The notes beneath the pieces were generated by a model. The model saw only the letters and a program-made list of their open reading frames with translations. It was not told where the DNA came from and searched no databases. Both the position numbers and the translations under genes were made by a program. A DNA stretch of 58,759 bases from Nitrospirota bacterium (GTDB lineage Bacteria; Nitrospirota; Nitrospiria; Nitrospirales; Nitrospiraceae), in contig JAGWTI010000010.1 of the NCBI GenBank assembly GCA_028876065.1, forward strand, positions 1 through 58,759, written 5' to 3'. Positions 1 to 58,759 of the stretch are shown in pieces; positions within the stretch are counted from its first letter, which is position 1, and each line of letters begins with the position of its first letter.

Positions 1-725
1 GCTTCGAACACATTATTCTTTAGTTCGCGGAATCGGTCAAGTGTTTCCCAGATCATCAAACTATCAAGAGCCATTCTCTGCTGTCTGAATATATCGATGT
101 CCAGAATGATAGTGACGGAATCTGGGAATGGGTTGGGAGCTGGAGCGTGTGTAATGACAGCCGTTGCATTTAAGTCCGGAATTGAAATGGCAACACGACC
201 AAAAAAGTTTTCAAGATCTTGGTAACGAAAATCTTTTGGAGCATGAGGAGGGGCAGTAAAATAGTCATCTAATTCAATCGAGACAGCACGAATCACTACC
301 TGATTAATATATCGTACGGCCAGACGAGTGATTTCTTTCGGCTTGGCTATGTCGACGTACAACTCCCATGCGGTTTTAGCTTCCTCGCGCAAGGTTTCCC
401 ATCCAGACCAGCTCTCGTTAGGGTCGAGTTTCAGTCGATTGAAGGCAAAACCATCCAGTTTGAGTTGAATGATCTTTTTTTCATCGGAGGAAACGAAATG
501 ATAGCCTATAATTCCGTGCGATTTTTGACTTGAAGCAGTGGAAGCTTCCTGCATTTCCAGGCGGGCCTCAAACGCATAAGCTGCTTTCTTTGAGGGGTAG
601 TTCGTTTTTAACCTTTCATGCAAATGATCGAGTTCCGGCAGCACCGTAGGGGGAAGACGATCAACGCGAATATCAATAATAGCCTCACGGACAGGAGGCT
701 TCTTATAATTAGGCATTTGCGACAT
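1..725 (-). CDS. TIGR04255 family protein, 3' end beyond the window
   Basis: The minus strand read from the ATG at 723-725 gives 241 open codons that run off the left edge, so the C-terminus is missing. The N-terminus has PPVREAIIDIRV, the P-x-x-EAI-x-DIR pattern I associate with TIGR04255, sporadically distributed proteins of about 250-260 aa with no established function. Later blocks such as LAVRYINQVVI and SVTIILDIDIF fit the same family. By eye this stretch is clearly more AT-rich than everything after 860, which suggests acquisition by transfer. No good Shine-Dalgarno precedes the ATG, and a second Met lies at residue 4. Function unknown; family call moderately secure. Confidence 0.7.
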   Translation of the reverse strand, partial: MSQMPNYKKPPVREAIIDIRVDRLPPTVLPELDHLHERLKTNYPSKKAAYAFEARLEMQEASTASSQKSHGIIGYHFVSSDEKKIIQLKLDGFAFNRLKLDPNESWSGWETLREEAKTAWELYVDIAKPKEITRLAVRYINQVVIRAVSIELDDYFTAPPHAPKDFRYQDLENFFGRVAISIPDLNATAVITHAPAPNPFPDSVTIILDIDIFRQQRMALDSLMIWETLDRFRELKNNVFE

Positions 726-857
726 AGCAGAAGCCAAGATGATAGAACTTAATGAAGTTGAAGGCAATGGCCTGTTGTTTGGAACTTATCATCCGCAATA
801 AAGGGATCAGCCTGAAAGCCCATCAAGCTTGAATCTAAGAGAGCGATCAATGGATTC

Positions 858-1190
858 TCACATCGACAGCTTCTCAGCCACGTTGCGCATCTGCACGCCG
901 TGGACGAGGGAGGCGCCGCCGCGGATGGCGCAGGCCACATGCACGGCTTCGGTCATCTCCTCCACGTTCGAGCCCTTTTCCAGGCAGGCCTGGGTATAGG
1001 CGTCGATGCAGTAGGGACATTGCACGCCGTGGGCCACGCCCAGCGCAATCAGGGCCTTCTCGCGCTCGGTCAGCGCCCCTTCCGCGAACACGGCGCTGTA
1101 GTAGCTCATGAACTTGTCCCACAGGTCCTTGTTCCCCTTGCCCATGTCGGCGAACTTGCCCAGGTCCTTGGGATGGTAGTAGGTGTCCAT
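858..1190 (-). CDS. AhpD-like/carboxymuconolactone decarboxylase family protein (arsenosugar-associated peroxidase-like type)
   Basis: The 110-aa protein has the CMD/AhpD fold signature: an alpha-helical body with the redox pair C-P-Y-C at residues 58-61 followed by IDAYTQACLEKG. It closely resembles the small peroxidase-like proteins (TIGR04169) found beside arsenosugar or SAM-enzyme genes, which begin with N/D-TYY-x-PKDL. No ArsM or ArsS homologue lies in this window, so the arsenic link is inference only. GAGGAG lies about 6 nt before the ATG. The gene is complete and of normal length, and the CxxC pair suggests thiol-dependent peroxidase or disulfide chemistry in the cytoplasm. Confidence 0.85.
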   Translation of the reverse strand: MDTYYHPKDLGKFADMGKGNKDLWDKFMSYYSAVFAEGALTEREKALIALGVAHGVQCPYCIDAYTQACLEKGSNVEEMTEAVHVACAIRGGASLVHGVQMRNVAEKLSM

Positions 1191-1202
1191 CTCTTTCTCC
1201 TC

Positions 1203-1265
1203 AGTTTTGAGTTGCGAGTTTTGAATTGAAAACTCAAAACTAAAAATTAAAAACTCAACACTGGG
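1203..1265. repeat. Degenerate heptamer array A (inverted arms)
   Basis: Nine consecutive 7-mers sit in perfect register. The left arm has AGTTTTG, AGTTGCG, AGTTTTG, then AATTGAA at the turn, and the right arm has AACTCAA, AACTAAA, AATTAAA, AACTCAA, CACTGGG. The arms are roughly complementary, so the array can fold as a hairpin. It fills the gap between the AhpD-like gene and the 96-aa gene. Confidence 0.75.
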
Positions 1266-1271
1266 TTCTGG

Positions 1272-1562
1272 TCACGCCGTTCCCGGTTGGTCCGGCTCCG
1301 CCTCGGCCAGGACTTTCGAGAAGCGGTTGCCGACGATGCCGGTCACCTTGGCCATCAGGTCGGAGACCTCTTTCCATTCCTCCGGCTTCAGGTCGTGCTT
1401 GATCTGAGGATGGAGCGCCCACTGGGCGTTCACCTGCTTCCCGGCTCGGGACACGACCACCTTGAGCAGCTCGATGTCGCGTCCCGGCGGTTGCGCGGCG
1501 GGCCCAGGTTTACCCGACTTGCCGACCGGCGGTTTTCCTGGAGGGGGAGTCTGTGTCGCCAT
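1272..1562 (-). CDS. Conserved-looking hypothetical protein, 96 aa
   Basis: No family recognised. The N-terminal 30 residues are rich in Pro, Gly and Lys and look disordered. Residues 32-90 form an amphipathic alpha/beta segment (ELLKVVVSRAG ... WKEVSDLMAKVTGIVGNRF) with a basic/acidic pattern typical of a small soluble domain. I start at the ATG at 1560-1562 because AGAGGA lies about 7 nt upstream of it; a further in-frame ATG lies 15 nt upstream but has a poorer site. There is no signal peptide and no cysteine. The next minus-strand gene upstream starts about 700 bp away, so it is probably transcribed alone. Confidence 0.6.
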   Translation of the reverse strand: MATQTPPPGKPPVGKSGKPGPAAQPPGRDIELLKVVVSRAGKQVNAQWALHPQIKHDLKPEEWKEVSDLMAKVTGIVGNRFSKVLAEAEPDQPGTA

Positions 1563-1642
1563 ATGGTTCCTCTTCAACGGTGAATCAGCGGGTCATCATA
1601 CCGTATCTTCGTTTCCGCTGCCTATGGCTGCGGGCGGATGGT

Positions 1643-2263
1643 TTAGACCCTGCGCTGGTTGCTCTCGGGGAACGGATAGTCCATGTGACGGGCGGTGGCC
1701 CGCGCGACCGCTTCGCCGCAGTAGCGCATCACCACCTTGAGGGCCAGGTCGATCCCGGCGGAGATGCCCGCCGACGTGAGGATGTGACCGTCCTCGACCA
1801 CGCGCAGGGTCTCCTCCACCGTGACGGAGGGAAACGAGTCGCGCATCCGCTCCAACGATCGCCAGTGGGTCGTGGCCCGGCGGCCGTCGAGTAGCCCGGC
1901 TTGCCCCAGCAACAGCGCGCCGGTACAGACCGACGCGAGTGTTTTCACCTGTTTGGCTCGTTCGGTGACCCAGGCGAGCAACGCATCGTTGGCAAGCTCT
2001 TTTCTGGTCCCCCAGCCGCCCGGCACGACGAGCAGGTCCAGCGTTGGGCAAGTGTCGAAGGTATGGTCGGGGATGACGCGCAAGCCGCCGGTCGCCGTCA
2101 CAGGTCCCGGCTCTTCGGCGACCAAGACCACCTCGAACGGCGATGGTTCCGTGCGGCGACGCTCTTCGTGGAGGCGCGTGACGGAGAAGACTTCGTAGGG
2201 TCCGCAGAAGTCCAGGACCTCGACGTCGGGAAACAGCAGGATGCCCACCCGATGACGGATCAT
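1643..2263 (-). CDS. DJ-1/PfpI family protein (isonitrile hydratase-like)
   Basis: The 206-aa protein is a complete class I amidotransferase-like fold of the DJ-1/PfpI superfamily. The N-terminus IGILLFPDVEVLDFCGPYEVF-type segment supplies the conserved acidic residue, VVPGGWGTR lies near residue 80, and the nucleophile elbow SVCTGALLLG places the reactive cysteine at residue 113. The C-terminal half (TTHWRSLERMR ... GISAGIDLALKVV) matches the sub-branch that includes isonitrile hydratase InhA and the N-terminal domain of AraC-like regulators. There is no helix-turn-helix here, so it is a stand-alone enzyme or chaperone. Substrate unknown. It lies 26 bp downstream of suhB on the same strand, so co-transcription is likely. 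Confidence 0.88.
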   Translation of the reverse strand: MIRHRVGILLFPDVEVLDFCGPYEVFSVTRLHEERRRTEPSPFEVVLVAEEPGPVTATGGLRVIPDHTFDTCPTLDLLVVPGGWGTRKELANDALLAWVTERAKQVKTLASVCTGALLLGQAGLLDGRRATTHWRSLERMRDSFPSVTVEETLRVVEDGHILTSAGISAGIDLALKVVMRYCGEAVARATARHMDYPFPESNQRRV

Positions 2264-2289
2264 GCAGGACCTCGTGAATCGTGCAAGGA

Positions 2290-3099
2290 TTAGGTTCGGC
2301 GCAGGATGTCCAGCATCTCCTCGTGGATCAGTCCATTGCTGGCCACGATGGACGGTTCATAGATCGAGTAGGGCGTGCCTTTGAAGTCGGTTACGCGCCC
2401 GCCTGCCTCGCGCAGGATCACCAGGCCGGCCGCCGTGTCCCAGGGGTGCAGTTTGAGCTCCCAGAAGCCGTCGAAGCGGCCGGCCGCCACGTAACACAGG
2501 TCGAGGGCGGCGGTTCCCGTGCGGCGGACCCCCTGAGCGGTCAGGGCGAAACGCGAGAAGTTGTCCAGATTGTTCTGGGCGCTGACGCGAATATCGTAGG
2601 CGAACCCCGTGACGAGCAAGGCACGATCCAGCGTCGGGGTTCGGGAGACCTGCAACGGCGTCCCGTTCAGGAAGGCCCCCTGCCCCGTCTCTGCGGAAAA
2701 GAGCTCCTGGCGCGTCGGGTCCAGGACGACGCCGAGAATACAGGTGCTCCGATATTCGACGCCGATGGAGACGCAGTAGGCCGGGAACCCGTGGGCGAAG
2801 TTGGTCGTGCCGTCCAGCGGATCGATCACCCACTGGTATTCCGGGTCGCTGCCCGACTGCGCGCCCCCCTCCTCCCCCAGAATTCGATGCGCCGGGAAGG
2901 TCTTGCGGATCACCTCGATCACGGCCTGCTCCGAGCGATAATCCGCATCCGTGACCAAGTTGACCGTGTCTTTGTATTCGACGCGGAACCCATTGCGGGC
3001 CGCGTCGGTCAGGATGGAACCGGCGACCCTGGCCGCGTCCAGAGCCGTGGCCTTGAGCTGCGCGCGCACGGACGATGAGGGAAGGGCGGGAGCCGACAT
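2290..3099 (-). CDS. suhB: Inositol monophosphatase family protein (SuhB-like)
   Basis: The 269-aa protein has the Mg-dependent phosphatase motifs in order: GEEGG near residue 75, DPLDGTTNFAHG near 92, and WDTAAG near 225, together forming the metal and phosphate site. Length and motifs are those of bacterial SuhB/IMPase, which removes phosphate from myo-inositol 1-phosphate and, in some bacteria, also acts on related sugar phosphates or binds RNA polymerase. No ribosome-binding site lies before the ATG. Instead a TATGAT box ends 6 nt upstream, which suggests a leaderless transcript. The DJ-1 family gene follows after 26 bp. Confidence 0.9.
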   Translation of the reverse strand: MSAPALPSSSVRAQLKATALDAARVAGSILTDAARNGFRVEYKDTVNLVTDADYRSEQAVIEVIRKTFPAHRILGEEGGAQSGSDPEYQWVIDPLDGTTNFAHGFPAYCVSIGVEYRSTCILGVVLDPTRQELFSAETGQGAFLNGTPLQVSRTPTLDRALLVTGFAYDIRVSAQNNLDNFSRFALTAQGVRRTGTAALDLCYVAAGRFDGFWELKLHPWDTAAGLVILREAGGRVTDFKGTPYSIYEPSIVASNGLIHEEMLDILRRT

Positions 3100-3105
3100 G
3101 CGCGG

Positions 3106-3111
3106 ATCATA
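3106..3111 (-). promoter_or_regulatory. -10 box of suhB, leaderless arrangement
   Basis: TATGAT on the minus strand ends 6 nt before the ATG of suhB. No convincing -35 hexamer is seen at 16-18 bp. The spacing puts the transcription start at or next to the start codon. Confidence 0.45.
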
Positions 3112-3181
3112 CCATAATCCGCACCTTGCTCCCGCGCCTGCGATCCGCTATCGTGCAGGGCACCGAGCGAGGCGAACGACC

Positions 3182-3508
3182 ATGGCCGACGACCCGCAGA
3201 CCCGCGCGATCCGTGACGAGTTCCGGGGCCACCTGGAGCTATTCTACGCGACGCTGAAGCTGGCGCCTCCCTATCATAGTGTGGAGAAGGCGATTGCGCA
3301 CCTGACCGCCGCGCTCAACGCGATGGCTCCGACGGACCGGGCGCTGGTGGCCGCCGAGCCGGCGCGGCGTTGGGTTCACTATAAGACCGCCTTCATCGAG
3401 TCCGGTTTGAGCCAGAAGCACCGGGGCATCATCGCCGGCTTGGCCCGATCCGGTCGGACCGGCCTCCCCGCCGAGTACCAGGCGTTCCTGGACGCCTACT
3501 TGTCTTGA
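3182..3508 (+). CDS. Hypothetical protein, 108 aa
   Basis: A small soluble, mainly alpha-helical protein that I do not recognise. It contains one long amphipathic stretch (HLELFYATLKLAPPYHSVEKAI) and conserved-looking HYKTAFIESGLSQKHRGIIAGL. It has no signal sequence, no membrane segment and no cysteine. I use the ATG at 3182 because GAGGCGA lies about 10 nt upstream; a longer reading overlaps suhB on the other strand and is unlikely. Its 3' end overlaps the convergent membrane-protein gene by 13 bp. Confidence 0.6.
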   Translation: MADDPQTRAIRDEFRGHLELFYATLKLAPPYHSVEKAIAHLTAALNAMAPTDRALVAAEPARRWVHYKTAFIESGLSQKHRGIIAGLARSGRTGLPAEYQAFLDAYLS

Positions 3509-4122
3509 ACTCCCGACGAGGGTTCGAGCGCGGCTCGCAAGTCCCGATAGGCCAGGGTCAGCCGGTGGTTCTCCAGCCGGTAGGCAAGGGCGATCGTGAC
3601 GAGGCCGAAGGCCAGCACCAACAGGCCGATGCCCAGGATGCCCAATCCCATCAGGATGGTGCTGAGAGAGGCCAGGCCTCCGTCGGCCAGGTACATGACC
3701 ACGAACGTCAGCGTGCCGGCGCCCACGATGAGAAACCATGAAGAGGTCAGGATTGCGGAGGACCAGGGAATCCGCTTGATGCAGGTGACCCGTGTCGTCC
3801 GACCCTCTGGTTCAAGTTCCAACGTGGCTTTCAGCGGCCAGGCGGTCCGGAAGCGACTGGGGAGGAACCCCTGTTGCGAGCGCAGGACGATCCGCCGTTC
3901 CGTTGGGAAGAGATGGGCAAAGCCGTTCGGGAGCCGGATCAGGCCGTTCGTGTCGAAGCGGGGACCGATCTCCGCCAGGGTCGGCCATGGTTCCCGATCC
4001 GGTGCCCCGGCAATTCGACACCCGTAGGTGCCGGCCTGCGCCGAGGTACTGGAAAAATAGAGCCAATCCCCCACCACCAGGGCCAGGAATAAAAGCGCCC
4101 CGAATACCCCCGCCAGGATCAT
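3496..4122 (-). CDS. Hypothetical membrane protein, 208 aa
   Basis: The protein begins with an uncleaved-looking hydrophobic segment (residues 1-22), then a soluble region of about 100 residues with a single pair of cysteines, then two strongly hydrophobic spans around residues 126-146 and 152-180, and a charged tail. The pattern suggests an inner-membrane protein with an extracytoplasmic domain between the first and second spans. No family recognised. AGGCAAGGAG lies just upstream of the ATG, so this gene uses an ordinary leader. The last 13 bp overlap the convergent 108-aa gene. Confidence 0.65.
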   Translation of the reverse strand: MILAGVFGALLFLALVVGDWLYFSSTSAQAGTYGCRIAGAPDREPWPTLAEIGPRFDTNGLIRLPNGFAHLFPTERRIVLRSQQGFLPSRFRTAWPLKATLELEPEGRTTRVTCIKRIPWSSAILTSSWFLIVGAGTLTFVVMYLADGGLASLSTILMGLGILGIGLLVLAFGLVTIALAYRLENHRLTLAYRDLRAALEPSSGVQDK

Positions 4123-4212
4123 GGCTCCTTGCCTCCCATCAAGCCGCGCACGATACCACAGAGGCGGTTCTCACGGAAGAGCACAAGGCCGTTCGGAGCC
4201 CTTCCGATGCGG

Positions 4213-4241
4213 TTGACTCTTCTTCGTAAGTTGGTTAGAGT
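4213..4241 (+). promoter_or_regulatory. Sigma-70-type promoter for the methyltransferase gene
   Basis: TTGACT at 4213-4218, a 17-bp spacer and TAGAGT at 4236-4241. This predicts a leader of about 160 nt before the ATG at 4410. It lies in the 287-bp gap between divergent genes, where I see nothing else. Confidence 0.55.
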
Positions 4242-4409
4242 AGCCCCGTTTTCTCATTCAGGCGGGCCTTATCGTTCAGCGGTACGAACTTCGGTTTCCC
4301 GCCTCGGTCACACCCCCGCGCTGTGCAGCATGAGATCCTCGGGTCTGTCCCGGTGAGCTTCGCCCGGGAAGCCAATCCCAGGATGGGGCCAGGCGGGGAC
4401 GGAGGATGC

Positions 4410-5099
4410 ATGGATCTGGAAAAAGTCGAACGGGTTTACTCGAACTACGCAGGCGTCTACGACCAGATTTTCGGCAGGATTTTCCACGAGTCGCGCGAGT
4501 CCACGGTCCGTCGGCTGCCCGTTGCGCATGGGGAGCGAATCCTGGAAGTCGGAGTCGGAACCGGCCTCTCGCTCCCGCTCTACCCCCGCCATTGCCGGTT
4601 GGTGGGCATCGACCTCTCGGACGGTATGTTGGAGAAGGCCCGGGAGCGAGTGCGGATGTATGGGCTGGAGCACGTCGAACTGTCCCGCATGGACGCGGGA
4701 CAGATGGAGTTCCCGGACGACAGCTTCGACACGGTCATGGCCGCCTACGTGGTGACGGCGGTCCCCGACTATCGCAAGGTGGTGACCGAGATGATCCGGG
4801 TGTGCCGGCCGGGCGGGCGGATCATCATGCTGAATCATTTCAGCAACGGGAACAAGCTGATCGCGGCGGTGGAGAAGGTGATCTCGCCCCTTTGCAGGCA
4901 CATCGGGTTCCGGACCGATCTGTCGTTGAATCACGTGCTGGAAGGGACGTCGCTGCTCGTGGCGCGGAAGGAGAAGGTCAACCCGCTACGGTTCTGGCAC
5001 CTCGTAGAATGTGTGAATCGGAAAAACGGCCACGGGCTCGGGAACGGCCATGGCAACGGCCACGGACCTGGAAACGGGAACGGCCGCGCTTCCCATTAG
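4410..5099 (+). CDS. SAM-dependent methyltransferase (UbiE/PmtA-like) with Gly-His-Asn tail
   Basis: The 229-aa class I methyltransferase starts at the ATG with GGAGG just upstream. Motif I, LEVGVGTGLSLPLY (around residue 43), binds SAM; GIDLSDGML is the acidic post-I motif; RVCRPGGRIIMLNHF is the motif III region. The N-terminus (VERVYSNYAGVYDQIFGRIFH) is like that of phosphatidylethanolamine N-methyltransferase PmtA and ubiquinone/menaquinone methyltransferases. Lipid head-group methylation is plausible but not shown. The last 24 residues are a low-complexity Gly/His/Asn run encoded by imperfect GGN-CAC-type repeats, which is unusual for the family and could bind metal. Convergent with the next gene, 9 bp apart. 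Confidence 0.8.
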   Translation: MDLEKVERVYSNYAGVYDQIFGRIFHESRESTVRRLPVAHGERILEVGVGTGLSLPLYPRHCRLVGIDLSDGMLEKARERVRMYGLEHVELSRMDAGQMEFPDDSFDTVMAAYVVTAVPDYRKVVTEMIRVCRPGGRIIMLNHFSNGNKLIAAVEKVISPLCRHIGFRTDLSLNHVLEGTSLLVARKEKVNPLRFWHLVECVNRKNGHGLGNGHGNGHGPGNGNGRASH

Positions 5100-5108
5100 C
5101 CACTTTCC

Positions 5109-6011
5109 TCATTCCGCCGGTTGCATCCGGCGAGTCTCTTCCTGTTCCTGATCCGACGCGCCGCGCGGGGACGGTTGCCCGTCCAGCCCCTGCCCCAGCC
5201 ATTCCGCCCCATCCATGACCTGGTCGCCGGTGAGGCACATGCCCGGGAAATTGCGGGCGAGGAGATTGGCCAGGGCGACGAAAAGCCGGCCCGTCGCACT
5301 GTCCTGGGGGGAGGCGGCGCGGAGCGCGATCACGAAGGCGTAGCCATCCAGCGGCCCGTAGGCTTGCACCAACACGCCGCCGCTGCGGGGCTGGCCCTGG
5401 CTCCCGCGAGGCCGGTATGGAGCCGGCACCAGGCGGCCCTCCCACCGCAACGTCTGGTGGGCGCCGGGCGAACGTTTCCCCGCCTGCCAGGTGCAAGGAA
5501 CCCCGGTCCGGTCCAGATGGTCCAATAACCATTTCACGGTCGGCCGGGTGCCGGCTGAGGCCTGAAAGGTCCATTCGGTCATGCCGGTGCGGCTGGGCCG
5601 TCCCGCGCCAGGCACGGAGATTTCTTCCAGCGTGGCTTCATCGCAGATGACGTACAACTCTCCGTGAGGGTCGAACCAGAACCGGAGCCTTCCCCCCGAC
5701 GCCTCCGCATGGATGGTTCCGATGTCGGAGCAATCCGCCCCTTCCTGCTCGAAGATCGAAAAATCCGTCGCGCCGACCATCGTGAGTTTGGCCACGCGGG
5801 TGAGGGCGTAGAGCCCGGCGTCGCCCTGGATCGCCAGGTCATAGCGGATGATGGCGGTGATGGTGGTGCCGGCCGGGACGTGGCGCCCGGTCGATTCGTC
5901 GTAGAGCCGCTGCTTGCGGACGTGCAGGTCGGTCACTTGCCCGCCCTGGAACGCATGGGCATGGCCCAGCAACCAAGCCAACTCCTCGCCGGTCTTGATC
6001 CGATACTTCAT
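5109..6011 (-). CDS. Hypothetical protein, 300 aa
   Basis: A cytoplasmic protein of mixed alpha/beta character without signal peptide or membrane span; I do not recognise a family. Residues 1-60 contain a heptad-like basic segment and residues 60-140 a beta-rich region (TTITAIIRYDLAIQGDAGLYALTRVAKLTMVG). The C-terminal third (GYAFVIALRAASPQDSATGRLFVALANLLARNFPGM) could be a small alpha/beta domain, and the tail is Gln/Glu-rich. TAGAAT ends 6 nt upstream of the ATG and there is no Shine-Dalgarno, so it probably makes a leaderless mRNA. Transcribed divergently from the stress operon that follows. Confidence 0.65.
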   Translation of the reverse strand: MKYRIKTGEELAWLLGHAHAFQGGQVTDLHVRKQRLYDESTGRHVPAGTTITAIIRYDLAIQGDAGLYALTRVAKLTMVGATDFSIFEQEGADCSDIGTIHAEASGGRLRFWFDPHGELYVICDEATLEEISVPGAGRPSRTGMTEWTFQASAGTRPTVKWLLDHLDRTGVPCTWQAGKRSPGAHQTLRWEGRLVPAPYRPRGSQGQPRSGGVLVQAYGPLDGYAFVIALRAASPQDSATGRLFVALANLLARNFPGMCLTGDQVMDGAEWLGQGLDGQPSPRGASDQEQEETRRMQPAE

Positions 6012-6017
6012 GGGAGC

Positions 6018-6023
6018 ATTCTA
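6018..6023 (-). promoter_or_regulatory. -10 box of the 300-aa gene, leaderless arrangement
   Basis: TAGAAT on the minus strand lies 6 nt before the ATG at 6011. I find no good -35 at the usual distance. Confidence 0.4.
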
Positions 6024-6093
6024 GCGGAATCGCCGGCTCCGGGGCCACAACATGATGAAAATGCGCCGCTTCGCCCCGACGGACGCCACCGCC

Positions 6094-6122
6094 TTGACTT
6101 TAGTTCTATCTAGGACTATCAT
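6094..6122 (+). promoter_or_regulatory. Promoter with internal palindromic operator, stress operon
   Basis: TTGACT (6094-6099), 17-bp spacer, TATCAT (6117-6122). Within the spacer and entering the -10 box is an imperfect palindrome, TAGTTCTA-TC-TAGGACTA (one mismatch per arm), at 6101-6118. A repressor bound there would block RNA polymerase. No regulator gene lies next to it. The predicted leader to the pirin ATG is about 65 nt. Confidence 0.65.
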
Positions 6123-6193
6123 AACCCTTGACATCGCGCCGATTGGCGCGAGGAAGAGGACGGCCACCACTCAGAACGAAAGCGAGGTGGACC

Positions 6194-7132
6194 ATGAACG
6201 CCATGCGATCACATGCGGACGAGCATCGGGTACAGATGGACCGGGGAACGACGGTGGACATGGGGCAGATGAAACAGGTCGTGAAGATCTATCCGCCGGG
6301 ATCGGCCTATATGGTGGGCGACGGCTTTCCCGTGCGCAACTTTATTCCAGGCGCCGGCCTGGGAGAACGGCTCTCGCCCTTTCTCTTGCTGGACTATGCC
6401 GGTCCGAAAACATTCCCTCCGACGGACCATCCGCGGGGGGTGGGCGAACACCCGCACCGCGGCTTCGAGACGGTCACCATCGTCTATGAGGGAATGGTGG
6501 CGCACCGGGACTCGGCGGGGAATGCGGGGACCATCGGCCCCGGCGATGTGCAATGGATGACCGCCGCGTCGGGCATCGTGCACGAAGAGATGCACGAGAA
6601 GGAATTTGCGAGACAGGGGGGCACCCTGCACGCGATTCAACTGTGGGTGAATCTCCCCAAGGCCGCCAAGATGTCCAAGCCCGGCTACCAGACGTTGCTC
6701 AGCGGGGACATTCCTACCGTCGCGCTGGACGGGGGCGCCGGCCGCATTCGGGTGATCGCCGGCCAATGTCGCGGCGCCACCGGGCCGGCGAAGACCTTCA
6801 CGCCGGTTCAGCTCTACGATCTGCGCGTGAACGCGGGACATCGGGTGGACCTGGACCTGCCCAACGGCCACAATGCCGCGCTGTTTGTCCTCAGCGGCCG
6901 GGTCGCGGTGAACGGAGTGCAGACGGTCAACGAGGCGGAGCTGGCCCTGCTCGATCAGAGCGGCGCGCGGCTGACGATCGAGGCCAGGAAAGACGCGACC
7001 ATCCTGGTGCTCGGCGGGGAGCCGATCGACGAGCCGGTCGCCCGCTACGGCCCCTTTGTCATGAACACGCAGCAAGAGATCGTCCAGGCGATCCAGGACT
7101 ACCAGGCGGGCAAGATGGGCCATTTGACATGA
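6194..7132 (+). CDS. Pirin family protein
   Basis: The 312-aa bicupin is of full family length. The N-terminal cupin carries the metal site expected for pirins: GEHPHRGFETVT supplies two histidines, and GIVHEEMHE supplies a third histidine and the glutamate. Bacterial pirins bind Fe and several have quercetinase or redox-sensor activity. GAGGTGG lies 3 nt before the ATG, and the first 30 residues before QVVKIYPPGSAY are a short extension. It is the first gene of the plus-strand stress operon and overlaps the next gene by ATGA, so translation is probably coupled. The exact reaction here is not known. Confidence 0.9.
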   Translation: MNAMRSHADEHRVQMDRGTTVDMGQMKQVVKIYPPGSAYMVGDGFPVRNFIPGAGLGERLSPFLLLDYAGPKTFPPTDHPRGVGEHPHRGFETVTIVYEGMVAHRDSAGNAGTIGPGDVQWMTAASGIVHEEMHEKEFARQGGTLHAIQLWVNLPKAAKMSKPGYQTLLSGDIPTVALDGGAGRIRVIAGQCRGATGPAKTFTPVQLYDLRVNAGHRVDLDLPNGHNAALFVLSGRVAVNGVQTVNEAELALLDQSGARLTIEARKDATILVLGGEPIDEPVARYGPFVMNTQQEIVQAIQDYQAGKMGHLT

Positions 7133-7770
7133 ACGATCGCGAACTCACGATCGAGATCTACTCCGATGTCGTCTGTCCCTGGTGCTTTATCGGGAAGCGC
7201 CGGCTGGAGCGGGCGTTGGATCAGACGAAGGGCGCACATCGCGCGCAGGTCCTCTGGCGTCCGTTTCAGCTGAATCCCACGATGCCCCGATCCGGCGTGG
7301 AGCGGCGCGCTTATGTGGAGGCCAAATTCGGAGGACCGCAGGCGATGCACGCGATCCAGGATCGCCTGTCGGCCGTCGGCGCGCAGGAGGGCATCGACTT
7401 CGCCTTCGATCGCATCACCACGACGCCCAACACCCTCGCCGCCCATCGCGTGATCTGGTTCGCGCAACGGGAAGGGAAACAAGACGAGGTCGTCGAAGCC
7501 CTTTTTCACGGGTACTTCGTCGAGGGTGCGGAGATCGGGCATGGCGAGGGGCTGCTCGCCCTTGCCGGACAAGCCGGGTTGGACCGGGAGCGGCTGCGCG
7601 GGTTCTTGCAGAGCGAGGAAGGATGTTCAGCCGTGAGGGAAGAGGAGGCGCGCGGTCACCGATTGGGCATCAGGGGCGTCCCCTATTTCGTGTTCAACGG
7701 AGCCGAGGCCCTCTCGGGCGCGCAACCGGTCGACACGTTTGTCTCGACCATCGACCGGCTGTCGCGGTGA
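7129..7770 (+). CDS. DsbA-family oxidoreductase, FrnE-like
   Basis: The 213-aa thioredoxin-fold protein has the redox motif C-P-W-C at residues 16-19 and no signal peptide, so it acts in the cytoplasm. The pattern IEIYSDVVCPWCFIGKRRLE plus the C-terminal cis-Pro loop GVPYFVFN identifies the FrnE/2-hydroxychromene isomerase-like branch of DsbA proteins. FrnE members act as disulfide oxidoreductases or isomerases under oxidative stress. The ATG overlaps the pirin stop codon. A thiol enzyme placed here fits handling of electrophile or thiol damage. Confidence 0.9.
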   Translation: MNDRELTIEIYSDVVCPWCFIGKRRLERALDQTKGAHRAQVLWRPFQLNPTMPRSGVERRAYVEAKFGGPQAMHAIQDRLSAVGAQEGIDFAFDRITTTPNTLAAHRVIWFAQREGKQDEVVEALFHGYFVEGAEIGHGEGLLALAGQAGLDRERLRGFLQSEEGCSAVREEEARGHRLGIRGVPYFVFNGAEALSGAQPVDTFVSTIDRLSR

Positions 7771-7797
7771 CGGAGAGTCGCGAAAGGAGGCTGCGTC

Positions 7798-8232
7798 ATG
7801 GCGGTGCAAGTCCACGGATGCAATCATATTGTGATCGAGGTGACCGACGCCAAGAAGGCCGTGAAGTTCTATTCGGACGTCTTCGGGTTGACCATGCTCC
7901 GGGGCGGCGAAGGCGCCGCCTGGTGCAAGCTGGGGGAGCACCAGTTCATGGCGATCTTTGAAGTCGATACGCTCCAACCCGACCGTGTAAAACACTTCGG
8001 CCTCATGGTGCGCGACGAAGCCCAGATCGAAGAGGTCCGGAGGAAGCTCACCAAAAAGTATAAGCTCAAGCTCCATCCGGACTTCCGGTGCGATTTCCGC
8101 GATCCCTGGGGCAACCGGATCCAGGTGGGCGACCTCCACGATGAGTCGCTGGTCTGGCTGTTGCCCTACCGGGAAGTCCAACAGGCCGGCGTGACCTTTA
8201 CGACGGCGAAGAAATCACGGTCGCTCACGTGA
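7798..8232 (+). CDS. VOC (glyoxalase/dioxygenase-fold) protein, 144 aa
   Basis: Two beta-alpha-beta-beta-beta modules typical of the vicinal oxygen chelate superfamily are visible: CNHIVIEVTDAKKAVKFYSDVFGL and then KHFGLMVRDEAQIEEVRRKL, ending with DPWGNRIQVGDL. The usual final glutamate ligand appears replaced in RIQVGD, so metal binding may be altered. A strong AAGGAGG lies about 10 nt upstream of the ATG. It stands 27 bp after the frnE-like gene in the same operon. Likely roles are glyoxalase, catechol dioxygenase or electrophile binding; substrate not deducible. Confidence 0.82.
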   Translation: MAVQVHGCNHIVIEVTDAKKAVKFYSDVFGLTMLRGGEGAAWCKLGEHQFMAIFEVDTLQPDRVKHFGLMVRDEAQIEEVRRKLTKKYKLKLHPDFRCDFRDPWGNRIQVGDLHDESLVWLLPYREVQQAGVTFTTAKKSRSLT

Positions 8233-8273
8233 CGGCAGGCCGGTCACACGGTGAGCGTGCCGGAGGAGGCGCG

Positions 8274-8948
8274 ATGAGCCTGGAGGGAAAAGTCGTGTTG
8301 ATCGCCGGAGGATCGGGGGCGTTGGGGCGGACCGTCGTGCCGGCGTTTGCGTTGGCCGGCGCGCAGGTGATCACGATGGACCGCCACCCCCCGTCGGGCC
8401 AAGTCGAGGGGCGGCAGGCGATGCAGGCCGACGCGACCGACGAGGCGGACGTGCAACGTCTCGTGGCCGATGTGCTGCGGCGGGCCGGTCGCATCGACGT
8501 GCTGATCAATCTCATCGGTGGATTTGCCATGGGGCGCGTGGTGGAGACGGACGTGGCGGCCTGGCAACGAATGCTGACCATGAATCTTACCGCGGCGTTT
8601 CTGCTCTCCAAGGCGGTCCTTCCGCCCATGCTGGCCAGGAGGACGGGGCGCATCGTGCATGTCGCGGCCCGCGCGGCGGTGGACCCCTTCCCCGGCGCGG
8701 CGGCCTATGTCGTGTCGAAAGCGGGACTGGTGGCGCTGGTGCGGACCCTCGCGATGGAAGTGGCCGGGTCCGGCGTGACGGTCCACGGCCTGTTGCCGAG
8801 CACCATCGATACGCCGGCCAATCGGAGCAGCATGCCCGAGGCCGATCCGGCGACCTGGGCCAAGCCGGAATCCATCGCGCAGGCGCTGCTCTTTCTTGCG
8901 GCCGACGAGGCGGGACAGTTCAACGGCGCCTTGATTCCCGTCGGGTAA
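8274..8948 (+). CDS. SDR-family oxidoreductase with altered catalytic Ser
   Basis: The 224-aa Rossmann enzyme has a nucleotide loop AGGSGALGR at the N-terminus, DVLINLIGG in place of the usual NNAG, and the YVVSK active-site pair Y-x3-K. The serine expected 13 residues before the tyrosine is alanine (VHVAARAAVDPFPGAAAY), so the classical Ser-Tyr-Lys triad is incomplete. I begin at the ATG at 8274, preceded by GGAGGAGG. It may still reduce or bind a carbonyl substrate, or serve another role. Fourth gene of the operon, 15 bp before the next. Confidence 0.85.
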   Translation: MSLEGKVVLIAGGSGALGRTVVPAFALAGAQVITMDRHPPSGQVEGRQAMQADATDEADVQRLVADVLRRAGRIDVLINLIGGFAMGRVVETDVAAWQRMLTMNLTAAFLLSKAVLPPMLARRTGRIVHVAARAAVDPFPGAAAYVVSKAGLVALVRTLAMEVAGSGVTVHGLLPSTIDTPANRSSMPEADPATWAKPESIAQALLFLAADEAGQFNGALIPVG

Positions 8949-8963
8949 CGAGGAGGGGACATC

Positions 8964-9410
8964 ATGCAAGCCCACTATCTCGGCCATGTCGTGTTCTATG
9001 TGAAAGATCTCGAGCGGTCGCTGGCCTTCTATCGGGATCTGCTCGGCTTCAAGGAAGTCGGACGCATTTTCAACGGACAGGCCGCGGCCCTGACCTCCGG
9101 CCGGACGCACCACGAACTGCTCCTGATCCAGGTCGGAGACGCGCCGGGTCCTCCAGCCGGCAGGCGGCGGGGACTCTACCATGTCGGCATCAAGGTCGGC
9201 GACAGCTTGGACGAGCTGCGGGCTGCCAAGCGCGAGCTGGAAGCGGCCGGCATCACGATTGACGGTATGAGCGACCATACGGTGAGCCAGAGCCTGTATC
9301 TCCAGGATCCGGACGGCAACGAGGTGGAAGTGTACGTGGATGCCGACGCGTCCATCTGGAAGAACGACCCGGCGGCAGTCGTGTCGCCGATCAAGCCGTT
9401 GCATCTCTAG
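8964..9410 (+). CDS. VOC-family protein, catechol dioxygenase/glyoxalase-like
   Basis: The 148-aa VOC protein has both modules intact: LGHVVFYVKDLERSLAFYRDLLGF at the N-terminus with a first His, then LYHVGIKVGDSLDEL with a second His, and YLQDPDGNEVEVYVD with the terminal Glu. These are the ligands expected for a single metal site, unlike the more degenerate VOC gene upstream. It resembles CatE and fosfomycin/glyoxalase relatives. GAGGAGGGG lies before the ATG. Operon position suggests removal of toxic carbonyl or catecholic compounds, which is inference. Confidence 0.88.
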   Translation: MQAHYLGHVVFYVKDLERSLAFYRDLLGFKEVGRIFNGQAAALTSGRTHHELLLIQVGDAPGPPAGRRRGLYHVGIKVGDSLDELRAAKRELEAAGITIDGMSDHTVSQSLYLQDPDGNEVEVYVDADASIWKNDPAAVVSPIKPLHL

Positions 9411-9493
9411 CGAGCCTGTGTCGCGCTGCGGTTTGCCTCCGTCGGTGTACTGTGTGATGATGCGGCCCATCAGGGCGCGGTGAGGACCATACC

Positions 9494-10465
9494 ATGAACG
9501 AAGCCGCCGAGTTTCTGCTCCACCATGGCGAGTCCGTCCTCTTCTGGGTGGTCTTTGCCGAGCAGATCGGGCTGCCGATCCCCGCCATTCCTTTGCTCAT
9601 CGCGGCCGGTGCGTTGGCCGGCGCCGGCACCATGAGCGTCTGGGCCGCCGTCAGCGTGCCGATCCTCGCGTCGCTCGGGCCCGATCTCTTTTGGTATTAC
9701 CTGGGCCGCCACCGAGGCGGCCGGGTCTTGAGTCTCCTCTGCCGCATCTCGCTGGAGCCGGATTCCTGCGTGCGCCGGACGGAACAGATGTTCTTTCTGC
9801 ACGGGGTCCGCACGCTCATCGTGGCCAAGTTCGTGCCGGGATTGAGCACGGTGGCGCCCCCGCTGGCCGGCATGTTCAACATGAGCCTGCGCCGGTTCCT
9901 GCTCTACGACGGCTTGGGCGCGCTCCTCTGGTCGGGCACCTGCGTGGGGCTCGGCTGGCTGTTCAGCAGCCAGTTGGAGCGGCTGGCCCTGCTCCTGGCT
10001 CAGGCGGGGGCCGCCTTCCTGCAAGTGCTCGTCGGCGCCTTCGTGGTGTACCTGGGGTACAAGGTATTTCAGCGGCAATTGTTCTTGCGGGAACTGCGGA
10101 TGGCGCGCATCACGGTGGACGAACTCCGGGAGCGGCTGGAGGCCGGCGAGGAAGTGGCCATCGTGGACCTCCGCCATCCCATGGACCTGGAGATCGATCC
10201 GCACATGATCCCCGGCGCCTGGCACATGCCGATGGAAGAACTTGAGCAGCGCCACCATGAGATTCCGCGCGACCGGGACATCGTGCTCTATTGCGCGTGC
10301 CCCAATGAAGTGACCAGCGCCAGGACGGCGCTCATGTTGAAGCGGAAAGGCATCACGCGGGTCCGGCCCCTGGAAGGCGGGATCGACGCGTGGCGCGAGC
10401 GCAACTATCCGGTCGAAGCCCGGCCGTCGCCGGCCGCCGCCCCCACGGTGGCGATACGCGGCTGA
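9494..10465 (+). CDS. DedA-family membrane protein fused to a rhodanese domain
   Basis: The 323-aa protein has an N-terminal DedA/SNARE-associated module of about 195 residues, with several hydrophobic spans and the family segments EQIGLPIPAIPLLIAAGAL and VAKFVPGLSTVAPPLAGM. A cytoplasmic rhodanese domain (about 205-310) follows, with active-site loop YCACPNEVTS whose first Cys is the likely sulfur carrier. DedA proteins are lipid-flipping or transport-like inner-membrane proteins, and rhodaneses move sulfane sulfur. The fusion links membrane and sulfur chemistry in one chain and occurs in several bacterial groups. It fits an operon for thiol and electrophile stress. Confidence 0.9.
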   Translation: MNEAAEFLLHHGESVLFWVVFAEQIGLPIPAIPLLIAAGALAGAGTMSVWAAVSVPILASLGPDLFWYYLGRHRGGRVLSLLCRISLEPDSCVRRTEQMFFLHGVRTLIVAKFVPGLSTVAPPLAGMFNMSLRRFLLYDGLGALLWSGTCVGLGWLFSSQLERLALLLAQAGAAFLQVLVGAFVVYLGYKVFQRQLFLRELRMARITVDELRERLEAGEEVAIVDLRHPMDLEIDPHMIPGAWHMPMEELEQRHHEIPRDRDIVLYCACPNEVTSARTALMLKRKGITRVRPLEGGIDAWRERNYPVEARPSPAAAPTVAIRG

Positions 10466-10502
10466 TCGCCGCGCCGGCGCGGATGCGGACAGGAGGAAGC
10501 CC

Positions 10503-11360
10503 ATGAGCGAAACGCCGATCGTGCTAGTCACGGGCGCCACGGGACAACAGGGAGGGGCGGTGGCCAGGAGCTTGTTGCGCCGGGGCCAGAAGATCCGCGC
10601 CCTCACCCGCAACCCGGCCAAAGCGGCCTGGCTGGCGAAGGAAGGCGCCGAGGTGGCGCAGGGCGATCTCACCGATTCGGCGTCGCTCCGGGCGGCGCTG
10701 CAAGGAGTGCAGGGCGTGTTCGCCATGTCCACGCCCTTCGAAGCCGGGATGGAGGAAGAGGTCGCGCAAGGCACGATGCTGGCCGACCTGGCCAAACAGG
10801 CCAGGGTGCGACACTATGTCTATACCTCGGTCGGCGGGGCCGAACGCAACACCGGCATTCCCCATTTCGACACCAAGTGGCAGGTCGAGCAGCACATCCG
10901 GAAGATCGGCCTCCCCGCCACGATTCTCCGGCCCGTCTGGTTCATGGAAAACTTCGGCACCTTTTGCCGCCCCTTTATCCTCCAGGGGACGCTGGCGCTC
11001 CCGATGAAACCCGACCGCACGTTGCAGATGGTCGCCCTCCAGGACATCGGGGAGTTCGGGGCCTCGGCCTTCGTCCGCCCCGACGACTTTCTCGGTCAGG
11101 CGATCGAACTGGCGGGAGACGAGCTGACCATGACGGACGTCGTGCGGCACCTGTCGCGCACCATGGGTCGTCCGATTCGATTCCAGCAAGTCCCGGACGA
11201 CCAGGCCCCGGCCGCCTTCGGGGACGATTTGGCCGCAATGTTCCGATGGTTCAACGAACAAGGCTATCAGGGGGACATCGAAGGGCTCGAACGGCGCTAT
11301 GGCATCCCGCTGACGAAATTCACGGAAGTGATTGCTTCCGCCGACTGGGCCAGGGAATAA
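10503..11360 (+). CDS. NmrA-like NAD(P)-binding protein
   Basis: The 285-aa atypical SDR has GATGQQGG at residues 11-18, the NmrA/quinone-oxidoreductase-2 version of the dinucleotide motif, then VYTSVGGAERNTGIPHFDTKWQVEQHI and RPVWFMENF typical of this branch. NmrA-like proteins bind NAD(P) and act as redox sensors or reductases (YtfG/QOR2 reduces quinones). AGGAGG lies just before the ATG. A quinone oxidoreductase gene follows after 40 bp, which supports a shared redox role. Confidence 0.88.
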   Translation: MSETPIVLVTGATGQQGGAVARSLLRRGQKIRALTRNPAKAAWLAKEGAEVAQGDLTDSASLRAALQGVQGVFAMSTPFEAGMEEEVAQGTMLADLAKQARVRHYVYTSVGGAERNTGIPHFDTKWQVEQHIRKIGLPATILRPVWFMENFGTFCRPFILQGTLALPMKPDRTLQMVALQDIGEFGASAFVRPDDFLGQAIELAGDELTMTDVVRHLSRTMGRPIRFQQVPDDQAPAAFGDDLAAMFRWFNEQGYQGDIEGLERRYGIPLTKFTEVIASADWARE

Positions 11361-11400
11361 TCATCGGGAAGGTCCCGGACCGAAGCCCGAGGAGGAACGC

Positions 11401-12360
11401 ATGAAGGCGATCAGAGTCCATCAATTCGGTGAACCGGACGTCATGAAGCTGGAGACCCTGCCCGATCCGACGCCGGGGCCGGGCGAAGTGCTCGTGCGGG
11501 TCAAGGCGGCCGGCGTGAATCCCGTGGACACCTATATTCGGGCCGGCTCCTACGGGAAGCTGCCGATGCCCTATACGCCGGGCCTGGATGCGGCCGGGAC
11601 GGTGGAGGCGGTCGGCGTGGGCGTGAAGGTCTTCAAGGCGGGCGACCGTGTCTACACGTCGGGCACCCTTACCGGCGCCTATGCGGAGAAAACCCTCTGC
11701 AAGGTCGAACACGTGCACCGGCTTCCGGACCAGGTGACTTTCGCGCAAGGGGCCGGGATGAACGTGCCCTATGCGACGGCCTACCGCTCGTTGTTCCAGA
11801 AAGCGCGGGCCAAAGGCGGAGAGATCGTCCTCATCCACGGCGCGAGCGGCGGGGTCGGAGTGGCCGCCGTGCAGATCGCGCGGGCCGCCGGTATGATCGT
11901 GATCGGCACCGCCGGGTCGGACAAAGGGCTGGCGCTTGTGAAGGAACAGGGCGCTCACCACGTGCTGGACCATCGGAAGCCGGACTACCTGACCCAGGTG
12001 ATCGGACTCTCGGACGGGCGAGGGGTGGACGTGATCCTGGAGATGTTGGCCAACGTCAACCTGGGGAAGGACCTCACCATCATGGCGCCGGGCGGCCGCG
12101 TGGTCGTGATCGGCAGCCGGGGCTCGGTCGAAGTCAGTCCTCGCGAACTCATGGTGCGGGACGCCACCGTGCTGGGCATGGTCCTCTTCAACGCCACGCC
12201 GGCGGAGACCGCGAGCATCCATGCGGCCCTGGTGGCTGGGTTGGAGAACGGTACCTTGCGCCCCGTCACGGGCCGGGAACTGCCGCTGGCCGACGCGCCG
12301 CAGGCCCACAAGGCGGTGATGGAATCGGGGGCGTATGGCAAGATCGTGCTGCTTCCCTAG
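11401..12360 (+). CDS. Zinc-less quinone oxidoreductase (MDR/QOR family)
   Basis: The 319-aa medium-chain reductase has VNPVDTYIRAGSYG in the N-terminal catalytic domain and the nucleotide motif GASGGVGVAAVQIA near residue 148. It lacks the cysteine cluster of structural zinc, as usual for NADPH:quinone reductases (QorA, crystallin zeta). It probably reduces quinones or enones with NADPH. The start is the ATG preceded by GAGGAGGAACGC. A perfect 18-bp palindrome begins directly after its stop and may end part of the operon transcript. Confidence 0.9.
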   Translation: MKAIRVHQFGEPDVMKLETLPDPTPGPGEVLVRVKAAGVNPVDTYIRAGSYGKLPMPYTPGLDAAGTVEAVGVGVKVFKAGDRVYTSGTLTGAYAEKTLCKVEHVHRLPDQVTFAQGAGMNVPYATAYRSLFQKARAKGGEIVLIHGASGGVGVAAVQIARAAGMIVIGTAGSDKGLALVKEQGAHHVLDHRKPDYLTQVIGLSDGRGVDVILEMLANVNLGKDLTIMAPGGRVVVIGSRGSVEVSPRELMVRDATVLGMVLFNATPAETASIHAALVAGLENGTLRPVTGRELPLADAPQAHKAVMESGAYGKIVLLP

Positions 12361-12378
12361 CAGGCTGCCGGCAGCCTG
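12361..12378. repeat. 18-bp perfect palindrome after the QOR gene
   Basis: CAGGCTGCC followed by GGCAGCCTG. It can form a compact hairpin but no T-run follows, so termination is uncertain. The next 60 bp (ctgctgaaaatcg, ttctcggtcgc, gactcaac) resemble one arm of mobile repeat elements I recall from Nitrospira genomes. Confidence 0.5.
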
Positions 12379-12460
12379 CTGAAAATCGTCTCCAACTTTG
12401 TTCTCGGTCGCTCCGCCGACTCAACATATTACCTCAATGACGTCTATCGTGAGCGATGGC

Positions 12461-13147
12461 ATGAAACGCGCGATCTGCCTCCAGCATGTGGCGTTCGAGG
12501 GGCCCGGAGCCTTTGCCGATCTCCTGGTCGGCAAGGACTTCATCGTTTCCAACCACCTGGTCCCCAAGGTCGGCTTGCCGCCCGATGCGGGGGATGTGCT
12601 GCTGGTGATGGGCGGCCCCATGTCGGTCAACGATCCGGAACATTGGATCGAGGCGGAGACGACCTTCATCCGGGATGCGGTGGAGAGCGGAACGCCGGTG
12701 CTTGGCGTCTGTCTGGGGGCGCAGTTGTTGGCCAAGGCGCTCGGCGCGCAAGTGGCGCCTGGTCCCGGCGTGGAGATCGGGATGACGCCGATCAACCTCA
12801 CCGACCAAGGCCGCGAGGATCCGGTCTTCGGGACCCTGCCCGATCCGCTCGAGGTCTTCCAGTGGCATGGCGAGGCCTTCGATCTGCCCGATGGAGCAGT
12901 CCCCCTGGCCTCCTCCTACTTGTTCCCCTTGCAGGCTTTCCGGTTCGGGTCGAACGCGTACGGAGTCCTGTTCCACCTGGAGATGCAGCGGGACGGGATC
13001 GAAGCCCTCTGCCAGGAATGTCCGGGGGACGTGACCAAGGCCGGACAGGACCCTTCCTCCCTGCTCCGCCACGCCGAGCCGCATCTGCCCCGCTTGCATT
13101 CGGTCGCCGAGCGGCTTATCGCCCATCTGACCGAGCCAACACGTTGA
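12461..13147 (+). CDS. Class I glutamine amidotransferase-like protein
   Basis: The 228-aa GATase1 domain has nucleophile elbow GVCLGAQLLA (Cys 84), oxyanion strand VLLVMGGPMSV near residue 50, and catalytic His-x-Glu FHLE (His 172, Glu 174), so it looks active. It is the type annotated as GMP synthase-like amidotransferase, which releases ammonia from glutamine or hydrolyses gamma-glutamyl peptides. Starts upstream in the same frame fall within repeat-like DNA, so I choose MKRAICLQHV at 12461, though the ribosome site is weak. It may be the last gene of the stress operon, where gamma-glutamyl chemistry on thiol adducts would make sense, but this is inference. Confidence 0.8.
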   Translation: MKRAICLQHVAFEGPGAFADLLVGKDFIVSNHLVPKVGLPPDAGDVLLVMGGPMSVNDPEHWIEAETTFIRDAVESGTPVLGVCLGAQLLAKALGAQVAPGPGVEIGMTPINLTDQGREDPVFGTLPDPLEVFQWHGEAFDLPDGAVPLASSYLFPLQAFRFGSNAYGVLFHLEMQRDGIEALCQECPGDVTKAGQDPSSLLRHAEPHLPRLHSVAERLIAHLTEPTR

Positions 13148-13177
13148 TTGCGGCCCTCCTCCTGAAGTAACCTGTGT

Positions 13178-13265
13178 AGCTCAAGCCGTCAGCCGTGGGT
13201 CAGCTCTCAGCTTTAGCAAGAGGGCGGATATTCCAAGAGCTGATAGCTGACTGCTGATGACTGGA
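13178..13265. repeat. Degenerate heptamer array B (inverted arms)
   Basis: Left arm: AGCTCAA, GCCGTCA, GCCGTGG, GTCAGCT, CTCAGCT (13178-13212). Right arm: AGCTGAT, AGCTGAC, TGCTGAT, GACTGGA (13238-13265). The arms are roughly reverse complements around an 18-25 nt loop. It lies between the amidotransferase gene and dapL. Confidence 0.75.
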
Positions 13266-13293
13266 AGCTCTTCAACGAAAGGAGCCAGTTCGC

Positions 13294-14469
13294 ATGGCCG
13301 GATTTCCGATTGAATTTGCGGGCCGAATCAAGACCCTGCCGCCCTACTTGTTTGCCGCCATCGACGAGATGAAGCAAAAGGCCATCGCGCGGGGCGTGGA
13401 TATCATCAATTTGGGCATCGGCGACCCGGATCTGCCGACGCCGAAGCCGATCATCGATGCGCTCGGCCGAGCCGCCGCCGATCCCAAGAACCATCAATAC
13501 CCGTCCTATGAGGGGATGCTCGCCTTCCGCAAGGAAGTGGCGGACTGGTACAAGCGGCGGTTCAATGTCACGCTGGATCCGGTCTCCGAGGTCTTGACGT
13601 TGATCGGCTCCAAGGAAGGCATCGGCCATATCCCCCTGGCCTTCGTCGATCCGGGCGATGTCGTCCTCGTGCCGAGCCCCGGATACCCGGTCTATCCGGT
13701 GGGAACCAGCTTTGCCGGCGGGCAGTCGTACCTCATGCCGCTGGAAAAGAAGAACGGGTTTCTCCCCGATCTCGACGCGGTTCCCAAGGACGTGGCCAAG
13801 AAGGCCAAGCTCATGTTCCTCAACTCCCCGAACAATCCGACCTCCGTGGTCATGAGCAAGGATTATTTCAAACAGGTCGTGGCCTTCGCGCAGGAACATC
13901 AGGTCATCGTCTGCCACGACGCGGCCTATTCGGAGATTTTCTACGACGGCAGGCGGCCGGCCAGTTTTCTGGAGATTGACGGAGCCAAGGACGTCGGCAT
14001 CGAGTTCCACTCCCTCTCCAAGACCTACAACATGACCGGCTGGCGCATCGGCTTCGCGGTGGGCCACAAGCAGGTCCTGACCGGGCTGGGGAAGGTGAAG
14101 AGCAACCTGGATTCGGGCGTCTTTCAGGCGGTGCAGGAGGCGGGCATCGCGGCGCTGCGGCTGGACGACTCGGTCACCGACGGGCTGCGCAAGGTGTATC
14201 AGGAGCGCCGTGACGTGCTGGTGCCGGGGCTCAAGAAGCTTGGGCTGGAGGTGGACCCGCCCCCAGCGGCCTTCTATATCTGGGTCATGGTGCCCAAGGG
14301 CTATACCTCCGCGTCCTTCACCGCGCATTTGCTGGAGACGGCCGGGATCGTCACCACGCCGGGCAACGGCTTCGGGGCGCCGGGCGAAGGCTACATCCGC
14401 ATGACCGTGTGCACGACCAAGGAACGGCTGGCGGAGGCGGTGGAACGGATCAAGAAAGCCGGCTGGTAG
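13294..14469 (+). CDS. dapL: LL-diaminopimelate aminotransferase
   Basis: The 391-aa fold-type I PLP enzyme has IINLGIGDPDLPTP near residue 38, SPNNPTS near 178, the Schiff-base lysine in SLSKTYNMTGWRIGF (Lys 243), and GEGYIRMTVC near the C-terminus. The opening FPIEFAGRIKTLPPYLFAAIDEMK is characteristic of the DapL2 type. It converts tetrahydrodipicolinate to LL-diaminopimelate in one step with glutamate, replacing DapD/C/E. DapA, DapB, DapF and LysA are encoded at 32169-36102, so the route is otherwise complete in the window. AAAGGAG lies 9 nt upstream. It is monocistronic between two non-coding stretches. Confidence 0.9.
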   Translation: MAGFPIEFAGRIKTLPPYLFAAIDEMKQKAIARGVDIINLGIGDPDLPTPKPIIDALGRAAADPKNHQYPSYEGMLAFRKEVADWYKRRFNVTLDPVSEVLTLIGSKEGIGHIPLAFVDPGDVVLVPSPGYPVYPVGTSFAGGQSYLMPLEKKNGFLPDLDAVPKDVAKKAKLMFLNSPNNPTSVVMSKDYFKQVVAFAQEHQVIVCHDAAYSEIFYDGRRPASFLEIDGAKDVGIEFHSLSKTYNMTGWRIGFAVGHKQVLTGLGKVKSNLDSGVFQAVQEAGIAALRLDDSVTDGLRKVYQERRDVLVPGLKKLGLEVDPPPAAFYIWVMVPKGYTSASFTAHLLETAGIVTTPGNGFGAPGEGYIRMTVCTTKERLAEAVERIKKAGW

Positions 14470-14490
14470 GGGGCAGAAGCTAGGGCTCCC

Positions 14491-14712
14491 TGGCTGACTC
14501 GCCGTGCTCGCGCAACGCGCGGCCTCGGAAGGCCCTCGTTGGACGCGCGCAGTTGCGAGTCAGCCACGTCGCCTCTAATTTAAAGAGTGTGGGCGGGGAC
14601 AGCCCGCTGACAGGCCTGTCCCCGCTCGGACAAGATTCCTTGCCGTCTCATCGTCTTGGGATAAAATCCCGAGACGTGCGCAGTCAGGCCCAACTCGCCC
14701 ACCCCGCCGGGG
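14491..14712. other. Structured intergenic stretch with four hairpins
   Basis: The 370-bp gap after dapL has no credible gene. It holds a long foldback with perfect 12-bp arms at 14491-14502 and 14555-14566 and nested pairs (CAACG/CGTTG, GGCCT-CGGA-AGGCC). Next come a 10-bp stem at 14593-14602/14616-14625, an 11-bp stem with AAA loop at 14652-14662/14666-14676, and CCCC-GCC-GGGG at 14702-14712. It could be an RNA or a nest of repeat elements. Confidence 0.5.
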
Positions 14713-14803
14713 CGAGAATAAGGGAAAGGACAAAAACTATAGCAGGTGAGACAGTCGGCAACGGAAGCACGTCTCCACACTGGCGATATAAAGACGCACG
14801 ACA

Positions 14804-14809
14804 TATAAT
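14804..14809 (+). promoter_or_regulatory. -10 box upstream of the PIN toxin-antitoxin genes
   Basis: A perfect TATAAT at 14804-14809 lies 30 nt before the antitoxin ATG. The hexamer 17 bp upstream (TGGCGA) is a poor -35. Confidence 0.45.
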
Positions 14810-14839
14810 GCAGCAACACAGGCTTGTCACAGGTGCCCT

Positions 14840-15097
14840 ATGAGCAGACATTCTCAAGCTGTCACGAGCGCGATCTGGGAAAAGTTGCAGAGACTCCCCG
14901 CCGGAAAGCAGGCCGCGGTACTGAATTTCGTCGAGTCGCTCGGATCGGCCCGGTCACAACGAGGCAAGGAACCGGCCGTTTACGACTACACCGCGACGGT
15001 CGTCAAGCGGAAGCGCCTCAAGAAGCTCTCGCTCGCCAAGATAGCCGCCATTGTTCGCCAAGTCCGGCATGGCCACGATTCGGCGCGCGGTCTTTGA
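14840..15097 (+). CDS. Putative antitoxin of a PIN toxin-antitoxin pair
   Basis: An 85-aa basic protein. Residues 10-35 (AIWEKLQRLPAGKQAAVLNFVESL) resemble the short helical N-terminus of DUF2281/VapB-like antitoxins, and the C-terminal half (VVKRKRLKKLSLAKIAAIVRQVRHG) is strongly positive, which would suit toxin or DNA contact. It overlaps the PIN toxin start by 29 bp, the usual arrangement of such modules. Family naming is tentative; the pairing with the toxin is the main evidence. Confidence 0.7.
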   Translation: MSRHSQAVTSAIWEKLQRLPAGKQAAVLNFVESLGSARSQRGKEPAVYDYTATVVKRKRLKKLSLAKIAAIVRQVRHGHDSARGL

Positions 15098-15488
15098 CAC
15101 CAACGTTTTGATCTCCGCCTATTTGTGGCCGGGCACTCCGCGAACCGCATTGGATATGGTGCGGAACGGGCGATGCACGCTGGTTTCCGCCCTCCCTGCG
15201 TTGGAAGAATTCGTTCGCGTGCTGGGATACAGAAAATTCGGCCTCTCACCCGAAGAAATCGCTCCCCTGACCGACGACCTCTCGGCTCTTGCGACGCTCG
15301 TTCGCCCACGACACACAGTGCGCGTGATTACGCGCGACCCGACCGACAATCTTTTTCTCGACTTCGCGTTGCAAGGCCGGTGCACCGTTTTGGTGTCGGG
15401 CGATCGGCACCTCCTGGAATTGCACCGCTATCGCACCGTGCGCATGCTTACTCCGGTGGAGTTCGTGCGCTCGTTTCCGAAGGAGTGA
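15069..15488 (+). CDS. PIN-domain toxin (putative toxin component, PIN family)
   Basis: The 139-aa protein has the acidic PIN residues in order: VFDTNVLISA (Asp 9), LEEFVRVL (Glu), DPTDNLFLDFAL (Asp) and VSGDRHLL (Asp), the Mg site of a VapC-type ribonuclease. It fits the TIGR00305 group of stand-alone PIN toxins. I start at MATIRRAVFDTN (ATG at 15069), inside the antitoxin frame. RNA target unknown. The pair sits beside other acquired-looking DNA (DUF2513 gene). Confidence 0.85.
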   Translation: MATIRRAVFDTNVLISAYLWPGTPRTALDMVRNGRCTLVSALPALEEFVRVLGYRKFGLSPEEIAPLTDDLSALATLVRPRHTVRVITRDPTDNLFLDFALQGRCTVLVSGDRHLLELHRYRTVRMLTPVEFVRSFPKE

Positions 15489-15616
15489 GAATGTCCAAGG
15501 AGGGGTGATCGTCAAAGAGCATCCGGATGACGGATTAGGGAAGCGGCAAAGTCGTTGAGCCAACGAAGGACGAAGGTCAAGATATAAAACCTGGCCACGC
15601 TCGTTGATCGAACATG

Positions 15617-15979
15617 TTATAGGCCGATGGCCTTGCGCATAAGGCTGATGAGAAGTTGCTTCATCACGTCAAGAGTGATGCCTCCAGCGTTATCTTTCAC
15701 AAGGCCCGTCGCTTTTTGCCAAGTGCCCTCATCACGAGCGGCATCAGCGAAATCGTGCCCAGCGGATGTAAGGTGAAGAATCTTCCAGATCGGTGAGCTA
15801 CAGCCAAACGTTGTGACATCAGTGCCCTTTGCTAAGCCAGCATCGACGAGAAGATACGAGTGATACCCGATCTGTTCGGGAGAATATCCCTCAATCTGGA
15901 CATCTTGCTTGACGTAGCCGGTCGGGGATGCTTCAGCTGCGAGAACAAGCTTGCGGATCAGTTCGAGATCACGTTTCAC
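15617..15979 (-). CDS. DUF2513 family protein, 120 aa
   Basis: A GTG start at 15977-15979 is preceded by AAAGGAG with good spacing and gives VKRDLELIRKLVLAAEA, the opening typical of DUF2513 proteins; a longer reading lacks a ribosome site. IGYHSYLLVDAGLAKG and LTSAGHDFADAARD follow, a winged-helix-like pattern found in this family, which often sits in phage or accessory DNA. Function unknown. The base composition is closer to neutral than its GC-rich neighbours, which suggests transfer. It lies convergent to the toxin-antitoxin pair. Confidence 0.8.
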   Translation of the reverse strand: MKRDLELIRKLVLAAEASPTGYVKQDVQIEGYSPEQIGYHSYLLVDAGLAKGTDVTTFGCSSPIWKILHLTSAGHDFADAARDEGTWQKATGLVKDNAGGITLDVMKQLLISLMRKAIGL

Positions 15980-16123
15980 CCAACGGTCTCCTTTATCGTC
16001 CGACTTGCAGTAAACATCAGAACTAGTGTAATCGTTTTGATGGGTAAGCCGGACTCTAGCCAGTGACCACAAAGATGTCAAACGCTTCTACACTGAACAG
16101 TGAGAACAGGGCCAGGTCTTGCG

Positions 16124-16151
16124 ATCAGCTATTAGCCATCAGCCATAGGCT
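16124..16151. repeat. Degenerate heptamer array C (single arm)
   Basis: Four 7-mers in register: ATCAGCT, ATTAGCC, ATCAGCC, ATAGGCT. The unit is the reverse complement of the AGCTGAT unit of array B at 13238. It ends 10 bp before folK. Confidence 0.7.
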
Positions 16152-16161
16152 CTGACAAGAG

Positions 16162-16728
16162 ATGTCACGCGAGATCGTCTACATCGGCTTCGGGTCCAAT
16201 TTGGGCGACCGGTTGGATTTTTGTGATCGCGCGGTCACGCTCTTGAGCCTCCTGCCGCACTCCCAGGTGACGGGCGTCTCGTCTCTCTATGAAACGGAGC
16301 CGCTGCCCGAGCACAGCCCCGGGCCTAGCTGGTTTCTGAACGGCGTCGTTCGTCTCGAAACCGACCTCACGCCGCGGAGCTTGTTGGACGTGTGCCGCGA
16401 AGTGGAGAAGTCGCTGGGACGCGATCCGGACCATCGGGACGGACCCAGGACGTTGGATCTCGACATCCTCCTCTACGGAACCAGGGTCATCAACGAGCCA
16501 GGCTTGATCGTCCCCCATCCCCGCCTGCATCTGCGGCGGTTCGTCCTGGAGCCGCTGGCCGAGCTGGCGCCCGATCTGTTGCACCCTCTGTTGAACAAGA
16601 CAGCGCGGGAATTGCTCGCTCAGCTCACGGACCGGTCGGCCGTGCGCCTTCTCGATCCTCAACCCAGCTCGCGCTACGGGAGCCGTTCCTCCTGCAGCCC
16701 TGCAGCCGCGGCTCGGGATTCAGCCTGA
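16162..16728 (+). CDS. folK: 2-amino-4-hydroxy-6-hydroxymethyldihydropteridine diphosphokinase
   Basis: HPPK transfers pyrophosphate from ATP to 6-hydroxymethyl-dihydropterin in folate synthesis. The 188-aa protein shows YIGFGSNLGDR at the N-terminus, SSLYETEP near residue 40, and the signature DHRDGPRTLDLDILLYG near residue 95 with the metal-binding Asp pair, then PHPRLHLRRFVLEPLAE. The C-terminal 30 residues are a Ser/Ala-rich extension beyond the normal fold. The TGA shares one base with the panC ATG, so the two are co-translated. Confidence 0.93.
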   Translation: MSREIVYIGFGSNLGDRLDFCDRAVTLLSLLPHSQVTGVSSLYETEPLPEHSPGPSWFLNGVVRLETDLTPRSLLDVCREVEKSLGRDPDHRDGPRTLDLDILLYGTRVINEPGLIVPHPRLHLRRFVLEPLAELAPDLLHPLLNKTARELLAQLTDRSAVRLLDPQPSSRYGSRSSCSPAAAARDSA

Positions 16729-17573
16729 TGCGCATCATCCGGTCAGTGCCGGCCATGACCGTCTGGACCGGCGGGCTCCGGCGCGAAGGGGTCGGCATCG
16801 GCTTCGTGCCGACGATGGGGGCGTTGCATGAGGGCCACCGGTCGCTCATCCGCAAGGCCCGCCTGGCCTGCGACGCACTCGTGGTCAGCCTCTTCGTGAA
16901 TCCGCGCCAGTTCGGGCCCGGCGAGGACTATGCGGCCTATCCTCGGACGTTCACGGACGATGCAGCGCTCTGCCGCCAGGAAGGGGTGGACGTGCTGTTT
17001 GCGCCAACCGCCGCCGCCATGTACCCGCCTGGCGCTCACGTGTCGGTGACCGTCGGCGAGCCGGCGCAGCGGTGGGAAGGGACGGTCCGGCCAGGCCATT
17101 TCGACGGCGTGGCGACCGTCGTGACGAAACTCTTCTCGATCGTCCGACCGGACCGGGCCTACTTCGGACAGAAGGACTTTCAGCAGTCGGTGATCGTGCG
17201 GCGGCTGGTGGAAGACCTGAACCTGGGGGTGAAGATCCTCGTCTGCCCGACGGTGCGCGAAGCCGACGGGCTGGCGATGAGTTCGCGGAACCGGTATCTC
17301 ACCCCGGTGCAGCGGCGAGTCGCGCCGGTGCTCCACGAGGCGCTCCAGGCCGGGCGGACCGCCATCCTGCGGGGCGTCAGGTTCGGCGCGCAAGTCTTGC
17401 GCGCGATGCAGCGCGTCGTGGAGCAGGAACCGGGCGTGACGGTGGATTATCTGGCCTGCTGCGACCCGCAGACCCTGGAGCCGCTGGCGCGCATCGCCAA
17501 GACGGCCGTGCTCCTCGGCGCGATCCGGCTCGGGCGCGTCCGGCTGATCGACAATGTGCTGGTGAAACTGTGA
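16728..17573 (+). CDS. panC: Pantothenate synthetase
   Basis: The 281-aa enzyme joins pantoate and beta-alanine with ATP to give pantothenate for CoA. Recognisable motifs are FVPTMGALHEGHRSLI (nucleotide HIGH-type site), VSLFVNPRQFGPGEDYAAYPR, FDGVATVVTKLF, YFGQKDFQQ and READGLAMSSRNRYL. All catalytic segments are present and the length is normal. It directly follows folK with a one-base overlap; the pairing of folate and pantothenate genes is common in bacteria. The caspase-family gene begins 9 bp later and may share the transcript. Confidence 0.95.
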   Translation: MRIIRSVPAMTVWTGGLRREGVGIGFVPTMGALHEGHRSLIRKARLACDALVVSLFVNPRQFGPGEDYAAYPRTFTDDAALCRQEGVDVLFAPTAAAMYPPGAHVSVTVGEPAQRWEGTVRPGHFDGVATVVTKLFSIVRPDRAYFGQKDFQQSVIVRRLVEDLNLGVKILVCPTVREADGLAMSSRNRYLTPVQRRVAPVLHEALQAGRTAILRGVRFGAQVLRAMQRVVEQEPGVTVDYLACCDPQTLEPLARIAKTAVLLGAIRLGRVRLIDNVLVKL

Positions 17574-17581
17574 GGTGGCCG

Positions 17582-19309
17582 ATGCACCGATGGCCGTCAT
17601 GCGCCGCCGTTCTTCGCGGGACGTTCGTGCTCGTGGCGCTCGGTCTGACGCCGGCGGCCTCGCATGCGGCTGCGTCTTCCGAGTTCAAACAGCCCAATGC
17701 CTATGCGGTCGTCGTGGGCATCAGCCAGTATCGGGAAGAAGTGATCCCCAAGGTGCCCTATGCCACGAAAGATGCCGAGGCGGTTGCCGCAATGCTGGAA
17801 ACGCAAGCGGGCATTCCCAGGACTCACATCAAGCTGTTGACGGATACGAAAGCGACCGTGGGCGATTTCCGCAATCACTTCGGCGACTGGCTGCGGATGC
17901 GGGTCAAGCCGGACTCGACGGTCTACGTCTACTATGCGGGACACGGGACGCCCAATCCCAAAACCGGCGAAGCCTACCTCGTTCCCTGGGAAGGCCACCC
18001 GGATTATCCATCGGGTCTGTACCCGCTCAAGGAGCTGTACGACACGCTGAACAAGCTTCCGGCCAAAGAGATCGTCGTCATGCTGGATTCCTGCTTCTCC
18101 GGGTCGTCGGGCCGGTCGGTGCTCGCCAAAGGCGCCAGACCGATGGTCATCGCCATGGAAAATCCGCTCCTGGCCGGCGGCAAGGTGACGGTGCTGGCGG
18201 CCGCGGGGGGCAATCAAATCAGTTCCGACTACGATAAGGCGGGCCATGGGCTCTTTACCCACTACCTGCTGGCGGGTCTGAGTGGCGAGGCCGATGCGGA
18301 CAAGGACAAGCTCGTGACGCTGAAGGAACTGTACCCGTACGTGCGCGATCATGTGAGCGAAACGGCTGTGGACGAGCTCAACCGCGAGCAGACGCCGATG
18401 TTGCTGCCCGGCGAAGAGGCGTTGGGTTCCAGGGGATCACGGCCGCTGGTCAAAGTCGAACCCGGCGTCGGAGTCGAACCTGTCGTCACGGTGCCGACGC
18501 CGGCTGCGCCGGTGCCGAAGGTCGAGGAGCCGAAGCCGATTCAGGAGGCCAGGGCGCGGCCCTATGAAGCCCCCCGTCTGACCGGCAAAGATATGGCCGG
18601 CAAGGACGGCGCGCCGATGGCGCTGGTGCCGGCCGGAGAGTTTCTGATGGGAAACAACGACGGGGATTCCGACGAGAGGCCGGCCCATTCTGTCCACCTG
18701 GACGCCTTTTTCATGGACAAGTTCGAGGTGACGACCTCGCGGTACGGGAAATATGTGCAAGCCACGGGACGGCCCGCGCCGCCCTATTGGAATCAAATGG
18801 CCCACGTGAGCGACGGGGATCGGCCGGTCATCGGCATCGATTGGCACGATGCCGACGCGTATTGCCGCCACTATGGGAAGCGGCTGCCGACGGAAGCCGA
18901 ATGGGAAAAGGCGGCCAGGGGAACAGATGGGCGAAAGTATCCCTGGGGCAATGCCGAACCGACTCCGAGCCTGACGAATTTCGGCAAGCGCTTGAACGCC
19001 AACCTCAACTATTACAACGATCGCCTGACGCCGGTCGGCAGCTTGGGGGACGGCAAGAGCCCGTACGGCATCTTCGATCTGTCGGGGAACGTCATGGAGT
19101 GGGTGGCCGATTGGTACGGCGACGGCTATTATCAGCAGAGCCCGGCTCGGAATCCGACGGGGCCTTCGAACGGGACGAAGAAAGTGATGCGCGGCGGGAG
19201 CTGGATCAACGACGCCCTCTACCTCCGGTCGTCGTATCGGTACCGGTACGCGCCGATCAATCGGGATGCCAATTTCGGGTTCCGCTGCGCGATGGATGCG
19301 CCGACGTGA
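17582..19309 (+). CDS. Secreted caspase-family protease fused to a SUMF1/FGE-like domain
   Basis: The 575-aa protein begins with a signal peptide (about residues 1-30), then a caspase (C14) domain with the His-Cys dyad in YYAGHGTPN (His 121) and MLDSCFSGSSG (Cys 171). A Pro/Val/Glu-rich linker (about 285-335) leads to an FGE-sulfatase domain (about 345-573) with VPAGEFLMGNNDGDSDERPAH, RLPTEAEWEKAARG, GNVMEWVADWYG and RGGSWI. The FGE part lacks the cysteine pair of true formylglycine-generating enzymes after RGGS, so it is more likely a binding domain of C-type-lectin-like fold. It probably acts outside the cytoplasm. It stands 9 bp after panC, with no functional link seen. Confidence 0.9.
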   Translation: MHRWPSCAAVLRGTFVLVALGLTPAASHAAASSEFKQPNAYAVVVGISQYREEVIPKVPYATKDAEAVAAMLETQAGIPRTHIKLLTDTKATVGDFRNHFGDWLRMRVKPDSTVYVYYAGHGTPNPKTGEAYLVPWEGHPDYPSGLYPLKELYDTLNKLPAKEIVVMLDSCFSGSSGRSVLAKGARPMVIAMENPLLAGGKVTVLAAAGGNQISSDYDKAGHGLFTHYLLAGLSGEADADKDKLVTLKELYPYVRDHVSETAVDELNREQTPMLLPGEEALGSRGSRPLVKVEPGVGVEPVVTVPTPAAPVPKVEEPKPIQEARARPYEAPRLTGKDMAGKDGAPMALVPAGEFLMGNNDGDSDERPAHSVHLDAFFMDKFEVTTSRYGKYVQATGRPAPPYWNQMAHVSDGDRPVIGIDWHDADAYCRHYGKRLPTEAEWEKAARGTDGRKYPWGNAEPTPSLTNFGKRLNANLNYYNDRLTPVGSLGDGKSPYGIFDLSGNVMEWVADWYGDGYYQQSPARNPTGPSNGTKKVMRGGSWINDALYLRSSYRYRYAPINRDANFGFRCAMDAPT

Positions 19310-19318
19310 GCGGCTGTG

Positions 19319-19822
19319 TCAGCGGCGGCTGAGGAGCAGGAGCCCCTTTACGAACTGGCTGAGGCGCTCCTTGTCCGCCGGCGGGACGTCCAGAAACTCG
19401 ATCCCGACCGTCCGAGGCCGGACGACGCGCACCACGGCGGACTTCACCGTGACCGGCAGCTGATCTTCCCACGTCTGGATCTTCAAGCGCAGCAGCATTC
19501 CCGGCTCGAACAGGAAGCGCGTGTCCAGCCCGCAGCCCCCCATCGACAGATCGGTGACGGTGGCTTCGCCTTCCAGATCCGGCCCCTGCTTCTGGCCGAC
19601 CGAAAACCAGGCCGGGCACTGGACCTCGAACCGCTCATACTGCCGCTGGTCGACAGGCTCGTGCGCATAGCGGCGGCCCCATTCGATGGCGTGGAACCGG
19701 TGGGTGCAGAGTTGGCAGCGAAACGGGTAGACGTAGAAGGCGCTCAGCAGCCGGTCGAGCCGCCCCTCACGATTGGCTCGTTGCACGTAAGGCTGATCGC
19801 AGTTCGGACACCGTCGTTCCAT
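19319..19822 (-). CDS. PilZ-domain protein with N-terminal zinc ribbon
   Basis: The 167-aa protein has two CxxC pairs at residues 5-8 and 36-39 forming a probable zinc ribbon, then a PilZ domain (about 58-160) with the c-di-GMP motifs RQYER (RxxxR) and DLSMGG (D/N-x-S-x-x-G) both intact. It therefore should bind c-di-GMP. The ribbon resembles the tiny stand-alone protein at 58338-58529. Targets unknown. Minus-strand neighbours are a MazG-like gene and rmuC, and the gene converges on the caspase-family gene. Confidence 0.85.
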   Translation of the reverse strand: MERRCPNCDQPYVQRANREGRLDRLLSAFYVYPFRCQLCTHRFHAIEWGRRYAHEPVDQRQYERFEVQCPAWFSVGQKQGPDLEGEATVTDLSMGGCGLDTRFLFEPGMLLRLKIQTWEDQLPVTVKSAVVRVVRPRTVGIEFLDVPPADKERLSQFVKGLLLLSRR

Positions 19823-19841
19823 ACGGATCCTGCGCAGGCCC

Positions 19842-20231
19842 TTACGGCGATGGCTCGGCGACCTGTTGGCCGTCGAGAATCGGTCGCAGGTCGGCCGGCG
19901 AATAGGTGGGCGGTTTGACCCACTTCCCGTCGGCCCGCTTGTGCCCCCCGACCTTGCTCATGTTCGACCGGTGAACTTCCCGAAAGACCGGTTCCATGTC
20001 GATCCCGCAGGACACCGCCGTGCCGTAGACGACGTAGAGCAGGTCGGCCAGTTCCTTGGCCACGCCGTGCAGGTCGTCCTGGGAGAGGGCTTGCCGAAGT
20101 TCATCGAACTCTTCCTGGATCAGCCGGACCCTGAGGTCGCGCGTGGCCTCGTCCGGGACACCCGGTCGATCCGCGATCACGATCTCGAATCGGCGGTGAA
20201 ACTCTTCGACCATCCGCTGCGCCTCTGTCAT
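19842..20231 (-). CDS. MazG-like nucleotide pyrophosphohydrolase
   Basis: The 129-aa all-alpha NTP-PPase has the acidic metal site EEFDEL (E-x-x-E type) and KELADLLYVVYG (E-x-x-D type) separated by about 20 residues. It then reads EVHRSNMSKVGG and KWVKPPTYSPADL, a tail seen in MazG-like house-cleaning enzymes of about this size. It likely hydrolyses nucleoside triphosphates or related nucleotides to monophosphates. AAAGGA lies before the ATG. Placed 36 bp after rmuC on the same strand. Confidence 0.85.
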   Translation of the reverse strand: MTEAQRMVEEFHRRFEIVIADRPGVPDEATRDLRVRLIQEEFDELRQALSQDDLHGVAKELADLLYVVYGTAVSCGIDMEPVFREVHRSNMSKVGGHKRADGKWVKPPTYSPADLRPILDGQQVAEPSP

Positions 20232-20267
20232 GCGCCGTCCTTTCCATTCATGAGATGTCCGTGCCTG

Positions 20268-21662
20268 TCATTCTGAAGTGGGTGCGGATCTCGGGACTGA
20301 ATCGATCGGTTCGAGTCGGGGCAGGTCCTTGTCGGAGGCGATCCCCAGCTCCTTGAACTTGCGTGCCGCCGGCAGGACGCGGGTCTCGATCGAGCCTACG
20401 GCCTTGTTGTACGCCTGCACGCTCTTGGCGAGCGATTGCCCGATATCGTCCAAATGCTCGGTCAGGACCGCCATCCGGTCGTACAAGTCTTTTCCCAATC
20501 GGCCCGCCTGCTGCGCGTGCTCGCTCAGTTGTTCCTGTCGCCAGCCGTAGGCACCGGCGTGGAGCAGCGCGATCAGCGTGGTGGGGGTGGCGATCAGGAC
20601 GCTGCGGGCAAGCCCGTCCTCGATCAGCTTGGGATCTTGTTCGAGCGCCGCCCCCAGATACTGCTCGCCCGGCAGGAAGAGGACGACGTACTTCGGTGCC
20701 TGGGGAAATTGCGACCAGTACGCTTTGGCGCTCAAGTCTTCCATGCGCGACCGCACTTGCGCCGCGTGCTGCCGCAGCAGGGCCAGCCGTTGCGTCTCGT
20801 CTTGTTCGGCATGGGCTTCCAGATACGCGGACAAGACCGCCTTGGCGTCCACGATGATCTGGCGATCGCCCGGAAGGTGCACCACCATGTCCGGGCGGAG
20901 ACGCCCTTCCTCTCCCTCGACGCTCACTTGCTCGGTGAAGTCGCAATGCTCGACCATCCCGGCCAGCTCCGCCACGCGCTTGAGCGTGATTTCGCCCCAG
21001 CGGCCTCTGACCGTCGGGGCGCGCAGCGCCTTGACCAGGTTCCCGGTCTCCTGCTGCAGTTTTTGGTGGGATTCGGCCAGGCTCTTCAGATGCTGGTCCA
21101 GGCCGCCGTAAGCGGACTGGCGCGACTGTTCGAGAAGATGGATCTGGGACTCGTAGCGAGACAGAGCTTCCTGCAGCGGCTTCACCATCTCATCGATGGC
21201 TTGCTGGCGTTGCGACAGGTCGCCCTTCGCCTCGGCATGGAGCCGTTCGAATGACGTCCGGGCGAGGGCGAGAAACGCTTCGTTGTTGGTCTTGAGCGCC
21301 TCGCCCGAGAGGGCCTTGAAGGCCTCGGCCATCTCGCTGCGGGCTTCGGAGAGCAGCGCCTTCTGCTCCTGCAGGCTCTTGAGCGCTTCTTCGCTCCGCG
21401 TGTCGGCCGCCGTGCGCGCCTGCTGTGCGCCGGACAAGTCGTCGCGCAGCCGGGCGAGCTCCGCCCGCTCTCCTTCGGCTTGCTTCCGGAGTTCCTCGAC
21501 GGAGGCTTCGGCCCGCTGCGTCCGCTCGGCGGCATCGATCAGCTTGGCTTGCGTTTCGGCTCTGAGACGCGCGCTGCTCCAGAGCCAAGCCAGCAGCCCG
21601 CCCAGGATCAGGCCGGCCGCGAGCCCCGCCGAAGCCGCGACGATGATCGAAAGGTCCGCCAT
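20268..21662 (-). CDS. rmuC: DNA recombination protein RmuC
   Basis: The 464-aa protein starts with one membrane span (residues 8-28), followed by a long coiled coil (about 30-190) and the RmuC nuclease-like domain with RGRWGEITLKRVAELAGM, DMVVHLPGDRQIIVDAKA and VVLFLPGEQYLGAAL. The DAK segment matches the PD-(D/E)xK-like core. RmuC limits inversion at short inverted repeats in E. coli. Length and order are normal. The start is MADLSIIVAASAG, with a probable promoter at 21699-21727. Confidence 0.93.
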   Translation of the reverse strand: MADLSIIVAASAGLAAGLILGGLLAWLWSSARLRAETQAKLIDAAERTQRAEASVEELRKQAEGERAELARLRDDLSGAQQARTAADTRSEEALKSLQEQKALLSEARSEMAEAFKALSGEALKTNNEAFLALARTSFERLHAEAKGDLSQRQQAIDEMVKPLQEALSRYESQIHLLEQSRQSAYGGLDQHLKSLAESHQKLQQETGNLVKALRAPTVRGRWGEITLKRVAELAGMVEHCDFTEQVSVEGEEGRLRPDMVVHLPGDRQIIVDAKAVLSAYLEAHAEQDETQRLALLRQHAAQVRSRMEDLSAKAYWSQFPQAPKYVVLFLPGEQYLGAALEQDPKLIEDGLARSVLIATPTTLIALLHAGAYGWRQEQLSEHAQQAGRLGKDLYDRMAVLTEHLDDIGQSLAKSVQAYNKAVGSIETRVLPAARKFKELGIASDKDLPRLEPIDSVPRSAPTSE

Positions 21663-21698
21663 GGTCCGTTCCTCAGATGCGCACCGATGTTGGAGGCA

Positions 21699-21727
21699 AG
21701 GGTACGGGAATCGCCCTGACTCGTCAA
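21699..21727 (-). promoter_or_regulatory. Probable promoter of rmuC
   Basis: Minus strand: TTGACG (21722-21727), 17-bp spacer, TACCCT (21699-21704), about 36 nt before the ATG. The -35 is good and the -10 poor. Confidence 0.4.
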
Positions 21728-21864
21728 GGAACCGAGTCGTGGTCGGACCCCACGTGTGGGTACTTTCCGCTAGCGGCCAACAGGCGCCTGTGATAGATAT
21801 GGTTCCCAGGCGCGGCGCTCGTTTCCCGGGCGCACCCACGACCGGCTTGACGATGAGGTGGAGG

Positions 21865-22470
21865 ATGACACACACGAGAAGCTCTCTTGTTGGTCTCATG
21901 AGCCTGCCTATCTTACTGCTCGTTTTGCTGCTTGCCGGTTGTGCCACGAGCGAAAACCAAGCCGAGGTGTCCGCCGCCGCGCCGCCTCCCGTCGAACCGC
22001 CCAAGGTGCAGGAGAAGCAGGTGGAAGCGCAGGCGCCACCGGCGCCGGTTGAGGAAACACGTGTGGCTGAACCTGAACCCCCGCCCCCGCCTCCTCCCCC
22101 GCCCCCTCCACCACCTCCGCCTGTTGTGCAGCTACCGGAGCCGCTGGACCTCTATTTCGATTTTGACCGGTATACGCTCAAGCTGAGCGAGACCGATAAA
22201 GTCGCCCTGGGCGAGATCGCAGAGGGGCTCAAGAAGAACGCCGAGCGGGTGGTGGCCATCGAGGGCCATTGCGACGAGCGTGGCACCAGCGCCTACAATC
22301 TCACGCTCGGCGAGAGACGGGCCAAGGCGGCGAAGCACTATCTGGAAAGCCAGGGCGTCGTGGCGGCCCAGATCCAGGCCACCAGCTTCGGCAAAGAGCG
22401 GCCGGTCTGCACCGACCACAACAAGGTCTGCTGGCAGAAGAACCGCCGGGCACACGTCCGGATACAGTAG
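21865..22470 (+). CDS. pal: Peptidoglycan-associated lipoprotein Pal
   Basis: The 201-aa lipoprotein has a signal peptide and lipobox LLAGC near residue 25, then a Pro/Ala/Glu-rich linker containing 15 prolines in a row, and an OmpA-like domain (about 95-201) with LYFDFDRYTLKLS, IEGHCDERGTSAYNLTLGERRA and KNRRAHVRI. That domain binds meso-DAP peptidoglycan and anchors the outer membrane in the Tol-Pal system. The tol genes are not in the window. GAGGTGGAGG lies immediately upstream of the ATG. The polyproline run would need EF-P for efficient translation. Confidence 0.92.
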   Translation: MTHTRSSLVGLMSLPILLLVLLLAGCATSENQAEVSAAAPPPVEPPKVQEKQVEAQAPPAPVEETRVAEPEPPPPPPPPPPPPPPPVVQLPEPLDLYFDFDRYTLKLSETDKVALGEIAEGLKKNAERVVAIEGHCDERGTSAYNLTLGERRAKAAKHYLESQGVVAAQIQATSFGKERPVCTDHNKVCWQKNRRAHVRIQ

Positions 22471-22482
22471 AGCGGAGAATGA

Positions 22483-25059
22483 TTAGGCCTGACTCCTGGA
22501 CCTTCCTAGGGGGCTGACCTCTCCGCACGCCGCATCCACCGCCACGCGCTCGTCATCTTGAAGCAGGCGCGTAGCTCCCCGCACATTTGCTATCGCTGGT
22601 AGCCCATATTCTCTGGCGATGATGGCGCCGTGCGAGAGAGTCCCGCCCATTTCGACGACGAGCCCTGCCGCCAGGCCCAGCACCGGCGCCATGCCCGGAT
22701 CGATCACCGAGACCACCAGAATGTCCCCCTGTTGAACCTTCTTCAGGTCTTCCGGTGAACGGATGATGCGCGCCGGGCCTTCCGCGTAGCCGGAGCTGAG
22801 AGGAATGCCCGTGAGCGTCTCGCTATGGGCAACGGTTTCCCGAAACGCTTCTCCCGCCCCTTCGATCACCGTGTCCGGCGCGTCGAGCAAGGCATGCCTG
22901 GCCCGTTCCGTCCGGCGGGTTGCCACCAAATCTTTCCAGTTGCTTCGCCGATCGTTCACGGCGGCGCGAATCTCGTCCGCCGTCAGGAAGAAAATATCTT
23001 CCTTCGACTGCAGTTGGCCCCGCGCGGCGAACGCGGCACCCAATTGCAGCTCGCCTTGGCGCGCGGCGGCCGTGAAGTGCATCAGGTGGTGGCGGTTGGT
23101 CTCGCGTAACGCGAGGAAGCGACAGAGACGGTTGTAGGTGTAGCGGAACAAGAGCCATTCATGCCGACGCCAGCCGAAAGCCCTGCGAATCCGCTCCAAC
23201 GCGTTGGTCCGGGTCGTTTCTTGCTCTCGGCGAATGGCGTCGGCCGATCTGCCGGGCTTGGTGGGCGATGCGTGCAAGTGGCTTCGGATGACGCCGAGCA
23301 GATAGTCCGGCCTTTCCGCGAAGCGGGTGGCCATGGGGTCCGATTCGCCGACCGCTCTGTGTCCATACTCCGCCACGTAGGACTCGAACTCTCGCAACCA
23401 ATTGGTTCCGGCCAGTTGGCTCCGAAAAGCAGAAGGGTCCCAGGGTTCGGCCAGTAGGAATGTTCGCGCCGCCGGTTCTTGCTTTGCTTTCTCCGCCAGT
23501 TCGGCGAGCCAGAGAATCTGTCTGGCGCTGATGATGGTGCCGATCCCTTGGAGGGCGTCGTTCAGCAGGGGGCGCCAACCCGGACCGAGCCGGCGCGGGA
23601 GCAACAACCCGAGCGTGTACAGCCCTTGAGAGACGCCGGCCACGATCGCAAACGTCAGGTCTGCGGCTTGAAGACGCTCGTTCAGCCGATCCAGCCGGGC
23701 CAGCACATCGGCCGGCTGGTGCCCGGCCCTCCCCTCGTCCGGCCGGTCCTCCGCCATCCGTTTCATTTCCGCAAACCACGTCGGCGCCTGTTTGGCCGCC
23801 CGGCGGATCTTGCTCTCCATCAGCAACCCGGCGCGCACCATCTTCCACCAAGGCAGGCGCGGAGGACCTGCGAGAGGCGGCCGGTCCTCGCCGCCCATTT
23901 GCTCGACGACCAGCCTGGGGTCGCCGCCTAATTGCACGGTGAAGGATTGGAAGAGGGACACGTTGATGTAAGGTCGCCCGCGCATGATCCGAACCGTCGG
24001 CCAGCCGTCCGGGACGCGGCAGCCGATCTCTCGGTAATGGCTGACGATGTTGGTTTCCATGAACGCTTCCAGGAAGGAGAGGCCGAGAGGGCTGGGCACG
24101 TCGGGCATGGTCTCTTTGAAATTGGCGCGGGACCAGACGAGGCGAGGGGGAGCCGGCGCAGGTCTTGGTGCCGGGATCGGTCTGGCTTGGAGCAACCAGG
24201 TCCCTCGGCCGTCCATCGCCCATTCGATGTCCGCGGGGAAGCCCATCTGCCGTTCGACGTCTTTGGCCAGATCGGCCAGGGACAGGATGGCTCGTTCGTC
24301 CAGGACCGGCATCCCCTGCCCCGGTTCGGCGAGTCTCCGTTCAACGACCGTTCTGGGGCCGGACCCGTCGCCCACGTCCACGACATACTGATCCGGCGTC
24401 ACGGTGCCCGACATGAGCGGTTCAGCCAGGCCGAAGACCGCATTGATCCACACCTGCTGCGGTTCGTCCGTGATCGGGTGGCGGGAGTAGGCGACGCCGG
24501 CCGCACGCGGCGCCAGCATGGCCTGAATGATGACCGCCATGGCCGGCACGGCGGGTCTTCCGCCGACCCGGAGGCGGTACGCCAAGGCCGCGTCGGTCCA
24601 GAGTGAGGCCCAGCAGTCGAGGATGGCGTGGGCGAGCCCCTCGCGAGGCACACCCAACCGGGTGTGATAGAGGCCGGCGAACGTGGCCGTGGCCCGGTCT
24701 TCTTCGGAAGCGGAAGAGCGGACGGCCAGCGTCGTTTCGCGGCCCAATCCCATACGATCCAACTCCAGATGGATGAGATCCAGGAGAACCTGAGGCAGGG
24801 ACCGGGAGGCCACAAGGCGGCGAGCCTCCTCCAACATCGCCGGCCGCCGCTCCTCCGTTGCTTGGCGCAAGCGCGCCCACCTGTCGGCGTCGTCGAAGCC
24901 GCCCGCCCGCAGGCTGTCGCGATAGGCCCGGATCGTGACGCAGAGCCCGGGCGGCACCGGGAACCCGCTTCGGATCAGACGGCCCAGTCCGGCGCCTTTG
25001 CCCCCAGCGACCGTGGGATCATCGCAGGACGCTAATGGGAGGACAAGGCGCGCCGCCAT
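22483..25059 (-). CDS. PEP synthase-like / rifampin phosphotransferase-like protein
   Basis: The 858-aa protein has an N-terminal ATP-grasp-type PEP/pyruvate-binding domain (about 1-305: GGKGAGLGRLIRSGFPVPPG, AVRSSASEED, WLLQARPIP), a long helical middle (about 320-740) and a C-terminal swivelling phosphohistidine domain with GGTLSHGAIIAREYGLPAIANV, whose His is the phosphocarrier. The PEP-binding TIM barrel of true PEP synthase is absent. The three-part order and length match rifampin phosphotransferase-type proteins. The start is the ATG at 25059, 2 bp after the glycerate kinase stop. Substrate not established; antibiotic modification should not be assumed. Confidence 0.85.
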   Translation of the reverse strand: MAARLVLPLASCDDPTVAGGKGAGLGRLIRSGFPVPPGLCVTIRAYRDSLRAGGFDDADRWARLRQATEERRPAMLEEARRLVASRSLPQVLLDLIHLELDRMGLGRETTLAVRSSASEEDRATATFAGLYHTRLGVPREGLAHAILDCWASLWTDAALAYRLRVGGRPAVPAMAVIIQAMLAPRAAGVAYSRHPITDEPQQVWINAVFGLAEPLMSGTVTPDQYVVDVGDGSGPRTVVERRLAEPGQGMPVLDERAILSLADLAKDVERQMGFPADIEWAMDGRGTWLLQARPIPAPRPAPAPPRLVWSRANFKETMPDVPSPLGLSFLEAFMETNIVSHYREIGCRVPDGWPTVRIMRGRPYINVSLFQSFTVQLGGDPRLVVEQMGGEDRPPLAGPPRLPWWKMVRAGLLMESKIRRAAKQAPTWFAEMKRMAEDRPDEGRAGHQPADVLARLDRLNERLQAADLTFAIVAGVSQGLYTLGLLLPRRLGPGWRPLLNDALQGIGTIISARQILWLAELAEKAKQEPAARTFLLAEPWDPSAFRSQLAGTNWLREFESYVAEYGHRAVGESDPMATRFAERPDYLLGVIRSHLHASPTKPGRSADAIRREQETTRTNALERIRRAFGWRRHEWLLFRYTYNRLCRFLALRETNRHHLMHFTAAARQGELQLGAAFAARGQLQSKEDIFFLTADEIRAAVNDRRSNWKDLVATRRTERARHALLDAPDTVIEGAGEAFRETVAHSETLTGIPLSSGYAEGPARIIRSPEDLKKVQQGDILVVSVIDPGMAPVLGLAAGLVVEMGGTLSHGAIIAREYGLPAIANVRGATRLLQDDERVAVDAACGEVSPLGRSRSQA

Positions 25060-25061
25060 GG

Positions 25062-26411
25062 TTAGAGGGCCAGCAATATATAAAGGTCGTTGACGTTCGT
25101 GCCGGTCGGGCCGGTGTGCAACTGTCCGCCGACCTTCTTGAAGAAACGGTAGGAATCGTTGCGGGCGAGCAGGGCCATCGGGTCGAGGCCGAGCCTGGTG
25201 GCCCGCAGGGCCGTGCCGCCGCCGACCGACGCGCCGGCCGCGTCGGTCGGACCGTCCGTGCCGTCGGTCCCGAAGGCGGCGATCCAGATGTCGGGCAATC
25301 CGGCGATCTCCGGCGCCGCCGCCAGCGCGAATTCCTGGGCCCGTCCCCCCAGCCCTCGTCCTTTGAGCGTGACGGTCAGTTCTCCCCCGGCGATGACACA
25401 AGCCGGACGCCGGATGGGCCTGCCGGTGGCCGCGATCTCTTTTGCGATGGCGCCGAACAGTTTGGCCGCTTCTTTGGCTTCCCCGGTCAGTCTGGTGGTG
25501 AGGATCAACGGATTGACCCCTGCCTGCCTGGCTGCCTGTGCAACGGCGTGGACGGCGCCCGCGTTATTCCCGATGATCTGATTCTGCACGCGGCGGAACA
25601 GAGAGGCGTCGGGCTTGGGGGTTTCGTCCCGAGCTCCTCGGCACCCGGCCAGCACATGATTCCGGACTGTGGCAGGAACGGACCGCCAGATTTCATAGCG
25701 CTGCAAGATCTCGCTCGCGTCCGCGTAAGTCGTTGGATCCGGGGCTGTCGGTCCCGAGCCGATGGACGCGAGGTCGTCTCCCAGCACGTCGGACAGGATC
25801 AGGCTCACGACCCGTGCCTGGGTCGCCGCAGCCAGCCTGCCTCCTTGGAGCATCGAAAGATGCTTGCGGACGGCATTGATCTCCCGGATCGAGGCCCCTG
25901 CGGCCAGCAGCAAGGTGGTCGTCCGCTGCAAGTCCGCAAGGGTCAGGCCGGCGGCCGGAGCCGGCAACAGGCTGGATGCGCCGCCCGACAGCAACACAAA
26001 GACCAAGTCACGATCGGAGAGACCGGCGACCAGTTCCCGCAACCGCGCCGCGCCGCGCAGGCCGGCACGATCCGGGACCGGGTGGCCCGCTTCCAGCACC
26101 TGGATGGTCTTGGTGGGGACGGCGTAGCCGTTTTTGACGACGGCCAAGCCCTGTTCCAGGCGGCGTCCCAGACAGCGTTCCAATTCCACGGCCATGCGGG
26201 CCGAGGCCTTGCCTGCGCCCACGGCCACGACACGATCATAGTCGCACAAGTCGTACCGACGCTCGCCGATACGCAGGTGCGGGCCGGTTCGCCGGACGGT
26301 TCGTCGAACCGCGAGCTGCGGGTCGGCCGCGGTCAAGGCCGTGCGGATCAGTCGGTCCACCAGACGGCTCACCGTCTTCGGGAGATGCGACTGCCTGGTG
26401 CCTGGATGCAT
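25062..26411 (-). CDS. Glycerate 2-kinase (MOFRL family)
   Basis: The 449-aa protein is a class II glycerate kinase. VVAVGAGKASARMA lies near residue 65, VFVLLSGGASSLLPAP near 140, SDVLGDDLASIGSGPT near 210, and the C-terminal MOFRL domain ends in AFGTDGTDGPTDAAGA and GPTGTNVNDLYILL. It phosphorylates D-glycerate to 2-phosphoglycerate. It starts 5 bp after the transglycosylase stop and ends 2 bp before the PEP-synthase-like gene, so the three are one operon. The next product in glycolysis from 2-phosphoglycerate is PEP, which gives a metabolic link to the following gene, though this is inference. Confidence 0.92.
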   Translation of the reverse strand: MHPGTRQSHLPKTVSRLVDRLIRTALTAADPQLAVRRTVRRTGPHLRIGERRYDLCDYDRVVAVGAGKASARMAVELERCLGRRLEQGLAVVKNGYAVPTKTIQVLEAGHPVPDRAGLRGAARLRELVAGLSDRDLVFVLLSGGASSLLPAPAAGLTLADLQRTTTLLLAAGASIREINAVRKHLSMLQGGRLAAATQARVVSLILSDVLGDDLASIGSGPTAPDPTTYADASEILQRYEIWRSVPATVRNHVLAGCRGARDETPKPDASLFRRVQNQIIGNNAGAVHAVAQAARQAGVNPLILTTRLTGEAKEAAKLFGAIAKEIAATGRPIRRPACVIAGGELTVTLKGRGLGGRAQEFALAAAPEIAGLPDIWIAAFGTDGTDGPTDAAGASVGGGTALRATRLGLDPMALLARNDSYRFFKKVGGQLHTGPTGTNVNDLYILLAL

Positions 26412-26416
26412 GAACG

Positions 26417-27496
26417 TTAGGGAGTCTTGCCTTGCTTGAAGCAGCGGTTGGGGCAGTCTTGCTTGGGGACCTTCAGCTGATGGGTGCCCTTGGGGAGGTA
26501 CTCTTTCCGAATTTCGGGATTCAGCATCTTCAGTTCCAGGAAGTAGGAGCCGAAATCTTTCGCGATCAGGGCCAGGTGCCGCTGGGGTTCCTTGATCGTC
26601 ACCGTGACCGTTTCCAGTTCCAACGGCGCGTAGAGGTCCTTCTTGGTCAGGCCGAGATACTTCTCCGGCTGACTGTAAATCTCTTTGGCGACGATGATTC
26701 GGGGCACGTAACGCATCGTCTCCCGCACGTAATGGAGCTTCCAATACTCGTCCACGCGCTGCTCCTTCAGCAGCTTCCTGATCCGGTCCTCGCCCGCGTT
26801 ATAGGCGGCCATGGCGAGGAACCAGTCGCCCAGATCCTGTTTGAGAAACCGGAGATATTTGATCGCCGCCTCGGTGGACATTTCCAGGCTGCGCCGGTCG
26901 TCCTTCCACTGGTTGCTGTAGAGTTTGTACCGCTTGCCGGTGGATCCGATGAACTGCCAGGGGCCGGAGGCCTTGGCGCGGGAATAGGCCGCCGCCACGC
27001 ATTTGCTTTCCACGAGCAGCATGTACTTCAGGTCGTCGGGCAGCCCCGCATCGGCCAACTGCTTCTCGACCGGCGGGAAGCAACGGCCGGTCCGCTTCGC
27101 CAGGATGATGCTGTCGCCTTCGTCTTCCAGGAATTGGTAGAACTCGTACTCGAGCCGCTCGCGCACCTGCCAGTTGTCCAGCGGCACGGTTTCGCCGGCG
27201 AAGGTCAGCTTGTCGGGCAGCTTGAACGAGCTGAGGAAGCGGTGCTCTCCTTCGCGCTTGATTTCCGGGAGGACCACCAGCCGGTCTTCGGATTCGGGGC
27301 TGGGATAGAGGGTTTCGGCCGGAACATTGTCGGGCTCGGCCGCTGGCGGGGTGTTCGTCGGGGGCGCAGGAGCCACGGTTTCGTGTGGAGCCGGATCAAC
27401 CGGCGCGCTTCCTTGCTGCGCTCGTGCCGGGTGCCGGTCCAGCGCAAGGGAGACGGAGAGGCAGGCCAGGAGCAACCCCATCAGTCGAAATCCCAT
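26417..27496 (-). CDS. Lytic transglycosylase (SLT/MltD-like)
   Basis: The 359-aa exported protein has a signal peptide (about 1-27), a Pro-rich spacer, and an SLT domain (about 150-265) with the catalytic glutamate in YMLLVESKCVAAAYSRAKASGPWQF and AAYNAGEDRI. The C-terminal part (ETVTVTIKEPQRHLALIAKDFG ... YLPKGTHQLKVP) resembles the LysM-like/DUF tail of MltD enzymes. It cleaves peptidoglycan to 1,6-anhydromuropeptides. The start at 27496 has GGAGGAGGG upstream; a longer reading has none. First gene of the operon with glycerate kinase. Confidence 0.9.
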   Translation of the reverse strand: MGFRLMGLLLACLSVSLALDRHPARAQQGSAPVDPAPHETVAPAPPTNTPPAAEPDNVPAETLYPSPESEDRLVVLPEIKREGEHRFLSSFKLPDKLTFAGETVPLDNWQVRERLEYEFYQFLEDEGDSIILAKRTGRCFPPVEKQLADAGLPDDLKYMLLVESKCVAAAYSRAKASGPWQFIGSTGKRYKLYSNQWKDDRRSLEMSTEAAIKYLRFLKQDLGDWFLAMAAYNAGEDRIRKLLKEQRVDEYWKLHYVRETMRYVPRIIVAKEIYSQPEKYLGLTKKDLYAPLELETVTVTIKEPQRHLALIAKDFGSYFLELKMLNPEIRKEYLPKGTHQLKVPKQDCPNRCFKQGKTP

Positions 27497-27590
27497 CCAA
27501 CCCTCCTCCTCGCTCAAAATTCCCCGTGCAGGCGGCTCATGCTAACAGGAAGAGTCGCAAGCGGCAAGCGCCCTGGCCGTCCCCCTGTGG

Positions 27591-27596
27591 TACACT
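27591..27596 (+). promoter_or_regulatory. -10 box of the uracil-DNA glycosylase gene, leaderless arrangement
   Basis: TACACT ends 8 nt before the ATG at 27605, and no Shine-Dalgarno is present. No clear -35 is seen. Confidence 0.4.
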
Positions 27597-27604
27597 GTCC
27601 GCCC

Positions 27605-28291
27605 ATGCGCAGCCTCAGGGTCCTCAACGAACAGATCGTCGCCTGTCGGCGTTGCCCGCGGCTGGTCCCCTATCGGGAGGCCGTGGCCCAAGCCAAGCGC
27701 CGGCAATTCCGGGACTGGACCTACTGGGGACGGCCGATCCCCGGGTTTGGCGATGCCAACGCGCGTCTCTTCGTGGTCGGCCTGGCCCCGGCCGCCCATG
27801 GAGGCAACCGCACCGGCCGGGTCTTTACCGGAGATCGGAGCGGCGACTGGCTCTACGACGCATTGCACCGGTTCGGGTTCGCCAACCAGCCCGAGTCTCT
27901 TCACAAAGGAGATGGGCTGGCACTGTCGGATTGCTATATCGCGGCGGCGGTGCGCTGCGCTCCGCCGGGCAACAAGCCGACTCCCGAGGAGTTCGACGCC
28001 TGTCGGCCCTATCTGTTGGAGGAGTTGCGCCTGCTGACGCGGCTACGCGTGGTCGTGGCGCTGGGCAAGATCGCGTTCGACCAGTATTTGAAGGCCTGCC
28101 GCGAGTTGGGGAATCGGCTCCCCTCGCCCGCACCCCGCTTCGGCCACGGAGTCCGGTACGCCCTGCCCTGGGGCGTCACCCTCATCGGATCCTACCATCC
28201 GAGCCAGCAGAACACCTTCACCGGCAAGTTGACGCGGCCGATGTTTCACTCGGTGTTCAAGCAAGCCCGCACGGAACTGACCAAGCGGTGA
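27605..28291 (+). CDS. Uracil-DNA glycosylase, family 5 (UDGb type)
   Basis: The 228-aa protein removes uracil, and in this family also hypoxanthine, from DNA. CRRC at residues 14-17 gives the first pair of Fe-S ligands, GLAPAAHGGNRTGRVFTGDRSGDWL is the family 5 motif A (the Asn or Asp of families 1-4 replaced), and SYHPSQQNTFTGKL is the His-containing motif. Later Cys residues (near 118 and 133) complete the 4Fe-4S cluster. A TACACT box 8 nt upstream and no Shine-Dalgarno suggest a leaderless message. Divergent from the transglycosylase operon. Confidence 0.9.
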   Translation: MRSLRVLNEQIVACRRCPRLVPYREAVAQAKRRQFRDWTYWGRPIPGFGDANARLFVVGLAPAAHGGNRTGRVFTGDRSGDWLYDALHRFGFANQPESLHKGDGLALSDCYIAAAVRCAPPGNKPTPEEFDACRPYLLEELRLLTRLRVVVALGKIAFDQYLKACRELGNRLPSPAPRFGHGVRYALPWGVTLIGSYHPSQQNTFTGKLTRPMFHSVFKQARTELTKR

Positions 28292-28301
28292 CGGGGTCCG
28301 G

Positions 28302-28952
28302 CTACTTCCCCGCCGGGCTGGCGTTCCAATCCGCCAAGAACTTCTTCAATCCGCTGTCGGTCAGCGGATGTTTGTAGAGCGCCTGGAACACGCCGTAGGG
28401 CATCGTCGCGATATGCCCGCCCGCCAGCGCCGCCTCGACGACGTGCTGCGGGTGCCGCACGCTGGCCACCAACACCTGCGTTTTGAAGTCGTAATTGCGG
28501 TAGATCTGGAGGATCTGCCGAATGAGCGCCATGCCGTCCGAGCTGATGTCGTCCAGCCGTCCGATGAAGGGGGAGACGCACCACGCGCCGGCCTTGGCCG
28601 CCAGCAAGGCTTGGGTGGGCGAGAAGCAGAGCGTCACGTTCACCCGGATGTCTTCCGAGGCCAGCTTCTTCGTCGCTTTGAGCCCTTCGGGAATGAGCGG
28701 AACCTTGACGACGATGTTCTTGTGAATCTTGGCCAGCTCCCGCCCTTCTTTGATCATGGCGTCGGCTTCGACGCTCACGACTTCGGCGCTGATGGGGCCG
28801 TCCACGAGGCTGCAAATCTCGTGGATCACGTCTTTGAAACTCCGGCCTTCTTTGGCCACCAACGAGGGGTTGGTCGTGACTCCATCAATGAGCCCGAAGC
28901 TGGCCGCTTCGTGGATCTCCTTGACGCTGGCGGTATCGAGAAAGATTTTCAT
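28302..28952 (-). CDS. tal: Transaldolase / fructose-6-phosphate aldolase family
   Basis: The 216-aa TIM-barrel protein is the short transaldolase type. [16 protein letters not shown] opens the barrel, [13 protein letters not shown] follows, the Schiff-base lysine lies in [13 protein letters not shown], and [20 protein letters not shown] and SPFIGRLDD complete the signature. It works in the pentose phosphate pathway, transferring dihydroxyacetone units, or as a fructose-6-phosphate aldolase; sequence alone does not decide. I use the ATG at 28952 with AAAGGA upstream. Convergent with the glycosylase gene, 10 bp apart. Confidence 0.92.
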
Positions 28953-29060
28953 GGCGATATCCTTTCGTGTGCGGACGAAGCCGCTCCTCTCCACTTCCCC
29001 GTATCGGTTATTCTATGAACAACTGGAGCCGAAAGCAACGAGGAAGGAGCGACGGGTCTT

Positions 29061-29089
29061 TTGACAGGGTCCCGGCCGCTCGGTACAAT
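29061..29089 (+). promoter_or_regulatory. Strong sigma-70-type promoter for the 100-aa lipoprotein
   Basis: TTGACA (29061-29066), 17-bp spacer, TACAAT (29084-29089). This predicts a leader of about 41 nt to the ATG at 29137. Confidence 0.75.
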
Positions 29090-29136
29090 CACCTCGCATC
29101 TCGGCGCGACTCACCGGATTAAGGAGAATAGGCACC

Positions 29137-29439
29137 ATGCGGGGAACGATCGGATTACTGCTGGTCTGCGCGTTGCTGGTCGGGTGCGGTGGCAATCCGT
29201 ATCTGGATGCCTCCCTGAAACCGGCCGAGTTCGAAGGGAAAGACAAGGCGTGGTTCGAGAAGAATTGGGGCGAGCCCAGCGGGAAGGCCCCGCGGTTTTT
29301 CGGCGGAGAGAGCTGGACCTACTACCGCATTGCGGGCAGCCAGAGCAGCTTCTTTAACTTCGCCCCCAACCAATGTCAGATTACGCTGAAGTTCGGCAAA
29401 GATGAGAAGCTGAGTTCGTACAGCTATTCCGGTTGCTGA
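29137..29439 (+). CDS. Small lipoprotein, 100 aa
   Basis: The signal peptide ends in lipobox LLVGC (Cys 17). The mature part has KAWFEKNWGEPSGKAPRFFGGESWTYYRI, a pattern reminiscent of SmpA/BamE-like or other small beta proteins in which a G-x-P turn precedes a Tyr-rich strand, and it ends with a cysteine. No firm family. AAGGAG lies upstream and a strong promoter at 29061-29089, so it is probably well expressed and envelope-located. Confidence 0.75.
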   Translation: MRGTIGLLLVCALLVGCGGNPYLDASLKPAEFEGKDKAWFEKNWGEPSGKAPRFFGGESWTYYRIAGSQSSFFNFAPNQCQITLKFGKDEKLSSYSYSGC

Positions 29440-29456
29440 CCCGAACGGCTCCCGGC

Positions 29457-29708
29457 TTACCCCGCCAATTGCTTGCGGAAAGTCTGCGCGCAGTCCTGGC
29501 TGCAAAAATAATACGTTTGGCCTCCGATGCTGGCGGAGACCGCCGTGTCCCTGGGCACATACGTCCGACAGGCCGGGTCCTGGATCATTTCGTTGTTGCC
29601 GGTCAATGTCTGGTCTTGCCCGTTCTTCCTCTTCAACTCCCGGATCGCGCTGCGCAACAGGAAGTACAAGACCGCCAACAGTCCTGCCACGAGCAATAGC
29701 CTGTACAT
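29457..29708 (-). CDS. PP0621-like small membrane protein with metal-binding cysteines
   Basis: An 83-aa protein with one N-terminal membrane span (MYRLLLVAGLLAVLYFLLRS) and a soluble tail carrying DPACRTYVPRDTA and YYFCSQDCAQTFRKQL. The Cys arrangement is that of YHS/TRASH-type metal-binding domains and the whole matches PP0621-type proteins. It may bind a transition metal at the membrane; role unknown. Convergent with the lipoprotein gene. Confidence 0.82.
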   Translation of the reverse strand: MYRLLLVAGLLAVLYFLLRSAIRELKRKNGQDQTLTGNNEMIQDPACRTYVPRDTAVSASIGGQTYYFCSQDCAQTFRKQLAG

Positions 29709-29968
29709 ACTCGCCTGTCCCTTCGATTCTCGCTGGTGAGCGCATGGCGCCGATGGAGCGTTCTTCGGAGCCAGGGCCCATCCTATGGAACCCCCGGCGG
29801 TCTGTCAAGGTTGTTGAAACAACAGGGGTTTGTCGCGCAACCACATTCAGCCTACGTGTAGAGGGCCCTAAGGACCCATAGTCGGCTCATGGCGGGAGGT
29901 CCTTTGCTCGTTCCGGTGGGGACTTCCGACCGATGGACAGTCTGGCGGACCAATGTTACCTTGCACCC

Positions 29969-30121
29969 ATGAGAACCTGCGATAAATGCAATGGCACCAT
30001 GCTGCTGGAGCGAGCGGTGGACATGGATGCCGGCCTCGCCATCACGGTCTTTGCCTGCCTGAATTGCGGGCGTCGGAAGGCCGTTGATAACGAACCCCGG
30101 CCCTTGACGGCTCGGCACTGA
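29969..30121 (+). CDS. Small zinc-ribbon protein, 50 aa
   Basis: MRTCDKCNGTMLLERAVDMD then ACLNCGRRKAVD shows two CxxC pairs about 24 residues apart, a complete one-domain zinc ribbon. No family name or function. There is no clear ribosome site. A similar tiny protein lies at 30266-30448. The 260 bp upstream (29709-29968) show nothing definite. Confidence 0.55.
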   Translation: MRTCDKCNGTMLLERAVDMDAGLAITVFACLNCGRRKAVDNEPRPLTARH

Positions 30122-30265
30122 CCCAGGCCAGCTTGGCTCGTTCCTTGTCCCGTCCGGCGGCCATGTCTGCTCCGCCGAGGGAGAGTTCTGTCTTCAGGGC
30201 GGGCGTCCAACCGCTCTGGCGCAGTCGGATGGACGTTACGAGAGCCACACGAGAATAAGAGGCAG

Positions 30266-30448
30266 ATGAAACCCGCTATTACCAAAGTCGCGACCGTTCC
30301 TCGGACACGCCTCGTCTGTTGTCCCGAGTGCTATCGGCTGATCAGCTGCGATCCGCTCCGATCCTCGGTCCAATGTCATGCCTGTGGGACGACGGTGCTC
30401 GGGCCGGATGGACCGTCAACCGGCGACCCCTCCGCTACGTCCGGATAA
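30266..30448 (+). CDS. Small zinc-ribbon protein, 60 aa
   Basis: VCCPECYRLISCDPLRSSVQCHACG contains two CxxC pairs in a short loop, again a zinc-ribbon pattern. The rest is basic at the N-terminus and Gly/Ser/Pro-rich at the C-terminus. No known family. Its size and context make it a plausible but unproven gene. Confidence 0.5.
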   Translation: MKPAITKVATVPRTRLVCCPECYRLISCDPLRSSVQCHACGTTVLGPDGPSTGDPSATSG

Positions 30449-30461
30449 CCGTTTCTACGCC

Positions 30462-31163
30462 TCAGCGTTTGGTCAGGATGGCCTTCATCTCGTCGGACAA
30501 GGGTCCGGCCTTGGAGGGATCGATCTTCGGTGCGATGCCGGAGAGCAGCTCTTTGAGTTCCAACCGGTAGTTGTCTTCCTTTTTCTTCCCCGTTGAAACC
30601 ATCCGGACCAACCCGATCGGCTTGGCCTCGTCGCTGGCCCAGAAATCCAAGGTCTGCCCTCCCTTTTCCGCCCGGTAGTGGAGGCACCTCACCTGGCCCG
30701 CCGCGGAGGTGATCGTTTCCTGCCCCAGGCTCTTCAAATCTTTGCTGCTCCCGGCGCGCAGGTCCGCTTCCGACAAGAGGAACATGCCGACATCCAGATT
30801 GCCGATGCCGGAGAGGTATTGCTTGGTGAGGATCATGGGGGCTTTGTTGCCGACCTGGATGTAGCCGGACTCCACGGCGGGCCGGTCGCCTTTGACGTCG
30901 AGCACGAACTGTTGCCAGAGCGGATCCGAGAACCGATCCGACGCGTAGATCTCGATCACCGCCCGCGACGCGGCGGCGTCCACTTTGACCAGACCGACGT
31001 TCATGTCGAACGTGCTGCCCTGGGATTCCAGGCTGAAACGGGATCCGTTGCCCTGTTCCTTGGCCAGGGAGGCCAGCGAGGCGGCATCCGAATCGGCGGG
31101 CGGCGCGAAGCAGGCTCCCAGCGCCAGGAGCAGGGCGGCGAACCACGAACCCCGGCGGCTCAT
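30462..31163 (-). CDS. Exported hypothetical protein, 233 aa
   Basis: An N-terminal signal peptide (about 1-27) has Cys 18 in LALGAC that could act as a lipobox. The mature part is beta-rich with repeated segments such as AVIEIYASDRFSDPLWQQFVLDV and VGLVRMVSTGKKKEDNYRLEL, ending KAILTKR. No family recognised. Its ATG overlaps the stop of the upstream 114-aa gene (ATGA at 31160-31163), so the two are co-translated. Confidence 0.72.
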   Translation of the reverse strand: MSRRGSWFAALLLALGACFAPPADSDAASLASLAKEQGNGSRFSLESQGSTFDMNVGLVKVDAAASRAVIEIYASDRFSDPLWQQFVLDVKGDRPAVESGYIQVGNKAPMILTKQYLSGIGNLDVGMFLLSEADLRAGSSKDLKSLGQETITSAAGQVRCLHYRAEKGGQTLDFWASDEAKPIGLVRMVSTGKKKEDNYRLELKELLSGIAPKIDPSKAGPLSDEMKAILTKR

Positions 31164-31504
31164 CGTCCGTCTTCCTTCATCAGTTCCTGCAGCGCCGCGT
31201 CGCTTTTGGCCCGGTTTTCCTTGATCTGCTGCAACTGCTGCTGGATCTCTTCGTACATTTTCTTCTGCTCGGGCGTCAGCCCCTCCGGCTCGGCCGATTG
31301 GGACATGGCCTGGCCCTTGAGGTCCCGCCGTTTGAGGCCTCCCTGAGCCGGTGCGGCGCCCGAGCCTTGGGCAGCATCGATCTGTTTCTGCCCGGACCCG
31401 GCGCCCGAGCCTTGGTTGGTTCCCTGGGCTCCGCCAGGCTGAACCAGGGCTAGTGAGGCCAGCAGAGCCAACGGCAGCGCGACGGTCTGTCGTACCCGGA
31501 TCAT
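31160..31504 (-). CDS. Exported hypothetical protein, 114 aa
   Basis: The signal peptide (about 1-26) is followed by a Gly/Gln/Ser/Ala-rich stretch with imperfect GSGAGSG and QGSGAAPAQ units. A C-terminal amphipathic helix (LTPEQKKMYEEIQQQLQQIKENRAK) is suited to a coiled coil. No family recognised. It likely acts in the periplasm together with the 233-aa protein encoded by the overlapping gene. A promoter candidate lies at 31570-31598. Confidence 0.7.
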   Translation of the reverse strand: MIRVRQTVALPLALLASLALVQPGGAQGTNQGSGAGSGQKQIDAAQGSGAAPAQGGLKRRDLKGQAMSQSAEPEGLTPEQKKMYEEIQQQLQQIKENRAKSDAALQELMKEDGR

Positions 31505-31858
31505 GGCATTCTCCTTCTCAGCAGGCGGTGTGAGGCGACGCAGGGCTCGTCATGGAACAGTGTAGCGGTAGCCTAGGTCAGGCCGGAAAAGGTGTCAAGC
31601 AAAGGGGGGATTTCCGGCCCGCATCATCGGCCTCTCCTCGCCGGACCTGGCCGGTTGACATTTTCTCCAGCCAAGCGCAAGCTATGCGGCACTCACCGCA
31701 GTCGGAGGGCCCGTATGGAACCGGGGTAGGCCGACAGCAGCTCTCGTTCTGCACTCGTAGACAGATCGCGGCCATGTTGGTGCGCCTTCGCGGGTTTCTG
31801 TAACCTGTGAAGGCGTTGTTGTTTCTGCGGTGGACCTTCTAGACAAAGGAGGTAGGGC
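31505..31858. other. 354-bp intergenic stretch
   Basis: No credible gene. It contains a minus-strand promoter candidate (31570-31598), a lone TTGACA at 31655-31660 without a partnered -10, and the strong ribosome site AAAGGAGGT just before 31859. I see nothing else definite. Confidence 0.5.
31570..31598 (-). promoter_or_regulatory. Possible promoter of the two exported-protein genes
   Basis: Minus strand: TTGACA (31593-31598), 17-bp spacer, TAGGCT (31570-31575). The -35 is perfect and the -10 weak; the leader to 31504 is about 58 nt. Confidence 0.4.
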
Positions 31859-32086
31859 ATGAGGCGACTACTCGGGTGGTTGACGGGCATGGCGTTGGCG
31901 GGGGCGCCCACGTTGGCGTTGGCCGAGGGGGCCGGGGGCAGTTACAAAGGGATCGCCCAGATCTATTTCACGTTCATCACCGTGGTCCTGATGTACGGGG
32001 TCTACGACGTCTTCGGCAAGAAGGCCATGTACGTGGCGACGCCGATCATCATTTTCGGGATGTACATGCTGTTGCCGAAAACCTGA
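31859..32086 (+). CDS. Small membrane protein, 75 aa
   Basis: The protein has an N-terminal signal-like segment ending near ALAEGAGG and two short hydrophobic spans (IAQIYFTFITVVLMYGVYDVF and ATPIIIFGMYMLLP). It has the strongest ribosome site in the region, AAAGGAGGT, and a clear downstream terminator, so it looks well expressed. No family recognised; a small subunit of a membrane complex is possible. Confidence 0.75.
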   Translation: MRRLLGWLTGMALAGAPTLALAEGAGGSYKGIAQIYFTFITVVLMYGVYDVFGKKAMYVATPIIIFGMYMLLPKT

Positions 32087-32113
32087 AGAAGCGTCAATGT
32101 GAGAGGGACGTTT

Positions 32114-32142
32114 CGGGAGAGGCGGTGGCACCGCCTCTCCCG
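32114..32142 (+). terminator. Intrinsic terminator after the 75-aa gene
   Basis: Perfect 14-bp arms (32114-32127 and 32129-32142) with one base between and a TTTCTGTTTCTT tract after. It lies between the 75-aa gene and the convergent dapB. Confidence 0.85.
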
Positions 32143-32168
32143 TTTCTGTTTCTTGGGAAGAGCGAACG

Positions 32169-32972
32169 CTATCGAAGCCCCAGCACGTCCATCATGTCGT
32201 ACAGCCCTGGCGGTTGCTTGACCACCCAGCGGGCCGCGCGGAGCGCACCCCGCGCAAAGGTGTCGCGGCTCTGCACGCGGTGGGTCACTTCGACCCGTTC
32301 GCCCATGCCGCCGAACAGGACCGTGTGGTCCCCCACGATATCTCCGGCACGGATCGCCTGGATGCCGATTTCCCCCTTCTTCCGCTCGCCGATCAATCCC
32401 TTGCGGGCATAGACTCCGACTTGTTCCAGGTCCCGATTCACGGCCTTGGCCAGGACTTCCGCCATCTTCAAGGCGGTTCCGCTGGGCGCGTCCTTCTTCA
32501 GCCGGTGGTGGGCCTCGATGACCTCGATGTCGTAGTCTTCGCCGAAGGTCTTGGCCATATCCGCGATGGCCTTGAAAATGATATTCACGCCGACGCTCAT
32601 GTTCGGCGAAAAGACGCAGGGGATGGATTTCGCCAGGCTGCGGAGGTCGGCGAGCTCCTGCGGGGCAAACCCCGTCGTGCCGATCACCATGGCCCGGCGA
32701 GCCTGGGCCGCGGCCCGCACATGTTCCAGCGTGGCGGCCGGGGCCGAAAAGTCGATCACGACCTCGCCCCGTTCGATGACGGAGGCGAAGTCGTCACGAA
32801 TCGAAATACCGATGTGGCCGCACCCGGCCACCTCGCCGGCATCCTCCCCGATGGAGACATGCCCCTTGCCCTCGATGGCGCCGGCCAGCGTGAGCGCGGC
32901 GGACTCCTTGAGCAGACAGACCAGCCGTCCGCCCATCCGTCCCGCCGCTCCGGCCACAACGACTTTAATCAT
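32169..32972 (-). CDS. dapB: 4-hydroxy-tetrahydrodipicolinate reductase
   Basis: The 267-aa NAD(P)H-dependent enzyme makes tetrahydrodipicolinate for lysine and DAP. VVVAGAAGRMGGRL is the dinucleotide loop, VIDFSAP lies near residue 73, GTTGF near 98, and EAHHRLKKDAPSGTALKM holds the substrate-binding and catalytic residues. I use the ATG at 32972 with GGGAG upstream. It is the last gene of the Arg/Lys cluster and starts 32 bp after dapA. Confidence 0.95.
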   Translation of the reverse strand: MIKVVVAGAAGRMGGRLVCLLKESAALTLAGAIEGKGHVSIGEDAGEVAGCGHIGISIRDDFASVIERGEVVIDFSAPAATLEHVRAAAQARRAMVIGTTGFAPQELADLRSLAKSIPCVFSPNMSVGVNIIFKAIADMAKTFGEDYDIEVIEAHHRLKKDAPSGTALKMAEVLAKAVNRDLEQVGVYARKGLIGERKKGEIGIQAIRAGDIVGDHTVLFGGMGERVEVTHRVQSRDTFARGALRAARWVVKQPPGLYDMMDVLGLR

Positions 32973-33004
32973 GGATGCTCCCGTCTCGCTCGCGCTGCGT
33001 TCAA

Positions 33005-33877
33005 TCAAATGAGCCCATAGTCTTTTATGACCTGGGCCAGTTTCTCGCGCGGCTCCACCGACATCGGGCAGAGCGGCAGGCGAAGCTCGCCGTCGATCTT
33101 CCCCATCAGGGCCAACGCGGTTTTCACGGGAATCGGATTGGTCTCGTAAAATAAGGCGGTGAACAGGGGGTAAAGCTTGTAATGCAATTTCCTCGCGTCG
33201 TCCAAGCGGCCGGCCAGGAAGGCGGACGTCATCGCCGCCATGTCGGCCGGGGCGATGTTGGCGGTCACCGTGATCACGCCCTTGGCGCCCACCGCCATCA
33301 TGGGCAGCGTCAAGGCATCGTCGCCGGAGAGCACCGTCATCCGGTCCCCGCAGGCCTGGATGATTTCGGAGACTTGCGGCAGCGAACCGGCGCCTTCCTT
33401 GGTCGCGACGATGTTGCGGATCGCCGCCAACCGCGCCACGGTGGCCGGCGCCATGTTCACGCCGGTTCGGCCCGGAATGTTGTAGAGGATGAGGGGCAGG
33501 TCCACGGCTTCCGCCACCGCCTTGTAATGAAGGAACAGCCCTTCCTGCGTCGGCTTGTTGTAGTAGGGCGTGATCAACAGGGCCCCGTCGGCCCCCGCCT
33601 TCTTCGCATGCTTGGTCAGCATGATCGCTTCGTCCGTGCTGTTGGAGCCGGTGCCGGCGATCACCGGGACGCGCCGGCGGACCACTTCGACCGTCAGCGC
33701 CACGACCCGGTCATGTTCGTCATGGGACAACGTGGCGGATTCGCCGGTGGTGCCGCAGGGCACGATGCCGTTGGTCCCGTGGGCGATTTGAAATTCGATC
33801 AGGTCGCCCAGGGCTTGCTCATCCACCCGGCCGTCGCGGAACGGGGTGACGATGGCCACATGTGAACCGGTGAACAT
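33005..33877 (-). CDS. dapA: 4-hydroxy-tetrahydrodipicolinate synthase
   Basis: The 290-aa TIM-barrel aldolase condenses pyruvate with aspartate semialdehyde. GTTGESATLSHDEH is the substrate motif, LLITPYYNKPTQEGLF carries the catalytic tyrosine, YNIPGRTGV the carboxylate-binding arginine, and VATKEGAGS the Schiff-base lysine. Length and motifs are typical. A heptamer array separates it from dapF upstream. Confidence 0.96.
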   Translation of the reverse strand: MFTGSHVAIVTPFRDGRVDEQALGDLIEFQIAHGTNGIVPCGTTGESATLSHDEHDRVVALTVEVVRRRVPVIAGTGSNSTDEAIMLTKHAKKAGADGALLITPYYNKPTQEGLFLHYKAVAEAVDLPLILYNIPGRTGVNMAPATVARLAAIRNIVATKEGAGSLPQVSEIIQACGDRMTVLSGDDALTLPMMAVGAKGVITVTANIAPADMAAMTSAFLAGRLDDARKLHYKLYPLFTALFYETNPIPVKTALALMGKIDGELRLPLCPMSVEPREKLAQVIKDYGLI

Positions 33878-33890
33878 CTGAGAACCTCCC

Positions 33891-33918
33891 GTGAGGCGTG
33901 AAACGTGAAGTGATTCGA
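33891..33918. repeat. Degenerate heptamer array D
   Basis: GTGAGGC, GTGAAAC, GTGAAGT, GATTCGA in strict register, followed by partly complementary CTCACGC, CCGACGT at 33933-33946. It lies in the dapF-dapA gap, 14 bp before dapA. Confidence 0.65.
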
Positions 33919-33949
33919 AACTGCTTCAGCTGCTCACGCCCGACGTCCG

Positions 33950-34816
33950 TTACTGCCAGGCATCCGGAAGAATGCGCCCTTCATACACCGCCCTGGCGTC
34001 TCCTTGCAAGTACACATCTGTGAACGAGCCGTTGCGGCGGGAGAAATACACCGTCAGCTCCAGCCCGCTCCGGGGAATCAACGTCACCGGCGACTCCACC
34101 TTCGCCACCAGGCTGGCGATCAAGGCCGACGCGATCGAGCCGGTCCCGCAAGCCAGGGTTTCATCCTCCACGCCCCGCTCGTACGTCCGGATGCGGATGC
34201 GATGCGGGTCCAGCACCTTGATGAAATTGACGTTGGTCCCGGCCGGTTGGAAGAGCGGATGGTAGCGGGTGGGCCGGCCGATCTCCACGACGTTGATCTG
34301 GTCCGGATCGTCCACGAGGTAGACGCAATGGGGGACGCCGGAATCCAAAAAATGCGCTTCACGCTCGGTCCTGTCGATCGGCACGCGGAGGTTGAGCCGG
34401 AGTCCCTGCGGATCCGGAAAGCGAACCTTGACCGCCTCGGGCTTGCGCCCGGGGGCGGACGCGACCATTTCCGCCTCGATCATCCCCGCCAAGGTCTCGA
34501 ACCGCATCCGCTTGGGGGCGATCCGCTTGAGGAACGCAAACCGGGCCGCGCAACGCGCGCCGTTGCCGCTGAACTCCGCTTCGCTCCCGTCGGCGTTGAA
34601 CAGACGCCAGCGGAAATCCGCCCGCTTGGATGGTTCGATCAGGATCAGCCCGTCGCCGCCCACGGACATACGGTGCGCGCAGACCTTGGCGGCGAGCGCG
34701 CTGGCGCGGCGCGGGTCCACCACCTTCTTGCGGTTGTCCACCAGAATGAAATCGTTGCCGCTGCCGGACAGTTTCATGAATGGAATCGGTTGCTCGTTCT
34801 TTCTGGATGCGCTCAC
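33950..34816 (-). CDS. dapF: Diaminopimelate epimerase
   Basis: The 288-aa enzyme turns LL-DAP into meso-DAP by a two-cysteine mechanism. MKLSGSGNDFILVDN opens the fold; FSGNGARCAARFA has the first catalytic Cys and ETLACGTGSIASALI the second. I start at the GTG at 34814-34816 because AAGGAGGT lies 8 nt upstream, which is also inside the alternative ATG frame at 34846 that overlaps the lysA stop (ATGA). Either start leaves a short N-terminal extension before the conserved core. Coupled to lysA. Confidence 0.93.
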   Translation of the reverse strand: MSASRKNEQPIPFMKLSGSGNDFILVDNRKKVVDPRRASALAAKVCAHRMSVGGDGLILIEPSKRADFRWRLFNADGSEAEFSGNGARCAARFAFLKRIAPKRMRFETLAGMIEAEMVASAPGRKPEAVKVRFPDPQGLRLNLRVPIDRTEREAHFLDSGVPHCVYLVDDPDQINVVEIGRPTRYHPLFQPAGTNVNFIKVLDPHRIRIRTYERGVEDETLACGTGSIASALIASLVAKVESPVTLIPRSGLELTVYFSRRNGSFTDVYLQGDARAVYEGRILPDAWQ

Positions 34817-34842
34817 GCCCGCCGACCTCCTTCGCGTCGTTG

Positions 34843-36102
34843 TCATTGCAGGAACTCCGGAATCGCTTCGCCGCGCACCAGATCCTCGTAGGTTTCTCGG
34901 GACCGGAGGACGAAGATGTCCCCGCCCTTGATCAATACCTCGGGGACGCGGGGCCTGGAGTTGTAATTCGACGACATCACGAACCCGTAGGCGCCGGCGC
35001 TCATCACCGCCAGCAGGTCGCCGGGCTTGACGTCCGGCATGGCCCGGTCCTTGGCCAGGAAATCGCCCGATTCGCAGACCGGCCCCACCACGTCGACCTG
35101 ATGTTTCTTGGCGCCCGTCGCTTCGTGCACCGGCTTGATCTCGTGGTACGCCCCGTAGAGGCTGGGGCGGATCAGGTCGTTCATGGCCGCGTCCACGATG
35201 ACGAAGCGCTTGGCCTCGCCTTCCTTGTTGTAGAGGACGCGGGTCATGAGCAGGCCGGCGTTGCCGACGATGACACGCCCCGGCTCCATGATCAGCATGC
35301 ACTTGAGGTCCCGTACCAGCGGCGCAATGGCGGCCGCCAGTTGGTGCGGCTGGGGCGGTGCCTCGTCCGAATAGGTGATGCCCAGGCCGCCCCCGATGTT
35401 GATGTAGCGGATGTTCGACCCTTGCGTTTTGAGCGCTTCCACCAGCCCCAACACTTTCTTCAGCGCGTCCACGAAGGGCGTGATGTCCGTCAACTGCGAG
35501 CCGATGTGCTTGTGGACCCCGACCACCTCGATGTGTTTGAGCGAGGAGGCCAGCTTGAACTCTTCCAACGCCCGGTCCGCGCTGATGCCGAACTTGCTCT
35601 TCTTGAGGCCGGTGGAAATATAGGGATGGGTCTTGGGATCGATGTCCGGATTGATCCGCAAGGCGACGCGGGCCGTTCGTCCCATCTCGGCCGCGACTTC
35701 GTCGATGGCGCGCAACTCGGCCGACGACTCGACGTTGAACATCAGAATGTCCGTCGAAAGGGCGTAGCGGATCTCCTCCCGATTTTTTCCGACGCCGGCG
35801 AAGACGATTTTCGACGGAGGCACGCCGGCCTTGAGCGCCCGGTACAGTTCCCCGCCCGAGACGATGTCCGCGCCGCTCCCCTCCTTGGCCATGAGCCGCA
35901 GGAGGCCGATGTTGGAGTTGGACTTCATCGCGAAGGCCACGATGTGCGGCACGCTCTGGAAGGCGCTGTCGAAGGCGCGGAAGTTCCGGACCAATGCGGC
36001 GTGGCTGTAAATGTAGCACGGCGTGCCCAGCTCCTTGGCGATGCGGCTGAGCGCCACGTCCTCGCAATGAAGTTCCCCGTTTTTATACTGAAAGTCGCTC
36101 AT
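34843..36102 (-). CDS. lysA: Diaminopimelate decarboxylase
   Basis: The 419-aa fold-type III PLP enzyme makes lysine from meso-DAP. The PLP lysine lies in VAFAMKSNSN, HKHIGSQLTD and INIGGGLGITY follow, EPGRVIVGNAG near residue 290 binds PLP phosphate, GPVCESGDFLAKDR holds the Cys of the dimer active site, and SAGAYGFVMSSNYNSRPR ends the core. Normal length. It follows the LptM-like lipoprotein by 42 bp and overlaps dapF's upstream ATG. Confidence 0.96.
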   Translation of the reverse strand: MSDFQYKNGELHCEDVALSRIAKELGTPCYIYSHAALVRNFRAFDSAFQSVPHIVAFAMKSNSNIGLLRLMAKEGSGADIVSGGELYRALKAGVPPSKIVFAGVGKNREEIRYALSTDILMFNVESSAELRAIDEVAAEMGRTARVALRINPDIDPKTHPYISTGLKKSKFGISADRALEEFKLASSLKHIEVVGVHKHIGSQLTDITPFVDALKKVLGLVEALKTQGSNIRYINIGGGLGITYSDEAPPQPHQLAAAIAPLVRDLKCMLIMEPGRVIVGNAGLLMTRVLYNKEGEAKRFVIVDAAMNDLIRPSLYGAYHEIKPVHEATGAKKHQVDVVGPVCESGDFLAKDRAMPDVKPGDLLAVMSAGAYGFVMSSNYNSRPRVPEVLIKGGDIFVLRSRETYEDLVRGEAIPEFLQ

Positions 36103-36144
36103 GCTCCGTCCTCACGACCTCATCGTGATGGTGCGCCGCCGGCG

Positions 36145-36381
36145 TCACCTCGGCATGTTCAAGGGTTGATCCTGATCCTCCGGGCGATCCTCGTCTATCT
36201 CTGTGTCCTTGTCTGTGTCCTTCTTCGGCTCCTTGGCGGGCGTCGGCAGTTGCCGGGCCTTGGCTTTCTCCCTCTCCAGCTTCGCCGCCACGCCGATCTC
36301 TTCCGGTGGAATCGGCGGCCCGATCGTCCCGCAGCCTGTCACCGCGAGCAAGAGGGCGCCGAGCAGGCAGGCCGGTTTCAT
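36145..36381 (-). CDS. LptM/LppL-like small lipoprotein
   Basis: A 78-aa lipoprotein with lipobox AVTGC (Cys 17) followed by GTIGPPIPPEE, the G-C-G-x-x-G-P-x-x-P pattern of LptM (YifL)/LppL. The remainder is charged and disordered. In gamma-proteobacteria the homologue sits just before lysA-dapF and helps mature the LptD outer-membrane complex; the same placement here supports the call, though the sequence is short. The ATG overlaps the argH stop (ATGA). Confidence 0.75.
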   Translation of the reverse strand: MKPACLLGALLLAVTGCGTIGPPIPPEEIGVAAKLEREKAKARQLPTPAKEPKKDTDKDTEIDEDRPEDQDQPLNMPR

Positions 36382-37790
36382 CGCAACGCCCGCTCCCACT
36401 CCCTGATGCGCGCCGCGACCCGTTGGGGCGCCGTCCCGCCGACCTGGGCCTTCCGACGAAGAGCCCCGTCGACCGTGATGACGGCCAGCGCGTCCTTCTG
36501 GAACCGATCCGAGAAGGTCCGCAAGTCGGCCACCGTAAGATCCCGCAGGTCCCGGTCGCCCTCCACGCAAGCCCGCACGATGCGGCCGGTCACGGCATGG
36601 GCCTGGCGGAACGGCAGGCCTTTCGTCACCAGATAATCGGCCAGCTCGGTCGCCAGCAGGTAGCCGGACTCGACCGACTCGGCCAGGGCTTTTCGATTGA
36701 CCATGAGCCCCTTGAGCAGTTCGGCCAGAACGTCGACCGAGGCGGAGACCGTATCCAGGGCGTCGAACAGGGCTTCCTTGTCTTCCTGCAGATCGCGGTT
36801 ATAGCTGAGCGGCAGCCCCTTCAGCGTCGTCAGCAGCCCCAGCAAGTGCCCGTACACGCGGCCGGTCTTGCCGCGGACCAACTCGGGCACGTCCGGATTC
36901 TTCTTCTGCGGCATCATGCTGCTGCCCGTGCAGAAACCGTCCGGCAGGTCCACGAACCGAAACTCCTGCGAGGACCAGAGGACGAGTTCTTCGCTCAGCC
37001 GCGACAGGTGCATCATGATCAGCGACAGGGCGGCCAGGGCCTCGACGGCGCAGTCCCGGTCGGACACGGCGTCCAGGCTGTTCTCCGTGACGCGCGGGAA
37101 CCCCAGGAGCTTGGCCGTGTAGGCCCGGTCCACCGGATAGTTGCTGCCGGCCAAGGCCCCGGACCCCAATGGCATGACGTTCGTGCGCGTCAGGGCATCG
37201 CGCAAGCGGCCCTTGTCCCGTTCCAGCATCTCCACATAGGCCAGCAGGTGATGCGCGAACAGCACCGGCTGGGCCCGTTGCAGATGCGTGTACCCGGGCA
37301 TGGCCACGTCCCGATGGGCACGCGCCTGCCCGATGAGCGACTGCTGGAGCCTTGTCGCGCGCTCGATCAGGCGGCCGAGTTCCTGACGCAGATAGAGGCG
37401 CAAGTCCAACGCCACCTGGTCGTTCCGGCTCCGGCCCGTGTGAAGTTTCCCGCCGACCGACCCGATCAACTCCGTCAGCCGGCGCTCGATGGCCATGTGG
37501 ATGTCCTCGTCCTGGGGGACGAAGGGGAAACGACCCTTGTCCAGCTCGGCCCGCACGGTCGCCAGGCCGCGCAGGATGGCGGCCGTCTCGCGACGCGACA
37601 AGACGCGGGCCCGCTCCAGCGTCTTCGCATGGGCGATGCTGCCCTCGATGTCGTGGGCATAGAGGCGCCGATCGACGGCCAAGGAGGAGGTGAAGGCCTC
37701 CACCAACTCGTGGGTCCGTTCCGTGAAACGGCCGGCCCAGAGCTTGCCGGTCTGTGGACCTACACCCGATGGTACGCGCTTCTTTTTCAC
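36378..37790 (-). CDS. argH: Argininosuccinate lyase
   Basis: The 470-aa enzyme releases arginine and fumarate. GGKLHTGRSRNDQVALDLRL, PGYTHLQRAQP and the superfamily signature GSSMMPQKKNPDVPELVRG with the catalytic serine are all present. It starts at a GTG (37788-37790), read as VKKKRVPSG, with a Lys/Arg-rich extension before the conserved KLWAGRF. The upstream gap contains a heptamer array. Last arginine step, coupled to the LptM-like gene. Confidence 0.95.
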   Translation of the reverse strand: MKKKRVPSGVGPQTGKLWAGRFTERTHELVEAFTSSLAVDRRLYAHDIEGSIAHAKTLERARVLSRRETAAILRGLATVRAELDKGRFPFVPQDEDIHMAIERRLTELIGSVGGKLHTGRSRNDQVALDLRLYLRQELGRLIERATRLQQSLIGQARAHRDVAMPGYTHLQRAQPVLFAHHLLAYVEMLERDKGRLRDALTRTNVMPLGSGALAGSNYPVDRAYTAKLLGFPRVTENSLDAVSDRDCAVEALAALSLIMMHLSRLSEELVLWSSQEFRFVDLPDGFCTGSSMMPQKKNPDVPELVRGKTGRVYGHLLGLLTTLKGLPLSYNRDLQEDKEALFDALDTVSASVDVLAELLKGLMVNRKALAESVESGYLLATELADYLVTKGLPFRQAHAVTGRIVRACVEGDRDLRDLTVADLRTFSDRFQKDALAVITVDGALRRKAQVGGTAPQRVAARIREWERALR

Positions 37791-37820
37791 GCGACAGCCT
37801 TCATATTGATCTCTGCGGAA

Positions 37821-37888
37821 GTTGTCGGTCGTCGGTTATCGGTATGCAGTTTTGAACGGAGAACCGACAACTGAGAACTGAAAACGGA
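37821..37888. repeat. Degenerate heptamer array E (inverted arms)
   Basis: Left arm: GTTGTCG, GTCGTCG, GTTATCG, GTATGCA, GTTTTGA (37821-37855). Right arm: GAACCGA, CAACTGA, GAACTGA, AAACGGA (37861-37888). The two arms are reverse-complement-like around a 5-nt loop. It sits in the argG-argH gap, 3 bp from the argG stop. Confidence 0.8.
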
Positions 37889-37891
37889 ACG

Positions 37892-39106
37892 CTAGGTTTT
37901 TGTCTTTTTCCGTTGAGCCCGGATCGCCAGGCGCAGGGCGTTGAGGCGAATGAACCCTTCCGCATCCTTCTGCCGATAGGCCTCGTCTTCCTCGAAGGTG
38001 GCGAGGTCCAGCCGGTACAGCGACCGGTCCGACTTCCGTCCCACCACCGTGCAGGAGCCTTTGTAGAGCTTCACGCGGACCGTGCCGCTCACGTCCTTCT
38101 GGGCTTCGTCGAAGGCGGTCTGGAGCATCAGCCGCTCCGGGGCGTACCAGTAGCCGTAGTAGATCAGCTCCGCATAGCGGGGGATCAGGCTGTCCCGCAG
38201 GTGCAGGACTTCCCGGTCCAGCGTCAAGGATTCCAGCCCCCGGTGCGCCGCATGGAGGATCGTGCCGCCCGGCGTCTCATAGACCCCGCGGGACTTCATG
38301 CCCACGTAGCGGTTCTCCACCAGGTCCACCCGCCCGACCCCATGGTCCCCGCCCAAACGATTCAGATGGGCCAGGAGCGCAGCCGGGGTCATGCGCTTCC
38401 CGTCCACCGCCACCGGATCTCCCTGTTTGTACTCGATCTCGACGAAGCGGGGCTTGTTCGGCGCCTGCTCCGGCGACACGGTCAACTGGAAGATTTCGTC
38501 GGGCGGCGCAATCCAGGGGTCCTCCAGGATGCCCCCTTCGTAGCTGATGTGGAACAAATTCGGGTCCGTGCTGTAGGGCTTGGCCTTGGTGGCGGTGACC
38601 GGGATCCCATATTGTTCGGCGTACTCGATCAGCTCGCGCCGCGACCGCATCGTCCATTCGCGCCACGGGGCGATGATGCGCACCCTCGGGTCCAGGGCCA
38701 TATAGGTCAGCTCGAACCGGACCTGGTCGTTGCCCTTGCCGGTCGCGCCGTGCGACACCGCATCGGCCCCTTCCTTCTGCGCCAGCTCGATCTGCCGCTT
38801 GGCGATCAAGGGTCTGGCGATCGAGGTGCCCAACAGGTACGTGCCCTCGTACACCGCGTTGCCCCGCAACATCGGAAAAACGTGGTCCTTGACGAACGTC
38901 TCGCGCAGGTCCTCGACGTAGACCTTCGAGGCGCCGACCGCCAGGGCCTTGGCCTTGACGGCCTTGAGGTCTTCCCCCTGCCCCAGGTCGGCGCAGAAGG
39001 CCACCACGTTGCAGTCGTAGGTCTCCAGCAGCCATCGGAGGATCACCGAGGTGTCCAGACCGCCCGAATAGGCCAGCACAACTTTCTTGATCGGGTTCCG
39101 TTTCAT
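37892..39106 (-). CDS. argG: Argininosuccinate synthase
   Basis: The 404-aa ATP-dependent ligase joins citrulline and aspartate. [18 protein letters not shown] is the PP-loop, [12 protein letters not shown] and [16 protein letters not shown] follow, and [21 protein letters not shown] is in the citrulline site. The start is the ATG that overlaps the argF stop codon (ATGA), which indicates coupled translation with argF. Confidence 0.97.
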
Positions 39107-40119
39107 GGTCTCCTTCCCGCGTGCGAGGGGTTGCGGCGCGGCCGACCCAGCAGCTCGGACAGAATAGCCTTCTGCATGTGCAACCGGTTTTCCGCCTGAT
39201 CCAGCACGACGGATTGCGGGCCGTCGAGCAGGCCGGTCGTGATTTCTTGTCCGCGGTGCGCCGGCAGGCAGTGCATGACGATCGCATCCGGCTTGGCCTC
39301 TTTGGCCAGGCGTTCGTTGAGTTGGTACGGCGCCAGATCCTTCAGGCGCCGGCTCTGTTCCCGTTCTTGGCCCATGCTGATCCATACGTCCGTGTAGAGC
39401 ACGTCGGCCTCGTTGACCGCCGACAGCGGATCCTGGACGACCTCGATCGAGGCGTCGGTTCGCGCCGCTTCGGCGCGCGCCTCTTTGACGATGCGTTGGT
39501 CCGGTTCATAGCCGGCCGGGCAGGCCAGGCTGATCGCCATGCCGGTTTTCGCCGCCGCTTCGATCAGCGAATTGGCGACGTTGTTGCCGTCTCCCACGTA
39601 GGCCAGCTTCAGTCCGCGCAGCCGGCCTTTCCGCTCCTGAATCGTCAGCAGGTCCGAGAGGGCCTGGCAGGGGTGGCAGAGATCCGTCAACCCGTTGATG
39701 ATCGGGATGGTGGCTTCGCGCGCCCACTCGTCGACGATCGCATGGTCGTACGTCCGGATCACGAGTCCGTCGAGATAACGGGAGAGCACGCGCGCCGTGT
39801 CGGCAATGCTTTCGCCGCGGCACAGCTGGATGTCTCCCGTGGAGAGAAACAGCGATTGCCCGCCGAGCTGGTTCATCCCGGCTTCGAAGGACACCCGCGT
39901 GCGCGTGGAAGGCTTCTCGAACAGGAGGCCCAAGGTCATCCCGCGCAGGGGTTGGTGCAAGGCGCGCCGCTGCCGCACGGCTTTCAGCGTCGCCGCCACC
40001 TCGAGCAGGCGGGCGACATGGGCCGCCGGGATCGCCGCCACCGTCAGCAGATCTTTGCTGTCCGCCAGCCCGGTCCCTGGCCGTCCGGCGGCGCGCACCC
40101 CGCTCGCCCTCTTTCTCAT
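39103..40119 (-). CDS. argF: Ornithine carbamoyltransferase
   Basis: The 338-aa enzyme makes citrulline from ornithine and carbamoyl phosphate. [13 protein letters not shown] is the carbamoyl-phosphate site, [11 protein letters not shown] the second, DVWISMGQE and [13 protein letters not shown] the ornithine and catalytic sites. I start at MRKRASG (40119) with AGGA upstream; the first 28 residues are an extension ahead of the conserved DLLTVAAI. It overlaps argG by 4 bp and follows argD by 91 bp. Confidence 0.95.
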
Positions 40120-40210
40120 CTTTGTCCTGGCCCCTCGGGAAAACACCGATGCATGCTCCTTTGCCGCCGACTCCGCACGATCTGGCTGAAGGTAAACGTT
40201 GAGCCGCCGG

Positions 40211-41404
40211 CTAGACCCGCTTGCTGAGGATCGTCGAGAGGGTCTCCAGCAACCGGTCGATCTCGCGTTGGGCGATGATGAGGGGCGGAACGAATCGCAG
40301 CACCCGTTCCGCCGTGCAGTTGATCAGGAGGCCGCGCGCCAGGCAGTCCGCGACGACCGGCTTCCCGTCGATCGTCAGTTCCAAGCCCTGCAGCAGCCCG
40401 AGCCCGCGGGCTTCCTTTACGATCGGGAGCCGCTCTTCGATGTCCTTCAGCCCCTTGGCCAGATATTCCCCCATGCGCCGCCCCTGCGCCAGAACGTTGC
40501 CTTCCAGCAACACCTCGAAGACCGCCAGGGCGGCGGCACAGGCCAGCGGGTTTCCGCCGAAGGTGGACGCATGGGTCCCGGGCGTGAAGACCTCGGCCAC
40601 GGAATCCGTCGCCAGACAGGCGCCGATCGGCACGCCGCCGCCCAGCCCCTTGGCCAGGGTCATGATGTCCGGCGCCACGCCCAATTGTTCGTAGGCGAAC
40701 AACGTGCCGGTGCGGCCCATGCCGGTCTGAATCTCGTCGAAGATCAGGAGAATGTCCCGTTGGCGGCACAGCTCGCGCAGCCCCTGCAGGTAGGCGCGGT
40801 CGGCCACGCGGACGCCGCCCTCCCCTTGCACCGGCTCCAACAGCACCGCGGCCGTGGCCGGACTGATCGCGCGCTCCACCGCCGCCAAGTCGTTGAAGGG
40901 CACGTAGGTGAAGCCCGGCAGCAGCGGCTCGAATCCCTTCTGCACTTTGTCCTGGCCGGTCGCGGTCAGGGTGGCCATGGTGCGGCCGTGAAACGACTGC
41001 TGCATCGTGACGATCTCGAAGCGGTCGGGACCATACTTCAGATGGGCATAGCGGCGCGCCAGCTTGATCGCCGCTTCGTTCGCCTCGGCGCCGCTGTTGC
41101 CGAAGAACACCTTGTCGGCGAAGGAATGATCCACCAACGTCTTGGCCAGCTTCACTTGCGGCTCGGTGTAGTAGAGGTTGGAGGTATGCAGCAGTTGCTG
41201 GGCTTGCTTCTGGATGGCCGCGACCAAGTCCGGGTGCGAATAGCCCAGCACGTTGACGGCGATGCCGCCGACGAAGTCGAGATATTCCCGGCCTTCCAAG
41301 TCGTAGACGTTGCACCCCCGGCCGCGGACGATGGAGATCGGCCAGCGGGCGTAGGTGTGCATCAGGTAGCGATCGGCATCCTCTTGGAGCAAGTCGGTCG
41401 GCAT
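40211..41404 (-). CDS. argD: Acetylornithine aminotransferase
   Basis: The 397-aa class III PLP aminotransferase has FFGNSGAEANEAAIKLAR, SFHGRTMATLTATGQ, EPVQGEGG, IFDEIQTGMGRTG and the Schiff-base lysine in LAKGLGGGVPIGACL. It converts N-acetylglutamate semialdehyde to acetylornithine. It may also serve lysine synthesis in other bacteria, but DapL is present here. First gene of the Arg/Lys cluster; I could not find a strong promoter in the 171-bp gap upstream. Confidence 0.95.
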   Translation of the reverse strand: MPTDLLQEDADRYLMHTYARWPISIVRGRGCNVYDLEGREYLDFVGGIAVNVLGYSHPDLVAAIQKQAQQLLHTSNLYYTEPQVKLAKTLVDHSFADKVFFGNSGAEANEAAIKLARRYAHLKYGPDRFEIVTMQQSFHGRTMATLTATGQDKVQKGFEPLLPGFTYVPFNDLAAVERAISPATAAVLLEPVQGEGGVRVADRAYLQGLRELCRQRDILLIFDEIQTGMGRTGTLFAYEQLGVAPDIMTLAKGLGGGVPIGACLATDSVAEVFTPGTHASTFGGNPLACAAALAVFEVLLEGNVLAQGRRMGEYLAKGLKDIEERLPIVKEARGLGLLQGLELTIDGKPVVADCLARGLLINCTAERVLRFVPPLIIAQREIDRLLETLSTILSKRV

Positions 41405-41538
41405 CTCGTTCCAGCCTCGTGAGAAGTCATAAAACGTAGCATATCGCCGGTCGAGAACGCAATATGAAACTCCCCGCCGGAGCGGTGTATCTCGTTCTCT
41501 CCATTGAGAAATTTCGTCGGGACCGGGAGCCGATGCTC

Positions 41539-41567
41539 TTGTGAGCCTGGGGCAAGAGTGTTATAAG
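41539..41567 (+). promoter_or_regulatory. Promoter of the DUF2628 gene, leaderless arrangement
   Basis: TTGTGA (41539-41544), 17-bp spacer, TATAAG (41562-41567). The ATG lies only 8 nt after the -10 box. Confidence 0.65.
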
Positions 41568-41575
41568 CTCCACGT

Positions 41576-42259
41576 ATGAAACCCTGCCAGAAATGCGAGC
41601 AGCAGAATCCCGATGATGCGCGCTTTTGCTCGCAATGCGGTGTCTTGTTCGAGGAAGAAACGGCGCCACCGGGAGACATGCCCGCCGAGCAGGCGGCGGA
41701 ACCCTCGACTGAACCGTCCGTTCCGCCGATCCTGGACGAGCAGCAGCTCTGGCGTGCCTTCATCGGACCGAATGCCGACCGGTATCTGGAGCAGTTCCGC
41801 AAGTTTACCGGAAGCGGCGAACCGCGCTTCGCCCTCACCTGGCACTGGCCGGCCTTTCTCTTCGACCCGTTTCTCTGGTTCCTGTACAGGAAAATGTACC
41901 TGTACGCGGCCGTCTACGCCATCGGACCGGTCCTCTCGGCCTACTTCACCGGCGACCTCACGGTCGGCGTCGTCTGGCGCATCATGGCCGGGGCCAGCGC
42001 CAACTACATCTACTACTGGCATGTGCGGGAGCACTTGGCGGCGATCAAGGAACAGGGCAGCCAGAGCGGCCGGGCGCAGGAACAGTCGTTGAAGGATCTG
42101 GGCGGGGTCCAGCCTTACGTGGTCTGGGTCGGCGTGGCCTTGCACATCATCATGCTCGCCGTGCTGATCAAAGCGATCCAGGAAGGACCGACGGAAGGGG
42201 GCAAGTTCCCGCCGCTGAAACCGGCCGCTCCCCGTAGTCGAGCGTCGCTGGAATCCTAG
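41576..42259 (+). CDS. DUF2628 membrane protein with N-terminal zinc ribbon
   Basis: The 227-aa protein starts with MKPCQKCEQQNPDDARFCSQCG, a two-pair zinc ribbon, then an acidic Pro/Glu linker. A membrane domain follows with FALTWHWPAFLFDPFLWFLYRKMY and two or three hydrophobic spans, the DUF2628 signature. It probably sits in the inner membrane with the ribbon in the cytoplasm. Function unknown. The promoter 8 nt upstream suggests a leaderless mRNA. Divergent from argD. Confidence 0.85.
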   Translation: MKPCQKCEQQNPDDARFCSQCGVLFEEETAPPGDMPAEQAAEPSTEPSVPPILDEQQLWRAFIGPNADRYLEQFRKFTGSGEPRFALTWHWPAFLFDPFLWFLYRKMYLYAAVYAIGPVLSAYFTGDLTVGVVWRIMAGASANYIYYWHVREHLAAIKEQGSQSGRAQEQSLKDLGGVQPYVVWVGVALHIIMLAVLIKAIQEGPTEGGKFPPLKPAAPRSRASLES

Positions 42260-42274
42260 CCGTGATGGCAGCGG

Positions 42275-43105
42275 TTATCGCGAGAGCTGCCACTGAAACC
42301 AAGCCCGGAACCAGTCGAAATCGTGCTTGTACGCGGTGCCGGACGGTTCGGCCGACGTACTTTTCTGCTCCAACATCGTATAGGTGCGGGGCCAATTCTT
42401 CTGCCACCAGGACTTGAGTTCATCCGCCTGGTAGGGAATGCCCGAGGGTTGATGGATGCCGGCGGCCGCGGCGACATCCGCGATCAGCGGCCAGTAGCGG
42501 TCTTTCCCCAGTCCCCGCTCCCGGAAATGTTCCCGTAACAGGAACAGGACCCAGAGCTCCGCGCTGTTCTTCTTGTTGTGTTTGAAGGGCTGCGTCTGCC
42601 GCAACGGGACCGGGTCGAAGTTCTTGATCACCGACGTATAGTCGGGCCCGCCGTAGCTGCCCGCCACTTCCGCGATCCCTTCCAACATGCGCGCCAGCTC
42701 CACTTCCACGACCGGTGCGGTTGCCTGGGCCTCGGACGAGGCGGCCTCGGCCAACGGATTGCCCGCGGTCAACAGCTCGATCAACGGCTTGAGTTCGCGC
42801 AGGCGGACCACGGCGGCTTTGAGAATCTCCTGCGATTCCAGCCAATAGTCTTGATCGTGTTTTGCCGTCCGTTCGTGGCCCGGAGGGGGCAGCACCGGCG
42901 GAATCCAGTAACGCAGCAGCACGAAGAGAATGTAGTGGACGCCGCCGCCGACCGCGTCCACCTTCTCCAACACGTTGCCTTCGCCCAGGGCGTTCTTGAA
43001 AAACACCCGGCCCCGCTCGGCCACGCCCAAACGGGTGGCCATGCCGACCCACCAGCGTTCGATGTCCTGCCAGGATGGCTCCGGCAATGGTTGCGGGGAT
43101 GACAT
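42275..43105 (-). CDS. Hypothetical protein, 276 aa
   Basis: A Trp-rich, mainly helical cytoplasmic protein I do not recognise. Segments include IERWWVGMATRLGVAERGRVFFKNALGEGNVL near the N-terminus and LWVLFLLREHFRERGLGKDRYWPLIADVAAAAGI near residue 180. It has no signal peptide; one stretch (VHYILFVLLRYWIPPVLPPPG) is hydrophobic. The ATG lies 6 nt after a TACCAT box with a fitting -35, and there is no Shine-Dalgarno. Confidence 0.65.
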   Translation of the reverse strand: MSSPQPLPEPSWQDIERWWVGMATRLGVAERGRVFFKNALGEGNVLEKVDAVGGGVHYILFVLLRYWIPPVLPPPGHERTAKHDQDYWLESQEILKAAVVRLRELKPLIELLTAGNPLAEAASSEAQATAPVVEVELARMLEGIAEVAGSYGGPDYTSVIKNFDPVPLRQTQPFKHNKKNSAELWVLFLLREHFRERGLGKDRYWPLIADVAAAAGIHQPSGIPYQADELKSWWQKNWPRTYTMLEQKSTSAEPSGTAYKHDFDWFRAWFQWQLSR

Positions 43106-43111
43106 GTCGGC

Positions 43112-43140
43112 ATGGTAGCCGCGGGGCGGAACGATTGCAA
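43112..43140 (-). promoter_or_regulatory. Promoter of the 276-aa gene, leaderless arrangement
   Basis: Minus strand: TTGCAA (43135-43140), 17-bp spacer, TACCAT (43112-43117), ending 6 nt before the ATG at 43105. Confidence 0.5.
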
Positions 43141-43212
43141 GAAATGGGGGCCTGGGGTACAAGGGCGAGCCCCGCCGCCTCACTGGGGGATTGGCAACGC
43201 GTCGGTCATCGC

Positions 43213-43240
43213 TTGACTTCGCAGTCTGATTGCGTATCCT
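43213..43240 (+). promoter_or_regulatory. Promoter of the phosphoglycerate mutase gene
   Basis: TTGACT (43213-43218), 16-bp spacer, TATCCT (43235-43240), about 33 nt before the predicted ribosome site and ATG. Confidence 0.5.
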
Positions 43241-43280
43241 GTGGCGGCCCAGTTGAAAGTTTTGAAGAAGGGGGGATCGG

Positions 43281-43886
43281 ATGGCTCGGTTGGTCTTGTT
43301 GCGGCATGGGGAATCCCAGTGGAATCTGGAGAACCGCTTCACCGGGTGGGTGGATGTGCCCCTCTCGCCCAAGGGCGAGCAGGAGGCCCGCGCCGCGGGA
43401 GAGAAACTGAAAGGGTTTCGGTTCGACCGGGCCTATACGTCGGTGTTGAAGCGGGCGATCGACACGTTGCGCATCGTGTTGGAAATCACCGGTCAGACGA
43501 ACGTACCGACCGAGCAGGATCAAGCGCTCAACGAGCGCATGTACGGGGATCTGCAGGGGCTCAACAAGGCCGAGACGGCGCAGAAATACGGCGACCAACA
43601 GGTCAAGATCTGGCGTCGCAGTTATGATGTGCGGCCGCCGGGCGGGGAAAGTCTCAAGGACACGGCGGAGCGCGTGCTGCCCTACTATGAACAACGGATC
43701 AAGCCGGAGATTCTGGCCGGCAAGACGCTGATCGTCGCGGCCCACGGGAACAGTCTGCGGGCGCTGGTCATGACCTTGGATCGGTTGACGAAGGAGCAGG
43801 TGTTGGAGTTGAACATTCCGACCGGGGCGCCGCTGCTCTACGAGTTCGACGCGACCGGCGCCGTCCGCGAGCGCCGCTACTTGTAG
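43281..43886 (+). CDS. gpmA: 2,3-bisphosphoglycerate-dependent phosphoglycerate mutase
   Basis: The 201-aa histidine phosphatase-fold enzyme has the phosphorylated His in [19 protein letters not shown], the second catalytic His in [16 protein letters not shown], and [15 protein letters not shown], the GpmA-specific segment. It interconverts 3- and 2-phosphoglycerate. It is a short form lacking part of the usual tail. AGGGGGG precedes the ATG. It is divergent from the 276-aa gene, and is metabolically adjacent to glycerate 2-kinase (25062-26411) although far away on the map. Confidence 0.93.
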
Positions 43887-43895
43887 CGCGACGTC

Positions 43896-44393
43896 CTACT
43901 TGTGCGTCAGATCCATGCCTTCCACCGTCTCCCCGATCGCCTCCACCGGGATCAGGTCGATGAGGAGGGCCAGGAATTTCTGACTGTCCTCCGGCCGGAT
44001 TGCCCCGTCTGATTCAGCCAGGGCCGCCGTTTCCGTGAACACGGCGATCGGGCTGCCGCCTTCCTGGACGATCTGATCGTACAGGGCGCGGCGCTCTGCG
44101 GCCTCCTCGAAATACCCCGCCAATGTCGGCTGGTCCAATCCCAGCATCGTCTCCCAGGCGGCGCGGACATAGCGGCACAGTTCGTCGAAGACCCGCTCCC
44201 CTTCGATCTTGGACAACACGCTCAGTAAGGCATGGTGAGTCCAGAAGAGGTTTAGGGAGAGGACTTCGCGTGTGATGAGCTGAATCTGCTCGTCGGTCGC
44301 CTCCACACCGTACTCTTCCAGCGTGGCTCGGGCCAGGGGGAGCGGGAACAAGGCGAAGACCGATTCGGCTGCCTGTTGCGCGGTCTGGGGCAT
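43896..44393 (-). CDS. Hypothetical protein, 165 aa
   Basis: An acidic, all-alpha soluble protein with no signal peptide. It contains two helical blocks (DEQIQLITREVLSLNLFWTHHALLSVL and ETMLGLDQPTLAGYFEEAAERRALYDQIV). No family recognised. It is convergent with gpmA, 9 bp apart, and probably has its own promoter near 44443-44472. Confidence 0.6.
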   Translation of the reverse strand: MPQTAQQAAESVFALFPLPLARATLEEYGVEATDEQIQLITREVLSLNLFWTHHALLSVLSKIEGERVFDELCRYVRAAWETMLGLDQPTLAGYFEEAAERRALYDQIVQEGGSPIAVFTETAALAESDGAIRPEDSQKFLALLIDLIPVEAIGETVEGMDLTHK

Positions 44394-44442
44394 GGTGAAC
44401 GGCGCTCCGTCGGTTGGGAGGTTCGTGGATCCGGCGGGAGGC

Positions 44443-44472
44443 AGAATAGCGTAAGCGGCAGGTCGGGGACAA
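44443..44472 (-). promoter_or_regulatory. Possible promoter of the 165-aa gene
   Basis: Minus strand: TTGTCC (44467-44472), 18-bp spacer, TATTCT (44443-44448), about 50 nt before the ATG. Confidence 0.35.
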
Positions 44473-44487
44473 GATGTGCCGGAACAC

Positions 44488-45279
44488 CTACCGGGTCAAA
44501 ATGTCCAGAATCTCCTCGAGCGGACGGATGGTGCCGAGCAGCGTGGGGTACCCGAACTGCTTGTTGTGGCGATTCTCTTGCACTCGCTCCAGCGCGATGA
44601 TCAGGTTGTTGAAGTCGTCCAGCTTGGCGGTTTCGAAATAGGTGATGAAGTCGAGGTCGTCCAGCCCGCTGGCATGGTAGAGCTTGCGCTTGACGGTCTT
44701 GAGGTAGGCGATCGAGGCGTCGGTGTGTTCCTTCATCATCGCGTTCCGCTCATCCTGGGAGGCATGCCACCAGGCGGCGTCCTTGCGGATCGGCACGACG
44801 ATCGCATACGGCTTCGGCCCCGGATCGAGCGGGGTTTTCAACGCGGCCTTGAGATCGTCGGACAAGGCCGGCACATAGTTGGCCTTCTTGGTCAGGCCGT
44901 TGAACGTGGAGGTGTTCGCCAGATACTTGCCGAGCCCCGTCCCCATCAGGTCCACGAGAAAATTCTGGTTGTGCAGCATCTCGGTGGAATGGACGCGGAC
45001 GAAGAAGTCCGCCCGTTCCGACAGCCCCCGCAGCAAATAGGTGTCGGTGATGACGTGGTCGCCGTGCTTCTGAAATACGGCTTTCACCTCCGCCGCCGTC
45101 GAAGCCCGCGCCGCCTTGTCCAACTTCCACCAATCCTCGTCCACTTTGAAAACGGCAAACGTGGCGTAGACACCCGGCTCGCTCAGCAGCTTCTCCCGGT
45201 CGAGGGCCGATGCCGGTCCGGCAAGGGTCAGGCACAAGATTGCCAGGACCGCTGCCACCACACCTACGCGTGTCGCCAT
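44488..45279 (-). CDS. cld: Chlorite dismutase (long, Nitrospira-type)
   Basis: The 263-aa haem protein splits chlorite into chloride and O2. A signal peptide (about 1-25, ending PASA) exports it. The C-terminal half matches the long pentameric lineage: proximal haem His 185 in MKEHTD, catalytic distal Arg 198 in VKRKLYH (13 residues apart, as in the Nitrospira defluvii enzyme), then GLDDLDFITYFET and FGYPTLLGT. All key residues are present, so activity is likely. GAGGAGG precedes the ATG. Its stop is 94 bp from the divergent-side 165-aa gene. The small secreted protein upstream ends 11 bp before it, so they share an operon. Confidence 0.95.
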   Translation of the reverse strand: MATRVGVVAAVLAILCLTLAGPASALDREKLLSEPGVYATFAVFKVDEDWWKLDKAARASTAAEVKAVFQKHGDHVITDTYLLRGLSERADFFVRVHSTEMLHNQNFLVDLMGTGLGKYLANTSTFNGLTKKANYVPALSDDLKAALKTPLDPGPKPYAIVVPIRKDAAWWHASQDERNAMMKEHTDASIAYLKTVKRKLYHASGLDDLDFITYFETAKLDDFNNLIIALERVQENRHNKQFGYPTLLGTIRPLEEILDILTR

Positions 45280-45290
45280 GGCGATCCTCC

Positions 45291-45668
45291 TCACGGGCAA
45301 TTGGGCCGGTTGTTCATCCCGAAGATATTGCGTAGCTGCTCGTAGCGATTGACGTCTTCCGGCGTGGAGCCGAGTTGGCCTCCGGAGACTTTCATGGTCA
45401 ATTGCAGGAATTCGGCGTAGAGCGTGCACAGCTCGGCATTGGCGGCCGGGGCCGGCTGCGGGCGGGACGGAGCCGGTTGGGCCTCGGGCGGGCCTGGCGC
45501 GGGCTGGTTCGCATCGGGCGGCCCCGCATCGAAGCGCGGCTCGGGCACCGTGCTGAACCCCTCCTTGTTCGATTCGTGAAACGGCTTGCAGCCTGCTTTG
45601 GGCTCGTTCGAGTAAACGTTCCCGGGGCAGACCCACAAGGTTGCGGCCAGCACCACCGTGCCGATCAT
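45291..45668 (-). CDS. Secreted small protein upstream of cld
   Basis: A 125-aa protein with an N-terminal signal segment, a Cys-rich motif WVCPGNVYSNEPKAGCKPF reminiscent of DUF4124-type periplasmic proteins, a Pro/Ala/Gln-rich disordered middle (about 50-78), and a helical C-terminus with a Cys near each end. GGGAGG lies before the ATG. Function unknown; the 11-bp spacing to cld suggests a shared transcript. Whether it helps Cld is inference. Confidence 0.7.
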   Translation of the reverse strand: MIGTVVLAATLWVCPGNVYSNEPKAGCKPFHESNKEGFSTVPEPRFDAGPPDANQPAPGPPEAQPAPSRPQPAPAANAELCTLYAEFLQLTMKVSGGQLGSTPEDVNRYEQLRNIFGMNNRPNCP

Positions 45669-45829
45669 AGCTGCCTCCCTACCAGGACATTGACAACAAT
45701 CGCCGGCGCTGCGCGCTCATCCCTCGCGGTGCGGCACCCGGCGGCGAATGGCGCGCGATCCTGTGCCAGTTCTTGCCCCGTCGGCGTCCTTCGCCGAGGG
45801 CCGCGCCGAGTGCCGGATGGTTCCCGGTG

Positions 45830-46285
45830 CTAGCGTCGTTCCGGAGCGGGGACCGTCTTGAGAAGATCGACGGCCTCCGTGTGGCCCAGCATTTCTGCCA
45901 GCGCCAACGGACTTGGCGTATACCAATTGGACGGCGGGATCACCGCGCCGCGATCCAAGAGCAGACGAATGATTTCCGGTTTGCCCCCGTAGGCGGCGGC
46001 ATGGATGGGCGTCCAGCCGGTGACGTCCGCGGCGTTCACGTCGGCTTTTCTCTCCAGGAGGGCTTGTACCGTGTCCACGTGGCCATGGGCGGCGGCGAGG
46101 GTGAGCAGGTGCGTGCCCAAGAGGGTCGTGCGGTCGTTGACGTCCAGCCCGGCCTCCAATTGGGCGACCAGCGACGGCGTATCCCCGTCCACGGCCGCCC
46201 AGCGCGACTGGTACCCGCAGCCGGCGCAAAGGAGCGCCACTGCCAGCGCCGCGGTTCCGAATGTCGTTCTGCGTAGACGGTTCAA
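45830..46285 (-). CDS. Ankyrin-repeat lipoprotein, 151 aa
   Basis: The signal peptide has lipobox LLCAGC (Cys 22). The mature part has about three ankyrin repeats: HLLTLAAAHGHVDTVQALLERKADVN, TPIHAAAYGGKPEIIRLLLDRGA and PLALAEMLGHTEAVDLL. It is probably a periplasmic, membrane-anchored protein-binding module; partner unknown. It lies between tRNA-Arg and the secreted protein upstream of cld, separated from each by small gaps. Confidence 0.82.
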   Translation of the reverse strand: MNRLRRTTFGTAALAVALLCAGCGYQSRWAAVDGDTPSLVAQLEAGLDVNDRTTLLGTHLLTLAAAHGHVDTVQALLERKADVNAADVTGWTPIHAAAYGGKPEIIRLLLDRGAVIPPSNWYTPSPLALAEMLGHTEAVDLLKTVPAPERR

Positions 46286-46371
46286 CGTGGATTCCTCGCG
46301 CCTGTCCCCGGAGACGAGGGGCCGGCGCCCTCCGACGCGATCGCCCGCGACGGTTCGCGCAATGTCCGGTA

Positions 46372-46448
46372 TGGTGCGCCCGGCCCGACTTGAACGGGCG
46401 GCCTGCGGGTTCGAAGCCCGACGCTCTATCCAACTGAGCTACGGGCGC
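46372..46448 (-). tRNA. tRNA-Arg (anticodon TCG)
   Basis: The minus strand folds as a complete cloverleaf of 77 nt with encoded CCA: acceptor GCGCCCG/CGGGCGC, D arm GCTC/GAGC, anticodon loop CTTCGAA giving TCG, and T arm GCCCG-TTCAAGT-CGGGC. The first anticodon-stem pair is a T-C mismatch. It reads CGN arginine codons. Confidence 0.95.
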
Positions 46449-46455
46449 ACAGGCT

Positions 46456-46485
46456 ATTACACGCACTGCCGAGCAAGTCTGTCAA
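46456..46485 (-). promoter_or_regulatory. Promoter of tRNA-Arg
   Basis: Minus strand: TTGACA (46480-46485), 18-bp spacer, TGTAAT (46456-46461), 7 nt before the tRNA 5' end. Confidence 0.75.
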
Positions 46486-46511
46486 GCGGTCGGCGGGCAC
46501 GCCCTGAAAGA

Positions 46512-46544
46512 CCGAGGGGCCGCTGACGGTCAGCGGCCCCTCGG
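46512..46544 (-). terminator. Hairpin terminator after the RRM gene
   Basis: Perfect 16-bp arms (46512-46527, 46529-46544) with one base between. On the minus strand TCTTTC follows. It lies 41 bp after the RRM gene stop and before the tRNA promoter. Confidence 0.8.
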
Positions 46545-46585
46545 AAGTTCTCTGCACGCAACCATCCCCTGACGGCCCGCCGGGC

Positions 46586-46882
46586 TTACCAACGATCCCG
46601 ATGCTCGCCGCCTCCGCCGCCGAAGGAGCGTTTCTCCTGTGGCCTGGCTTCGTTGACGACGAGCGTCCGGCCGCCGAGTTCGGAGCCGTTCAAGGCCGTG
46701 ATGGCTTTCTGCGCTTCTTCGCCCGTGGCCATCTCCACGAATCCGAACCCCCGGGATTGGCCTGTATAACGGTCCGTGATCACTTTGGCGGATTGCACGG
46801 TCCCATGCTGGGAAAAGAGCTGGCTCAACTCCTGCTCGGTGGTGGAATAAGGAAGACTGCCGACATACAATTTAGTACCCAC
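46586..46882 (-). CDS. RRM-type RNA-binding protein, 98 aa
   Basis: A single RNA-recognition motif has RNP2 KLYVGSLPYS and RNP1 RGFGFVEM, then NGSELGGRTLVVNEARP and a Gly/Arg-rich tail, as in the short bacterial/cyanobacterial Rbp proteins that bind mRNA and are often cold-induced. I take GTG at 46880-46882, giving VGTKLYVG, because GGAGGT lies just upstream; an ATG at 46906 is in frame but lacks one. The promoter at 47079-47107 would leave a leader of about 190 nt, typical of cold-regulated messages. Confidence 0.85.
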   Translation of the reverse strand: MGTKLYVGSLPYSTTEQELSQLFSQHGTVQSAKVITDRYTGQSRGFGFVEMATGEEAQKAITALNGSELGGRTLVVNEARPQEKRSFGGGGGEHRDRW

Positions 46883-47078
46883 GGCTACCTCCACGGCTGT
46901 TGACATTGTCTTGTCGAGTGGGGTCGAAGGGAAGGGGGAGAGACGGCAGGGGCGCGACGATCGGCACCATCGGGTCACTCAGCTTTCCGGCCGGCTTCCG
47001 CTCGCAAGGCAACATCCGGTCAGGGCCACTCCGCTCGGCGTTCCATCACTCGGCCCCGCAGCGATGAATCGCAAAAAA

Positions 47079-47107
47079 AGCATAGCATGGAGAAAATACG
47101 AGATCAA
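47079..47107 (-). promoter_or_regulatory. Promoter of the RRM gene
   Basis: Minus strand: TTGATC (47102-47107), 17-bp spacer, TATGCT (47079-47084). It sits in the 25 bp after aroK's stop and implies a leader of about 190 nt. Confidence 0.5.
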
Positions 47108-47131
47108 CTCCGCGAGGGATTCCCGACGGGG

Positions 47132-47632
47132 TCACAGCCGGGCGAGGATGGTCGCCACCACGTCGGCGAGGGAACGGCCATCCGTTGCGACGACGTGGTC
47201 GGCCGCTGCGGCGTAAATCGGCGTCCGCTCCCGCAGGACGTCGTCGATTTCCTCGAGAAACGACTTCGAGCCGGTCAGGGAGGGGCGCTGGCTGTCTCCT
47301 CCGATGCGCGCGGCGATGGTCGCCACGTCGGCGGTCAGCCAGAACAGGGTCCCGTTGGTTTTGAGCCGGGCCACGTTCTGCGGCCTCAAGACGGCGCCCC
47401 CGCCGGTGTCGATGATCAGGCCGTCCTGGCCGGCCAAGTCTTGGCAGACTTCGGATTCCAGGTCTCGGAAATGGTCCCAGCCCGACTGTTTGACGATCTC
47501 CGGGATGGACAGGCCGGCGCGGCGGACGACTTCCGCGTCGGTGGAAATCAGGCGGCGGCCCAGTCGTTCGGCCAGCACCTTGCCCACGCTGCTCTTGCCG
47601 GTGCCCCGGTAGCCGATCAACACAATGTTCAT
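47132..47632 (-). CDS. aroK: Shikimate kinase
   Basis: The 166-aa P-loop kinase has IGYRGTGKSSVGKVLA (Walker A), STDAEVVRRAG with the shikimate-binding Asp, HFRDLESEV, and IIDTGGGAVLRPQNV with the GGG motif. It phosphorylates shikimate for aromatic amino acid synthesis. Its ATG overlaps the aroE stop (ATGA), so translation is coupled; end of the long minus-strand operon. Confidence 0.96.
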   Translation of the reverse strand: MNIVLIGYRGTGKSSVGKVLAERLGRRLISTDAEVVRRAGLSIPEIVKQSGWDHFRDLESEVCQDLAGQDGLIIDTGGGAVLRPQNVARLKTNGTLFWLTADVATIAARIGGDSQRPSLTGSKSFLEEIDDVLRERTPIYAAAADHVVATDGRSLADVVATILARL

Positions 47633-48483
47633 GAAAACCGCGACTCGAGGACCGACCGCATGACGTCCACCGGCGCCGCCTGTCCGGTCCAGAGCTCGAA
47701 CTGGGCGACCGCTTGGTGGAGGAACATCTCCAGCCCTCGAACAGTCCGGCAGCCGGCGGCCTTGGCCTCGCGGAGCAGCCTGGTCTCCAGGGGATTGTAG
47801 ACGATGTCCATGACCGTCAGATGCGGGCTGAGCAAGGAGGAAGGAATGCAGGTCTCCTCCACCTTCGGGTACATGCCGATCGGCGTACAGTGGATCAGGA
47901 CCTGTGAGTTCTTGATGCCGCCGCGGAGGGTCTGGTCCGTGAGGGGGCCATACTCGACAGGCAGCTTGGTCCGGTCCCGCAGGTCTTCCGCCAGCGCGAG
48001 TCGCTCCTTCTCGTCGATGCCGAGCAGGATCAGCCCGCCGATGTCCTTGACGGTCGCCAGGGCAAAGGCGATGGCGCGGGCGGCCCCCCCCGTGCCGACC
48101 ATCAGGACCTGTTGGCCCTTGAGCGAGACGCCCCCGTTCTGCAAGGCCCGCAAGGCGCCCGAGGCGTCCGTGTTGTAGCCGGTCAGTTTTTCCTCGTCCA
48201 CCAGGATCGTATTGACCGATCCGATGTGTCGGGCGGTCTGCTCCACCTCGTCGAGGAACGGCATGACCGCCACTTTGTGGGGAATCGTGACGCTGAAGCC
48301 GCGCAAGTTGCCCAAAGCCCGAATGCCCCGGACGGCGCCTTCCAGATCCTCCACCTTGAAGGCCAGGTAGACGAAGTTCAAGCCCAGTGTTTGAAACGCA
48401 GCATTGTGGATGGCCGGCGAGAGGGAATGCTCGACCGGGTTGCCGAGCAGGCCGCAGAGTTTGGTCTGAGCGTTGATCTCCAT
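47629..48483 (-). CDS. aroE: Shikimate dehydrogenase
   Basis: The 284-aa NADP enzyme has GLLGNPVEHSLSPAIHNAAF, VTIPHKVAVMPF with the catalytic Lys, YNTDASG with the Asp, VLMVGTGGAARAIAFAL (dinucleotide loop) and HCTPIGMYP. It reduces 3-dehydroshikimate. It begins one base after the secreted-protein stop and overlaps aroK by 4 bp. Confidence 0.95.
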   Translation of the reverse strand: MEINAQTKLCGLLGNPVEHSLSPAIHNAAFQTLGLNFVYLAFKVEDLEGAVRGIRALGNLRGFSVTIPHKVAVMPFLDEVEQTARHIGSVNTILVDEEKLTGYNTDASGALRALQNGGVSLKGQQVLMVGTGGAARAIAFALATVKDIGGLILLGIDEKERLALAEDLRDRTKLPVEYGPLTDQTLRGGIKNSQVLIHCTPIGMYPKVEETCIPSSLLSPHLTVMDIVYNPLETRLLREAKAAGCRTVRGLEMFLHQAVAQFELWTGQAAPVDVMRSVLESRFS

Positions 48484-48807
48484 TTACTTCTTGACGACTT
48501 TCTGGGCCAGGTACTGGCTTCCGGAGACGACATAGGTCACGGTCACGCTGTCCCCCTTCTTCACGTCCGCCAAGGTTTTTGCGCCCCCTTCGAATTTCGT
48601 CTTCTCGTTCACCACGAAGGTAAAGCGCGTCCCGCCGTCGGTCTTTTTCACCGCCAGCTTGCCGGCCGCCTGGTCCGCCAGGAGAACCGTGCCGGGGAAG
48701 TCCACGGCTGTTTCCGCCTGCGCCGGCGGGAGCGGCAGCATCGCCAGACTTGCCAGGAGAACGGTGAGCAGTCCGGCGCGGACCCAGTGAACCGGTATAT
48801 GAGTCAT
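48484..48807 (-). CDS. Exported hypothetical protein, 107 aa
   Basis: The signal peptide (about 1-32, ending AQA) is followed by a small beta-rich domain (VDFPGTVLLADQAAGKLAVKKTDGGTRFTFVVNEKTKF ... VTVTYVVSGSQYLAQKVVKK). It may be an OB- or DUF5666-like fold of about 70 residues. GGAGGAGG precedes the ATG. It sits in the same minus-strand run between the PLP decarboxylase and aroE. Function unknown. Confidence 0.7.
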   Translation of the reverse strand: MTHIPVHWVRAGLLTVLLASLAMLPLPPAQAETAVDFPGTVLLADQAAGKLAVKKTDGGTRFTFVVNEKTKFEGGAKTLADVKKGDSVTVTYVVSGSQYLAQKVVKK

Positions 48808-48870
48808 AGCGACCTCCTCCTTCTCCGTGATGTCCTGTTCCACTCTCGGCTCCGTGAACGGTCGCCCCGC

Positions 48871-50109
48871 CTATCCGAGCGTGAGCGGCAGACCGCCGCT
48901 GCCGAAGCTGTAAGCCATGCTGGCATCGTAGGCGCCTGCGTCCAGGTAGGCCAGGAGATCGCCTCGCCGGACCGTCTTGGGCGCTTGCATCGAGTCCGAC
49001 AGGATATCGAACTCCATACAGAGCCGGCCCAGGACCCGATCGGGGCCCGTGCCCCAGAGCGCGAGCCTGCCGGACGGGCCGAGCGAGGCGATGCGGTGCG
49101 GATGCGACCTGACATCGGGCAGTTCCGCCACAGAAGCGTCGACGACGAGTTCGGTGCGGGTCCGGGAACGCCGCACCTCGATCACATGGGTCAGCAGGCA
49201 CATGGAGCGCTGGGACAGGGCCTTGCCCGGCTCGAGGATGATCCGGCGAACCATCGGGAGTTGACGCCGGCAGGCCGTGACCAGTTGCCGGAACTCCCCG
49301 CGCAAGAAGTCGGACCAGTCGTCCGGGTGCCAGCCGCCCCCGAAGCTCACGACGACCGGACGGCCGCGCAGCCGGTCGCAGAGCAGTCCGACGGCGGCGA
49401 GAAAATTCTCCGCCAGGGAGTGCCAGGTCCTCACGCCGAACAGGCTGCTGGCGATGTGGAAATGGAACCCGAGCCCCTGCCGGCGCGGCAGGCGCTTGAG
49501 CAGCGCCACCGCCTCCGCCAAGACCGCCGGCTCGTGGAGCCCGATGCCGAATCGTGAATTGACCGTCGCCGGGCGCAGGCGCAAGCCGACGTAATCGGCC
49601 ACCAAGTCCCCGCTCGACAGCCGCGGGCGCAGCATCCGCAATTCCTGCAGCGAGTCGCAAAAAATCGCGCCATACCGGGGAGTCTTGACGGGCGCCAGCC
49701 ACCATTTTCCCGGTCCGTTGAGGACGATCTGCTCGGGGGGAAACCCAAGGCCGACGGCATGGGTCACCTCGGACTGGGCGATGGCTTCGGCCCACAGGCC
49801 TGCGTCACGAGCCAGGCCGAGCAGTGCCGGCGAGGGGTTGGTCTTGATGCTGTAGGCCATCACCAAGTCTGGCCGGCCGGCCGGCTGCAACCGGTCGAGC
49901 AGCGACGCCGACTCCCGAAAGGTCGAGGTGGCGTAGCCGGGCAGGAGGACGCGCCGGGGGGTTTCAGCCCAACCGGTGCGGAGGATACGCTGTACGTCTT
50001 GCAGCAGGAGCGCCGGCGCCGCCGGCTTGGGCTCGACCGCCAGGCCCTTGCCCCGGCCCCGGAGGAGTCGGGCCAGCGTGGCCATCCCCGATGGATTCTG
50101 TACGGACAT
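48871..50109 (-). CDS. Fold-type III PLP-dependent decarboxylase of unknown substrate
   Basis: The 412-aa protein has the ornithine/diaminopimelate decarboxylase core: VMAYSIKTNPS with the PLP lysine, GFHFHIAS, VVSFGGGWHP, IILEPGKA (normally EPGR), GRLCMEFDIL with the active-site Cys pattern, and LDAGAYDASMAYSF. Catalytic residues are intact. The genuine lysA is elsewhere (34843-36102), so this one likely acts on another amino acid or peptide end. It follows a small protein by 27 bp, and that follows an ATP-grasp ligase, which suggests a joint pathway. Confidence 0.85.
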   Translation of the reverse strand: MSVQNPSGMATLARLLRGRGKGLAVEPKPAAPALLLQDVQRILRTGWAETPRRVLLPGYATSTFRESASLLDRLQPAGRPDLVMAYSIKTNPSPALLGLARDAGLWAEAIAQSEVTHAVGLGFPPEQIVLNGPGKWWLAPVKTPRYGAIFCDSLQELRMLRPRLSSGDLVADYVGLRLRPATVNSRFGIGLHEPAVLAEAVALLKRLPRRQGLGFHFHIASSLFGVRTWHSLAENFLAAVGLLCDRLRGRPVVVSFGGGWHPDDWSDFLRGEFRQLVTACRRQLPMVRRIILEPGKALSQRSMCLLTHVIEVRRSRTRTELVVDASVAELPDVRSHPHRIASLGPSGRLALWGTGPDRVLGRLCMEFDILSDSMQAPKTVRRGDLLAYLDAGAYDASMAYSFGSGGLPLTLG

Positions 50110-50136
50110 GGTGCGGTCGAGCCTTGCCGACGGCCG

Positions 50137-50472
50137 CTACTTGCCGCCCTTTCTCACCAGGATGATCCGGGCTTCATATTGAGCCAACAGTTGATTCTTT
50201 TTGGACAGGATCTGCTGGTTGAATTGCTGGAGCGACAGCCGCTGCTGGATCAACTCGACGGGAACTTGCAACGTCCGGTTCGGCAGCAGTTCAGCCGAGG
50301 CGGTGCCGGCCGTGAGGACGAGCGGAATCCCCAAGACCAGCTGCACCATCAGTTTACCCTTGGGGCTCTTGACCGGGATGGCGGGAATCCAGGGGTTGAG
50401 CGGCACCATCTTGCCGAAGCGCGCCGGCTGACCCGTTTTGCCCTGCGCCCGACTCCGAGATTTCTTGGCCAT
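50137..50472 (-). CDS. Small basic protein between ATP-grasp and decarboxylase genes, 111 aa
   Basis: A basic N-terminus (MAKKSRSRAQGKTGQPARFGKMVPLNPW) leads to a hydrophobic stretch (LMVQLVLGIPLVLTAGTASAELLP) and a long Gln-rich amphipathic C-terminal helix (VPVELIQQRLSLQQFNQQILSKKNQ). AAGGAGG lies 6 nt before the ATG I chose; another ATG is directly upstream. No family recognised. It might be a scaffold, a membrane-linked factor or a substrate for its neighbours; no Cys is present. Confidence 0.6.
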   Translation of the reverse strand: MAKKSRSRAQGKTGQPARFGKMVPLNPWIPAIPVKSPKGKLMVQLVLGIPLVLTAGTASAELLPNRTLQVPVELIQQRLSLQQFNQQILSKKNQLLAQYEARIILVRKGGK

Positions 50473-50506
50473 CATCACCCTCCTTCATAGGATGAATGCC
50501 CGGCTT

Positions 50507-51535
50507 TCACGGAGCCCAGGCGGGAACTTCCACGACCACTCTGGTGAACGACGCCCTGTGGTGCTGCGTCGCCTTGGCGCTCAACCGGCCCGTGATCGCC
50601 TGCACCAACAGGGCCGGCAGATTATAGCCTGCTTGCGCCGCCCCGTAAATCCAGGCGGGAAACCGCGGGTTGCACTCCAGCAGCCACAGGTTTCCTTGCT
50701 GGTCCCGCACACATTCCAGCTCGCCGCCCCCGGACCACTTGGTCAGCCGGACCAGACGTCGGAGACGACGCTCCAGTTCGGCCGACACGCGGCTGACTTG
50801 GCCGGACCAGACCTTGCCCTGGTGGGTCCGGTCGAGCTTTTCCAAAAAGGCCGCCCCCAACAGCTCCCCTTTCCAGGCGGCGAAGGCGATCGTGACGTCC
50901 TGCCCCGCCACATGCGCCTGTAAAAACAATTGGTCCTTTCCGCCCCAGGCTTCGGCCAATTGGGCGATGACCGGACCGGCCTCGTACCAGGACCAGATGG
51001 GCACCGCGTCGTAATGGGTCCCCTTCACCCAGAGGGGCCAGCCGTGCAGGCGGCAGAACCGGCCGAGGTCCACGTCGGATGCGGTGGCCAGCAAGAGAAA
51101 CGGAGGCAGTCCGATCCCCAACAGTCGGCCGAGCCGGAAGGGCGGTTTGGCGGCCATCTGAATGGTCGTCCAGGGCGGCAAGGGAAGGCGCGTTCGGGAG
51201 CGGAGCCGTCGCGTGAGGAGCCGGATTTCCAGATCCAGCCCCGAAATCCAGATCGCCCCCTCCGACAGCCGCGAGGCCACAAACGCCGCATGGGCCCCCA
51301 GATCGATGGCCTGCCACGGCGGCCGTACCAACCCCTCGTCGAAGTCCGGCCACAGGAGCCCGCTGCTGTGGGGCGAGTAATCGACCGCCACCAGATGGGC
51401 GTCGGGAAACGCGGTCCGCAACGAACGGGCGATGCCGACGCCGGGCGAAGGATTCGCGCCACCGTGGACGCCGCTGATGTAGAGGCGCAACCGGTCGGCG
51501 GTTCGCCGACGCCGGCTGGTGATCGACGAGGCCAT
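50507..51535 (-). CDS. ATP-grasp family ligase-like protein
   Basis: The 342-aa protein has an N-terminal alpha/beta domain (about 15-120: LRLYISGVHGGANPSPGVGIARSL) and an ATP-grasp domain. There, WVKGTHYDA near residue 170 supplies the ATP lysine, QAHVAGQDVTIAFAAWKG the middle, and ELECVRDQQGNLWLLECNPRFPAWIYG the Mg-binding Glu (287) and Asn (289). ATP-grasp enzymes make amide or peptide-type bonds through an acyl-phosphate. Substrate unknown. It is 11 bp after the SDR gene and 34 bp before the small protein. Confidence 0.82.
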   Translation of the reverse strand: MASSITSRRRRTADRLRLYISGVHGGANPSPGVGIARSLRTAFPDAHLVAVDYSPHSSGLLWPDFDEGLVRPPWQAIDLGAHAAFVASRLSEGAIWISGLDLEIRLLTRRLRSRTRLPLPPWTTIQMAAKPPFRLGRLLGIGLPPFLLLATASDVDLGRFCRLHGWPLWVKGTHYDAVPIWSWYEAGPVIAQLAEAWGGKDQLFLQAHVAGQDVTIAFAAWKGELLGAAFLEKLDRTHQGKVWSGQVSRVSAELERRLRRLVRLTKWSGGGELECVRDQQGNLWLLECNPRFPAWIYGAAQAGYNLPALLVQAITGRLSAKATQHHRASFTRVVVEVPAWAP

Positions 51536-51546
51536 AGGGGATGGTT

Positions 51547-52302
51547 CTACCGCGCCGTCATCCCGCCGTCAATCGGAACGATGGTCCCCGTCATCCAGGC
51601 CGATTCGTCCGAGGCCAAATACAGGGCCAGCGCCGCCACTTCCTCCGGCGTCCCCGGCCGCGCGATGGGATAGTTCGAGAGCACTTGGTCCAGGCGGGCT
51701 TGGTCGCTGATGAGGCTGGCCGCCATGGGGGTCGCGACCAACCCAGGATTCATCGCGTTGCAGCGGATGCCCTGCTTGGCGTAGTCGATCGCGGTGCAGC
51801 GGGTGAGCGCATCCATGCCTCCCTTGCTGGCCGCATAGGCAGCCAGCATGGGAATGCCGACCAGCGAGGCGATGGAGGAAATGTTGATGATGGACCCGCC
51901 GCCGGCCTTGAGCATGGCGGGCACGGCGGCCCTGGTCATGCGGAAAGCGCCCGTGAGGTTGACGGCCAGGACATCGTCCCAGGTCGCGTCGTCCGTTTCA
52001 TGCAGCAGCTTCCCGAAGGCGCCGATGCCGGCGTTGTTCACCAGCACATCGAGCTTGCCGAAGGCCCGCACCGCTTGGTCCACGGCCGCGCGCGCGTGGG
52101 CCTCGTCGGCGACGGAACCGGCGACCGCGATCGCCCGTCCCCCTTCGCCGGTGATGTCGCCTACGACCTTGTCGAGGAGCTCCTTGCGCCGGCCGGTGAT
52201 GACGACCGAGGCTCCCTCGCGGGCGAACCGCCGGGCGATCGCCTCCCCGATGCCGACGCTGCAGCCGGTGATCAGCGCCACTTTTCCCTGTAATCGGCTC
52301 AT
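51547..52302 (-). CDS. SDR-family oxidoreductase, classical
   Basis: The 251-aa enzyme has LITGCSVGIGEAIAR (TGxxxGIG), DVLVNNAGIGAFG, INISSIASLVGIPMLAAYAASKGG with the full Ser-Tyr-Lys set, and NPGLVATPM. It is a 3-oxoacyl-ACP reductase-like alcohol dehydrogenase of unknown substrate. Its ATG overlaps the trmI stop (ATGA), and it precedes the ATP-grasp gene by 11 bp, so it belongs to the same transcript. Confidence 0.9.
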   Translation of the reverse strand: MSRLQGKVALITGCSVGIGEAIARRFAREGASVVITGRRKELLDKVVGDITGEGGRAIAVAGSVADEAHARAAVDQAVRAFGKLDVLVNNAGIGAFGKLLHETDDATWDDVLAVNLTGAFRMTRAAVPAMLKAGGGSIINISSIASLVGIPMLAAYAASKGGMDALTRCTAIDYAKQGIRCNAMNPGLVATPMAASLISDQARLDQVLSNYPIARPGTPEEVAALALYLASDESAWMTGTIVPIDGGMTAR

Positions 52303-53162
52303 GCGGCTGGCTCCTCGTCGTCCTGGGCGGCGTCCCCGTCCGGTTCCGCCTCGGCCCTGATCGGGCCTGGCCCCAGGAGTCCCGGCTCGACCTTCCGCGC
52401 CACGGTGATGAAGCCGGAATGGGCGACCATCCGATGGTCCGGTCGCACGCTTCGCCCCTGGATATTCCAGGTCCGCAACAGGGTCTCGAACGTTTCAATC
52501 ATGGTGAATACGCTGGCCCGCTCCAGCGCCTCCACCGTTTGCATGATTTGGGGCACGGTGGGGACGTAGCTGAGATAGACGCCCCCGGACCGCAAGACCT
52601 GGGCCGCGTGCGGCACCACCTGCCAGGGCTCGGGCAGGTCCAGGACCAGCCGGTCGAACGGCCCGTCGGCGGGATCGATCCCTTCGTAGACGTTGCGAAT
52701 CCTGGGCGTGAAGTTGGGGACCGGGCCGAGATAGCGCTCGATATTCTTCATGGCCGTCCGGGCGAAGTCCTCGCGCGCTTCGTAGCTGACCACGGAGCCT
52801 CGATTCCCCACCGCGCGCAACAGGGCCATCGTCAGCGCCCCGGACCCCGTCCCCGCTTCGAACACACGGGCGCCCGGATACACGTCGGCCCAGACGGTGA
52901 TCATCGCCAGATCCTTCGGGTAGATGACCTGCGCGCCGCGGGGCATCTTGAGCACATAGTCGCCCAGGGTCGGCAACAGGGCCAGCATCCGTTTGCCGCG
53001 TGACAGGGTCACCAGCGATCCGTCCGGTTTGCCGATCAAGTCGTCGTGCGGGATCGTCTCCCCGCTGTACTGGAAGGTTTCGCCGGCCTTGAGCGTCAGG
53101 GCATATTGCCGGCCCTTCTTGTCCACCAAGTGCAGCCGTTCGCCGTTTTGCAACAATCTCAT
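52299..53162 (-). CDS. trmI: tRNA (adenine-58-N1)-methyltransferase
   Basis: The 287-aa enzyme has a small N-terminal beta domain (1-75) and a SAM-binding methyltransferase domain with RVFEAGTGSGALTMALLRAVG and VSYEAREDFA, then FDRLVLDLPEPW (the DLPEPW catalytic motif of TrmI). It forms m1A58 in tRNA. The tail is an acidic Pro/Asp/Glu-rich extension. TAGAAT lies 9 nt upstream with a matching -35, so the message is probably leaderless. First gene of the long minus-strand operon. Confidence 0.92.
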   Translation of the reverse strand: MRLLQNGERLHLVDKKGRQYALTLKAGETFQYSGETIPHDDLIGKPDGSLVTLSRGKRMLALLPTLGDYVLKMPRGAQVIYPKDLAMITVWADVYPGARVFEAGTGSGALTMALLRAVGNRGSVVSYEAREDFARTAMKNIERYLGPVPNFTPRIRNVYEGIDPADGPFDRLVLDLPEPWQVVPHAAQVLRSGGVYLSYVPTVPQIMQTVEALERASVFTMIETFETLLRTWNIQGRSVRPDHRMVAHSGFITVARKVEPGLLGPGPIRAEAEPDGDAAQDDEEPAA

Positions 53163-53171
53163 AATGGGCTC

Positions 53172-53200
53172 ATTCTAGAAGCGTGCCGGCCGCTTTTCAA
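53172..53200 (-). promoter_or_regulatory. Promoter of the trmI operon, leaderless arrangement
   Basis: Minus strand: TTGAAA (53195-53200), 17-bp spacer, TAGAAT (53172-53177), 9 nt before the trmI ATG. Confidence 0.75.
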
Positions 53201-53343
53201 CCGATCCCTCCGCGCGCCTCTTTTTTCTCTCCTGTTTGGGTGGAATGGAGGTGCCCGGACCTGCGCGTGTCCACCGAGCATCTGTTGAGCCTGCGGGCGT
53301 GCGGGCCGGAGAGGACCTTCATCCCACCTCTGCTCCCCGTTTC

Positions 53344-53372
53344 TTGACAGGGTGGGAGGGGGGCCGTATGAT
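53344..53372 (+). promoter_or_regulatory. Promoter of the nfeD operon
   Basis: TTGACA (53344-53349), 17-bp GC-rich spacer, TATGAT (53367-53372), about 70 nt before the nfeD ATG. Confidence 0.75.
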
Positions 53373-53447
53373 GCCGATGCACCCCGCACCATACGTCATC
53401 GATGCCTGGGCCACCCTCTCGGCCCGATGTCGAACAAGGACAGCTCG

Positions 53448-54776
53448 ATGAAGTCGCCGCTGCGCAGATCGGTCCCTTCTTTCCTGATCCTGTCGGTCCT
53501 CCTTGCCAATGCGATCTCCGTGATCGTGGCCGCTCCGGCCTGGGCGGAACCGCCCCTTGTCGTGGCCGCCTATGAGGGGGTCATCAATCCCGTGACCGCC
53601 GAGTATCTGCACGATGCGCTGGCCCATGCCGAGGCCGTCGGAGCGCAGGCGCTGATCGTGCAGTTGGATACGCCGGGCGGGCTGGACACCTCGATGCGGC
53701 TGATCGTCAAAGACTTCACGAGCGCCGCGCTCCCGATCGTCGTCTACGTCGCCCCTTCCGGCGGGCGCGCGGCGTCGGCCGGCGTGTTCCTGACGATCGC
53801 CGCCCACGTCGCCGCCATGGCGCCGGGCACGAATATCGGGGCGGCCCATCCGGTCGCGATGGGCGGAGGCGAGATGGACAAGACGATGAAGGAGAAAGTC
53901 GAGAACGATTCGGTCGCCTACATCAAGTCCCTCGCGGAGCAGCGAGGACGCAATGTGGCCTGGGCCGAGGAGGCGGTGCGCAAAAGCGTGTCCGTGACGG
54001 AGAAGGAAGCGCTCACGCTGAAAATCATCGACCTGGTCGCGGACGATCTGAAGGGGCTCCAAGACAAACTGGACGGACGAACGGTGACGCTGGCGGCGGG
54101 ACCGGTCGTCCTCCGCACCAAGGGAGCCCCGCTCGACCCCTTTCCCATGAGCTGGCGGCAGGAAATGCTGAAGGCCCTCAGCGATCCCAACATCGCCTAT
54201 GTCCTGATGACGGTGGGCACGATCGGCATCCTGGCGGAACTGTACAACCCCGGCGCGATCCTGCCCGGCATCGTCGGCGCGATCAGTCTGATTCTCGCCT
54301 TCTATTCGTTCCAGTCCCTGCCGGTGAACTATGCGGGCGTGCTGCTGATGCTCTTGGGCATCGTGCTCTTTATCCTGGAAGTGTCCGTCACCAGTTACGG
54401 GCTGCTGGCGCTCGGCGGCGTGACGTCGATGATTCTCGGCTCGCTGATGTTGGTCAAAACCGATGCGCCGTTCCTGCAGATCTCCTGGGCGGTGATCCTG
54501 CCTGTCGTGATCTTGGCGGCCGGGCTCACCCTGCTGATGGTCGGGATGGGGGTGCGCGCCATGGGCCGCCAGCCCACGACGGGTCGCGAAGGCATGGTCG
54601 GGCTCGTCGGCGTGGCCAAAACGTCGGTGGCGCCGCAGGGCAAGGTTCTGGTGCACGGAGAGCTCTGGGAGGCGATCAGCGAACAACCGCTCCAGCCCGG
54701 CGACCGAGCGGAAGTCGTGAAACTGGACGGGCTCACGCTCCACGTCAAGCCAACGATCAAGAAGGGAGTTGCCTGA
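53448..54776 (+). CDS. NfeD-family membrane serine protease
   Basis: The 442-aa protein has a signal peptide (about 1-34), a ClpP-class protease domain with [18 protein letters not shown] and the catalytic Ser 110 in [11 protein letters not shown], then [20 protein letters not shown], where the lysine partner is expected. A membrane domain of several hydrophobic spans (about 240-375) follows, and a C-terminal OB-like NfeD domain ([26 protein letters not shown]). It cleaves the C-terminal region of stomatin in archaea. I use the ATG at 53448 with AAGGA upstream. The stomatin gene begins one base after its stop. Confidence 0.92.
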
Positions 54777-54777
54777 C

Positions 54778-55566
54778 ATGAACATCCTGCTTAGCCCGCT
54801 CGCGATCTTGCTGCTGTTTGGCCTGCTGGTGGGGATGGGGTTCCACGTTCTGCGCGAATACGAGCGGGCGGTCATCTTTCGCTGGGGGCGGCTGGCGCGC
54901 GGCCTCATCGGCGGGAACGGGCCGGGCGTGGTCGTCATCATTCCCGTGATCGACAAGCTGGTGCGGGTGAGCCTGCGGACGGTCACGATGGACGTGCCGC
55001 CTCAGGACGTCATCACCAAGGACAACGTGTCGGTCAAGGTGAATGCGGTCATTTATTTCCGGGTCGTGGACCCGCAACGGGCGGTCGTCGAGGTGGAGGA
55101 CTACCTCTACGCCACCTCGATGATGGCTCAGACCACGCTTCGCAGCGTGTTGGGGCAGAGCCAACTGGACGATCTTCTGTCGAAGCGGGAAGAAATCAAC
55201 GCCGAGTTGCAGCGGATCATCGACCAACAGACGGAACCCTGGGGCGTGAAAGTGTCCGCGGTGGAGGTCAAGAATGTGGACCTGCCCCAGGAGATGCAGC
55301 GGGCCATCGCGAAACAGGCCGAGGCGGAGCGCGAACGGCGCTCCAAGGTGATCCATGCCGAGGGGGAATTCCAGGCGGCCCAGCGTCTGACCGATGCGGC
55401 CCAAGTGATGAGCCAGAATCCCATCGCGCTCCAGTTGCGGTACCTGCAGACCCTGGTCGAAATCGCGGCGGAAAAGAACTCGACCACGATTTTCCCGGTT
55501 CCCATCGACATCATTTCCCCCCTCCTCAAGAGCCTGACCAAAAAAGACGAAGGGTCGGTCGGTTAA
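54778..55566 (+). CDS. Stomatin/prohibitin-family (SPFH) protein
   Basis: The 262-aa protein has one N-terminal membrane anchor (residues 2-22) and an SPFH domain with [40 protein letters not shown], the coiled-coil [23 protein letters not shown], and a short tail. It forms membrane microdomain assemblies and partners NfeD. It starts at the ATG with AAGGGAG upstream, one base after the nfeD stop. Members of this pair are linked to envelope maintenance. Confidence 0.94.
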
Positions 55567-55838
55567 ATTTCCTCTTTCTGCTGAATTGCCATTGATTTCC
55601 GCAGGGACAGGCTTACCTTGTGGGCTACCCCCATCCCGGCCTTCGCAAAGGGAAGGGTATCCGAACCGGTTATAGTTATGTAAGCGATGGTAATATTTGA
55701 GGATTCCATAGATTGCAGGGCGGGTGAATCCTTTCAGCAAGATGAGACTCTAATCTTCATACAAGAGAAATCACCGTAGATCCTTGTGACGATCATCAAT
55801 AGAAGGCTTCCTGCAAGGGCAGGGGCAGGGGTGGAAAG

Positions 55839-57098
55839 ATGAGAAAAGACCAGCTGATAGAAGAGACGCAAGAAGACATCGAGCCGGCTGAGGCCCTCGA
55901 CGTGGAGACGGATGATCCGGAGGCCAGCACGATGCTGGGAGCTATCGAGCGCGAGCCGAGCGAGGGGGAGCAGGCAGAAGGGCCGGTCGTCAAGGGCCCT
56001 GCCGGTCGCAGCGAAGCCCAGTCGATGGCGCTGGAGTCTCTGTACTTCCGTTCGTTCGGGGAGCGGGCGTTGCTCAATCGGCAGGAGGAGATCGCGCTCG
56101 CAAAAGGGCTCGACCAGGGTACGAGAGGCATCCGAGTGGCGTTGCGCGAAACGATGGTCTTTGCGGGACGGATGCGCAAGAGCGACAAGCGAGACGAGGC
56201 GCTCGCGATCCTGCAGGAAATCCGGGGATTGAGCGGATTCTCGGCCATCGTCTTGGACCGGGCGGAAAAAGCCGTCGAGGCGCTCGTGGCCGAGGCGCGG
56301 ACGTCCGGGAAAACCGCCGGTTCCCGCGTGAAACGCCTGTCGACCATGCGCCGGCAACTCCGTGAGTCCCGTGCAATCCTCGAGCGGGCGAAAGATGAAA
56401 TGGTTCGCTGCAACCTGCGCCTGGTCGTGGACATCGCCAAGCACTACAACGGCCGCGGCCTGACTCTGTTGGACCTCGTCCAGGAAGGGAACATGGGCCT
56501 GATGAAAGCGGCGGAGCGGTACCAGTACCGCAAGGGGTTCAAGTTCAGCACCTATGCGACCTGGTGGATTCGCCAGGGCATCACCCGTGCCTTGGCCGAT
56601 CAATCCAGGACCATCCGCATTCCGGTGCACATGACCGAAGCCTCGCACCGGATCGTGCGGACGGCGCGCCGGTTGGTGCAGCAGCTCGGCCGCGAGGCCC
56701 GGCTCGAGGAGATCGGGAAGGCCTTGCATCAGCGGCCGGACAAAATCCAGGAGACGATGCAAGTGTTCCAGGAGCCGGTCTCGCTGGACAACCCCGTCGG
56801 AGACGGGGATACGTCGCTCGGAGAGTTGATCGCGGATCGGCAGTCGGTGGCCCCCGATGCGCACGTCCACCGCACGGAGCTGACGCGGGAATTGGACCGC
56901 ATCCTGGGCACCCTCACGCCCCGCGAGCAGACGGTGATCCGGCTGCGTTTCGGGATCGGGCAGGACGAACCCTGCACGCTGGAGCAGGTCGGGCAGAGTC
57001 TCTCCGTGACCCGCGAGCGGATTCGCCAGATCGAGGCCAAGGCGATCAAGAAATTGAAGCAGCCGGAGATCAAGGAGTTGTTCGCCGCCCTGAAGTGA
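55839..57098 (+). CDS. RpoD/RpoS-like sigma-70 factor
   Basis: The 419-aa factor has an acidic N-terminus (1-60, no region 1.1), region 1.2 to 2 with [17 protein letters not shown], a long insertion, then [57 protein letters not shown] for the -10 element and core binding. Region 3 and 4 follow, with [26 protein letters not shown] for the -35. It is an RpoD-family group 2 or primary-like factor, but the missing region 1.1 and extended spacer suggest an alternative sigma such as a stationary-phase or stress factor. The 272-bp leader is AT-rich relative to neighbours. Terminator follows at 57126-57151. Confidence 0.88.
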
Positions 57099-57125
57099 GC
57101 GGACCACCGACGCTGCGGGAGGCAT

Positions 57126-57151
57126 ACGGGCGAGGCGCAAGCCTCGCCCGT
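57126..57151 (+). terminator. Hairpin with GCAA tetraloop after the sigma gene
   Basis: 11-bp perfect stem (57126-57136/57141-57151) closed by the GNRA loop GCAA, followed by GTCGTTTC. The T-tract is weak, so rho-independent efficiency is uncertain. Confidence 0.65.
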
Positions 57152-57191
57152 GTCGTTTCATCCCGCCTCACTTGAGACTTGCCCCCGATTC

Positions 57192-58310
57192 ATGGAGAAT
57201 AGCGCCGACCGGAACGTGCCGGTCTTGCCACGGGACGACGACACGATGCGCGATGCAGTCTCTGTCCGAAGCCTCACGATCGGCTTGGGCTCGCTGGTCT
57301 GCCTGTTCCTGCTCGGGCTCGTCTGGGCGGCAGGGCTCCGGGCCGCCGACAACGGCGTTCTCGGCTCGAAACCCAAGCCGATGACGGTCCCGGAAGTCGT
57401 GGCGATGGTGCGGCCGTCGGTCGTCACCGTCATGAGCCGGGGCGTGCCGCCCAGCTCGGTGCAACATCCCTCCCCGCCCGGCTCCGGGTCCGGTCTCATC
57501 GTGGACGAGGCCGGGTTTATCCTGACGAACAACCATCTCGTGGAGGGGGTCAGGAGCGTCGTGGTCGGCCTGTCCAACGGACGCATGACGCCCGGCCGCG
57601 TCGTCGGGCGCGATTTTCTCCTGGATCTGGCGGTGATCAAAATCAACGCCAAAGATCTGGTCGCGGCCAAGCTGGGTCGCGCCGCCGAACTCCAGATCGG
57701 CGAAACGGTGGTGGCGATCGGCAATCCCTTCGCCCTGAAAGGCGGCTCGACGGTGACGGTGGGGGTGGTCAGCGCGCTGGACCGGTCGATCCTCGCGCCC
57801 AACGGCGAAACGCTCTACGATCTGATTCAGACCGATGCGGCCATCAATCCCGGCAACAGCGGCGGGCCGCTCGTGGATCTGTCGGGGCAAGTGGTGGGCA
57901 TCAATGCCGTCGTGGCGACGGCGGCTCAAGCCATCAGCTACGCCCTCTCGATCAATTCGGCCTATCCCCATATCCAATCCATGCTGGTCCGCGGAGCCGT
58001 CATGCGGCCGGACCTGGGATTCGTGCCGGTCACCGTGACCCCCAGCATCGTGGCCAGTTTCAACCTGGAGGTGGATCGGGGGGTGTTGGCCGTTCAGGTC
58101 GAAGCGTCCAAACCGGCGGCCGAGGCCGGCTTGTCGTTCGGCGATGTCATCACCGCCCTCGACAATGTGCCGCTCTACAACATCAGCGATTTCTGGCACG
58201 CCTATCTCCGGTCCGGCGGTGACGCCCCGGCGCAGTTGACGGTCTACGGCAAGAACGGCCAGTTCACCGCCCCCCTGCCTCGCATGCCTTTGGCGACCGT
58301 TCCGCGGTAA
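57192..58310 (+). CDS. HtrA/DegP-like serine protease with PDZ domain
   Basis: The 372-aa protein has an N-terminal signal anchor (about 27-51), a trypsin-fold domain with the triad His 115 (LTNNHLVEG), Asp 145 (LLDLAVIKI) and Ser 223 (NPGNSGGPL), and one PDZ domain (about 275-365: GVLAVQVEASKPAAEAGLSFGDVITAL). It is a periplasmic protein-quality protease. No good ribosome site precedes the ATG at 57192; another ATG lies at 57246. It follows the sigma factor gene and its hairpin by about 90 bp. Some control by the preceding sigma factor is possible but not shown. Confidence 0.9.
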   Translation: MENSADRNVPVLPRDDDTMRDAVSVRSLTIGLGSLVCLFLLGLVWAAGLRAADNGVLGSKPKPMTVPEVVAMVRPSVVTVMSRGVPPSSVQHPSPPGSGSGLIVDEAGFILTNNHLVEGVRSVVVGLSNGRMTPGRVVGRDFLLDLAVIKINAKDLVAAKLGRAAELQIGETVVAIGNPFALKGGSTVTVGVVSALDRSILAPNGETLYDLIQTDAAINPGNSGGPLVDLSGQVVGINAVVATAAQAISYALSINSAYPHIQSMLVRGAVMRPDLGFVPVTVTPSIVASFNLEVDRGVLAVQVEASKPAAEAGLSFGDVITALDNVPLYNISDFWHAYLRSGGDAPAQLTVYGKNGQFTAPLPRMPLATVPR

Positions 58311-58337
58311 CGCCCCGTTCGCGCTGCACGCTCGTGG

Positions 58338-58529
58338 TTATTTAGTGGCTTGAGAAGCAGACGGTTTGAACGCGTGGTACTGCACGTTGCACGCCCGGCA
58401 CTCGAACCGATAGATCCGGAACAGGTTGGCCCAACGATCCAACGAGTCTTGTCTTGCGCGGAAACCTTCCCGATAGCCGCACACGGGGCAGCGAGCGGAC
58501 ACGAGCGACCGCATTTTTCGCAGCAGCAT
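58338..58529 (-). CDS. Small zinc-ribbon protein, 63 aa
   Basis: MLLRKMRSLVSARCPVCGYREGF then FECRACNVQYHAF shows CPVC and CRAC, a compact zinc ribbon similar to that at the N-terminus of the PilZ protein at 19319-19822. GGAGGAGG lies 9 nt before the ATG I chose; a longer reading begins at 58547. No function known. Convergent with the HtrA-like gene. Confidence 0.65.
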   Translation of the reverse strand: MLLRKMRSLVSARCPVCGYREGFRARQDSLDRWANLFRIYRFECRACNVQYHAFKPSASQATK

Positions 58530-58638
58530 CCTACGGTCCTCCTCCATTCCGATCGGGAGGGTGGTTCTCCTGACGCAGCCAAACCGTAGCAGAAATCGGC
58601 GCGTTGTCAACGAACGGAGGCCGTGGCTCGATCCCGGA

Positions 58639-58759
58639 TCATTCGGCGCGACCACGGCTCGCCCGCTTCCAGGTCTCCATCGCCAGCAGCGGCAGGAGTC
58701 CCAGGCCGATCGCCAGCACCCAGTGCTCGGGGTTGAACGGGGCGGCCTTGAAGAGGTCG
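58639..58759 (-). CDS. C-terminal fragment of a probable P-type cation ATPase
   Basis: The last 39 codons of a minus-strand gene enter from the right edge: DLFKAAPFNPEHWVLAIGLG, then LLPLLAMETWKRASRGRAE and a TGA at 58639-58641. The pattern N-P-x-x-W, a hydrophobic final span, then L-L-P-L-L-x-x-E-x-x-K-R is like the C-terminus of P-type Ca/cation ATPases. The assignment rests on this short tail only. Confidence 0.5.
   Translation of the reverse strand, partial: DLFKAAPFNPEHWVLAIGLGLLPLLAMETWKRASRGRAE

Follow-up and report, generated by a model that had tools for sequence, protein, structure and literature searches.

Tandem heptamer repeats with inverted arms form an abundant class of intergenic elements in Nitrospiraceae and are gained, lost and replaced at fixed sites

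The window analysed here is a stretch of 58,759 nucleotides, one contig of a 158-contig, 3.41-Mb assembly (64% GC) from a nitrite-oxidiser-like bacterium of the family Nitrospiraceae. Five of its intergenic gaps carried runs of 7-bp units, none of which was assigned a strand:

Array A, 1201-1265, no strand: AGTTTTG (TGAGTTT) family, with arms at 1201-1227 and 1231-1257 around the core GAA.
Array B, 13178-13265, no strand: AGCTGAT (TGATAGC) family, from the lag-7 and inverted-repeat tests.
Array C, 16122-16152, no strand: ATCAGCT, a single arm of the AGCTGAT (TGATAGC) family in the opposite orientation to array B, from the lag-7 test.
Array D, 33891-33918, no strand: a short, degenerate and statistically marginal GTGAAGC/GTGAAAC (TGARRCG) array.
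Array E, 37821-37889, no strand: (GTTGTCG)n left arm at 37821-37843, core at 37844-37853 and TGAGAAC-type right arm at 37854-37889.

All five runs lay where a preliminary description of this DNA had placed them. Array A occupied the whole spacer separating the start of a CMD-family gene (ATG at 1190, minus strand) from the upstream gene's stop codon, its right arm running on as degenerate units to about 1265. Array B consisted of a TCA-type left arm (about 13186-13214), a core and a TGA-type right arm (about 13236-13263), with an aminotransferase gene downstream (ATG at 13294), and an HPPK gene (ATG at 16162) started about 10 bp after array C. Array D was upstream of a DHDPS-family gene (ATG at 33877, minus strand), and array E separated the genes for argininosuccinate synthase and argininosuccinate lyase. 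The best match counts at lag 7 over 21 positions were 17, 15, 15, 13 and 17 for arrays A to E, respectively, and comparison with Markov-shuffled copies of each gap gave P values of 0.004 (A), 0.001 (B), 0.002 (C), 0.016 (D) and <0.001 (E); arrays A, B, C and E are thus individually significant, and D is marginal on its own. Three arrays had been described as folding into two arms, which agrees with their best inverted-repeat scores (A 26, B 26 and E 28, each above all eight of eight shuffles); the same scoring found no second arm for array C. Arrays B and C did share a unit, TGATRGC, in opposite orientation. Calling the register strict was too strong, since the arms contain indels and many variant units. 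In a relative from the same genus (G003), the gap orthologous to array D held a two-armed AGCTGTC array, and the gap corresponding to array E was without one. In an Rfam search of the window and eight loci, the five arrays matched no family and only tRNA was found; a tRNA gene (RF00005) was located at window positions 46375-46448 on the minus strand.

The period was assessed across about 0.69 Mb of the window's own genome (G000). Plain autocorrelation across all gaps was diluted by missed coding sequence, so windowed match counts were used instead: a gap was called as containing an array at 15 or more lag-7 matches of 21, in 685 kb, with 40 shuffled sets as control. The comparison of lag 7 with shuffled sequence that the preliminary description had proposed was positive genome-wide, with arrays in 32 of 391 gaps against 1.7±1.3 after shuffling (maximum 5). 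At lag 14 there were 25 such gaps against 0.9, and lags 4-6, 8-13 and 15 were at or near background, leaving only 7 and 14 to stand out. Period-7 arrays occurred in 8.2% of gaps and in 0.35% of 200-nt coding pieces. The lag-7 excess was repeated in G003 (22 of 211 gaps against 0.8 shuffled), where lag 8 was also in excess (7 gaps against 0.7), and in G015, from another genus (18 of 230 gaps against 0.8). In a further genome, G014, raw counts without a shuffled control gave 36 of 222 gaps at lag 7, and 0-5 at each lag other than a multiple of 7. Intergenic runs of 7-letter repeats are therefore a real and abundant class in these genomes.

A full element was about 60-105 bp long, non-coding and palindromic, and consisted of a short unpaired core flanked by complementary arms of 30-32 bp, or about 4.5 heptamers each. 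Inverted arms beat eight of eight shuffles in 42 of 67 array gaps, and arm lengths peaked at 30-34 nt and again at 23-26 nt, as n×7+4 predicts for n=4 and n=3, and few arms were longer. Several sequence families coexisted within one genome. The AGTTTTG family was laid out as ARTT(N3 ARTT)4, core and complement, and the AATGATG family as AAYG(N3 AAYG)4, core and complement. The typical unit was TGA followed by four further positions: about 10% of the trinucleotides in arms were TGA or TCA, compared with 3% in the remaining gaps of these genomes, and the count was 364 against 120 after permuting unit columns (z=17.5). General selection for stop codons is an unlikely reason, as TAG was rarer than expected in the arms (28 against 119). 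Outside its own family, AGT failed as a control anchor for TGA, as units like TGAATAG contain both. The cores of one family trended from purine to pyrimidine (0.67 to 0.29) and scored slightly above shuffled cores (4.86 against 4.14±0.13), so that at least some cores continue the palindrome. The same kind of gap was also used by hexamer families (AAGGTT/GAGGCT) and by an octamer family (AAGTC, 8-bp period, TGAAAGTC), the latter with 28-nt arms at the orthologs of L040:11029 and L042:7881 in G003 and in G001, a second relative from the same genus.

A near-perfect TTCACGC array of about 13 units or more ran at L044:13188-13330 (G000:C116) into the predicted end of the next gene; unlike the short degenerate arrays, it is a candidate for recent expansion. 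Several arrays of different families were clustered at L067:5288-6734 (G000:C18), where the gene caller splits the sequence, possibly inside a decayed, repeat-rich gene. At L041:3826-3907 and its orthologs, a promoter-like core (GGTTTGACTCC...TGTGTTACCG) was conserved in all genomes compared, with arms or whole hairpins added on one or both sides and, in G014, complementary arms flanking the core.

To follow the gap of array A, relatives were located via homology of its flanks. Between its two flanking genes, where both were kept, the AGTTTTG state was present in G000, G186, G037 and G036, an AGTTGAA/AATGGAG state in G002 and G184, GGTGATG in G001, hexamers in G003, G015, G011 and G033, GTGATGA in G014 and G018, and AATGTTG in much of one genus; some relatives had an empty gap. 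Across 54 genomes the 8 states required at least 20 changes when placed on a phylogeny of the adjacent gene, a count that is approximate because the tree is built on 291 nt and weakly supported. G018 and G033 had a heptamer and a hexamer array, respectively, in one gap at about 89% identity across 1.6 kb including the gap. Separately, the roughly 100 bp of this gap were identical in G002 (L072) and G184 (L102), which belong to two genera and have flanking genes at 82-91% identity; the gap may be strongly conserved or recently transferred, or one of the two assemblies may be cross-binned.

Other sites, in syntenic blocks, behaved similarly. L041:7175 carried TGAGTGA units in G000 and TGAACGA units in G001-G003 and G184; L041:4825 was empty in G000 and G184 and filled in G001, G002, G003 and G186; L042:7881 had heptamers in G000 and octamers in G001 and G003; and L040:9193 differed in all four genomes compared. 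Both presence/absence and replacement were seen with flanks intact. Orthologous array gaps were bimodal in identity, one group lying at 0.74-1.0, the other mostly at 0.35-0.57 and few gaps at intermediate values, whereas array-free gaps varied continuously (median 0.73). Of the earlier proposal of a shared architecture with drifting sequence, the first half holds, as this is one class with different units; continuous drift does not, as gaps were either conserved (74-100%) or replaced outright (35-57%). Shared arrays also changed in place by substitution and whole-unit indels, with exact unit indels between orthologs of one heptamer at L031:15283 and of 14 bp in L166/L167. At clean insertions no target duplication was visible among the few pairs available (84-92% identity). 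Turnover at these fixed intergenic sites is thus by discrete gain, loss and replacement. A clean 132-bp insertion without heptamer periodicity (beginning TTTGGTTATCCAATTAATTC) was found in G001 (C12) and G002 (C134) and was absent from G003 (C7, about 178995, L346); it looks like another small, mobile repeat.

Within the window's own genome, about 20 loci aligned with the element at L040:9193, mostly at 73-80% identity, many over both arms and in a common layout, and the AGTTTTG family occurred at about ten loci. Arms at unrelated loci reached 96% identity over 26 nt. Recent copy-and-paste was examined with searches of whole genomes and with the longest substrings shared, neither of which found a faithful or near-identical donor copy. 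The lineage-specific array at L041:7175 had only 29-30-nt arm matches elsewhere in its own genome (rated 100% complete, with G001 and G003 at 99-100%), and the arrays of G018 and G033 had no full-length copy above 77% identity in their own bins, which are 88% and 72% complete. The similarity of units in order between arms exceeded unit-shuffled controls only weakly, about two-fold, and a genome-specific dialect was strong only in G015, other genomes sharing families.

With about an even chance of being right, we propose that the arrays are a superfamily of small palindromic intergenic repeats that spread by copying, took their period from slippage and are mostly tolerated. Same-family copies at many loci point to some copying process. 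New arrays would arrive by copying that spreads family members, above all their arms, between loci, in a manner akin to a miniature non-autonomous (dispersed) palindromic repeat; the 7-bp period may originally have been amplified by slippage, and the elements would mostly be tolerated rather than needed. Copying is supported by a lag-7 and lag-14 excess confined to gaps, by the modes of arm length, by the inverted arms in 42 of 67 array gaps, by the TGA enrichment, by the roughly 20 same-family loci, by the bimodality of orthologs, by the 20 or more changes at the gap of array A, by exact 7- and 14-bp indels and by replacement between intact flanks. It is weakened by the lack of near-identical copies and, in the few pairs available, of visible target duplications, by the weak excess in shared unit order and by dialects that are clear only in G015.

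It is possible, though doubtful, that nothing moves and that arrays are generated locally, by slippage in place at units of about 7 bp and fold-back (template-switch) synthesis of the complementary arm. Whole-unit indels of 7 and 14 bp in place, the presence of periods 6, 7 and 8, lineage-specific arrays with no donor copies and a published polymerase-footprint idea for heptamers (PMC4692102) would all suit such an origin. However, it sits poorly with elements of the same family and arm length at about 20 loci of one genome, with arms up to 96% identical over 26 nt at unrelated loci and with arm lengths that peak instead of declining steadily. Fold-back further predicts that arms match better within a copy than between copies, and this was hardly so: complementarity within a copy was 17.1 against 16.0 with the arms of other copies, or about equal.

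Selection on functional sites, either intercistronic RNA hairpins (acting in stability, attenuation or translational coupling) or repeated protein-binding sites, appears unlikely. Arrays often filled the space from the stop codon of one gene to the ribosome-binding site of the next, and in co-directional gaps they lay a median of 7 nt past the upstream stop and 16 nt ahead of the downstream start. This placement would fit a function, as would the 93-100% conservation of some arrays beside flanking genes at 82-92%, and such roles have been proposed for the STRR and TAACTGA repeats (PMC2670836, PMC4679880). Against it, unit, period and presence varied freely at one site, and there was no bias of operon orientation, 24 of 32 array gaps being co-directional against 295 of all 391. 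Ten orthologs gave no covariation above control level (84.1% paired cells against 83.5% shuffled), and sense-strand mismatches of G-T (51) and A-C (42) showed no RNA-strand bias. A maintained RNA hairpin is not supported by the covariation, mismatch and within- versus between-copy complementarity tests. Where the preliminary description had suggested a common copying or editing process, the copying part is backed by same-family copies at many loci; for editing that keeps arms complementary, neither the complementarity comparison nor the covariation test gave evidence.

A more radical suggestion, which we regard as quite improbable, is that a DNA-writing process other than a classical transposase installs pairs of 30-32-bp periodic inverted arms in spacers and overwrites family and period at one site, without harm to the ribosome-binding site or to the genes on either side. 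Mobilization by a RAYT transposase as REP/REPIN elements is very unlikely: the arrays are dispersed extragenic palindromes and two matches to Y1 transposase occur in the window's genome, but Y1_Tnp had no match in the array-bearing G001 and G003, GTAG/CTAC density was similar in array and other gaps with no enrichment of GTAG, and periodic arms of 30-32 bp are foreign to REPs; we rejected this origin on the missing Y1_Tnp and the absent GTAG enrichment. The earlier judgment that the arrays are neither coding nor known REP elements is borne out by the lack of an excess in coding DNA and of GTAG-tagged REP features.

Heptanucleotide repeats have so far been described case by case, as regulator sites, G-quadruplexes or single-genome oddities, and are treated here as one class, for which we offer a quantitative signature: a period of 6-8, a TGA core and two arms of about 30 bp. 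Single intergenic sites were shown to switch family repeatedly while their flanking genes stayed, and through close Nitrospiraceae strains the old question of how heptamer repeats originate becomes testable. Genomes of the phylum carried between 0 and 418 TGA-anchored four-unit arrays each, and six-unit TGA arrays occurred in at least 17 named phyla, with Bacteroidota and Cyanobacteriota most often represented among the 80 loci listed. By a strict test, in a comparison biased by the query, 8 of these 80 listed loci had a nearby inverted arm, so regular two-armed elements may be more characteristic of Nitrospiraceae. In the open literature searched we found no description from Nitrospirota, which does not prove that none exists. 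None of the five arrays matched Rfam, but heptamer repeats have been published before (PMC2670836, PMC4476775, PMC4679880, PMC4692102, PMC2700814), and these cases make the arrays a variant of a known, poorly explained kind.

REP/REPIN elements (GTAG or CGTC palindromes) likewise comprise many families of small palindromes dispersed outside genes (PMC3733652), but they are 20-40 bp long and have a single stem and a tag at one end, in contrast to the tandem-heptamer arms found here, which have no GTAG tag and no transposase link. In Geobacter metallireducens, class 3 sites comprise five MTYCTGA heptamers, drawn as looping over two strands (PMC2700814), and Xanthomonas and Nostoc carry multicopy arrays of GGGNATC heptamers in a study that found heptamers over-represented in bacteria generally and put forward the polymerase-footprint hypothesis (PMC4692102). 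Both resemble our arrays as multicopy heptamers, but were read by their authors as regulator sites or G-quadruplexes, and our units are not rich in G. The TAACTGA direct repeats known from Beggiatoaceae, cyanobacteria and Bacteroidetes are intergenic, often just ahead of starts, and show 7-nt indels between strains (PMC4679880); they share with our arrays an intergenic, TGA-containing heptamer and such indels, but have a single unit type almost only in direct repeats, whereas those described here are inverted, two-armed and of many units. In the P6b element of the Nostoc trnL intron, heptamers (Class I TDNGATT and Class II NNTGAGT) build the stem of a stem-loop, and the class of repeat there is swapped wholesale in different lineages (PMC4476775). 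A heptamer-built stem and wholesale replacement at one site are common to both systems, although P6b is one site in a group I intron and the arrays occupy many intergenic sites with more unit types. The cyanobacterial STRRs are intergenic heptanucleotide repeats of unknown function that are able to form a hairpin (PMC2670836), and their 7-bp units, intergenic position and potential hairpin are all matched: the arrays consist of degenerate tandem 7-bp units (lags 7 and 14), are multicopy and intergenic, and have hairpin potential. They differ from STRRs in that one genome contains several families, that the inverted arms are regular and 30-32 bp long, that 6- and 8-bp relatives exist and that the host belongs to another phylum. 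We read the arrays, whose units are too short and degenerate to trace descent shared with the cyanobacterial repeats, as a Nitrospiraceae variant of STRR-type hairpin repeats.
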